This document shows, in pieces, positions 1-34,950 of a stretch of 34,950 nt of DNA. The notes under the pieces are model-generated. The model was not told where the DNA came from, searched no databases, and was given only the letters and a program-made list of their open reading frames with translations. A program made the translations under genes and the position numbers. The DNA is from Xylanimicrobium pachnodae JCM 13526 = NBRC 107786. GTDB lineage: Bacteria; Actinomycetota; Actinomycetes; Actinomycetales; Cellulomonadaceae. Position 1 is the first letter of the stretch. The number at the start of each line of letters is the position of its first letter. The stretch lies in NCBI GenBank assembly GCA_001592145.1, contig BCWJ01000026.1, positions 1 to 34,950 on the forward strand. Reading direction: 5' to 3'.

Positions 1-2
1 AG

Positions 3-290
3 ACAGGCGCCGACCCCGGACCACCACCCGGGCCAGACCTGCTCGCCGCCGCCCGCGACGGCCATACCGACCCCAACGACGTACTCGGTGACCCCGGTGA
101 TCTCGACGACCCCATCAACCCCAGCGACCCCCCGCTCACCAACCCCGGCGACCTTGGTGAGCCCAGCGGCCCCACCGACCTGGGCCAACTGGGCGACCTC
201 GGCAACCTCTGCAATCTCGCGGACCTTGGCCTCCCCGGCCACCCGGGCGCCCTCGGCGCCCGCGGTGACCTCGGTGACCCGCCGTTCTGA
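3..290 (+). CDS. C-terminal part of an unrecognised Asp/Gly/Leu-rich protein (5' end outside the window)
   Basis: The frame starting at base 3 is open from the window edge to a TGA at 288-290 and has C in most third codon positions, as real genes here do. The visible 95 residues are low complexity, with recurring GDLG, GDP and DLG steps separated by Pro and Asn. No catalytic motif, membrane segment or known domain is visible. The repetitive tail could be a surface or cell-wall-exposed extension, but that is only a guess. Another open frame over the same bases (88-369) has poorer codon bias and was left out. A GC hairpin at 418-447 follows. Confidence 0.5.
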   Translation, partial: TGADPGPPPGPDLLAAARDGHTDPNDVLGDPGDLDDPINPSDPPLTNPGDLGEPSGPTDLGQLGDLGNLCNLADLGLPGHPGALGARGDLGDPPF

Positions 291-376
291 CGCAGTGGCC
301 CACCGCCCTGACCCAGCGCGTCGATTCGCGACGGGGATCCGTCAGTCACAGTTGCCGCGCATCGGCTGATCATCGT

Positions 377-410
377 CGTTGCCCGTCGTTGCCCGTCGTT
401 GCTCATCGTG
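377..410. repeat. Short 10-bp tandem repeat
   Basis: The unit GCCCGTCGTT occurs twice in tandem (381-400), flanked by partial copies. It lies between the first gene and the MDR gene. No function can be assigned. Confidence 0.6.
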
Positions 411-417
411 TGTCGGC

Positions 418-447
418 GCCGGGCCGTCCTGCGGCGTACGGCCCGGC
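418..447 (+). terminator. GC-rich hairpin, possible terminator of the first gene
   Basis: Perfect 10-bp arms GCCGGGCCGT and ACGGCCCGGC enclose a 10-base loop. There is no T-tract, so it would be a hairpin-only terminator of the kind common in actinobacteria. The rest of 291-532 shows nothing else recognisable. Confidence 0.45.
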
Positions 448-532
448 GGGGAACCGCCGCGGAACACGAAGGTGCCGGTGCCTTCGGGGCGGGCGGTACT
501 CGCGCACCCGTTCCGCGAGACGTGGCCGCGGG

Positions 533-538
533 TAGGTT
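533..538 (+). promoter_or_regulatory. -10 box TAGGTT, leaderless start of the MDR gene
   Basis: TAGGTT lies 6 bases before the ATG at 545 and no Shine-Dalgarno sequence is present, so transcription probably starts at or next to the A of the ATG. Confidence 0.5.
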
Positions 539-544
539 GGCGGC

Positions 545-1504
545 ATGCTTGCTGCCTACGCCGCCCGCCTCTCACCCGACTCCCCCCTGGACGCGCTGGA
601 GGTGGGTGAACGCCCCGAACCGGTCGATCGGGAGAACTGGACCACGGTCGAGGTGCGGGCCGCGAGCCTCAACCACCACGACCTGTGGTCGTTGCGCGGC
701 GTCGGCCTGCGCGAGGAGCAGCTCCCCATGATCCTGGGCACCGACGCCGCCGGGGTCACTCCCGACGGCGCCGAGGTGATCGTGCACGGCGTCATCGGCG
801 CGGACGGCCACGGGGTGGGGCCGCGCGAGCGGCGCACGCTGTTGTCCGAGAAGTATCCCGGCACGCTGGCCCGTTACGTGTCCGTGCCGACGGCGAACCT
901 GCTGCCGAAGCCGCCCGAGCTGACGTTCGAGGAGGCGGCCTGCCTGGGCACGGCTTGGCTCACCGCCTACCGCATGCTCTTCACCGTGGCGGGCCTGACG
1001 CCGGGGCAGTCGGTGCTCGTCCAGGGTGCCGGCGGCGGGGTGGCCTCCGCCGCGATCAGGCTCGGCGCTGCCGCTGGGCTGGACGTCACCGCCACCTCCC
1101 GGTCGGGCGTCAAGCGGGAGCGTGCGCTCGCCCTGGGCGCCCACCACGCGATCGAGCCCGGCGCACGCATCCACGCCCGGGTGGACGCCGTGATCGAGTC
1201 GGTGGGCCAGGCCACCTGGGCACACTCGGTGCGCTCGCTCAAGCCGGGCGGGATCATCGCGGTGTGCGGCGCCACGTCGGGCGACGCGCCGCCGGCGGAG
1301 CTTACCCGGGTGTTCTTCCAGGAGCTCACGGTGCGCGGCGTGACCATGGGCACCCGTGACGAGCTCGCGGCGCTGGCCGCGTTCTGCGCCCACACGGACG
1401 TACGGCCCGTCATCGACACGACCTTCCCGCTCACCGACGCCGCCACGGGTCTGGCCCGGATGGCCGCCGGGGAACAGGTGGGCAAGATCGTCATCCGGCC
1501 CTGA
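545..1504 (+). CDS. Zinc-independent MDR alcohol dehydrogenase / quinone oxidoreductase family protein
   Basis: This 319-residue protein has the medium-chain dehydrogenase layout: an N-terminal GroES-like domain containing the ASLNHHDLW segment (about 40-48), then a Rossmann domain with the NADPH-binding stretch LVQGAGGGVASAAIRLG (about 160-175). The Cys/His ligands of zinc alcohol dehydrogenases are not evident, which points to the quinone-oxidoreductase (QOR, zinc-independent) branch that reduces quinones or enones with NADPH. The product is expected in the cytoplasm. It stands alone, 121 bases ahead of the sugar transporter genes, and nothing ties it to them. The true substrate cannot be read from the sequence. 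Confidence 0.85.
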   Translation: MLAAYAARLSPDSPLDALEVGERPEPVDRENWTTVEVRAASLNHHDLWSLRGVGLREEQLPMILGTDAAGVTPDGAEVIVHGVIGADGHGVGPRERRTLLSEKYPGTLARYVSVPTANLLPKPPELTFEEAACLGTAWLTAYRMLFTVAGLTPGQSVLVQGAGGGVASAAIRLGAAAGLDVTATSRSGVKRERALALGAHHAIEPGARIHARVDAVIESVGQATWAHSVRSLKPGGIIAVCGATSGDAPPAELTRVFFQELTVRGVTMGTRDELAALAAFCAHTDVRPVIDTTFPLTDAATGLARMAAGEQVGKIVIRP

Positions 1505-1625
1505 CCCGCTGCCCGGGTGGGCTGAAGTCCGCACTGGTTGCAAAACGGGAACGCCACCTGCCGACGTGCCGCGGCGGGTGCATCATGCCGAGAGGGGGCA
1601 CTCTTCGAAGGAACGGGGGCAGACC

Positions 1626-2840
1626 ATGTATTCGAAGAAGCTGCTCCAGGCGGCGGCCGTCACGGCCGCGCTGGGGCTCACGGTCGCTGGGTGTGCGTCC
1701 AGCGGCAAGGCGAGCTCTCCGTCGTCGGCGTCCGGTGGGACGGCGGTGACCGTGCCACAGATCGACGCGGCCAAGTTCACGGCGGACTTCTCGCTCATGA
1801 AGCAGCTCACCGACCTTGCCTCGCAGGGCAAGGGCATGATCGGCGTGCTGCTGCCCGACACCACGACCTCGACCCGGTACGTGCAGTACGACGCGCCGTA
1901 CCTCAAGAAGGCGTTCGAGGCCGCGGGACTCTCAGCCGACCAGTTCAAGGTCGACAATGCCGGCGGTAGCGCCGCGACCATGCAGACGCAGGCCGACGCC
2001 GACATCAACGCGGGGGCGTCCGTGCTGCTGGTCGACCCGCTCGACGCGGGCAGCGGCGCGGCGATCGAGGCCAAGGCGAAGGCCGCGGGCGTCGCCACGA
2101 TCGACTACGACCGCCTCGTCACGGGTGGCCCGGCCGACCGCTACTACGTCAGCTTCGACAACGTCGAGGTGGGCAAGATGATCGGCGACGGGTTCGTCCA
2201 GTGCGTCACCGACTGGAAGGTCGACAAGCCGAACGTGCTGGTCATGGACGGCGACCCGACCGACAACAACGCCACCCTGTTCGCGCAGGGGTACAACGGC
2301 GTGCTGAAGCCGAAGTTCGACGACGGCACCTACGTCAAGGCCGGCGAGCCCGCCGGGACATGGGACCCGCAGAAGGCGGCCACCACGTTCCAGCAGCAGC
2401 TCACCGCCCACCCGGACATCAACGCCGCGATCACCCCGAACGACGACAACGCCAACGCCGTGATCGCCATCCTCAAGGGCCAGGGCGTCCAGCCGAAGAC
2501 GTTCCCGACCACGGGCCAGGACGCGTCGCTGCCCGGCCTGCAGAACATCCTCACGGGTTACCAGTGCGGCACGGTCTACAAGCCGATCTACCTGGAGGCC
2601 CAGGCGGCGGCCGCACTGGCGATCATGCTGCGCGCCGGCGTCACCCCGCCGTCGTCCCTGGTGAACGCGACCACCAAGGACACGCAGATCAACGCGGACA
2701 TCAAGTCCGTGTACACCACCCCGATCTGGGTGACCGCGAAGAACATGAAGTCGACGGTCGTGGCCGACAAGGCCGTGACCACGGACAAGCTGTGCGCGGG
2801 TGACGTCGCGAGCGCCTGCACCGCCGCCGGGATCGGCTGA
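1626..2840 (+). CDS. Sugar ABC transporter substrate-binding lipoprotein (XylF-like)
   Basis: This 404-residue protein starts with a lipoprotein signal peptide ending in the lipobox LTVAGC (about 17-22), followed by a Ser/Gly-rich linker. It should be anchored to the outer face of the membrane and bind sugar. The type I periplasmic-binding fold is clear. The C-terminal half carries the TTGQDA...GLQNILTGYQ...TVYKP...EA pattern typical of D-xylose-binding XylF proteins. The chosen ATG has a GGGGG stretch 6 bases upstream. The upstream gap holds TTGCAAAACG (1538-1547), which resembles half of a LacI-type operator; this is weak. Its ATPase and permease follow directly. Xylose or a similar pentose is likely, but other sugars are possible. 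Confidence 0.88.
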   Translation: MYSKKLLQAAAVTAALGLTVAGCASSGKASSPSSASGGTAVTVPQIDAAKFTADFSLMKQLTDLASQGKGMIGVLLPDTTTSTRYVQYDAPYLKKAFEAAGLSADQFKVDNAGGSAATMQTQADADINAGASVLLVDPLDAGSGAAIEAKAKAAGVATIDYDRLVTGGPADRYYVSFDNVEVGKMIGDGFVQCVTDWKVDKPNVLVMDGDPTDNNATLFAQGYNGVLKPKFDDGTYVKAGEPAGTWDPQKAATTFQQQLTAHPDINAAITPNDDNANAVIAILKGQGVQPKTFPTTGQDASLPGLQNILTGYQCGTVYKPIYLEAQAAAALAIMLRAGVTPPSSLVNATTKDTQINADIKSVYTTPIWVTAKNMKSTVVADKAVTTDKLCAGDVASACTAAGIG

Positions 2841-2847
2841 CCCGCCG

Positions 2848-3612
2848 ATGACCGCCACGCTCGAGGACCCCCCGCTGCTGCGGCTGCGGGGGGTCTCGAA
2901 GTCCTTCGGTCCCGTGCGCGCCCTCGCGGACGTCGACCTCGACGTCCCCGCCGCCGCGGTCACGGCGCTGGCGGGCGACAACGGCGCCGGCAAGTCCACG
3001 CTCATCAAGTGCATCGCCGGCATCCACCCGCCCGACGACGGGGAGATCCTCTGGGAGGGCCGGCCCGTCCAGCTCCGGGGTCCGGCCGACGCCGCGGCGC
3101 TGGGAATCCAGACCGTCTACCAGGACCTGGCGTTGTGCGACAACCTGGACATCGTCCAGAACATGTTCCTGGGCCGCGAACGCCTGCGCCGCGGACAGCT
3201 CGACGACGTCTCGATGGAGCAGGCGGCCGCCCGCACCCTGAGCGACCTGGCCGTCACGACGGTGGGTTCGGTACGCCAGACCGTCGCCTCCCTGTCGGGC
3301 GGCCAGCGGCAGTCGGTCGCCATCGCGAAGGCGGTGCTGTGGGAGTCGCGGCTCGTCGTCATGGACGAGCCGACGGCGGCGCTCGGCGTCGCGCAGACGA
3401 CCATGGTGCTCGACCTGGTGCGCACCCTGGCGCGGCGCGGGCACGGCGTGCTGCTCATCACCCACAACATGCTCAACCTGCTCGAGGTGGCCGACCGCGT
3501 CGCGGTGATGCGGCAGGGCCGCGTCGTCGACGTGCGCGACCGGTCCGACGCCGACGAGCGCATCCTCGTGGACCTCATGACCACGGGCCGCACCGACCGG
3601 GAGGTGGCCTGA
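2848..3612 (+). CDS. Sugar ABC transporter ATP-binding protein, single-domain
   Basis: This 254-residue ATPase energises the importer. Visible motifs are Walker A GDNGAGKST (43-51), signature LSGGQRQ, Walker B LVVMDEPTAAL and the switch histidine in LLITHN. XylG, RbsA and MglA carry two such domains in about 500 residues; this protein has one, like FrcA-type carriers, so it presumably works as a homodimer. It starts 7 bases after the stop of the binding-protein gene, and the permease starts 1 base after its own stop, so the three form one operon. Confidence 0.9.
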   Translation: MTATLEDPPLLRLRGVSKSFGPVRALADVDLDVPAAAVTALAGDNGAGKSTLIKCIAGIHPPDDGEILWEGRPVQLRGPADAAALGIQTVYQDLALCDNLDIVQNMFLGRERLRRGQLDDVSMEQAAARTLSDLAVTTVGSVRQTVASLSGGQRQSVAIAKAVLWESRLVVMDEPTAALGVAQTTMVLDLVRTLARRGHGVLLITHNMLNLLEVADRVAVMRQGRVVDVRDRSDADERILVDLMTTGRTDREVA

Positions 3613-3613
3613 G

Positions 3614-4852
3614 ATGGCGGTGCGCACGGACCCGCAGACGGGTCAAGCGGTCACGACCCCGGGCGCGGGCGCCTACCTGAGCCTGATGTGGAAGCGGGTG
3701 CGCGGAGGCGAGACCGGCGTGCTGCCCGTCGTGGGCGGCCTGGTGCTGGTCTCCGTCATCTTCCAGAGCCTCAACGGCAACTTCCTCACGGCCGGCAACC
3801 TGGTCAACCTGCTCGTCCAAGCGGCCGTGTTCGCGCTGCTCGGCATGGCCGAGGTGTTCGTGCTGCTCCTCGGGGAGATCGACCTGTCGGTGGGGTACGT
3901 GGCCGGGATCTCCGCCGTCGTCATGGCGTGGCTCGCGCAGCCGCAGATCGGCTGGCCGTGGTGGGCCGTGATCGTGACGGCGCTCGTCGCGGCGGCGCTC
4001 ATCGGGCTGCTGCACGGCACCCTGATCACGCGCATCGGGCTGCCGTCGTTCGTGGTCACGCTGGCCGGGCTGCTGTTCTGGGAGGGTGTGATGCTCTTCG
4101 TGCTCGGCAACGGCGGCGCCATCCTGGTGAGCGACCCGGTGCTGGTCGCGATCTCGTCGGGGAACCTTCCCCGCCTGGCCGGATGGGTGGTCGCGGCCGT
4201 GGTCGTCGCGGTGTTCGGCGTCGTCGCGTGGCGGCGGGACGCCCGACGTCGCGGCGTCGGGCTGACCGCCCCGCCGGTCTCCCTGACGGCCGCGAAGATC
4301 GTCGTCGGGGCGCTCGGCGCTGCAGCGCTGGTCGTGCTGGCGAACGCCGACCGGGGGCGGCTCGCGCCCGTCTACGGCCTGCCGTGGGTGGTGCTCCTCG
4401 TGGCGGCGGTGCTGGTGGTGTGGGCGTACCTGCTGGGGCGGCGACGGTTCGGGCTGTACCTCTACGCGGTGGGCGGCAACGCCGAGGCGGCCCGCCGCGC
4501 GGGCATCCCCCTGGCCCGCATCCGCACCCACGCGTTCGTGCTGTGCTCGCTGACGGCCGGGATCGCCGGCATCGTCTACGCGTCCCGGCTGCGGTCCATC
4601 TCGACGTCGCTCGACGGCGGCACCCTGGTGCTGTACGCCGTCGCGGGCGCCGTGATCGGCGGCACCAGCCTGTTCGGCGGGCGCGGCAAGATGCTGCACG
4701 GCGTGCTCGGCGGCCTGGTCATCGCGGCCATCGACAACGGCATGGGGCTGCTCGGCTTCAGCGCGGCGGCCAAGTACATGGTGACGGCGCTGGTGCTGGT
4801 GGTCGCCGTGACGATCGACGCGGTGGCGCGGCGACGGCGCCCGGCGGCCTGA
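3614..4852 (+). CDS. Sugar ABC transporter permease (XylH-like)
   Basis: This 412-residue, strongly hydrophobic protein has about ten predicted membrane spans. It carries the features of the XylH/RbsC permease family: GEIDLSVGYVAG in an early span and the cytoplasmic loop VGGNAEAARRAGI (about 285-297), which contacts the ATPase. At 412 residues it matches XylH rather than the shorter RbsC. The region about 185-260 is a long insert with extra spans, also XylH-like. The gene ends 4 bases from the convergent AhpD-like gene, with no room for a terminator between them. Confidence 0.9.
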   Translation: MAVRTDPQTGQAVTTPGAGAYLSLMWKRVRGGETGVLPVVGGLVLVSVIFQSLNGNFLTAGNLVNLLVQAAVFALLGMAEVFVLLLGEIDLSVGYVAGISAVVMAWLAQPQIGWPWWAVIVTALVAAALIGLLHGTLITRIGLPSFVVTLAGLLFWEGVMLFVLGNGGAILVSDPVLVAISSGNLPRLAGWVVAAVVVAVFGVVAWRRDARRRGVGLTAPPVSLTAAKIVVGALGAAALVVLANADRGRLAPVYGLPWVVLLVAAVLVVWAYLLGRRRFGLYLYAVGGNAEAARRAGIPLARIRTHAFVLCSLTAGIAGIVYASRLRSISTSLDGGTLVLYAVAGAVIGGTSLFGGRGKMLHGVLGGLVIAAIDNGMGLLGFSAAAKYMVTALVLVVAVTIDAVARRRRPAA

Positions 4853-4856
4853 GCGG

Positions 4857-5324
4857 TCAGGCGGTCGCCGGGTCGCCCGCGGGCAGCGCGGTCCGCGCGG
4901 TCACGTTCATCCGGTTCCACACGTTGATGACGGCGGTCGCCATGAGGAGCTGGACCACCTCCTGCGGCGTGAAGTGCTCGTTGACCGCGTCCCACACCTC
5001 GTCGGACACCCCGTCGTGGATGAGCGTGACCTGCTCGGCGAACTCGAGCACGGCCCGCTCCTTCCCGCTGAACAGGTCCCCCGCCTCACGCCATGCGGCG
5101 ACCAGGTCGAGCTGGCGCTGCGGCATCCCCGCTCGCCGCGCCTCCTCCACGTGCATGTCCAGGCACCATGCGCAGTGGTTGAGCTGCGACGCGCGGATCT
5201 GGATCAGCAGCACCAGCGTCGGGTCGACGGTGCCGGTGCCCGCGAACTTCTGCAGCGGCATCACCGCCCGGTAGGCGTCGGGTGCGATCTCCCGGATGGA
5301 CATCCGCTGCGTGGTCGCCGTCAT
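4857..5324 (-). CDS. Carboxymuconolactone decarboxylase / AhpD-like protein
   Basis: This protein of about 155 residues has the AhpD-like fold with the redox motif HCAWCLDMH (CxxC plus His), the signature of alkylhydroperoxidase AhpD-type proteins. The tail WNRMNVTAR is also typical of the CMD family. It probably handles peroxides or serves as a thiol-dependent reductase in the cytoplasm. I chose the ATG at 5324 because a GGAG lies 5 bases upstream. The GTG at 5330 in the same frame is too close to that site. It is a single gene converging on the sugar permease. A role in sugar uptake is not indicated. Confidence 0.85.
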   Translation of the reverse strand: MTATTQRMSIREIAPDAYRAVMPLQKFAGTGTVDPTLVLLIQIRASQLNHCAWCLDMHVEEARRAGMPQRQLDLVAAWREAGDLFSGKERAVLEFAEQVTLIHDGVSDEVWDAVNEHFTPQEVVQLLMATAVINVWNRMNVTARTALPAGDPATA

Positions 5325-5462
5325 CGTCACTCCGCTTCCCTTCGAGCTGCTTGGCCACTCGAGCCGCTGGGCCGCCCGAGCTGTTCGACGGTCCGGGCTC
5401 CTCGCACCGGACAGTCACCGTGCTACGCCCGCGCCACGGCTGGCGTCAAGGGCCGACCCGGG

Positions 5463-6872
5463 TCACGTGAAGTGGCGGCGGAACGCCTCCGCCAGCGACT
5501 CCCCCGTGGAGACCAGGCGCCACACCGTCCAGCCGTCCGACGAGTAGGAGCCCGACGCGGCAGCGGCCGCGACGTCCGGGTGGAAGTAGCGTCCGTGGTC
5601 CGGCAGCTCGATGGTGCCGTCCGGGTGCAGGACTGCGTCGAACCGCTGGCCGCGCCTGCGGCGTTCCCACACGAGCGCGGTGGTGGCGCCGATGCGCCGT
5701 GCCAGCCGCTCCAGGTCGCTGTCGGCGGTCTCGTCGAGCACGATCGGCGTGGGCGACGGCTGCCGTTCCGGTGCTGGTTCCACCTCACCACGGCTCGAGG
5801 GCGCCGCATCCCAGTCGAGGGGCGCGGGCCGCCACGCGAGCACGTCGTCGGCGCGCAGGGCCGGTTCCAGGGTGAGGTCGTGCGGCAGGCGCGAGGGTTC
5901 CTGCCCCGCCGGCGGCAGGTAGCCGGTGGTGGTGACGTCGGCCGGGCCGCTCCACGGTTCGGCCGGCGCGGGCGGCGTCGGCGCGGGCGGAGTCGGCACG
6001 GGCGGGGTCGGCGCGGGCGGCGTCGGCACGGGCGGGGTCGGCGCGGGATCGGCGGCGGCCACAGGGCTGGTGAACCGGTCGGTGCGTGACCGGCGCCGGA
6101 CGGGCGGGCTGTCCGGGGGCGTCGGCGTCGTGTCCGGGGGCGTCGGCGTCACGGCGCCGTCCGGTTCGGCAGGCGCCGTGGGCACCGACACCGTCCCCAC
6201 CACCTGCGCACCGAGCGCGGTCAGCTCCGCCACCCCGGTGGGACGTTCCACCACGGCGGGCCGGTCGGGCGCGGAGGCAGGACTGATCACCAGGGGCGAG
6301 ACGTCGATGAACCGGCGCCCGTCGCTGCCGTTGACGACGCCGAGCCGGAGCACCTCGACGGGCATGGCGGGTTGGCGCAGGAAGTCGACGGCGTTGAGCA
6401 CCTCGTCGTCCGCGTCCTGGCAGATGACGATGAGGCGCACCCCGGCACGGCCCGTCTGGGTCCGGGTGACGGGCACGGAGTCGAAGAACTGCGCGACGTC
6501 GCGCTGGAACGCGGCCGGGCCGCCACCGTAGAGCTCACCGAACTGGGTGCGGCTCATCCGACCTGCGGCTCCGCCGTGGTTCAGGGCGCGGGACAGGGCG
6601 TCGTCGTCGAGCCGGGAGACCAGCTCGACCACGACCGGGGCGCCGGACGCGTCGAGCGCGATGAGGTGCGGTTCGTCGGGGCCGGTGCCGGACGCCACCG
6701 GGAACACCTGCTCGCCGAGCAGCGCGTCGATGTGGGACTCGACGACGCGGTGTGCGGTCGTCGCGACCGACGATCTGCGCGACGGGACGATCTGGGGACG
6801 ATCACCCTCGACCTCGAAGAGTGGCAAGGGCAGCTCACCTCCGTGGGCAGGAAACCGGCGTTCGGACATCAT
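5463..6872 (-). CDS. Degenerate PD-(D/E)XK (NucS/DUF91-like) domain, Pro-rich linker and RAMA domain
   Basis: 469 residues. Residues 40-110 resemble the NucS/DUF91 nuclease core: a helix with VVESHIDALLGEQ, strand HLIALD (69-74) and strand VVVELVSR (80-87), followed by the usual helices. In active enzymes the strands read DLLALD and E-x-K; here the Asp is His69 and the Lys is Val85, so cleavage is unlikely. The middle is Pro-rich with TPPAP/TPPVP repeats. The last 70 residues fit the RAMA domain (GATTALVWERRRRGQ, then VLHPDGTIELPDHGRYFHP and the closing DGWTVWRL), a module found on restriction and methylase proteins and proposed to read modified DNA. The start is one of two adjacent ATGs (6872/6869), both with GAGG upstream. 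It is divergent from fbiA. A DNA-binding role is inferred. Confidence 0.6.
   Translation of the reverse strand: MMSERRFPAHGGELPLPLFEVEGDRPQIVPSRRSSVATTAHRVVESHIDALLGEQVFPVASGTGPDEPHLIALDASGAPVVVELVSRLDDDALSRALNHGGAAGRMSRTQFGELYGGGPAAFQRDVAQFFDSVPVTRTQTGRAGVRLIVICQDADDEVLNAVDFLRQPAMPVEVLRLGVVNGSDGRRFIDVSPLVISPASAPDRPAVVERPTGVAELTALGAQVVGTVSVPTAPAEPDGAVTPTPPDTTPTPPDSPPVRRRSRTDRFTSPVAAADPAPTPPVPTPPAPTPPVPTPPAPTPPAPAEPWSGPADVTTTGYLPPAGQEPSRLPHDLTLEPALRADDVLAWRPAPLDWDAAPSSRGEVEPAPERQPSPTPIVLDETADSDLERLARRIGATTALVWERRRRGQRFDAVLHPDGTIELPDHGRYFHPDVAAAAASGSYSSDGWTVWRLVSTGESLAEAFRRHFT
5965..6039 (-). repeat. 15-bp tandem repeat encoding a Pro-rich linker
   Basis: Five units of GGCGCGGGCGGCGTC or close variants (plus strand) lie in tandem. 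On the minus strand they encode alternating TPPAP and TPPVP. Unit length is a multiple of three, so copy changes would lengthen or shorten the linker without a frameshift. Confidence 0.85.
6111..6150 (-). repeat. 21-bp direct repeat in the same linker
   Basis: Two copies of GTCCGGGGGCGTCGGCGTC, 21 bases apart, encode the Thr/Pro segments just upstream of the Arg-rich part of the linker. Confidence 0.75.
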
Positions 6873-6900
6873 CGGCGACCTCGGCTCGGGGACCCCACCG

Positions 6901-6938
6901 CGGCACCGTGTCACGGCTCGTGTCACGGTCCGGTGCCG
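6901..6938. promoter_or_regulatory. Nested palindromes between the RAMA gene and fbiA, possible operator
   Basis: Outer 8-bp arms CGGCACCG and CGGTGCCG enclose two copies of the palindrome CCGTGTCACGG (6906-6916 exact, 6918-6928 one mismatch), 12 bp apart, about one helical turn. It sits in the 213-bp divergent region and could bind a dimeric regulator of either gene. Confidence 0.4.
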
Positions 6939-7073
6939 ACTGGTCGCACCGCCGAGTACCTTACGCGTCGCGCCTGGGCTTGCGGACCGATTGGCAACCG
7001 GGGCAACGGTCTCTGGCCGCCCCGGCCCGGTCCAGCGTCCGCCGCGGCCTGCGGGCGCGCGGCGCCGTGGACG

Positions 7074-7079
7074 TACGCT
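7074..7079 (+). promoter_or_regulatory. -10 box TACGCT, leaderless start of fbiA
   Basis: TACGCT lies 6 bases before the GTG at 7086 with no Shine-Dalgarno sequence, which favours that GTG over the later one at 7176. Confidence 0.45.
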
Positions 7080-7085
7080 CCTCGG

Positions 7086-8087
7086 GTGACGGATCCCCGC
7101 CGGCCCGGCCCGCCCCACCCTGCTCCTCGCGAGCACGTCCCGCACGCCCCCACGCCGCTCCCCGCCCGGCCGCGGGTGACGGTGCTGGCCGGCGGCGTCG
7201 GCGGGGCGCGGCTCGCCCAGGGGTTCGCCCTGGCCGGCGTGCCGCTCGACGTCGTCGTCAACGTGGGTGACGACACGGTGCTGCACGGGCTGAACATCTC
7301 CCCCGACCTCGACACGGTCATGTACACCCTGGCGGGGCTGGCGGACGAGGAGCGCGGCTGGGGGCTGCGCGGCGAGTCGTACGCGACCCTGACGCAGCTC
7401 ACCGCGCTGGGCGAGGACACGTGGTTCACGCTGGGCGACAAGGACCTGGCGACGCACGTCGCGCGCACCGCACGCCTGCGCGCGGGCGCCCCGCTGAGCG
7501 CGGTCACGGCACAGCTCGCGGCGGCCCTCGGCGTCGCCGCCCGCATCCTGCCCGTCACCGACGACCCCGTGGCCACGCTGCTCGACACGCCGTCGGGGCG
7601 GCTCGCGTTCCAGGAGTACTTCGTGCGGCGCCGGCACGCCGACGCCGTGCTCGGCCTGACGTACGACGGCATCGACGACGCCCGCCCGGCACCCGGGGTG
7701 CTCGACGCCGTGACCGGCGCCGACGTCGTGGTGGTCGCGCCGTCGAACCCGTTCCTGTCGGTGTTCCCCGTGCTCGGCGTGCCAGGCGTGCGCCGTGCCC
7801 TGGAGACGACGACGGCGCGGCGCCTCGCCGTGAGCCCGATCGTCGGCGGCCGGGCGATCAAGGGGCCGGCCGCGCAGATCCTGGAGACGCTGGGGCACGA
7901 GGTCTCCGCGCTGGGCGTCGCCCGCCTGTACGCCGGGCTCGTGGACGTCATGGTGATCGACGACGTCGACGCCGCCCTGGCGCCCGCGATCGAGGCGCTC
8001 GGGCTCGACGTCCTGGTGACGGACACCATCATGGGCGGCGCTGACGGGCGCGAACGGCTGGCCCGGGCGCTGCTGGAGAGCTCATGA
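7086..8087 (+). CDS. fbiA: 2-phospho-L-lactate transferase FbiA/CofD (coenzyme F420 biosynthesis)
   Basis: This 333-residue protein transfers the phospholactyl or phosphoenolpyruvyl group from the GDP-activated donor onto FO, making (dehydro-)F420-0. The CofD fold is recognisable from the nucleotide-binding start VTVLAGGVGGARLAQG, NVGDDTVLHGLNISPDLDTVMYTL, and the late APSNPFLSVFPVLGVPG and SPIVGGRAIKGPAA. The first 30 residues are a Pro-rich leader unusual for CofD. If it is not translated, the start is the GTG at 7176. The TACGCT box before 7086 supports the longer form. It overlaps fbiD by ATGA. The gamma-glutamyl ligase gene (cofE/fbiB) and the FO synthase gene are not in this window. Confidence 0.92.
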   Translation: MTDPRRPGPPHPAPREHVPHAPTPLPARPRVTVLAGGVGGARLAQGFALAGVPLDVVVNVGDDTVLHGLNISPDLDTVMYTLAGLADEERGWGLRGESYATLTQLTALGEDTWFTLGDKDLATHVARTARLRAGAPLSAVTAQLAAALGVAARILPVTDDPVATLLDTPSGRLAFQEYFVRRRHADAVLGLTYDGIDDARPAPGVLDAVTGADVVVVAPSNPFLSVFPVLGVPGVRRALETTTARRLAVSPIVGGRAIKGPAAQILETLGHEVSALGVARLYAGLVDVMVIDDVDAALAPAIEALGLDVLVTDTIMGGADGRERLARALLESS

Positions 8088-8716
8088 CGCCCGTGGTCGC
8101 GGTGGTGCCGCTGCGCGACGGCGCCTCCGGCAAGTCGCGGCTGTCCGCCCACCTGACGCCGCAGGAACGCCGGGCGCTGGTGGTCGCGCTGGCGCGGCAC
8201 GTGCTGGGCACGCTCGCGGCCTACCCGTTCGACGAGATCCTGGTGGTGACGGCCGACCCCGAGTTCACGGCCGAGGTGGTGGGCGAGGTGCTGGTTCCCG
8301 TCTCCGTGCTGGCCGAGCCGCCGGGACGCCACGGCCTCAACGCGGCGCTCGACGCCGCCCGCGAGCACGTGCGGGCCACCACGTGGGGCGCGCGCCTGCT
8401 GGTCGCGCACGCCGACCTGCCGCTGCTCGCGGTCGACGACGTGGACGCGCTGGTGCGTGAGACCGCGGACGTCGTCATCGCGCCCGACCGCCACGGCACG
8501 GGCACCAACCTGCTGCTCCTACCCGCCGACGACGACTTCACGTTCCGGTTCGGCCCCGGCTCCCGCACGGCGCACGAGGCGGAGGCAGCCCGCGGCGGGT
8601 GGCGCCTCGCCGTCGTGCAGCGGCCGAGCACCGCGGCCGACCTGGACACCCTGGACGACCTCGCCGAGCTGGCCGGACTGGCTGGACTGGCCGGACTGGC
8701 CGACCTGGCTCACTGA
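8084..8716 (+). CDS. fbiD: Phosphoenolpyruvate/2-phospho-L-lactate guanylyltransferase FbiD/CofC
   Basis: This 210-residue protein uses GTP to activate 2-phospholactate or phosphoenolpyruvate, the donor that FbiA consumes next. It begins with VVAVVPLRDGASGKSRL, the nucleotide-binding start of CofC proteins, and has LLVAHADLPLL (metal-binding Asp) and GTGTNLLLL later. Its ATG overlaps the fbiA stop by ATGA, so the two are translationally coupled. The C-terminus LAELAGLAGLAGLADLAH comes from a 9-bp repeat and is probably a lineage-specific extension. Its last codons overlap the end of the convergent nitroreductase gene. Confidence 0.92.
   Translation: MTPVVAVVPLRDGASGKSRLSAHLTPQERRALVVALARHVLGTLAAYPFDEILVVTADPEFTAEVVGEVLVPVSVLAEPPGRHGLNAALDAAREHVRATTWGARLLVAHADLPLLAVDDVDALVRETADVVIAPDRHGTGTNLLLLPADDDFTFRFGPGSRTAHEAEAARGGWRLAVVQRPSTAADLDTLDDLAELAGLAGLAGLADLAH
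8669..8713 (+). repeat. 9-bp tandem repeat at the 3' end of fbiD
   Basis: Five units of CTGGCCGGA or variants encode the (LAG) tail. The last unit lies inside the overlap with the convergent gene. Confidence 0.85.
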
Positions 8717-9336
8717 CCGGTCCACCTGCCGCGGTGCACGACCTCCGCCAGGGGCTTGCGGGGCCTGCGGGCGGGTGACCCGGCCGCGCCACGCCCCGGC
8801 TCGTCCGGGTGGCCCACGGCGATCACCCCCGTCGGGTCCCACGCGTCCGGGACGCCGAACGCCGCGTGGAACGCCGGGCGCTGCGGGCCGCCCAGGCCGA
8901 AGAAGCACGCCCCCAGGCTCAGGTCCACCGCCGTCTGCAGGATCAGGAGCGACGCCATGCCCACGTCCACGTGCCAGTACGGCACGGGCCAGCGGGACTC
9001 GTCGTGCCCCAGGTGCGCGCCCGCCTTGTCCGGCTCGGCATACCGGTCCAGGTAGGCGGCCTTCGACGCCATCGGCACGACGATCAGCGGGGCACGGCGC
9101 AGCCCGGCCTTCCACGCCGTCAGGTCCCGGTCCGAGGACGCGGGCGACGCGACCGCCCAGAACAGCTCGCGGTCCGCGGGCGTCTCCAACACCAGGAACG
9201 ACCAGCCCTGCGTGAACCCGGCGGACGGGCCGCGCACGGCGTTGCCCAGCAGGCGGTCCACCTGGGCGGGGTCCAACGGTTCGTCGGTGAAGGAGCGCAC
9301 CATCCTCCGCCGCCGCACCACGTCCTGGAACTCCAT
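8710..9336 (-). CDS. Nitroreductase family FMN-dependent oxidoreductase
   Basis: This 208-residue protein has the single-domain nitroreductase fold: the FMN-phosphate-binding start VVRRRRMVRSFTDEP (about 6-20), GPSAGFTQGWSFLVL (about 36-50) and the dimer-core segment DVGMASLLILQTAVDLSLGACFFGLGG. It should use FMN and NAD(P)H to reduce nitro compounds, quinones or an unknown flavin-like substrate. It converges on fbiD with a 7-bp overlap. FbiB, the F420 ligase, carries a related nitroreductase domain, but the ligase domain is absent here, so an F420 role is only suggested by position. Confidence 0.85.
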   Translation of the reverse strand: MEFQDVVRRRRMVRSFTDEPLDPAQVDRLLGNAVRGPSAGFTQGWSFLVLETPADRELFWAVASPASSDRDLTAWKAGLRRAPLIVVPMASKAAYLDRYAEPDKAGAHLGHDESRWPVPYWHVDVGMASLLILQTAVDLSLGACFFGLGGPQRPAFHAAFGVPDAWDPTGVIAVGHPDEPGRGAAGSPARRPRKPLAEVVHRGRWTGQ

Positions 9337-9352
9337 CGGTCCGGGCCGGCCG

Positions 9353-10321
9353 TCAGCGGGGCCCGGCCACGGGCGGTGCCGGCGGCACCGGGCTGCGCAG
9401 CACCTGCATGACCGCCGTGAACCCCAGCGACCGGTACAGGTGCCGCGCGACCGTGTTGCGTCGGAACACCGTCAGCCCCAGCACGTCGATCTCCTGGTGC
9501 CGGCACCAGTCCAGCGCCGCGAGCATCGCCGCCCGGCCCAGGCCCTCGCCGCGGTGCGGGGACAGGATGTACAGGTCGTTGACGAACGCCGCCGAGGGCG
9601 GCCGCATCCCCAGCCACATCGCGCCCACGTTCGCGCCCGTCGCGAGGTCGACGACGTCGAGCAGCACCTGGCCGGGCGACGCCAGGCCCGACGGCAGCAG
9701 GGTGTCGTAGTCGGCGCGCGACCGGTCGAGCGCCCGGTCCCAGGGCAGGTCGTCGGTGCGCTGCAGCTCACGCGCGTACTCGCCGACCGCCGCGTCCAGG
9801 TACGCGTCGAACGTGTCCTGCGTCATGGGTCGCAGCTCCACGTCCCGCGCGGCGGCCGGCCCCGCGGGGGCGTCCCGCGTGAGGTCGAGCGCCATCGTCT
9901 GGCTCTCCACCCGGAACTCGCCCGCCTTCGCGAGGGCGGCCATCGTCGGCGCCGCCACCATGCGGTCCAGCACCAGGTACGAGGCGTTGCCGCCGCGCGC
10001 GTGGTGCACCAGGAGGCCCAGCACCTCCGCCGCGGTCTCCTCCGGTTCCGCCATCTCGGCGTCGAGCACCAGCAGGTCGCCGCCCTGACGGGTCAGCCAC
10101 AACCAGCCCGCCTCGCCGTCGCCGCCGAGCACGCGCATCAGGTAGGTGCCGGACAGCCCGTCGGCCGGGGCCAGGTCGTCCACGGCGGCGCGGGCGCGCG
10201 CGTGGGCGGCGTCGGCGTCGGACCACAGCGGCGCGAACTGCCAGCGCCGGCGGCGCTCCACCTGCCGGGACCGCCAGGCCCCGTACTCGGCCGCGGGGAA
10301 CGGCACCAGCTGCACAGTCAC
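9353..10321 (-). CDS. GNAT family N-acetyltransferase (tandem-domain length)
   Basis: 322 residues, about twice a single GNAT domain. The C-terminal half is a clear acetyl-CoA-binding GNAT domain: FVNDLYILSPHRGEGLGRAAMLAALDW (the R/Q-x-x-G-x-G/A motif as RGEGLG) and VFRRNTVARHLYRSLGF. The N-terminal half looks like a degenerate second GNAT domain. The acceptor is unknown. I chose the GTG at 10321 because TAGGGT lies 7 bases upstream (leaderless). A GTG at 10330 would overlap that box. It sits 16 bases upstream of the nitroreductase gene in the same direction. Confidence 0.85.
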   Translation of the reverse strand: MTVQLVPFPAAEYGAWRSRQVERRRRWQFAPLWSDADAAHARARAAVDDLAPADGLSGTYLMRVLGGDGEAGWLWLTRQGGDLLVLDAEMAEPEETAAEVLGLLVHHARGGNASYLVLDRMVAAPTMAALAKAGEFRVESQTMALDLTRDAPAGPAAARDVELRPMTQDTFDAYLDAAVGEYARELQRTDDLPWDRALDRSRADYDTLLPSGLASPGQVLLDVVDLATGANVGAMWLGMRPPSAAFVNDLYILSPHRGEGLGRAAMLAALDWCRHQEIDVLGLTVFRRNTVARHLYRSLGFTAVMQVLRSPVPPAPPVAGPR

Positions 10322-10328
10322 GCCCGGC

Positions 10329-10334
10329 ACCCTA
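10329..10334 (-). promoter_or_regulatory. -10 box TAGGGT, leaderless start of the GNAT gene
   Basis: Read on the minus strand, TAGGGT is 7 bases before the GTG at 10321. There is no Shine-Dalgarno sequence. Confidence 0.45.
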
Positions 10335-10388
10335 CGGGGTGCCGCCCACGGACCCCTACCCGAGCGGTGGTGACGGCGCTCGCGCGTG

Positions 10389-13300
10389 TCACAGGCGCTC
10401 GGCGATGATCTCGACCAGCGCCTTGCCCTCGACGCCCGCGAGCTGCACGGCCTGCGTGCGGCAGGAGAAGCCGTCGGCCAGGTACTGCGTGTCGTCGTCG
10501 GCCCGGCGCAGGGCGGGCAGCAGGGCGTTCTCGGCCACCGCGACCGACACGTCGTAGTGCCCCTTCTGCATGCCGAAGTTGCCCGCGAGCCCGCAGCATC
10601 CGGCCAACACCTCGATCTGGGCGCCGCCGTCGCGCAGCAGCTTCTCGTCCGCCTGGTAGCCCATCACCGCGTGCTGGTGGCAGTGCGGCTGCACCACGGC
10701 CTTGAGGTCGCTCAGGTCCGGCAGCGCCCAGTCCTTCGGCGCCGTCTCCGGCTCGGTGAGCAGCTCCGCCACCGTACGGGTCGCGCCCGCCACGGCCACC
10801 GCGCGCGGGTCGTCCGGGAACAGGTCGAGCAGGTCGGAGCGCAGCACCGCGGTGCACGACGGCTCCAGCCCCAGGATCGGGATGCCGTTGACGGCGTACG
10901 GCCCCAGCACCCGCAGCAGGTTGTCGAGCCGGCGCCGGGCACCGTCGAGCTGCCCCGTGGAGATCCACGTCAGGCCGCAGCACGCCTGCTCGTCCGGGAC
11001 GACGACGTCGTAGCCGGCCGCCGTGAGCACGGTCACCGCGGCCTGCGGCACGGACGGCGCCATGGCGTCGCTGAACGAGTCCGTCCACAGCACGACCTTG
11101 GGCCGGCCGCCCGGCGCGGGGTGGCCGGGCTCCTGCCGGTGGGTCAGGCCGGGCACGCCGTGCGTGGCGCCGCCTCGCTTCCACCAGGTGCGGAACGGCA
11201 CCTCCGCGAACGTCATCATGTCGCGGCGCGGGTCCATGCCGCCCAGCCACAGCACCGACTTCGCGATCCACCGCACGCCCAGCACCCTGTTGACGAGCGG
11301 GGCGAACGGGCCGATCAGGCGGGTCCACCGCGGCAGCCAGCCGAGCACGTAGTGGTCGATCGGGCGCAGCTTGCCCCGGTAGGTGCGGTACAGCACCTCG
11401 GACTTGTACTGCGCCATGTCCACCCCCGCGGGGCAGTCCGACGAGCAGGCCTTGCAACTCAGGCACAGGTCCAGCGAGTCGCGCACCTCGGGCGCGCTCA
11501 GGCCGCCGATCAGCGTGCCGTTCACCGCGTCCTGCAGCACGCGGGCACGCCCCCGCGTCGCGTCCTTCTCGTCCTTGGTGGCCTGGTAGCTGGGGCACAT
11601 GAACCCGCCGGACTCGTGGTTGTCCGCGCGGCACTTGCCCACGCCCACGCAGCGGTGCACCGCCTGGGTCAGGTCGTGGTGGTCGTGCGCGAACGAGAAC
11701 CCGGCGTAGCCCGTCTTCTTCGCGATGCCCTTGAGCGCGCCCTCCCCGGCACCGCCGCCGGACTTCGCGACGGGCAGGCGCGAGGGCACGGCGTGGGCCG
11801 CGGGGCGGCGCAGGTTCACGTCCAGTGCCGCGGGGCGCACCACCACGCCGGGGTTGAGCACGTCCTGCGGGTCGAACAGCGCCTTGAACTTCTCCAGCAG
11901 CGCGATCGCCTCGGGGCTGTACATGAGCGGCAGCAGCTCCGAGCGCGCACGACCGTCGCCGTGCTCGCCCGAGAGGGAACCCCCGTGCGAGGCCACCAGC
12001 TCGGCCGCGTCGACCATGAACGTGCGCAGCACCGAGCCGGACGCCTCCAACGGGAAGTCGATCCGCAGGTGCACGCAGCCGTCGCCGAAGTGCCCGTACG
12101 CCAGCCCGTCCACGCCGTAGCGGGCCATGAGCTCGTCCAGCTCGCGCAGGTACGCGCCCAGCTTCGCGGGCGGCACCGCCGAGTCCTCCCAGCCCGGCCA
12201 CGCCTGCTCGCCCGATCCCGTGCGCCCGGCCAGCCCCGCGCCGTCGGCCCGGATCTGCCACATCTTGGTCGCGTCCACGCCCGCCGCGTGGACCTGCGAG
12301 TCGAGCGCCGACGACGCTGCCACGATCGCCTCCGCGTGGCGTTGCGCCTCCTCCTGCGTGGCGCCCGAGACCTCGATCATGAGCCAGCCCGCGCCGCGGG
12401 GCAGCGGCGGCACGGCATCGGCCCCTCGCGCCCGGCGGACGACGTCGACCAGGCGCGCGTCCAGGCCCTCGATCGCCAGCGCCGCGTCGCCCGCCGCCTG
12501 CGAGCCGACGCCAAGCAGGGCGGGGACGTCGTCGGCCGCGGACGGCATGTTCGGGTAGCCGAGCACCACCAGGGTGGGCTTGGCGGGCAGCGGCACCAGC
12601 CGCAGCGTCGCCTCCACCACGGTGACGCACGTGCCCTCCGTGCCCACGAGCGCCTTCGCCAGGTCGGAGCCGTTCTCCGGCAGCAGATGCTCCAGCGAGT
12701 ACCCCGACACCTGGCGGCCGAACCGCCCGAACTCCGTGCGGATCAGGGCCAGGTTCTCGCGCACCAGCTCCTTGAGGCCCGGCACCGCCGCGAACTCGGG
12801 GTCGCCCGCACCCGCGACGAACCGGCGTCCACGCCCGTCCACCACGTCCAGGCTCACCACGTTGTCCGCCGTGCGGCCGAACGCGACGGCGTGCGGGCCG
12901 CACGCGTTGTTGCCGATCATCCCGCCCAGGGTGGCGCGGTTCTGTGTCGAGGGGTCCGGGCCGAACCGCAGCCCGTGCGGGGCCGCCGCCTTCTGCAGCG
13001 TGGACATGACCGTGCCCGGTTCGACGACGGCGGTGCGCGCCTCCGGGTCGATGCTCACCACCTGGTTCAGGTAGCGCGACAGGTCGATCACCGCGCCCGG
13101 CCCGACGGCGTTGCCCGCCACGGACGTGCCCGCGCCGCGTGCCGTGACCGGCACCGCCAGCTCGCGCAGCACGTCCAGCGCCCCGAGCAGCTCGTCACGG
13201 GTGCGCGGCTGGACCACCACGTCGGGGACCACGCGGTAGTTCGACGCATCCGTCGCGTACTCGGCGCGGCGGCGGGCTCCCACCTCGACCTCACCGCCGA

Positions 13301-13427
13301 CGACGACGGTGCGCACCGCCTTCGCCACCGCGTCCCGCGCGGCGGCCGCAGCGCGTTCCACCTCCACGGCGTCACCACCGGCGGCCACAGGGACAGGGTT
13401 CTCGGTCTCAGCGGTCACCTCAGGCAC
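10389..13427 (-). CDS. FAD-linked and Fe-S oxidoreductase fusion (GlcD/D-2-hydroxyacid dehydrogenase type)
   Basis: About 1,012 residues in two parts. The N-terminal half is a PCMH-type FAD domain (GAGTSVAGNAVGPGAVIDLS; NRATLGGMIGNNACGP) with the FAD-oxidase C domain (GDGCVHLRIDF; SGEHGDGRAR), as in D-lactate, glycolate and D-2-hydroxyglutarate dehydrogenases. The C-terminal half holds Cys clusters for two 4Fe-4S centres (CVGVGKCRADN...MCPSY; CLSCKACSSDCPAG) and two CCG motifs (CCGLTW, CCGLAGNFG). It likely oxidises a D-2-hydroxyacid and passes electrons to the quinone pool at the membrane. Start choice is uncertain: GTG at 13427 follows a weak AAGAAT box by 7 bases, and GTG at 13448 is also possible. 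It is a single-gene unit. Confidence 0.9.
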   Translation of the reverse strand: MPEVTAETENPVPVAAGGDAVEVERAAAAARDAVAKAVRTVVVGGEVEVGARRRAEYATDASNYRVVPDVVVQPRTRDELLGALDVLRELAVPVTARGAGTSVAGNAVGPGAVIDLSRYLNQVVSIDPEARTAVVEPGTVMSTLQKAAAPHGLRFGPDPSTQNRATLGGMIGNNACGPHAVAFGRTADNVVSLDVVDGRGRRFVAGAGDPEFAAVPGLKELVRENLALIRTEFGRFGRQVSGYSLEHLLPENGSDLAKALVGTEGTCVTVVEATLRLVPLPAKPTLVVLGYPNMPSAADDVPALLGVGSQAAGDAALAIEGLDARLVDVVRRARGADAVPPLPRGAGWLMIEVSGATQEEAQRHAEAIVAASSALDSQVHAAGVDATKMWQIRADGAGLAGRTGSGEQAWPGWEDSAVPPAKLGAYLRELDELMARYGVDGLAYGHFGDGCVHLRIDFPLEASGSVLRTFMVDAAELVASHGGSLSGEHGDGRARSELLPLMYSPEAIALLEKFKALFDPQDVLNPGVVVRPAALDVNLRRPAAHAVPSRLPVAKSGGGAGEGALKGIAKKTGYAGFSFAHDHHDLTQAVHRCVGVGKCRADNHESGGFMCPSYQATKDEKDATRGRARVLQDAVNGTLIGGLSAPEVRDSLDLCLSCKACSSDCPAGVDMAQYKSEVLYRTYRGKLRPIDHYVLGWLPRWTRLIGPFAPLVNRVLGVRWIAKSVLWLGGMDPRRDMMTFAEVPFRTWWKRGGATHGVPGLTHRQEPGHPAPGGRPKVVLWTDSFSDAMAPSVPQAAVTVLTAAGYDVVVPDEQACCGLTWISTGQLDGARRRLDNLLRVLGPYAVNGIPILGLEPSCTAVLRSDLLDLFPDDPRAVAVAGATRTVAELLTEPETAPKDWALPDLSDLKAVVQPHCHQHAVMGYQADEKLLRDGGAQIEVLAGCCGLAGNFGMQKGHYDVSVAVAENALLPALRRADDDTQYLADGFSCRTQAVQLAGVEGKALVEIIAERL

Positions 13428-13520
13428 GCGCCCGATTCTTGCACCCACCGTGCGCCAGGGCCGCCCCGGTGACGCAGCGGCCCCACCGTGACAACGCCTC
13501 CGGTCGCTCCACCGGCCCGG

Positions 13521-14948
13521 TCAGCGCGTCACGGTCGTGAAGTCCAGCGCGGCGTCCGTCACGGCCAGGACCGTCCAGGTGGTGCCCGCGTCGTCGCTCA
13601 GCTCGTAGGTGGGCAGGAACAGCACCGCGCCCGACGGCGCCCAGTACTGCGCCAGCCCCAGCCGGGCCCCGGTGATCGTCACGTCGGCCACGGGCCACGC
13701 GACCGGATCCCCCGCCGACGGCGGTGCGGGCACCGCGGCGGGGCCCGACGTCGCGGCGGCCCTCTCCGCGACCGCGAGGGGCATGACCCCGCCGTCGCCG
13801 AAGCGCGGGTCGCTCAGGCGCCGCACGGCCTCGGCCGGGCTGACCACGGGGTACTCGCCCAGCGGGACGATGTCGGCGAGCGAGCCGTACAGCCCGGCCA
13901 GTCCGCCGTCCGCGACCGACGCCGACCACGCGTCCTGCGTCAGCGTGCCGCCCACGATCCGGCGGGCCGTCACCCACCGCACGGCGTCACCGGCGTCGGC
14001 CCTCGGCTCGACCGTGACCTCGAACTGGCCCGGGTCGACGCCGAGCGCCCGCATGGCGTCCGCGAGCGCCGTCGCCGCGGCGGCGTCGTCCACGGTCGTG
14101 GCGGGCGGGGTGGGGCAGCCCGTCTCGGCGTCGGGCGTCGCGCAGGTCCACGGGTCGAGAGCGGGGTTCGCGTACCCCAGCGACGCGGTGCCGTCGCCCG
14201 TGAGCCACACGGACGGGCCGCTCCCGTCGGTCGGTCCGACCGCCCAGGACAGGTCACCCTCCGCGCGGACGTCGCCGGGCACGCCCAGCGCGGCGGCCGC
14301 ACGCGCGGCCGTCTGCTCGGTGGCCGCCCCACGGGCGTCGAACGCGAAGGCCTGGCCGGTGCCGCCCTGGTCGGACAGCCCGGCGGAGCGGAACGTGGTG
14401 CGCCCGACGTACGACGGGTAGGCCTGGTCCGCTGCCGCACCTGCCGACGACGAGTCGGCCGCGGAGCCCGCCAGAGCCCCGCGGGCCGCCTCGGGCGCGG
14501 CACCGTCTCCTGCCTCGGGTGCGGCGACGGGTGCCTGGGCCGCACCGGGCGCCGCGAACCCCGCCGCGTCCGCGACGGCCGCGTCGGAGGCGGCGCCCGC
14601 CCCGTCGCCGGTCAACGCATCTCCCGTCAGCGCGCCCGCGAGGTAGCCGCCGCCCCCGATGACGACGGCGCCGGCCACCGCGGCCGCGACCAGGACCCGG
14701 CGTCGGCGCGCGGGAGCCCGGCGCGCGGCCAGCTCGTCCGTGTTCTCGGGGGTGCTGTCGTGGGTGCTGTCGGGGGTCTTGTCGGGGCCCGCCTCTCGGG
14801 CGAGGGCGTCCCGCCGGGCGTCGACCTTCGCGTGCAGGGCCTCGGCCCGCGGCTCGGGGACACCGTCGGCGGGGTCGGCGGCCCGCAACCGGTCGAACGC
14901 CTCGTCCGGGTGGACCTCGTCGGGGCGCTCGTTGCTGGGCTCGTTCAT
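13521..14948 (-). CDS. Single-span membrane protein, probable partner of the ECF sigma factor
   Basis: 475 residues. The first 80 are acidic and cytoplasmic, then RRRR and one membrane span (about 84-107). The rest, outside the cell, is an Ala/Gly/Ser-rich linker followed by a large domain with one Cys pair (CATPDAETGC). It lies 9 bases after the ECF sigma gene with its own GGAG six bases before the ATG, so the pair is co-transcribed. Position and topology suggest an anti-sigma role. The zinc motif HxxxCxxC of ZAS anti-sigma factors is absent, however, and no family is recognised. It could instead be a sensor or an unrelated membrane protein. Confidence 0.75.
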   Translation of the reverse strand: MNEPSNERPDEVHPDEAFDRLRAADPADGVPEPRAEALHAKVDARRDALAREAGPDKTPDSTHDSTPENTDELAARRAPARRRRVLVAAAVAGAVVIGGGGYLAGALTGDALTGDGAGAASDAAVADAAGFAAPGAAQAPVAAPEAGDGAAPEAARGALAGSAADSSSAGAAADQAYPSYVGRTTFRSAGLSDQGGTGQAFAFDARGAATEQTAARAAAALGVPGDVRAEGDLSWAVGPTDGSGPSVWLTGDGTASLGYANPALDPWTCATPDAETGCPTPPATTVDDAAAATALADAMRALGVDPGQFEVTVEPRADAGDAVRWVTARRIVGGTLTQDAWSASVADGGLAGLYGSLADIVPLGEYPVVSPAEAVRRLSDPRFGDGGVMPLAVAERAAATSGPAAVPAPPSAGDPVAWPVADVTITGARLGLAQYWAPSGAVLFLPTYELSDDAGTTWTVLAVTDAALDFTTVTR

Positions 14949-14957
14949 GGGGTCTCC

Positions 14958-15521
14958 TCAGGCTCCGGAGGGGTCAGGGGTCCAGGCGACGCGGAGGCGG
15001 GCTCGGGCCCGGGACAGGGCGGCGTCGGCTCCCCCGCGGCTGACGTCGAGGACGGCGGCCAGGTCGTCGCCCGTCAGGCCGTCCCAGGCGACGAGCAGCA
15101 GGATCTGCCGGTCGCGCGGGCTCAGGCCGGCGAGCGCCGCGCGCACCCGTTCGTCGTCGATGGCCAGGTCGGCCGGGTCGACGTCGTCGGGCACCTCGGG
15201 CACCGCCGCCACGGGGACGGCCTGCGCCTTGCGGCGGTGGTTGGCGAGCACGAACCCGGCGGTGCGGTACAACCACGGCAGCTCGGCGCCGTCGGGCACG
15301 TCGGTGCGGCGGCGCCAGGCCGTGGCGAGCACGTCGGCGGTGAGGTCCTCGGCAGCCTCGGAGCGCGACCCGCCCCCGGGCAGGCGCCGCACGAAGTACC
15401 GGTGCAGGGCGGTCGCGTGGGCCGCGAAGAGCGCGTCGAACCAGGCGGCGTCGTGCACGCCGGCCGCTGCGTCGCCGGGGTTTGGGGCGGGCGTCGCATC
15501 ACCGCGCCGTCGGGGCTCCAT
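14958..15521 (-). CDS. ECF-type RNA polymerase sigma factor
   Basis: This 187-residue protein has the two conserved ECF regions. Region 2 runs from AWFDALFAAHATALHRYFVRRL to TAWRRR...PWLYRTAGFVLANHRR (about 26-95), and region 4 carries the helix-turn-helix LSPRDRQILLLVAWDGLTGDDLAAVLDVSRGGADAALSRARARLR. It directs RNA polymerase to a small set of promoters under a signal presumably sensed by the membrane partner just downstream. The ATG lacks a convincing ribosome site, so the N-terminus could differ by some residues. Group membership and signal cannot be assigned from the sequence. Confidence 0.88.
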   Translation of the reverse strand: MEPRRRGDATPAPNPGDAAAGVHDAAWFDALFAAHATALHRYFVRRLPGGGSRSEAAEDLTADVLATAWRRRTDVPDGAELPWLYRTAGFVLANHRRKAQAVPVAAVPEVPDDVDPADLAIDDERVRAALAGLSPRDRQILLLVAWDGLTGDDLAAVLDVSRGGADAALSRARARLRVAWTPDPSGA

Positions 15522-15591
15522 GCCCCTACTGTGTCGTCACCGCCGGGGCCCTTGCAGCGTTCGTGTCGGCCGAGTGACCGACGGGGTGCGC

Positions 15592-16017
15592 TCAGGCTTC
15601 CAGCACGAGCGTCACGGGGCCGTCGTTGACCAGCTCGACGGCCATCATCGCCCCGAACTTCCCCGTGGCCACCTCCAGCCCGCGGCGGCGCAGCCCGTCG
15701 ACGACGGCGTCGACGAGGGGCTCGGCGACGGGCCCCGGGGCGGCGGCGCTCCAGGACGGGCGGCGGCCCTTGCGCGCGTCGCCGTAGAGCGTGAACTGGC
15801 TGATCACCAGCACGGGGGCGCCGTCGTCGAGCGCCGAACGCTCGTCGTGCAGGATGCGCAGCTCGGCGATCTTGCGGGCGATGGTGTCGGCCTGCGCGGG
15901 GGTGTCGTCGTGCGTGACGCCCACGAGCGCCACGATCCCCGGCCGGTCGATCGCCCCGACGACGACGCCGTCGACGCTCACGGACGCGCGCGTGGCCCGC
16001 TGCAGGACGGCCCTCAT
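15592..16017 (-). CDS. dtd: D-aminoacyl-tRNA deacylase (Dtd)
   Basis: This 141-residue protein hydrolyses D-amino acids (and Gly) off mischarged tRNAs, a translation proofreading step in the cytoplasm. The family signatures are intact: start [34 protein letters not shown] (catalytic SQFTL) and the closing [10 protein letters not shown] with the cross-subunit Gly-Pro. The length is normal for the family. The ATG overlaps the asparaginase stop by ATGA, so it is the last gene of the vapBC-DUF2516-asparaginase strand group and probably coupled to the gene before it. Confidence 0.95.
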
Positions 16018-17015
16018 GCGGGCGTCCCGGCCTCGGACACGCCACCGGCGAACGGCACCCGGATCTCCCCGACCACGCGCCCGTGGCCCAGCACCTGGAT
16101 ACTGTCCGCCAGCGCCCTCAGCGCGGCACCGGCCTCGACGGCGGCACCATCGAGCACCAGTCGCAGCACGGCCGCGAGGATCGCGGGGCGCGGCCGGTGG
16201 GACCCGTCGAGCACCTTGAACGCGAACGCCGTCCCGTCCGGCAGCGCCCCGGCGTACACGCCCTCGGCGCCGTCCTTGGCCACGAGCCCGGGCACGGCCC
16301 GCATCGCGGTGGTCACGTCGCGCCCGGTGCCGCCCACCAGCTCGGGGCGCGCGGACATGGCGTGGGCCACCCGGCGCTCCGGCGTCGTCGGCGCGGCGGT
16401 CGCGATCCGCTGGAAGGCACGCGCGAGCCCGCGCAGCGACGTCGAGAACAGGGGCGCCCCGCACCCGTCCACGGTGACGTGCGGTGCGGCGGCGTCGCCC
16501 GTGAGCGCGGCGACCTCGGCGGCCACGGCGACCTGCAGCGGGTGCGCGGGATCCAGATACGTGGCGGTGTCCCACCCGGAGGCGACGCACGCGGCCAGGA
16601 ACGCAGCATGCTTGCCCGAGCAGTTCTGGGTGATCGCCGCGGGGCCGCTCCCGGCGGCGCGCCACGCGGAGGCGGCCTGCGGGTCGAGCGGCATGTCGGG
16701 CGTGTTGCCCAGTGCCTCCACGCCCAGCCCGGCGGCGGCCAGGATCGCGCGGACCGCGTCCAGGTGGGCCTCCTCGCCGCTGTGCGAGGCGGTCGCGATG
16801 GCCAGTTCGGCGTCGTCAGCGGGGGCGAAACCGCTGCGCAGCGCCGCCACCGCCTGGACGGGCTTGAGCGAGGACCGCGGGTAGATGACGGCGTCGGCGT
16901 CGCCGACGGCGAGCGCGACCGACCCGTCCGGCCGCAGCACCACCAGGTGGCCCAGGTGCACCGACTCGACCAGGTCGCCGCGCACCACCTCGGCCAGGAG
17001 GCCCGCACTCACCAC
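16014..17015 (-). CDS. L-asparaginase II family protein
   Basis: About 333 residues, matching the asparaginase II (PF06089, AnsA-type) family: [22 protein letters not shown] at the start, [39 protein letters not shown] and [20 protein letters not shown]. It would hydrolyse asparagine to aspartate and ammonia. The start lies in three 15-bp tandem repeats. GTG at 17015 is preceded at 7 bases by GGTGAT, an anti-16S match supplied by the repeat. GTGs at 17012, 17027, 17030, 17042 and 17045 are in the same frame and would add up to ten residues. It follows DUF2516 closely and overlaps dtd by 4 bases. Confidence 0.88.
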
Positions 17016-17051
17016 TGCGGGTATCACCACTGCGGGTATCACCACTGCGGG
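17007..17051 (-). repeat. Three 15-bp tandem repeats that carry a stop, a Shine-Dalgarno-like site and GTG starts
   Basis: On the minus strand the unit is CCCGCAGTGGTGATA; the third copy ends in GT instead of TA. In copy 1 TGGTGA is the last codon and stop of DUF2516. Each copy offers GTG-GTG in the asparaginase frame, and its GGTGAT can serve as ribosome site for the GTG of the next copy. Confidence 0.9.
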
Positions 17052-17380
17052 CCCCGGGGGCCCTGCGGGCGGCGGGGGCCGCCCGTGCCGTACGGCTTGA
17101 TGGCAGGGCGCACATCGAACCAGTAGATCAGGGCGGGGGCGAGCGCGATCACGTTGAGGAACGAGCCCGAGGTGAGGAACATCGGCGGCAGGCCCAGGAA
17201 GCCGATCACGGCGCCGATCCCGAGCAGGGCCAGCCAGAAGCCCCTGGTGCGCTTGCCCTCCGAGGTGTAGGCACGCTCCGGACGGCGGGCACCATCGATG
17301 AGCGCGACCACCTGCACGGCGAAGACGACGACGGCGAGGGCGCTGAGCACCAACCACTGGACCGATCCGATGAGACTCAC
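17039..17380 (-). CDS. DUF2516 family membrane protein
   Basis: 113 residues. Three to four hydrophobic segments (about 5-28, 48-68, 72-92) follow the pattern of the actinobacterial DUF2516 family (VVALIDGARRPERAYTSEGKRTRGFWLALLG; ALAPALIYWFDVRPAIKPYG). Its function is unknown. The tail is Pro/Gly/Arg-rich, and its stop falls in the first of the 15-bp repeats that set the asparaginase start. The start is the GTG at 17380, preceded by TAGGGT. The first three bases of that box are the vapC stop codon. Confidence 0.88.
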   Translation of the reverse strand: MSLIGSVQWLVLSALAVVVFAVQVVALIDGARRPERAYTSEGKRTRGFWLALLGIGAVIGFLGLPPMFLTSGSFLNVIALAPALIYWFDVRPAIKPYGTGGPRRPQGPRGPQW

Positions 17381-17386
17381 GGGGAG

Positions 17387-17392
17387 ACCCTA
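17387..17392 (-). promoter_or_regulatory. -10 box TAGGGT, leaderless start of DUF2516
   Basis: TAGGGT ends 6 bases before the GTG at 17380. Its TAG is also the stop codon of vapC, so the promoter is embedded in the end of that gene. Confidence 0.45.
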
Positions 17393-17815
17393 GGGCACCA
17401 CGTGCAGCCCCTGCGCGCGAGCGGCCGACGCGAACCGGTCGTCCCAGGCCGCGATGATCGTCCCGGGGTGACGCAGGGCCCGGGCGGAGGCGAGGTGCAC
17501 GGCATCGTCGGCCCGCAGCGGTACCGCGCCGTCCGCGAGCAGGGCGGCGGCGTCGCGCCCGATCCGCTCCCCCACCTCGACGACGGCGAACCGGGTCCAC
17601 AGCCGTTCCCAGCCCGCGACGGCGCGGTGGTGCGCGGCGGCGTCGAGCAGCCCGGCGCGCACCCCGGCGGCCAGCGCCGCGCGCACCTCGACGTCCGCGA
17701 TCCGGCTCGTGACGACGACGTCGGCGCGGTTGAACAAGGCGGACGCGAGATCAGAACCGGACTCGCGGACCACGAGCTTGACCAGCGCGGACGCATCGAA
17801 GTAGACGAGGGCCAC
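17390..17815 (-). CDS. vapC: PIN-domain ribonuclease toxin VapC
   Basis: This 141-residue PIN-domain protein would cut RNA in the cell when not neutralised. The acidic site residues are visible: Asp7 in YFDASALVKL, Glu in RIADVEVRAAL, Asp in PLRADDAVHLASA and the late Asp pair in AAWDDRF. It begins with GTG 4 bases after the vapB stop, the usual antitoxin-first order with translational coupling. Its RNA target cannot be read from the sequence. Confidence 0.9.
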   Translation of the reverse strand: MALVYFDASALVKLVVRESGSDLASALFNRADVVVTSRIADVEVRAALAAGVRAGLLDAAAHHRAVAGWERLWTRFAVVEVGERIGRDAAALLADGAVPLRADDAVHLASARALRHPGTIIAAWDDRFASAARAQGLHVVP

Positions 17816-17819
17816 GGGG

Positions 17820-18083
17820 TCAGCGCCGGATCCTGCGGACCAGGGAGGACATGCCGCCGCGAGTCGCCGGGCCGGCGGCGGGCGGCTCGTGGGGAGTTCG
17901 CGGTTCGGCCGCAGGGGTCAGCAGGCCGTCGCGTACCAGCGACTGCACCAGGTCGGCGGCGCCGATGCCGGTCAGCCGGGCGACGGGCACGCCGCGCTCG
18001 GTGATGATGACGTCCTCGCCCGCGCGGGCGGCCTCGATCCACGTCTTGAGCTCGGCGCGCAACGCGCTGACGGCGACCTCCAT
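17820..18083 (-). CDS. vapB: Antitoxin VapB (Phd/YefM-like)
   Basis: This 87-residue protein has a Phd-type DNA-binding start (MEVAVSALRAELKTWIEAARAGEDVIITERGVPVARLTGI) and a longer, Pro-rich and finally basic tail that should wrap and block VapC. Such antitoxins repress their own operon. The start has TAGCGT 6 bases upstream and no ribosome site, so a leaderless mRNA is likely. The basic end SSLVRRIRR is typical of the toxin-binding tail. Confidence 0.88.
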   Translation of the reverse strand: MEVAVSALRAELKTWIEAARAGEDVIITERGVPVARLTGIGAADLVQSLVRDGLLTPAAEPRTPHEPPAAGPATRGGMSSLVRRIRR

Positions 18084-18089
18084 GCGGGC

Positions 18090-18095
18090 ACGCTA
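18090..18095 (-). promoter_or_regulatory. -10 box TAGCGT, leaderless start of vapB
   Basis: TAGCGT lies 6 bases before the vapB ATG on the minus strand. Confidence 0.5.
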
Positions 18096-18162
18096 TCGGT
18101 CCGGTGCCCTCACACCACAGACCGACCCGCGCACCGCCCCTCGGCGCGCGGGGATGCGACGC

Positions 18163-19287
18163 TCACAGGTCGCGCAACGTCGCCCGCGCGTCGGCAGCAC
18201 CCACGCCGGTGGCCTCCAGCAGGTCGACGACCGGGGAGCGCAGCAGCAGCACGAGCGACTGGATGCCCCAGTGCTCGGCGGCCTCGCGCGGGTCGGCATC
18301 GCGCGCCAGCCCGGTCAGGGTGTGACGTGCCGCCGCCGGGTCCACCCCGCGCTCGACGGCGGAGGCGAGCTCACGCGTTCCCGCCGCGAACCGGCTCAGC
18401 AGATCGGCCAGCACGGCCCGCTCGGGCGGCGGGGCACCGTCCACCCCGACCGGCGCGCGCCGCACCAGCACCCGGATGGAACGCATGGCGCGGTCCACGA
18501 GCACCGCCTGGTTCTCGAGGCGTTGCAGCTCGTCGCGGTGCACCCGGTTGACGCTGACGCGCGCCTGGTCGTTGGCGTGCCGCACCCGGTCCAGCCATTC
18601 CTGGAGGGCCGGGTCCGCGGCGCGCGCCCGCACGAGCGCGGCCTCGAGCGCGTCCGCGTCACCCACGCGAGCCGCCGCAGCGGTCTGCTCGACGACGATG
18701 GCGAGCGCCGTCGTGGCCGTGGTCCCCAGCCGGCGCACGGTACGGCGTGGATCACCCGGCGTGAGCAGGGCGATGGCCAGCGCGACCGCGCCGCCCATCA
18801 GGGCGTCCCCGGCGCGCCCCAGCGGCCCGCCGGTCAGCGACGGCAGCCCGACGACGACGATCGCCTGGGTCCCGGCCTGCGCGGCGAGCACCGCGCCGCG
18901 GTCCACGAACCGGGCGAGGAGCGCCGCCACCACCAGCACGGTGCTGAGCTGCCACCAGCCCGACCCGATGATGCGGACGACGACGTCGCCCACGCCCACC
19001 CCGAAGGTCACCCCGAGCGCGACCTCGGCGATCTTGCGCAGGTCGCGCTCGAACGAGAACCCCAGGCAGGCCCAGGCGGCGATCGCGGCGAAGAACGGCT
19101 GCTCGTGGCCCAGCAGCCACCCCGCCAGCACGTAGGCGATGCCCGCGGCGGCCGCGGCCTGCAGGAGCGGCCAGAACGAGGTACGGACCCGCGAGAAGCC
19201 CTGCCGGGCACGGGCGCGCAGCACCACCCGGCGCACGACGCCGTGGGCCAGCCGTGCGCCCAGGCGTCCGTCGCCGGGCACGCTCAT
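18163..19287 (-). CDS. FUSC/aromatic-acid-exporter-like membrane protein
   Basis: 374 residues. The N-terminal half has about six hydrophobic spans in FUSC style (FWPLLQAAAAAGIAYVLAGWLLG; PFFAAIAAWACLGFSFERDLRKIAEVALGVTFGVGVGDVVV; GTQAIVVVGLPSLTGG). The C-terminal half is a long soluble helical region. Proteins of this group (relatives of AaeB and YccS) are thought to export aromatic acids or other small organic anions. The actual cargo is unknown. Its ATG overlaps the YgfZ stop by ATGA, making it the last of four coupled genes. Confidence 0.8.
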   Translation of the reverse strand: MSVPGDGRLGARLAHGVVRRVVLRARARQGFSRVRTSFWPLLQAAAAAGIAYVLAGWLLGHEQPFFAAIAAWACLGFSFERDLRKIAEVALGVTFGVGVGDVVVRIIGSGWWQLSTVLVVAALLARFVDRGAVLAAQAGTQAIVVVGLPSLTGGPLGRAGDALMGGAVALAIALLTPGDPRRTVRRLGTTATTALAIVVEQTAAAARVGDADALEAALVRARAADPALQEWLDRVRHANDQARVSVNRVHRDELQRLENQAVLVDRAMRSIRVLVRRAPVGVDGAPPPERAVLADLLSRFAAGTRELASAVERGVDPAAARHTLTGLARDADPREAAEHWGIQSLVLLLRSPVVDLLEATGVGAADARATLRDL

Positions 19288-20423
19288 GCCGAGAAGCTGC
19301 CCAGGTTCCCCGGCGCGGACAACCCGCGCGTCAGCGGCCCCCGCGCGGGCGGCCGGTCGACGGCCACGCCCTCGCCGGGCACCACGACCTCCTGGGCCGC
19401 GGCCACCTCGACACGCTCGCCCGATACCTCTCCGGCGACCACGAGCTCGGCGTCCTCGGGGACCGACCGCTTGATCACGGCGAGCCCCACGGGTCCCAGC
19501 TCGTGGTGCCGCGCCATCGACGTCATGACGCCCACGTCGCGCCCGCCCGCCAGCACCTGCGCCCCCGCCTCGGGCAGCACGTGCCCGGACCCGTCCAGGT
19601 GCAGGAACACGAGCCGGCGCGGCGGGCGGCCCAGGTTCACCACGCGGGCGACGGTCTCCTGCCCGCGGTAGCAGCCCTTGTGCAGGTGCACGGCAGTGCG
19701 CAGCCAGTCGAGCTCGTGCGGGATGGAGCGGTGGTCCACCTCGCGGGCCAGGCGCGGGCGGTACGCCTCGACGCGCAGCGCCTCGCTGGCCCACGTGCCG
19801 GCAAGGCGGGCGCCGGCGGCCTCGCGAGCGGCGACCTCGTCCGCAACGGTTGCGCGCGGCACGAGCACCAGCCGCCAGGGCCGCTGAGCGCCCGGGTGGT
19901 CGGCCGCGTCGGGGCCGTACCGGGTGCCGCCGGCGGCCACCACGGGCCACGTGTCCCACCAGGTCAGCGGGCCGTCCGGGGTGCCCTCGGCCGCGACCGG
20001 CTCGCCGATGGCCGCCCAGTGCGCGGTGACGTCCGCGACCTCGACGCGGCGTGTGAACCGCATCTGGTCGAGCCACTGCGCGAGCGGGGCGGCGTGGTCG
20101 GCCTCCGTGATCAGCCACGTGGCCTCGCCGTCGTCGACCACCCCGGCGGCGTGCTCGACGTGCCCCTGGGGGCTGAGCACGAGCAGCTCGGTGGAGGTGC
20201 GCGGGGGCAGCGCGCTCAGGTGCTGGGAGGTGATGTCGTGCAGCCACACCAGGCGGTCCGGCCCGGACACGCGCACGACGCCGAGGTGCGACTGGTCCAC
20301 GACCGCCGCGCCGCGCACCAGCGCGCGCTGCTCGGCGACGGGGTCGCCGTAGTGCCAGGCGACGCCCGCGTCGGGGCCGGTGGCCGCGACGGCGCCGTGC
20401 CGTGCCAGGAGCGGGCTGCCCAT
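19284..20423 (-). CDS. ygfZ: Folate-binding protein YgfZ (Fe-S cluster maintenance)
   Basis: This 379-residue protein is GcvT-like and carries the YgfZ signature KGCYRGQE (consensus K-G-C-Y-x-G-Q-E) in HLHKGCYRGQETVARVVNLG. YgfZ proteins bind tetrahydrofolate and help build or repair certain Fe-S enzymes; they are not glycine-cleavage enzymes. The gene overlaps both neighbours: TGATG with the nitrobindin-like gene before it and ATGA with the FUSC gene after it. Confidence 0.9.
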   Translation of the reverse strand: MGSPLLARHGAVAATGPDAGVAWHYGDPVAEQRALVRGAAVVDQSHLGVVRVSGPDRLVWLHDITSQHLSALPPRTSTELLVLSPQGHVEHAAGVVDDGEATWLITEADHAAPLAQWLDQMRFTRRVEVADVTAHWAAIGEPVAAEGTPDGPLTWWDTWPVVAAGGTRYGPDAADHPGAQRPWRLVLVPRATVADEVAAREAAGARLAGTWASEALRVEAYRPRLAREVDHRSIPHELDWLRTAVHLHKGCYRGQETVARVVNLGRPPRRLVFLHLDGSGHVLPEAGAQVLAGGRDVGVMTSMARHHELGPVGLAVIKRSVPEDAELVVAGEVSGERVEVAAAQEVVVPGEGVAVDRPPARGPLTRGLSAPGNLGSFSA

Positions 20424-21034
20424 CACTGCTCCACCCCGGTGACCGGGGCGTCGAGCCGCACGAGCTGCCCCGAGGAGTACGACTGCAGCGGGTGCCCGAA
20501 CGCCGTGAGGTCCTCGCTCCAGAACAGCCGCCCCTGCACCAGGCCGAACATGCGGCGCGACCCGCTGACATCCGGGCTGGTGGCCGTGCGTACGGTGCGT
20601 TGCGACGCGAGCTCGACACGGCCCCCGCCCACCCAGCCCAGGTACGCGGTCAGGCGTCCCGACGCGTCGGCGAGCAGCACCTCGATGGTGTGCTGGTCGT
20701 CGCCCAGCCCGTCGAGCGCCTCGGTGGAGGGCCGCCAGTAGCCGGTCTCGGTGGTCCACACCTGCGCCGCCGCGACCTCGGCGTCGGACGGCGGCGTGAA
20801 GTCGGCGTCGGGGGCGGTCAGGTCGATGCGCTCGGGCACGTCCCCGTCCAGCAGGCGCAGCGTGGACTCGTACCGCAGGTACGGCCCGCCGTCGTGGTCG
20901 AGGACGACGTCGGCCGCCACGCGGCGGCGCGCGACGCCCGGGTACTCGACCACGCCCGCGCCCCGCCATCGTCCGACGAGCCAGGCCAGCGGGTAGACCT
21001 CCGGCGCGAGCGACTCGTCGAACGCGAACGGCAT
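20423..21034 (-). CDS. Nitrobindin/FABP-like beta-barrel protein lacking the haem His
   Basis: This 203-residue protein belongs to the nitrobindin (DUF1794, FABP-like) family. The GxWxGxG signature reads GRWRGAG at 21-27, and a ten-strand barrel pattern follows. In haem-binding nitrobindins a His near the C-terminus (typically in a PHLSA-type segment) ligates iron. The aligned stretch here is QSYSSGQL, with Tyr186 in place of His. Ferric haem and NO chemistry is therefore doubtful, and it may bind another hydrophobic ligand. It is joined by TGATG overlaps to the 36-residue gene before and to ygfZ after. Confidence 0.85.
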   Translation of the reverse strand: MPFAFDESLAPEVYPLAWLVGRWRGAGVVEYPGVARRRVAADVVLDHDGGPYLRYESTLRLLDGDVPERIDLTAPDADFTPPSDAEVAAAQVWTTETGYWRPSTEALDGLGDDQHTIEVLLADASGRLTAYLGWVGGGRVELASQRTVRTATSPDVSGSRRMFGLVQGRLFWSEDLTAFGHPLQSYSSGQLVRLDAPVTGVEQ

Positions 21035-21144
21035 CAGCGCTGGCCTGCGAACAGCTTGTAGACGACGTAGCCCGCGAACCAGGTGATGGCGACCACCGTG
21101 ACGATCAGCAGGCCGATGAAGAAGGCTTCGAGTCCGGCATACAT
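21034..21144 (-). CDS. 36-residue single-span membrane mini-protein
   Basis: This very short gene reads MYAGLEAFFIGLLIVTVVAI and continues TWFAGYVVYKLFAGQR. It has one hydrophobic span (about 8-30) and a basic end. The reading is supported by strong G/C third positions, a TAGGAT box exactly 6 bases before the ATG and a TGATG overlap with the nitrobindin-like gene. It heads the four-gene unit. No family is recognised; a small membrane subunit or regulator is possible. Confidence 0.7.
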   Translation of the reverse strand: MYAGLEAFFIGLLIVTVVAITWFAGYVVYKLFAGQR

Positions 21145-21150
21145 GGGGCG

Positions 21151-21156
21151 ATCCTA
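21151..21156 (-). promoter_or_regulatory. -10 box TAGGAT, leaderless start of the mini-protein operon
   Basis: TAGGAT is 6 bases before the ATG at 21144. A 12-bp tandem repeat (CTTCTCCCAGCG twice, plus strand, about 21172-21195) lies just upstream. Confidence 0.5.
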
Positions 21157-21200
21157 TCCAGGCGGGGAGGCTTCTCCCAGCGCTTCTCCCAGCGCTTCGC

Positions 21201-21647
21201 TCATGCGGCGCGCAGCCGCCGGCCCAGCAGGTAGAGCTCGCACCCGAGGCAGAGTCCGACGACGGCGTTCAGCGCGGCGGCCACGAACGCGACGCCCGCC
21301 GCGACCGGGACGCCCAGGTCGACTCCCGCGAGGCCCAGGACGACGCCGACGGCGGTCACGAGCAGCCCCACCACCTGCGCGAAGCGCGGCGGGCGCGGGT
21401 CCTCCAGCTCGGCGGGCGGCGCCAGGCGCGGGCGCACCAGGGCGCGGAACACCCAGCCCTGCCAGGTGCCCTGCGCGCCGAACGCCGCACCGGCCGCAAA
21501 GCTCAGCGCGACGAGGATCAGCAGCACCAGCGCGGCGGTGCGGGTGGACTCCCCGACGCCGAGCACGACGACGACGGCGAGCAGCACGGCGGTGATCCCG
21601 GCGGCGACGCGCGGGCCACGGGGGTCGATCCCGGCGGGAACAGTCAT
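21201..21647 (-). CDS. DUF4395 family membrane protein
   Basis: 148 residues with four hydrophobic spans. The family features IDPRGPRVAAGITAVLLA at the start and NAVVGLCLGCELYLLGRR at the end fit DUF4395. The two Cys in CLGC sit at the edge of the last span. The gene follows the membrane thioredoxin by 61 bases with its own GGAG 7 bases before the ATG. This pairing recurs in actinobacteria, and a shared thiol-redox role at the membrane is plausible but unproven. Confidence 0.85.
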   Translation of the reverse strand: MTVPAGIDPRGPRVAAGITAVLLAVVVVLGVGESTRTAALVLLILVALSFAAGAAFGAQGTWQGWVFRALVRPRLAPPAELEDPRPPRFAQVVGLLVTAVGVVLGLAGVDLGVPVAAGVAFVAAALNAVVGLCLGCELYLLGRRLRAA

Positions 21648-21708
21648 GAGGGAACTCCAGTCGAGGTTCGGGACACGGTCGAGGGGCGTGACGCGGTCGC
21701 AGGGGGAC

Positions 21709-22131
21709 TCAGCCGCAGAGGGCGAGCGCCTGCTTGGCCTGGGCAGGCGTCATGGCGCCGCTCGCGCGGGCGACCTCCGCGCCGTCGGAGTCCAGGAGCA
21801 GCACGGTGGGCGTGGTCAGCACGCGGAGCTCCTTGACCAGGTCGAGGTGCTGGTCGACGTCGAGCTCCTGGTGCAGCACGCCGTCCTCCCTGGCGGCGAG
21901 CGACCCGAGCACACGCGCGGTGGCGCGGCACGGCGAGCACACCTCGGCCGAGAGCTGGAGGAACGTGGCCCGCGCACCGAGCGCGACCCCCCGTTCGGCC
22001 CACCGGCCGGCCGCGGAGGTGGCGGCCTGCCCGGTGGCGGTGACCCGCATGCGCCCCTGCCGGGCACGCCAGATCCCGCCCACCAGGGCGGTCACCACCA
22101 GGAGCGCGGCGAGCGCGACGAGCTGCGGCAC
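21709..22131 (-). CDS. Membrane-anchored thioredoxin-like protein
   Basis: 140 residues. An N-terminal signal anchor (about 3-21, LVALAALLVVTALVGGIW) is followed by a thioredoxin fold with the active site CSPC (Cys65, Cys68) and the cis-Pro segment LTTPTVLLLD. It should reduce or exchange disulfides on the outer face of the membrane. The start is the GTG at 22131, with AGGAAGGA 5 bases upstream, rather than any earlier start in the frame. It is co-directional with DUF4395. The promoter region holds a perfect palindrome that may sense redox stress. Confidence 0.85.
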   Translation of the reverse strand: MPQLVALAALLVVTALVGGIWRARQGRMRVTATGQAATSAAGRWAERGVALGARATFLQLSAEVCSPCRATARVLGSLAAREDGVLHQELDVDQHLDLVKELRVLTTPTVLLLDSDGAEVARASGAMTPAQAKQALALCG

Positions 22132-22169
22132 GGTTGTTCCTTCCTGCGGACGCGGCCGAGCCCCTCGCG

Positions 22170-22206
22170 GGGACTCATAGACAACGCATCGTTCAACGAT
22201 CAATGA
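22170..22206 (-). promoter_or_regulatory. Promoter and 13-bp palindromic operator of the thioredoxin gene
   Basis: On the minus strand TTGATC and TATGAG are separated by 18 bases, a fair -35/-10 pair. Between them lies the perfect palindrome ATCGTTGAACGAT (22188-22200), so a bound dimer would block RNA polymerase. Confidence 0.45.
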
Positions 22207-22263
22207 TCGCGCAGGATTCCGAGTGCTCGCCACCACGCGCCCACATGCTGGACAGGATGCAAC

Positions 22264-23001
22264 TCAGCCCAGCAGGACCCTGCCCACCGCGAACACGAGC
22301 ATGCCGCCCACGGCCACCGGTGTCGCCGACGCGGCCAGCCCGGCCAGGCGCCCCTGCGCCTGCGGGACCCGCTCCGCCAGCACGCGCACCGTGCCCACGC
22401 CCAGCCCGCCCGCGAGCCCGGCGACGAGCCCCGTCAACGGCTCGACCTCGGGCAGCAGCGAACCGATGGCGGCCCCCGCCACCCCCGCACCCGCGACGGC
22501 GAGCAACGCCCCCAGCCACCCGCGCGCCGCGGCGAGGGCGGACAGCGCGGCAGCCACGGCGATCGCCGTCGCCGCCGTGATCACCAGGGCCGACCCGCCC
22601 TGGGACCGCTCCGTGGCGATCCAACCCCCCGCCGCCGCGGCGACGAACGCGCCGGCCACCGACCCGCTGACCGACTCGACCAGCCGCGACCGCCCGTCAC
22701 GGCGCAGCATCTCCGCGAGGAACGCAAGCACGAGCGCCATGGCGACGACGATCGGCAGGTGGCGCAGCACCGGCTCCCCCTGGGTGCGCCAGGCCACCGC
22801 CGCCCCGCCCAGCCCGGCGCCGAGCACCACGATGGTGGCGCCGCCGTGCACGGGGGCGTCCAGGAGTCGCGACCAGCCGAGCGCCAGCAGTGCCACGAGC
22901 AGCACGATCACGCCGACCAGGGGCACCTCGCCGAAGTACGAGGCGCCGGCGACGGCGGCACTGAGGACGACGGTCGTCACGGCGCGGGTGGAGAGGCTCA
23001 C
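22264..23001 (-). CDS. Multi-span membrane protein divergent from glnR
   Basis: 245 residues, almost entirely hydrophobic with eight or nine probable spans rich in Ala, Gly and Val, and short loops carrying Arg ([28 protein letters not shown]). No family or motif is recognised. The start is the GTG at 23001, preceded at 7 bases by GATACT and without a ribosome site. It shares the 106-bp upstream region with glnR, so it may respond to the same control, but it has no ammonium-transporter signature. Confidence 0.7.
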
Positions 23002-23058
23002 GGTGTCGAGTATCGCGGACTGGTCACCCGACGTGCTCGCGAGTGCGGTGCGGGACGG

Positions 23059-23064
23059 TAGTTT
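23059..23064 (+). promoter_or_regulatory. Possible -10 box TAGTTT of glnR
   Basis: TAGTTT in the divergent region would give a leader of about 37 bases that contains the GGGAGGA ribosome site. No convincing -35 is seen. Confidence 0.3.
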
Positions 23065-23107
23065 TGGCGACACGCCGCGACACGCACCGGCCAGGGAGGA
23101 AGACACG

Positions 23108-23836
23108 ATGGCCGACCTCCTGCTGCTCACGCCCGCAACGGGCGCCTCCGCCGAGATCGTCCCGGCGCTCGGTCTGCTCTCGCACCGGGTCCGGGTGCTC
23201 CCGCTGGAGCCACCCACGCTCTCGGACACCGACGACGCCGACGTCGTGCTCGTCGACGCCCGCCGCGACCTGGCCGGCGCGCGCAGCACCTGCCGCCTGC
23301 TCGCCGCGATGGACCTGCCGGTCCCGACGGTGCTGGTGCTCACCGAGGGCGGCCTGACCGCCGTCACGCACGAATGGGGCGCCGCCGACGTGGTCCTGGC
23401 GCAGGCGTCGCCCGCGGAGGTCGAAGCGCGCCTGCGCCTGGCCGTCGAGCGAGCCCGCCACGGTAGCGTCGACGACGCCCCCGAGGAGATCTCCGCGGGG
23501 GATCTGACGATCGACGCTGGCGGGTACACGGCCCGGCTGCGCGGCCACCCGATCGACCTGACCTACAAGGAGTTCGAGCTGCTCAAGTACCTGGTGCAGC
23601 ACCCGGGCCGCGTCTTCACCCGCGCCCAGCTCCTCCAGGAGGTGTGGGGCTACGACTACTACGGGGGCACCCGCACGGTGGACGTGCACGTGCGGCGACT
23701 GCGCGCCAAGCTCGGCCCGGAACGCGAACAGCTCATCGGCACGGTCCGCAACGTCGGCTACCGGTTCGACCCGCCCAAGGACCGCGTCGGCAAGCCGGCC
23801 GACGCCGCCCCCGCGACAGACAGGACCGCTCCATGA
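23108..23836 (+). CDS. glnR: Orphan response regulator GlnR (nitrogen control)
   Basis: This 242-residue OmpR-type regulator closely matches actinobacterial GlnR. The receiver domain starts [24 protein letters not shown] and has the lone Asp50 in [11 protein letters not shown], used for dimerisation rather than phosphorylation in GlnR. The winged-helix domain contains [22 protein letters not shown] and [18 protein letters not shown]. GlnR switches genes for ammonium uptake and assimilation. GGGAGGA lies 7 bases before the ATG. No sensor kinase is nearby, as expected for an orphan. It overlaps the hydrolase gene by ATGA. Confidence 0.92.
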
Positions 23837-24750
23837 CCGACACCGCCGACGTCGCCGACTACTCGTCCGCGCTGCTCGACGGGCCCTGGCGCCACGAGTT
23901 CGTGCCGGCCAACGGCGCGCGGTTCCACGTGGCCCTCGCCGGGCCCGAACGTGGACCGCTCGTGGTGCTGCTGCACGGGTTCGGCCAGTTCTGGTGGACG
24001 TGGCGCCACCAGATCCCGGCGCTCGCCGAGGCCGGGTACCGCGTGGCCGCCATGGACCTGCGCGGTGCCGCGGCGTCCGACAAGCCGCCGTCGGGCTACG
24101 ACATCCCGACCCACACGCGCGACGTCGCCGGGGTGGTCCGCTCGCTGGGCCACGGCCGGGCCGTCGTCGTCGGCTGCGGGCTGGGCGGGACCACCGCCTG
24201 GTCGATGGCCGCGCTCCAGCCGGCCGTGACCGCCGCAGTGGCCGCGCTCTCGAGCCCGCACCCCGCCCGGCTGCACACCCCGCTGCTCGCTCAACTCACC
24301 CCCGCGGGGCGGCGCTTCGTCGCGTTCCTGCAGGTGCCGTCGCTGCCGGAACGGCGCCTGCGCGACACCGACCTGATCGAGCGCGTCTTCGCCCTGGGTG
24401 CCGCCACGCCGCTCGACGCCACCGCCGTCGCGCACTACCGCACCATGCTGCGCATCCCGTTCGCGGCGCACACGGCCGTCGAGGCGACGCGATGGCTGGT
24501 CCGCTCCGCGCCCCGGCCGGACGGCCGGCGCTACACCGCGGCCGTGCGCCGCGTCCTCGCACTGCCCACCCTCCAGGTCCACGGCGCGCTCGACGGCATC
24601 GTGCGCCGCGACCGGGCCGACGCCGACGGCGCCGCGTTCAGCCGCGACTTCCGCTTCGAGGTGGTCGACGGCGCCGGACACTATCTGGCCGAGGAGGCAC
24701 CGCGGGCGGCCACCGAGCTGCTGCTCGACTGGCTGCCCGCCACCCGCTGA
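23833..24750 (+). CDS. Alpha/beta-hydrolase-fold protein with Gly at the nucleophile position
   Basis: 305 residues with a clear alpha/beta hydrolase fold: HGFG oxyanion hole (48-51), acid segment [12 protein letters not shown] and His in [11 protein letters not shown]. The nucleophile elbow should read G-x-S-x-G-G but is GCGLGG (114-119), with Gly116 where Ser, Asp or Cys is needed. Cys115 is one place off. It is therefore probably not a normal hydrolase and may bind a ligand or act as a partner protein. The ATGA overlap with glnR couples their translation, which makes a link to nitrogen control worth considering. Confidence 0.8.
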
Positions 24751-24756
24751 GGGCCC

Positions 24757-25494
24757 TCAGCGCGGCGGGCCGGACTTGACCAGCTTCGCCGCAGCCTCAG
24801 GGTCGGTCTCGCCGATCCCGTAGGACGGGCACAGGGCCGCGATCGGGCACGCCCCGCACGCGGGCCGCTTGGCGTGGCAGATGCGCCGCCCGTGCCACAC
24901 CACGTGGTGCGAGAGCATCGTCCAGTCCCTGCGCTCGAACAGCGCGCCCACCTCGTGCTCGACCTTGACCGGGTCGTCCGACGTCGTCCACCCGAACCGC
25001 CTGGCCAGGCGCAGGAAGTGGGTGTCCACCGTGATGCCCGGGACGCCGAACGCGTTGCCCAGCACCACGTTCGCCGTCTTGCGGCCGACGCCGGGCAACG
25101 TGACCAGGTCCTCCAGGCGCCCGGGCACCTCGCCGTCGTACCGCTCGACGAGCGCGCGGGCGAGACCGATCAACGACCGCGTCTTGGCCCGGAAGAAGCC
25201 GAGCGGGCCCAGGATCACCTCCAGCTCGGCCGGGTCCGCCGCCGCGTACGCGGCCGCGTCCGGGTAGCGCGAGAACAGCGTGGGCGTGGTCGCGTTGACC
25301 CGCACGTCGGTGGTCTGCGCGCTGAGCACCGTGGCCACGAGCAGCTCCAACGGCGTCGTGAAGTCCAGCTCGGCACGGGCGTCCGGGTAGCGCTGCGCGA
25401 GCAGACGGTCGATGCGGCGGGCGCGGCGCACCAGCGCCAGGCGGCTCTCGCCGGTCGGGGTCGTTGCCTGGGGGACCGCGCTCGACGTCGACAC
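24757..25494 (-). CDS. nth: Endonuclease III (DNA glycosylase/AP lyase)
   Basis: This 245-residue protein removes oxidised pyrimidines and nicks the abasic site in base-excision repair. Helix-hairpin-helix and catalytic Lys are in [17 protein letters not shown], the catalytic Asp is in [14 protein letters not shown], and the 4Fe-4S ligands follow the C-x6-C-x2-C-x5-C pattern in [17 protein letters not shown]. The GTG start at 25494 has TACGCT 6 bases upstream, so the first 20 or so variable residues appear to be translated. It is divergent from the crp-type gene, a common actinobacterial neighbourhood. Confidence 0.95.
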
Positions 25495-25500
25495 CCCCGC

Positions 25501-25506
25501 AGCGTA
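25501..25506 (-). promoter_or_regulatory. -10 box TACGCT, leaderless start of nth
   Basis: TACGCT is 6 bases before the GTG at 25494 on the minus strand. Confidence 0.45.
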
Positions 25507-25542
25507 ACCACGACGTGACCTCTAGGCCCGCACCAGCGCCGT

Positions 25543-25590
25543 CTCACGCCAAGCACGTCCGGAGAACGCCAAGTGTGAGGCAGTATTGAT
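25543..25590 (+). promoter_or_regulatory. Candidate control region of the crp/glxR gene
   Basis: ACGCCAAG occurs twice, 20 bp apart (25546, 25566). CTCAC (25543-25547) and GTGAG (25575-25579) form an inverted pair. TGTGA at 25574-25578 is a Crp half-site, but the matching TCACA half is missing. TATTGAT at 25584-25590 may be a -10. Autoregulation is plausible and unproven. Confidence 0.3.
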
Positions 25591-25655
25591 ATCTGGAACA
25601 CATTCTCGGGCCCGGACACCTCCTCGTGGCCCCGACCAGAACGTGAGGATTCTTC

Positions 25656-26333
25656 GTGGACGACACCACCGTGCTCTCCGCACCGCTCTTCGCCGACATG
25701 GACGACGTCGAGTCGCGCGCGCTGCTCGAGACGATGGTCCCGGTCGAGCTGTCTCGCGGTGACGTGCTCTTCCGCGAGGGCGACCCCGGTGACCGGCTGT
25801 ACGTGATCGCCCAGGGCAAGATCAAGCTGGGCCGCCGCTCGAGCGACGGGCGCGAGAACCTGCTCTCGGTGCTCGGCCCGGGTGAGATGTTCGGTGAGCT
25901 GTCCCTGTTCGACCCGGGCCCCCGCACGGCCACGGCGTCCTCCGTCGCGGACTCGGTGGTCTACGAGCTGCGCCACCACGCCCTGGTGCAGTGGGTCAAC
26001 GAGCACCCCCGCGTGGCCACCCACCTGCTCGGCGCGCTGGCCCGCCGCTTGCGCCGCACCAACGAGACGCTGGCGGACCTCGTGTTCTCCGACGTGCCCG
26101 GCCGCGTCGCCAAGGCGCTGCTGGACCTCTCCGAGCGGTTCGGCGAGCCGTCCGACGAGGGCGTGCGCGTGGCCCACGACCTCACGCAGGAGGAGCTCGC
26201 CCAGCTCGTGGGCGCCTCGCGCGAGACCGTCAACAAGGCGCTGGCCGACTTCGCCGCCCGCGGGTGGGTGCGCCGCGAGGGCCGCGCCGTCGTCCTGCTG
26301 GACATGGACCGCCTGGAGCGTCGCGCCCGCTGA
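25656..26333 (+). CDS. crp: cAMP-responsive regulator of the Crp/GlxR family
   Basis: This 225-residue global regulator closely follows corynebacterial GlxR and mycobacterial Crp. The cyclic-nucleotide domain contains FREGDPGDRLYVIAQGKIKLGRRSSDGRENLL and MFGELSLFDPGPRTATA (the cAMP phosphate-binding loop with Arg), then the C-helix LARRLRRTNETLADLVFSDVPGRVAKALL and a winged helix with LTQEELAQLVGASRETVNKALADFAARGW. The start is the GTG at 25656, with GAGGA 6 bases upstream. It would control carbon metabolism, respiration and growth genes through TGTGA-N6-TCACA-type sites. Confidence 0.92.
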   Translation: MDDTTVLSAPLFADMDDVESRALLETMVPVELSRGDVLFREGDPGDRLYVIAQGKIKLGRRSSDGRENLLSVLGPGEMFGELSLFDPGPRTATASSVADSVVYELRHHALVQWVNEHPRVATHLLGALARRLRRTNETLADLVFSDVPGRVAKALLDLSERFGEPSDEGVRVAHDLTQEELAQLVGASRETVNKALADFAARGWVRREGRAVVLLDMDRLERRAR

Positions 26334-26357
26334 GGATGTGCGCGAGGCACGTCCGGG

Positions 26358-26828
26358 TCAGCCGCGCAGCTCGACCACCAGCTCGACCTCGACCGGCGAG
26401 TCCAGCGGCAGCACCGCGACGCCGACGGCGGAACGGGCATGCACCCCGGCATCGCCGAAGATCTCGCCCAGCACGTTCGACGCACCGTTGATGACGCCCG
26501 GCTGCCCGGTGAACGCCGGGTCGCTGGCCACGAAGCCCACCACCTTCACGACGCGCACGACGTCGTCGAGCGAGCCGACCAACGACCGGACCGCGGCAAG
26601 GGCGTTGAGCGCGCACAGGCGCGCGTACCCGGCCGCGGCCTCGGGATCCACCAGGCCGGCGCCGGTGCCCACCTTGCCCGTGCCCGGCAGCGCGCCGTCC
26701 ACGAACGGCAGCTGCCCCGACGTGTACACGTACCGTCCGGTGCGCACCGCGGGCACGTACGCCGCGACCGGCGCCGCGACGTCGGGCAGGGCGATGCCGA
26801 GCTCCGCGAGGCGTGCCTCGGCGCTCAT
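26358..26828 (-). CDS. RidA/YjgF family protein
   Basis: This 156-residue protein has the RidA (YjgF/Rid) fold: GRYVYTSGQLPFVDG near the start, LNALAAVRSLVGSLDDVVRVVKVVGFVAS and the closing PVEVELVVELRG. RidA proteins hydrolyse reactive enamine/imine intermediates such as 2-aminoacrylate. The conserved Arg that defines true RidA is not obvious (the late segment is VHARSAVGVAVLPLDSPVEVE), so it may belong to another Rid subgroup. Its ATG overlaps the DUF4177 stop by ATGA. The gene converges on crp. Confidence 0.88.
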   Translation of the reverse strand: MSAEARLAELGIALPDVAAPVAAYVPAVRTGRYVYTSGQLPFVDGALPGTGKVGTGAGLVDPEAAAGYARLCALNALAAVRSLVGSLDDVVRVVKVVGFVASDPAFTGQPGVINGASNVLGEIFGDAGVHARSAVGVAVLPLDSPVEVELVVELRG

Positions 26829-26989
26829 GCGTCGCCGCGCGGGCGCTTGAGGTAGGCCACCAGCCCGGTGCCGTCCGGGCCGGGAACCACCTGGACCAGC
26901 TCCCACCCGTCGGCGCCCCACTGGTCCAGGATCGCCTTGGTGTTGTGAATGATCAGGGGGATCGTTGCGTACTCCCACGTCGTCGCCAT
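26825..26989 (-). CDS. DUF4177 domain mini-protein
   Basis: This 54-residue protein, with WEYATIPLIIHNTKAILDQWGADGWELVQVVPGPDG, matches the short DUF4177 family of unknown function that commonly precedes a RidA gene in actinobacteria near nth and crp. TACTGT lies 6 bases before the ATG without a ribosome site, so the DUF4177-RidA mRNA is probably leaderless. Confidence 0.88.
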   Translation of the reverse strand: MATTWEYATIPLIIHNTKAILDQWGADGWELVQVVPGPDGTGLVAYLKRPRGDA

Positions 26990-26995
26990 GAACCA

Positions 26996-27001
26996 ACAGT
27001 A
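26996..27001 (-). promoter_or_regulatory. -10 box TACTGT, leaderless start of DUF4177
   Basis: TACTGT lies 6 bases before the ATG at 26989. The divergent PBP promoter is 72 bases away. Confidence 0.45.
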
Positions 27002-27072
27002 GCGGGGGCGCTCCACAGGACCTGCACAGTGATTCCCCGCCTCACCACCCGCGCGACGACGCCGCGACCACG

Positions 27073-27078
27073 TACGCT
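27073..27078 (+). promoter_or_regulatory. -10 box TACGCT, leaderless start of the PBP gene
   Basis: TACGCT lies 7 bases before the ATG at 27086. The same hexamer precedes fbiA and nth. Confidence 0.45.
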
Positions 27079-27085
27079 CGACGCC

Positions 27086-29437
27086 ATGGCGAGACCCGCG
27101 ACACCACACGAGCCACGGCGCATCACCCGGACCATCCCTGCGGCACAGCTCGTGGCGTTGCTCGCGGCGTTCATCCTGGTGGCCACTGCCGGTGGCGTGC
27201 TGGCCGCCGGCCTGGTGATCCCCGTCGCAGCGGGCGCCAACAGCGCGACCGACAGGTCGCTGGCGCTGTTCGACGAGGTGCCGGACGAGCTCAAGCCGGG
27301 CCCGCTCTCGCAGGCGTCGTTCATGTACGCGTCCGACGGCTCGCTGCTGGCCACGTTCTACGCCCAGAACCGCATCGTCGTCCCGCTCGACCAGGTGTCC
27401 GAGCCGATGCAGCACGCCGTCATCGCCATCGAGGACGAACGGTTCTACCAGCACGCCGGCGTCGACCCGCGCGGCCTGGTGCGGGCGTTCGTCAACAACG
27501 CGCTCGACAAGCCCCAGCAGGGCGCCTCGACGCTGACACAGCAGTACGTCAAGAACGTGCTCATCGACGAGGCCGAGCAGTCAGGCGACCCGTTCGGCGT
27601 CATCGAGGCCCGCGAGGACTCGATCGCGCGCAAGGCACGCGAGATGAAGCTGGCCATCGCCATCGAGCAGCAGATGTCGAAGGACGAGATCCTCCAGGGC
27701 TACCTCAACGTCGCCCAGTTCGGCACCTACAGCGTGTACGGCGTCGAGACGGCCGCGCGCTACTACTTCAGCAAGTCCGCCAAGGACCTCAGCATCGTCG
27801 AGGCCGCGACCATCGCGGGCATCACCAAGGCACCGTCCCGGTACGACCCCTCAGTCCCCGACAACCTGGAGATCGCCCAGCAGCGGCGGGACATCGTCAT
27901 CCGGAAGATGTGGGGCCTCGGCTACATCAGCACGGAGGACCGCGACGCCGCCCTGGCCACGCCCCTGGCCGACACCCTGCACATCACGCCCGTGCCCACG
28001 GGCTGCCAGTCCTCGGGCGGCTCGGCGTTCTTCTGCTCCTACGTGATCGCCGAGATCATGAACAGCCCCGAGTTCGGCGAGACCAAGGAGGAACGCCAGG
28101 AGCTCCTGAACCGCGGCGGCCTGAAGATCCACACCACGCTCGACGCCGCCAAGCAGGCCGCGGCAGCAGAGATCATCAGCGCACGCGTCCCCGCGGCCAA
28201 CGAGGCCGGGCTCGACGCCGCCGTGGTCACCGTGGAACCCGGCACCGGGAAGATCCTGGCGATGGCCCAGAACATCCCGTACGACGCCACCACCGACCCG
28301 GCGCCCGGTACGACGTCCGTGAACTACTCGGCCGACCCGCTGCACGGCGCGTCCAAGGGCTTCCAGCCCGGCTCGAACTTCAAGCCGTTCGTGCTCGCCC
28401 AATGGCTCAAGGAGGGGCACACGCTCAACGAGACCGTCAACGCGAACCGGGTCGAACGGCCCGGAAGCGCGTGGCACTCGTCGTGCAGCAGGCTCGGCAA
28501 CGACTCGTGGGGACCGCGGAACGCCGAGGGCAGCGCCGGCGGCAACATCTCCGTGTACCGGGCCACGTACGAGTCCGTGAACACGGCCTACGCGACCATG
28601 TCCACCAAGATCGACCTGTGCGGGCTGCGGAACACCGCCTGGGACATGGGCTTCCGCCCCACCACGAAGACCGATCCCACCACGACCGTGTTCAACCCGA
28701 CGGTGGACGACATCCAGATCCGGCCCTCCATGATCCTCGGCACGCAGACGACGTCGCCGCTCCAGCTCGCCGCGGCGTTCGGCACCCTGGCCAGCAACGG
28801 CACCTACTGCTCGCCTGTCGCGATCACCCAGGTGCTCAAGCCCGACGGGTCCGAGATCCCCGTGCCGTCCGCGAACTGCAACCCCAACGCGCTGGCCCCC
28901 AACATCGCCGCCACCGTCGTCGACGCCATGCAGAAGGTGTTCACCGAACGCCGCGGCACCGCCTACGGCAACGCACTGCCCGACGGCCGCGTCGCGGCCG
29001 GCAAGACGGGCACCAGCAACGGCTCCGCGCAGACCTGGTTCACCGGCTTCACCCCGCAGCTCGTGACCACCGTGTGGGTGGGTGAGGCCGACGGCGAGGT
29101 CGAGCACTTCGGCATCCGGTTCAACGGGCAGTACATCCCCACCCTGTACGGCAGCACCGTGGCCGCGCCGGTGTGGCAGGAGTACATGTCCCGAGCGCTC
29201 GACGGCATGCCGCACGTGGACTTCCCCGCCGCGGACCCCGCCCTGGTGGGCCGCGCCCCCGCACCCGTGGTGACCACGCCGCCCGCATCGGACACCGACT
29301 CGCCGCCCACCATCGAGCCCGGACCGGACGGGCCGGGAGCCGGGGACGGCACCAAGTCGGGGAACAACGGGAACGGGAACGGGAACGGCAACGGGAACGG
29401 GCGGGGCAACGGCGGCGGCGACGGGGGCGAGAACTGA
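27086..29437 (+). CDS. Bifunctional class A penicillin-binding protein (transglycosylase/transpeptidase)
   Basis: This 783-residue protein builds peptidoglycan at the outer membrane face. A signal anchor (about 18-45) precedes a GT51 glycosyltransferase domain with the catalytic Glu in IEDERFYQHAGVDPRGLVRAF and the QGASTLTQQYVKN motif. The transpeptidase domain has SNFK as SxxK, SVNTAYA as SxN and AGKTGTSNGSAQTWF as KTG. No PASTA domains are present. The tail is Pro/Thr-rich and then Asn/Gly-rich from a 6-bp repeat. The last 4 bases can overlap the next gene. Actinobacterial PonA-type enzymes next to metallophosphoesterase and crp genes are common. Confidence 0.93.
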   Translation: MARPATPHEPRRITRTIPAAQLVALLAAFILVATAGGVLAAGLVIPVAAGANSATDRSLALFDEVPDELKPGPLSQASFMYASDGSLLATFYAQNRIVVPLDQVSEPMQHAVIAIEDERFYQHAGVDPRGLVRAFVNNALDKPQQGASTLTQQYVKNVLIDEAEQSGDPFGVIEAREDSIARKAREMKLAIAIEQQMSKDEILQGYLNVAQFGTYSVYGVETAARYYFSKSAKDLSIVEAATIAGITKAPSRYDPSVPDNLEIAQQRRDIVIRKMWGLGYISTEDRDAALATPLADTLHITPVPTGCQSSGGSAFFCSYVIAEIMNSPEFGETKEERQELLNRGGLKIHTTLDAAKQAAAAEIISARVPAANEAGLDAAVVTVEPGTGKILAMAQNIPYDATTDPAPGTTSVNYSADPLHGASKGFQPGSNFKPFVLAQWLKEGHTLNETVNANRVERPGSAWHSSCSRLGNDSWGPRNAEGSAGGNISVYRATYESVNTAYATMSTKIDLCGLRNTAWDMGFRPTTKTDPTTTVFNPTVDDIQIRPSMILGTQTTSPLQLAAAFGTLASNGTYCSPVAITQVLKPDGSEIPVPSANCNPNALAPNIAATVVDAMQKVFTERRGTAYGNALPDGRVAAGKTGTSNGSAQTWFTGFTPQLVTTVWVGEADGEVEHFGIRFNGQYIPTLYGSTVAAPVWQEYMSRALDGMPHVDFPAADPALVGRAPAPVVTTPPASDTDSPPTIEPGPDGPGAGDGTKSGNNGNGNGNGNGNGRGNGGGDGGEN
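29369..29398 (+). repeat. 6-bp tandem repeat in the PBP tail
   Basis: Five units of GGGAAC or GGCAAC encode the alternating Asn-Gly tail. Changes in copy number would alter tail length in frame. Confidence 0.85.
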
Positions 29438-30357
29438 GCGCCCACCGCGCCGGCGGGCTGCTCGGAGGCCTGCTGGCGCTCGCGGCTGCCGGTGTGGCGT
29501 ACGCGCACGTCGAGACCAAGCTCTTCACGGTGCGGCACGTGACCGTGCCCGTGCTGCCCACCGGCCAGGACCCCCTGCGCGTGCTCCACGTCAGCGACCT
29601 GCACCTGGTGCCCCGCCAGCAGCGCAAGCTCGACTGGATCCGCTCCCTGGCCGACCTGCGCCCCGACCTGGTGGTCGACACCGGCGACAACCTGGCCCAC
29701 GTCGGCGCCGTCGACCCCCTCCTGGACGCCCTGACCCCGCTGCTCGACACCCCCGGCGTGTTCGTGCTCGGCTCCAACGACTACTGGGCGCCCCGGCCCA
29801 AGAACCCCGCGCGCTACCTCCTGCCCGACGCGCGCCAGCACCAGCCCGAGCCCATCCCCCTGCCCTGGGACCGCCTCGTCGCCGGGTTCACCGCCGCGGG
29901 CTGGAAGGACCTCGACAACCACCGCGCCGACCTCACCCTGCCGGACGGGCGGACCCTGTCCTTCGTGGGCACCGACGACGCCCACCTGGACCAGGACGAC
30001 CTCACCCTCGCCGGGACCGCCACCCCCGGCGCCGACCTGCACCTCGGCGTGACCCACGCGCCCTACCTGCGCGTGCTGAACGCGCTGCGCGCCGACGCCG
30101 TCGACCTCATCCTGGCCGGGCACACCCACGGCGGGCAGCTCCGCCTCCCCGGGTACGGCGCCCTGGTCACCAACTGCGACCTCGACCGCCGACGGGCCTC
30201 CGGGCTGCACGGCTGGCCCGGCGCCCGACCCGACTCGTTCCGGGGCGCCGATTCCACCTGGCTGCACGTCTCCGCCGGTGCCGGCACCTCCCCCTACGCC
30301 CCCGTCCGGTTCGCGTGCCGCCCCGAAGCCACCCTGCTGACCCTCACCGCGCGCTGA
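29434..30357 (+). CDS. Metallophosphoesterase with N-terminal membrane anchor
   Basis: About 287-307 residues. A hydrophobic anchor (AGGLLGGLLALAAAGVAYAHVE) precedes a calcineurin-like phosphoesterase domain with the metal ligands in HVSDLHLVP, DTGDNLAH, GSNDYW (the usual GNHD motif, with Ser and Asn altered) and GVTHAP and GHTHGGQ. This YaeI-type group acts on phosphoester bonds at the membrane; the substrate is unknown. No ATG, GTG or TTG lies in frame between the PBP end and 29494. I list the CTG at 29434, which would overlap the PBP stop as CTGA. GTG at 29494 would remove half of the anchor. Confidence 0.85.
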   Translation: MSAHRAGGLLGGLLALAAAGVAYAHVETKLFTVRHVTVPVLPTGQDPLRVLHVSDLHLVPRQQRKLDWIRSLADLRPDLVVDTGDNLAHVGAVDPLLDALTPLLDTPGVFVLGSNDYWAPRPKNPARYLLPDARQHQPEPIPLPWDRLVAGFTAAGWKDLDNHRADLTLPDGRTLSFVGTDDAHLDQDDLTLAGTATPGADLHLGVTHAPYLRVLNALRADAVDLILAGHTHGGQLRLPGYGALVTNCDLDRRRASGLHGWPGARPDSFRGADSTWLHVSAGAGTSPYAPVRFACRPEATLLTLTAR

Positions 30358-30369
30358 CCGTCCAGCCGT

Positions 30370-30399
30370 TTTCACGCACCGCCCACGGTCCGCTATGCT
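30370..30399 (+). promoter_or_regulatory. Promoter of the tRNA-Pro gene
   Basis: TTTCAC and TATGCT are separated by 18 bases, and the -10 ends about 50 bases before the mature tRNA. The -35 is only a partial match. Confidence 0.5.
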
Positions 30400-30449
30400 G
30401 GGCAGGCTTCACCGGCCGGGAACCTTCCTGAGCGGTGCGAGCAGTCCCT

Positions 30450-30527
<78 letters not shown>

Positions 30528-30530
30528 CCG

Positions 30531-30574
30531 AAAGGCCCTCTGACCAGCGGAAACGCTGCGTTCGGAGGGCCTTT
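30531..30574 (+). terminator. Rho-independent terminator after tRNA-Pro
   Basis: Perfect 10-bp arms AAAGGCCCTC and GAGGGCCTTT flank a loop that itself holds the small hairpin CAGCG-GAAA-CGCTG. It is a strong terminator. The next 120 bases, to 30696, show no gene or motif. Confidence 0.85.
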
Positions 30575-30696
30575 CGTCGTCGCGCACCCTGGGGTTGTCA
30601 ATGCGAGACTCCACGTCGCGGCACTTCCGGCGACGGGACCCATGGACCTCGATCCTCGCCGGGTCCTGCACGCATAGGTTCACGTGGCACAGCAGG

Positions 30697-31101
30697 TTAG
30701 GTCGCCAGCCATTGGCCGAGTCGATCTTCCTCGTCCTTCGGCATGCGCCAAGTCACCTCCTCCACCCAGACGACAACCCCAAGCCCGCAGATGCGCGAGC
30801 CCTCGTACATCCTCAGCACGTCCCCAGCGGCGACGTCATGCCACGCCGGAACGTCCTCAGGGAACATCGGAACGATCACGGCGCGAACATCGTCGCCCGG
30901 CTGAATGTCGGACCGAGAGAAGCCGAGGACCGGCGCACCTGTTTGGTCGCCGTCGACCCAGCCGGGGAGGCCCCAGTTCGGCCGGTACGTGAAGCGATCA
31001 ACGGGCTCACATCCACCTGGAAGAGCGGTCTTCCGACCGCCCTCGGCCGTCGGCACGAAGTGAAGTTCAATACCAAGGGCAAGGGCGCGAATCGGATCCA
31101 C
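30697..31101 (-). CDS. Stand-alone EF-Tu domain-3-like protein
   Basis: About 134 residues that follow the C-terminal beta-barrel (domain 3) of EF-Tu: ELHFVPTAEGGRKTAL (EF-Tu: EEGGR), FTYRPNWGLP (YRPQF), IQPGDDVRAVIVPMFP (MPGDNV) and LRMYEGSRICGLGVVVWVEEV (REGGRTVGAGVV). There is no GTPase domain. In EF-Tu this barrel contacts the tRNA T stem and EF-Ts. The role of the free domain is unknown; a decoy or partner in translation control is possible. I chose GTG at 31101 (GAGG 9 bases upstream). TTG at 31137 (GAGAG 6 bases upstream) is an alternative that adds 12 residues. It is the first gene of the putative island, pointing towards the tRNA. Confidence 0.65.
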   Translation of the reverse strand: MDPIRALALGIELHFVPTAEGGRKTALPGGCEPVDRFTYRPNWGLPGWVDGDQTGAPVLGFSRSDIQPGDDVRAVIVPMFPEDVPAWHDVAAGDVLRMYEGSRICGLGVVVWVEEVTWRMPKDEEDRLGQWLAT

Positions 31102-31143
31102 GAGCTCAACCCTCGGTCGTTGCGTGAGCGCCGTCAATGTGGA

Positions 31144-31190
31144 CTCTCACGCCATGAGGGCCCATTGCTACGGCTCGTGAGAGCCCTCAC
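31144..31190. promoter_or_regulatory. Inverted repeats between the EF-Tu-like gene and the first repeat array
   Basis: CTCTCAC (31144-31150) pairs with GTGAGAG (31177-31183), TGAGGGC (31155-31161) pairs with GCCCTCA (31183-31189), and GTGAGAGCCCTCAC (31177-31190) is itself a hairpin. It lies in the upstream region of the EF-Tu-like gene and may be its operator or an RNA structure. Confidence 0.4.
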
Positions 31191-31260
31191 ATGTGGTGTC
31201 GCTTCGACGGAGACTGAGGTTCGTGTGTCCCGCCCGCCAGAGCGATGGGCGACCGCCGAC

Positions 31261-31352
31261 GGTTCTGGAGTTCAGCGTCTGGCAGTTCTGGAACTAAGCA
31301 TCCGGCAGTTCTGGAGTTCATGGACCGGTGGTTCTGGATCTCGCGTAGTCTT
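31261..31352 (+). repeat. Four direct repeats of 23-bp period upstream of the first AAA/DUF4143 gene
   Basis: Units start at 31261, 31284, 31307 and 31330 with no spacers. Their shared core is (A/G)GTTCTGGA; units 1-3 also share the following (G/A)(T/C)T(C/A)A and end in C(T/C)GG(C/T). Unit 4 has decayed after the core and contains the -10 box of the gene. The layout suits an operator or iteron array. Confidence 0.88.
31346..31351 (+). promoter_or_regulatory. -10 box TAGTCT, leaderless start of the first AAA/DUF4143 gene
   Basis: TAGTCT lies in repeat unit 4, exactly 6 bases before the GTG at 31358, with no ribosome site. Confidence 0.5.
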
Positions 31353-31357
31353 GCCTG

Positions 31358-32635
31358 GTGAGCGACTCAGCCAACCGCCTGGTACCCAGACGGATTCTTG
31401 ACGTGGCTCTCCAGCGCCACAGCGAGAGCCCCGTCCTCCTCCTGGAAGGCCCCCGTGCTGTCGGCAAGTCGACTCTGCTGAGGCAGCTGGCCGACCGGGT
31501 CGGAGGCCGGATCCTCGATCTCGACGACCTCGATACCCGAACGGCCGTCGCGCGCGACCCCGCCACCATGATCGACGGCGACCAGGTGGTCCTCATCGAT
31601 GAGTACCAGCACGCCACGGTCGTCCTCGACGCGATCAAGGCGAGACTCAACACCACCGGGCGCCCGGGTCAGTTCATCCTCACGGGCTCCGCGCGCCACG
31701 AAGCGCTGCCGCGGGCAGCGCAAGCCCTCACCGGACGCCTCCAACGGCTGCCCGTCCTGCCGCTCGCCCAGTCGGAGCTCCACGGCGTGCGCGCCGACCT
31801 GCTGCACCGGCTCCTGACCGATCCGGACGCCGTCGTCGCGGCCGCTGCACGGTCCACATCGGCCACGGCTCGCGATGACTACGCAGCCATGGTCGCTCGC
31901 GGCGGCTTCCCCATGGTTCTCACTGCCGCGACCGACCGCGCCCGCGGGCGCTGGATTGACGACTACGTGCGGCTCACCCTTGAGCGTGACGCGCAGGAGC
32001 TGTCGAAGGTTCGCCAAGCCCACACCCTCCCGCTCATCCTTGAACGGGCAGCCGGCCAGACCGCGCAGGTTCTCAACACCGCCCGGATGGCCGACGCGAC
32101 GGGCATCGACGGCAAGACCGCACGGGACTACCTCCGCCTGCTCGAGGCCGTCTTCCTTCTGCGCATCCTCCCCGCGTGGGATCGCACCCTGACCAAGCGA
32201 ACCAACGCCCGCCCCAAGGTCCATATGCTCGACACCGGCGTCTCCTCTCGTCTGCTTCGCCTGACGCCAGAGAAGCTCGCCCGTCGCGAGCCAGCCGCGC
32301 TCACCGAGTTCGGTCACGCCCTGGAGACCTTCGCCGTCGGGGAGATCCTCAAGGAAGCCAGCTGGACTGACGACATCATCGGCTACGGTCACTGGCGCAC
32401 TCGCGATGACGAGGAAGTCGACCTCGTTCTCGAGTCCGACGACGGAGGCGTCATCGGGTTCGAGATCAAGGCCGCGGCCCGCGCCTCCGGCGACGACTTC
32501 GCCGGCCTCCGCAAGCTCCGCGAAGCCCTCGGGGCGACGTTCGTCGCCGGCGTCGTGCTCTACACCGGACCCCGGAGCTACACATACGACGACCGACTTC
32601 ATGTCATGCCGATCGACCGCATCTGGACACCGTGA
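31358..32635 (+). CDS. AAA-type ATPase with C-terminal DUF4143 domain (first copy)
   Basis: 425 residues. The N-terminal AAA_14 domain has Walker A GPRAVGKST (31-39), Walker B VVLIDEYQ (Asp81, Glu82) and the sensor-like FILTGSARHEA. The middle is helical with a possible winged helix (QTAQVLNTARMADATGIDGKTARDYLRLLEAVFLL, about 235-268). The C-terminal DUF4143 domain keeps a PD-(D/E)XK-like core, EEVDLVLE (Asp355) and GFEIK (Glu369, Lys371), so nuclease activity is possible. The family is widespread, patchily distributed and not understood. It is flanked by the 23-bp array upstream and a complex hairpin downstream. Moderate GC and its place after tRNA-Pro point to transfer. Confidence 0.9.
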   Translation: MSDSANRLVPRRILDVALQRHSESPVLLLEGPRAVGKSTLLRQLADRVGGRILDLDDLDTRTAVARDPATMIDGDQVVLIDEYQHATVVLDAIKARLNTTGRPGQFILTGSARHEALPRAAQALTGRLQRLPVLPLAQSELHGVRADLLHRLLTDPDAVVAAAARSTSATARDDYAAMVARGGFPMVLTAATDRARGRWIDDYVRLTLERDAQELSKVRQAHTLPLILERAAGQTAQVLNTARMADATGIDGKTARDYLRLLEAVFLLRILPAWDRTLTKRTNARPKVHMLDTGVSSRLLRLTPEKLARREPAALTEFGHALETFAVGEILKEASWTDDIIGYGHWRTRDDEEVDLVLESDDGGVIGFEIKAAARASGDDFAGLRKLREALGATFVAGVVLYTGPRSYTYDDRLHVMPIDRIWTP

Positions 32636-32637
32636 TC

Positions 32638-32700
32638 CGACGACGCGCCCGGAGCCGGAACGTCAACCACGGGGCGTCGTCGCCCGGCTCCGGTTGCTTT
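32638..32700 (+). terminator. Terminator-like hairpin with interleaved second stem
   Basis: CCGGAGCCGG (32649-32658) pairs with CCGGCTCCGG (32684-32693), followed by TTGCTTT. CGACGACGC (32638-32646) can pair with GCGTCGTCG (32674-32682). The arms are interleaved (A-B-A'-B'), so the two stems would compete or form a pseudoknot. Confidence 0.6.
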
Positions 32701-32787
32701 CGAACGGCCTTGCGCGGCGACAGAAGTCCGACCGCCGTAGCCACGACGCCGAGAACCGGATCGAGATCGTGTGGCCGCGGCCCCAGG

Positions 32788-32793
32788 TAGTCT
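32788..32793 (+). promoter_or_regulatory. -10 box TAGTCT, leaderless start of the YpeA-like gene
   Basis: TAGTCT, the same hexamer as before the first ATPase gene, lies 7 bases before the GTG at 32801. Confidence 0.45.
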
Positions 32794-32800
32794 CCCGACC

Positions 32801-33220
32801 GTGATGCGCACGTGGACCTTCGAGGAGATCACCGACGACGACGTCGACCAGGTCGTAGACCTGTGGCGCGCGTGCGAGCTGATCCGCCCGTGGAACGACC
32901 CGCACCTGGACATCGCGGACGCCCGCAGCACGCCGACGTCGACGTTCCTCGTCGCGCGCAACGCGGACGCCGTCGTCGCCTCGGCGATGGCCGCGTTCGA
33001 CGGTCACCGCGGCTGGCTGTACTACGTCGCCGTCGCGCCCGGCCTGCAGGGCAGCGGGCTCGGCCGCACAGCCGTCGACGCTGGCGAGGTGTGGCTGCGC
33101 GCGGCCGGGGCGCGCAAGGTGCAGCTCATGGTGCGCAACACCAACGAGCAGGTGATCGGCTTCTACGAACACCTGGGCTACGGCGACCAGTCGACGACGG
33201 TGCTCGGCCGTTGGTTCTGA
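32801..33220 (+). CDS. GNAT acetyltransferase, YpeA-like
   Basis: About 139 residues of a single GNAT domain that follows E. coli YpeA closely: DLWRACELIRPWNDPHLDI, AAFDGHRGWLYYVAVAPGLQGSGLGRTAV (acetyl-CoA loop QGSGLG), and KVQLMVRNTNEQVIGFYEHLGYGDQSTTVLG. The acceptor is unknown. The start is GTG-ATG (32801 or 32804); the upstream TAGTCT favours a leaderless mRNA at 32801. It sits between the two AAA/DUF4143 genes. Its codon use is as GC-rich as the host genes, unlike its island neighbours, so it may have been acquired separately. Confidence 0.9.
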   Translation: MMRTWTFEEITDDDVDQVVDLWRACELIRPWNDPHLDIADARSTPTSTFLVARNADAVVASAMAAFDGHRGWLYYVAVAPGLQGSGLGRTAVDAGEVWLRAAGARKVQLMVRNTNEQVIGFYEHLGYGDQSTTVLGRWF

Positions 33221-33414
33221 GCGCCGATGGTCTTCGACACGATCGCAGCTGCCGTCCCCGGGCTTGTCATGGCAACATCTCACCGGCCGCAGCACGCGGA
33301 GCGCCATCGGGGAGAACCCTGAATGCTCCGGCCTCGCTCGGGCGTTCCGCCGCTCAAGCGTGCCCGATGCCGGTTCGCGTCGTCGCAATCAGCCAGCCGG
33401 ATCTTGCCGGGTCC

Positions 33415-33506
33415 GACGAGACGCCTAGCCAAATGGCGACGAAACGCCTAGTAGTCGTCCGCCGATCTGCCTAGTTTGGAGCCGTCCAGATGCTAGGTTC
33501 GCCAGA
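33415..33506 (+). repeat. Four direct repeats of 23-bp period upstream of the second AAA/DUF4143 gene
   Basis: Units start at 33415, 33438, 33461 and 33484 with no spacers. Units 1 and 2 share GACGA(G/A)ACGCCTAG, unit 3 has GCCGATCTGCCTAG and unit 4 has GTCCAGATGCTAG, missing one C. The constant core is GC(C)TAG. The CTAG of unit 4 is part of the -10 box. The sequence is unrelated to the first array, but period and copy number are the same. The preceding 33221-33414 shows no gene. Confidence 0.85.
33494..33499 (+). promoter_or_regulatory. -10 box TAGGTT, leaderless start of the second AAA/DUF4143 gene
   Basis: TAGGTT overlaps the core of repeat unit 4 and lies exactly 6 bases before the ATG at 33506. 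Confidence 0.5.
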
Positions 33507-34777
33507 TGAGCTACCAGAGACGCGTGGTCGACACCTTCCTGGACGAGGCACGCGATGGACTCGTGGCCATCGCTCTCGAGGGTGCGAAGGGAGTCGGGAA
33601 GACCGCCACCGCCAGTCGGCGAGCCCAGACGGTCCTCACGATCTCCGATCCCCGTACGCGGGAGGCCGTCCGGGGGAACTACGACCTCGTGGCCCAGGCC
33701 GCACCGCCTGTCCTTATCGACGAGTGGCAGTTGGAGCCGCAGGTCTGGGACCGGGTGCGCACGGCCGTGGACGATGCCCCGCGCGAGTACGGCAGGTTCC
33801 TGCTGGCCGGCTCCGCCGACGTCACCCCCGGCACGCGTATCCACAGCGGGGCAGGCAGGATCGTCCGGCTGCTCATGCGCCCGATGTCACTGGCCGAGCG
33901 CGGCTTCGAGAGCCCGACAGTCTCGCTGAAGGAGTTGCACGCTGGGGACGCGGCGGTCAACGGTTCCACCAAGCTCGCCGTCCGCGACTACGTCGGCGAG
34001 ATCCTCCGGTCCGGGTTCCCTGGGATCCGAGACGCCCCCGATCGGTTCCGGGATCGTCAGCTCGACGGATACCTGGCCCGCATCGTCGACAGGGACCTTC
34101 AGGAGAACGGCGTCACCGTACGCCGGCCCGCGGCATTGATGTCGTGGCTCAAGGCCTACGGTGCCGCAACCGCATCGACGACCGAGTACACGAAGATCCT
34201 CGACGCTGCGACCGCTGGGGACCCCGACAAGCCGGCGCGCGCCACAGTCGACGGCTACAGGGAACACCTCAAACGGCTGTTCATCCTCGACCCGGTCGAA
34301 GCATGGACACCGGCGTTCGCGCCGCTCAAGCGACTGACCGTCTCTCCGAAGCACCACCTCGTCGACCCAGCGCTGGCGGCGCGCATGGTTGGCGTCGGCG
34401 CCCAAGGCCTCCTCCTCGGTGAAGGCGACGTGCCGTCCCCGAGCGCGGGCACATGGCTCGGCGCCTTGTTCGAGTCTCTCGCCGTGCAGTCGGTGCGCAC
34501 CTACGCGGAAGCGTTGGACGCACGCGTCGGCCACCTGCGAACCAAGAACGGAGACCGAGAGGTCGACATCATCGTCGAGACGAACGACCGACGGATCGTC
34601 GCCCTGGAGGTCAAACTCTCCGACACGATCAACGACTCAGACGTCAAGCACCTGCTCTGGCTCAAGGAACAGATGGGCGAGCTCGTTCGAGACGCCGTCG
34701 TCGTCAACACCGGGCCCTACGCGTACCGCCGCCGCGACGGCATTGCCGTCGTCCCGCTCGCCCTCCTCGGCCCGTGA
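33506..34777 (+). CDS. AAA-type ATPase with C-terminal DUF4143 domain (second copy)
   Basis: 423 residues, same architecture as the first copy but strongly diverged. It has Walker A GAKGVGKT (26-33), Walker B PVLIDEWQ (Asp72, Glu73) and FLLAGSADV. A long middle region (about 115-270) has the helical stretch RRPAALMSWLKAYGAATASTTEYTKIL. The DUF4143 domain has the PD-(D/E)XK-like pair REVDIIVE (Asp354) and ALEVK (Glu368, Lys370). The two proteins align mainly in these motifs, so they are old paralogues or separate acquisitions rather than a recent duplication. Its own 23-bp array ends at the start codon. What the ATPase does is unknown. Confidence 0.9.
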   Translation: MSYQRRVVDTFLDEARDGLVAIALEGAKGVGKTATASRRAQTVLTISDPRTREAVRGNYDLVAQAAPPVLIDEWQLEPQVWDRVRTAVDDAPREYGRFLLAGSADVTPGTRIHSGAGRIVRLLMRPMSLAERGFESPTVSLKELHAGDAAVNGSTKLAVRDYVGEILRSGFPGIRDAPDRFRDRQLDGYLARIVDRDLQENGVTVRRPAALMSWLKAYGAATASTTEYTKILDAATAGDPDKPARATVDGYREHLKRLFILDPVEAWTPAFAPLKRLTVSPKHHLVDPALAARMVGVGAQGLLLGEGDVPSPSAGTWLGALFESLAVQSVRTYAEALDARVGHLRTKNGDREVDIIVETNDRRIVALEVKLSDTINDSDVKHLLWLKEQMGELVRDAVVVNTGPYAYRRRDGIAVVPLALLGP

Positions 34778-34922
34778 CGCCTTGGGACAGACCGCTACTC
34801 GGCCTGGGCACTTCAGTGGGCATCTACGGGTTCACTACCGACCCCGACGGCGACCGACAGCCACCGACGACAAACCCCGGACTCCGGCGCGTTTCCCCAG
34901 GTCGCGAACAGCGTCACTGCCC

Positions 34923-34950
34923 TTCGGGACGAAGAGGTCGCAGGTCCAGA
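34923..34950 (+). other. Putative attR: partial tRNA-Pro copy at the window edge
   Basis: Bases 34923-34945 equal 30482-30504 of the tRNA, from the first anticodon-loop base into the T stem. The following bases are a diverged T loop (CCAGA versus TCAAA). There is no 5' half, so this is a remnant and not a gene. The stretch 34778-34922 before it shows nothing recognisable. Confidence 0.6.

Follow-up and report, generated by a model that had tools for sequence, protein, structure and literature searches.

Within the window analysed here (a whole contig of 34,950 bp, positions 1-34950) lie two genes of the AAA_14-DUF4143 family, and each is preceded by an array of 23-bp direct repeats extending into a leaderless TANNNT promoter, an arrangement read in the original prediction and confirmed here by the positions of the repeat cores and by shuffling. 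The features are as follows.

31262..31351, + strand: array 1 (candidate operator) of four direct 23-bp repeats, reaching into a -10 box
31346..31351, + strand: -10 box TAGTCT of array 1, followed by six bases and then GTG at 31358 (leaderless promoter, from the sequence and the family-wide TANNNT test)
31358..32635, + strand: gene 1, AAA_14 + winged helix + DUF4143/PD-(D/E)XK protein of 425 aa, PADLOC PDC-S01
33414..33505, + strand: candidate operator array 2, 23-bp direct repeats with GCCTAG cores
33494..33499, + strand: -10 box TAGGTT within the fourth copy of array 2, followed by six bases and then ATG at 33506 (from the sequence)
33506..34777, + strand: gene 2, AAA_14 + DUF4143 protein of 423 aa, PADLOC PDC-S01

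In array 1 the cores GTTCTGGA are read at 31262, 31285, 31308 and 31331, in steps of exactly 23 bp, and Tandem Repeats Finder reports a 23-bp array at 31262-31338. Array 2, which is absent from the Tandem Repeats Finder list, has GCCTAG cores at 33423, 33446 and 33469, again exactly 23 bp apart, followed at 33492 by a degenerate fourth, GCTAGG. The claim of exactly four repeats before each gene is thus strict only for array 1, since in array 2 only three cores are exact and the fourth is shifted; the TANNNT box six bases before each start codon was borne out at both genes. The lag-23 score was equalled by 0/5000 base shuffles for either array and, with any lag from 8 to 60 allowed, by 0/400 (array 1) and 1/400 (array 2). 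CRISPR arrays have identical repeats and unique spacers; here the 23-bp units are contiguous and their cores partly conserved. A check for a two-gene toxin-antitoxin partner found a GNAT gene after gene 1, and gene 2 at the contig end, beyond which a partner may lie.

In their own genomes, the units of the four arrays tested are private to their genes. The first three units of array 1 are the sole mismatch-free matches of their pattern in the 4.0-Mb genome, the GCCTAG pair of array 2 at its own spacing occurs mismatch-free nowhere else in it, and all four arrays tested in their own genomes had zero mismatch-free matches away from their own gene. A regulon within the own genome was rejected for both arrays: the array 1 unit recurs outside the array only at two mismatches, four times (three for the reversed-pattern control), and array 2 has two one-mismatch pairs elsewhere in its genome vs 36 in the control.

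Spread and geometry of the arrays

The upstream lag scan covered 277 family members, obtained from 294 ORF hits after removal of 14 that were truncated or without Walker A, two duplicates and one with short upstream DNA; gene 2 (33506..34777) is counted twice among them. The best repeat lag was 23 in 137/277 members and 22 in 30/277, so that the predicted peak at 22-24 bp was found in the relatives and is not universal. A score of 15 was passed at lag 23 in 138 members and at lag 22 in 32, against an average of 2.8 at other lags, a figure that omits the multiples and neighbours 11, 12, 24 and 44-48 (lag 24 passes in nine members). Homologues generally lacking such arrays had been named as the outcome that would speak against the idea; of the 277 members, 138 pass at 23 bp and 32 at 22 bp, and clades B, C and F have no such array.

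Chance, or neutral local duplication near promoters, would explain the repeats without any binding protein, and the 7/308 other upstream windows of the same loci that pass at lag 23 could be cited for it. Among family windows 55/89 pass. In the control windows lag 23 was best in 17/308, with about 6 expected, and lags 45 and 18 were equally often best; some of the 17 could be arrays belonging to truncated members that lie in those loci. The identical 23-bp lag in 138/277 members with differing sequences, together with the slower change of the cores described below, refutes this explanation, to which we give next to no probability.

In the own genome, such arrays stand at 7/9 family loci. The 23-bp geometry is common to seven protein clades while the repeat sequence is gene-specific, in agreement with the expectation of conserved geometry with differing sequence. 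Clade I uses 22 bp in 13/13 members and other clades of the same host family use 23; in genome G006, 22-bp clade I and 23-bp clades stand side by side. On the protein tree, the period changes 10 times, whereas 300 shuffles of the labels averaged 34 changes and never gave fewer than 29; array period tracks the protein clade, not the host. Arrays are present across clades and phyla.

The predicted geometry was nevertheless too narrow, as other clades have arrays of 22 or 32 bp or else one inverted repeat, the last two at the corresponding place. Besides B, C and F, most of clade G is without a 22-24-bp array, and where operators were seen in these four clades (34/60 members) they are inverted repeats; inverted-repeat calls with 60 shuffles differ between runs for a few borderline members. 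Among 35 distinct further members from other genomes, 22-24 was the best lag in only three, and in six neither a 22-24-bp array, a 32-bp array nor an inverted repeat was found. Two Thermus genes have no 22-24-bp array, the annotated start being doubtful in one.

Conservation and divergence of the units

Across all 30 pairs at >=80% identity, substitutions numbered 169/1265 in repeat cores; the intervening bases had 399/1066 and the flank upstream 857/2308. The cores thus evolve at about one third the rate of the intervening bases, and in 4/30 pairs they are not slower than the flank. Moreover, repeat similarity is predicted by winged-helix and ATPase identity and not by nuclease identity. At residue level, co-variation of protein columns with the repeats peaked at r=0.19 for the best column, where 100 permutations gave at most 0.17; the winged helix had 0.19 pairs per column over all clades and other regions 0.16-0.20 (no enrichment), and in clades N and M together 0.14 vs 0.05-0.09.

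A single other, host-encoded factor might read all arrays. We found no point in favour of this explanation and consider it highly improbable: at 50-60% protein identity the units are scarcely more alike than background (0.31 vs 0.25), the best of 206 same-genome pairs reaches only 0.55, and within one host the period goes with the protein clade. Divergence of the pairs to avoid cross-talk, as originally proposed, found no support in the matched comparison of same- and different-genome pairs at 50-80% identity (33 vs 1280; p=0.47); the 60-80% range, picked out post hoc, gave p=0.003 (11 vs 283 pairs, which share members and are non-independent).

Protein architecture

The expected ATPase and DUF4143 families were recovered in each protein. 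Both match Pfam DUF4143 and AAA_14 above curated cut-offs, PDLC04790 (PADLOC PDC-S01) is matched nearly full length at 459 and 236 bits by genes 1 and 2, and PDC-S01 models match 44/44 members of the A3 sequence set. The AlphaFold2 model (pLDDT 91.3) has AAA, winged-helix and PD-(D/E)XK domains, the C-terminal one placing its core among strands and helices of an alpha-beta fold. Residues E322, E352, D354, E368 and K370, invariant in 44 A3 sequences, form an E..D..ExK core; such acidic residues and lysine make up the core of PD-(D/E)XK nucleases, and the protein is predicted to be one. In the A1 set, one of nine members (L096) is without the E of ExK.

In structure comparison the nearest solved folds include the Pyrococcus ATPase 2qen, MalT, NLR and Avs proteins; 2qen matched with E 8e-6 but a TM of only 0.40, and RuvB and clamp loaders match too. 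A PDB sequence search returned nothing for protein 2 and chance-level matches for protein 1, the A3 profile found P-loop stretches only, and NCBIfam and PHROGs gave nothing convincing.

Promoter overlap and proposed control

A TANNNT box lies 4-9 nt before an in-frame start in 93/137 lag-23 members, with 16 expected, mostly at 6 nt (66) or 7 nt (20); in the other 44/137 arrays a leaderless TANNNT start was not found. The lag-23 identity carries on, more weakly, into the -10 region across the family. Operator-like sites thus lie over the genes' own promoters, in many family members and at genes 1 and 2, as in autoregulated repressors.

In this context, we consider it quite likely that each protein binds its own array through its winged helix and represses itself. 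A single protein per gene, combining a STAND-like AAA ATPase, a winged helix and a PD-(D/E)XK nuclease, would contact through the winged helix the unit repeated before its own gene, with subunits in a row, one per 22- or 23-bp unit, and probably helped by ATPase-ATPase contacts. With the last copy lying over the -10 box of the leaderless promoter, bound protein would exclude RNA polymerase, and the gene would be self-repressed. If bound protein were lost or titrated, for example by recruitment elsewhere in phage infection, a nuclease burst would follow, and private unit sequences would allow many paralogues in one genome, each under separate control. Direct binding of protein to array, suggested at the level of domains, is inferred, as are the repression, the oligomer geometry, the immune role and the trigger. 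In many members the array looks like a lock fitted to its one protein. A side-by-side row of one subunit per unit would not be universal, given the inverted-repeat operators seen in clades B, C, F and G. The original interpretation as a whole is partly supported.

MalT recruits RNA polymerase at its own repeated boxes, and a bound family protein might likewise activate its own gene by recruiting polymerase to a promoter without a -35 box. The array lies in fixed phase directly before the -10 box and extends into it, and MalT is among the nearest solved folds, both in keeping with auto-activation; yet the last copy enters the -10 box itself in many members, and the dyad of inverted-repeat members, Azotobacter and Runella among them, extends to or touches the start codon. 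We consider activation unlikely.

Alternatively, the ATPase-nuclease might use the array as a target or an iteron-like site, in homing, mobility or replication start, with promoter overlap secondary. Iteron-binding Rep initiators use direct-repeat arrays of about 20-23 bp and also inverted-repeat operators, and the iteron-like spacing, the conserved nuclease core, relatives on 356 plasmid records and orphan arrays near locus L034 are compatible with this. Unlike the iterons of Rep systems, in their own genome the units are found solely at their own promoter, and neither protein has a Rep initiator domain in the Pfam scan; furthermore, the array phase is locked to the promoter, and a scan of loci L001-L100 found second 23-bp arrays away from a gene start only by L034 and L043. 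We regard such a role as quite improbable. The same scan also picked up one array that belongs to an adjacent family gene and, at L009, L017, L025 and L046, stretches that are weak or of low complexity.

Returning to self-repression, a variant deserves mention in which the array would be the self-address of an immune sentinel, parked there as an ordered inactive oligomer whose displacement by infection, altered nucleotide pools or foreign DNA would turn on both transcription and nuclease. We judge this unlikely; if true, the address would define a compatibility group, and many genes could share a genome only if their addresses differ.

Relation to known systems

The family is very common and comprises single-gene bacterial ATPase-nucleases, probably with an immune role. 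We take arCOG03166 to be the same family as AAA_14-DUF4143/PDC-S01. arCOG03166, defined as an 'AAA+ superfamily ATPase fused to HTH and RecB nuclease domains', is listed in PMC4158269 as 'Likely involved in defense (or some plasmid gene)'. PDC-S01 has been reported to rank fourth in frequency among prokaryotic defence candidates. Most such candidates are, in the excerpted text, without validation (PMC12988326). Excerpts retrieved by literature searches on PDC-S01/AAA_14-DUF4143 make no mention of operator arrays or an established function, and the searches returned no account of PDC-S01 control or ligands.

A close likeness is RptR, a defence-island repressor which, according to the available excerpt, represses its native promoter via three short direct repeats, two of them over the -10 box; its repeats are of 9 bp, and it is a separate regulator of other defence genes (PMC12255303). 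AAA_14-DUF4143 genes, unlike RptR, would have a putative effector that regulates itself, with a different site per gene. Auto- or dedicated control of defence genes is also described, in excerpts, for restriction-modification C proteins and toxin-antitoxin operons (PMC12255303) and for WYL-type regulators (PMC9122601). These systems involve at least two genes, whereas the predicted ATPase, nuclease and DNA-binding parts of AAA_14-DUF4143 are in one protein. MalT and other STAND ATPases resemble the family protein in fold. MalT binds repeated boxes and, to our knowledge, has no nuclease; it controls a regulon, whereas each array here is a single cis site.

PDC-S01 is among the commonest reported putative defence genes of bacteria and archaea, and the arrays offer a direct handle on the control of these uncharacterised genes: an operator that is gene-specific and readable from sequence would provide a testable DNA ligand, a reporter and perhaps an on-switch for many members. 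One architecture that goes with direct arrays of 22, 23 or 32 bp, or with one inverted repeat, forms a natural series, whose protein-array pairs allow protein-DNA geometry and the evolution of specificity to be studied.

A viral origin was considered and rejected, as none of the pattern-matched stretches in viral contigs (3 and 20) encodes a relative of protein 1 or 2. Separately, relatives of protein 2 at 24-31% identity occur on five unannotated phage records.

Results

Direct-repeat arrays were found upstream of both family genes of the window, between which sits a GNAT acetyltransferase gene:

31358-32635, gene 1, AAA_14-DUF4143 (AAA_14, 69.5 bits; DUF4143, 127.5 bits)
33506-34777, gene 2, AAA_14-DUF4143 (AAA_14, 35.4 bits; DUF4143, 78.9 bits)

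The original prediction of exactly four 23-bp units per array held for gene 1, with four GTTCTGGA cores at exact 23-bp steps, and in part for gene 2, where three GCCTAG cores lie exactly 23 bp apart and the fourth copy is degenerate; a TANNNT box does close both arrays six bases 5' of the start codon. The lag-23 score of either upstream region (lag being the repeat spacing in bp) was unreached in 5000 base shuffles each. Two other reading frames of the window, one for a transglycosylase-transpeptidase (penicillin-binding protein; 26813-29437) and one with GlnR-like regulator domains (22223-23836), showed no visible link to the arrays.

Nine DUF4143 matches were present in the same genome, and seven of these loci carried a strong 23-bp array (score reached by 0/500 shuffles), including L005 and L009 although their genes are 5'-truncated. 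The score was weak at L003 (reached by 27/500 shuffles), with a CGGCT-type 23-bp series still visible by eye, and at L001, which has lost the 5' part of its gene, the array was not evident (230/500). Array-like 23-bp series precede truncated or dead family genes at L005:1317-1407, L009:982-1043, L019:1652-1729, and L030:1698-1780, and, judging from such remnants, family genes seem to decay often. Family matches numbered 19 in genome G007, 13 in G006, and 22 in Algoriphagus locisalis (G533); there were none in G001 and G005, which are other genomes of the window's genus.

Among 89 upstream regions of loci L001-L100 (13 ORFs left out, window gene 2 counted twice), the best lag in the range 8-60 was exactly 23 in 55. 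In control windows of the same loci, 7/308 passed the score at lag 23, which was the best lag in 17/308 against about 6 expected, lags 45 and 18 being equally frequent; some of these windows may hold arrays that belong to truncated members. The peak anticipated upstream of AAA_14-DUF4143 genes in other genomes was recovered at 22-23 bp in an enlarged set (277 members; best lag 23 in 137, 22 in 30), with the score passed by 138/277 at lag 23 and 32/277 at lag 22 (mean for other lags, 2.8). By source, any lag of 22-24 passed in 6/7 members from the window's genome (gene 2 counted twice), 44/53 from relatives, 86/105 from the host family, and 10/29 phylum-level and 27/83 cross-phylum members, the last two sets being non-random best matches to the Pfam model or another clade. 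Of ten plasmid relatives fetched, six had a 22-bp and one a 23-bp array; those of Azotobacter and Runella showed an inverted repeat at the start codon in place of an array, and that of Thermus neither tandem array nor inverted repeat. On two plasmids (L293 and L298, Azotobacter and Novosphingobium), the family gene has an HU-family or IHF-alpha gene in its neighbourhood.

The repeat period tracks the protein, as seen on the protein tree (clades A-N), where it changes 10 times vs a shuffled mean of 34. A 23-bp period characterizes clades D (11/11), H (10/12), J (with gene 1; 21/23), K (7/9), L (13/13), M (22/34), and N (with gene 2; 46/49), and a 22-bp period clades I (13/13) and E (Bacteroidota; 14/15), while the best lag in clade A is 32 or 33 in 8/10. 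The host family of clade I is that of the 23-bp clades, and both periods occur inside genome G006. Inverted repeats were commoner than in shuffles in those clades where 22-24-bp arrays are rare or absent, with array-region values above the null 99th percentile in B (5/9), C (10/14), F (11/20), G (8/17), and A (4/10); these were absent or rare in most arrayed clades (D 0/11, E 0/15, I 1/13, J 0/23, N 1/49, M 3/34) and present in the mixed clades H (3/12), L (3/13), and K (5/9).

When 15 genomes of named loci were searched and duplicates removed, 35 further distinct members remained, with a best lag of 22-24 in three, a 32-/33-bp series in ten, an inverted repeat above 60 shuffles in 22, and at least one of the three architectures in 29. 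In A. locisalis DSM 23445 (reached via L158), 22-bp series, 32-bp series, and inverted repeats coexist (18/22 matches examined). The L043 gene has, some 200 bp 5' of its own 22-bp array, a second array with a 23-bp period and a different motif (L043:311-362). By eye, the TTTACATA-type repeat of the cross-phylum loci L132, L133, and L161 resembles the reverse complement of their relatives' TATGTAAA-type unit, so array orientation may flip between members.

Units of four arrays from the window's genome had no mismatch-free match away from their own gene, and their remaining matches outnumbered those of reversed-pattern controls by one at most. Mean repeat similarity was 0.76 between proteins at least 80% identical and 0.31 at 50-60% identity, close to the background of 0.25, indicating that array geometry outlasts array sequence. 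Across all 30 pairs of at least 80% identity (41 members), substitutions affected 13% of core bases (169/1265), 37% of the bases between those cores (399/1066), and 37% of the upstream flank (857/2308); cores were slower than between-core bases in 29/30 pairs and than flank in 26/30. Seventeen hand-picked pairs gave 13, 38, and 29%, respectively. Furthermore, array and gene appear, from these alignments, to travel as one unit, since the window-gene arrays are kept in L197 and L023 while the flanks differ at 31/65 and 39/80 aligned bases. In a genus relative, orphan arrays (L034:843-941 and L313:14432-14656) lie 3' of a family gene, where convergent genes flank them: one duplicates the 23-bp array of this gene, the adjacent one is a 32-bp palindromic clade-A-type array, and no family gene was found behind either.

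Discussion

The arrays overlap the promoter: TANNNT occurs 4-9 nt 5' of an in-frame start in 93/137 members with 23-bp arrays (shuffles predict 16), the spacing being 6 nt in 66 members and 7 nt in another 20; starts were picked by box presence, in the shuffle control too, and a few are visibly internal. Lag-23 identity is phase-locked to the start codon and extends, more weakly, into the -10 region; the array would work as DNA, untranscribed, if transcripts start at the start codon. Most economically, the protein would read its own array and repress its own gene; we infer the sign of control, the oligomer, and the trigger.

Both window proteins are PDC-S01 by model match, as are 44/44 sequences of set A3, and PDC-S01 is reported as the single locus found most often in rumen genomes (PMC13356809). 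In another report, TT_P0211 of Thermus thermophilus HB27 is listed with AAA 14, DUF4143, and HTH motifs, and is up 6.6-fold with a plasmid present only if Argonaute is also present (PMC4406477), which may bear on control of family genes. A full-length family gene from pTT27 (candidate TT_P0211) has short dyads before its start, by eye, and no tandem array upstream. No description of family operator arrays was found in full-text searches of a literature library without most subscription papers and all bioRxiv preprints, and one may exist elsewhere; the closest regulatory parallel in these searches is RptR (PMC12255303). Autoregulation is familiar, whereas single-gene ATPase-nucleases whose private operators differ in architecture between clades are not known to have been described.

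The AlphaFold2 model of the gene 1 protein (pLDDT 91.3, pTM 0.91) was divided by reading its predicted structural elements, numbered from the second codon:

about 12-140, AAA domain
147-214, helices
220-290, winged helix
292-417, PD-(D/E)XK domain

Its best solved matches, with modest TM-scores throughout, include Pyrococcus ATPase 2qen, MalT, NLR RPP1, Apaf-1, Avs5, Avs4, RuvB, and Sso1545. In 697 pairs, AAA and winged-helix identity predicted repeat similarity, with standardised betas of 0.27 and 0.26 whose 5-95% bootstrap intervals lie above zero, and helical-region (0.09) and nuclease (0.05) identity did not; the highest single correlation was that of a 30-column HTH core (0.38).
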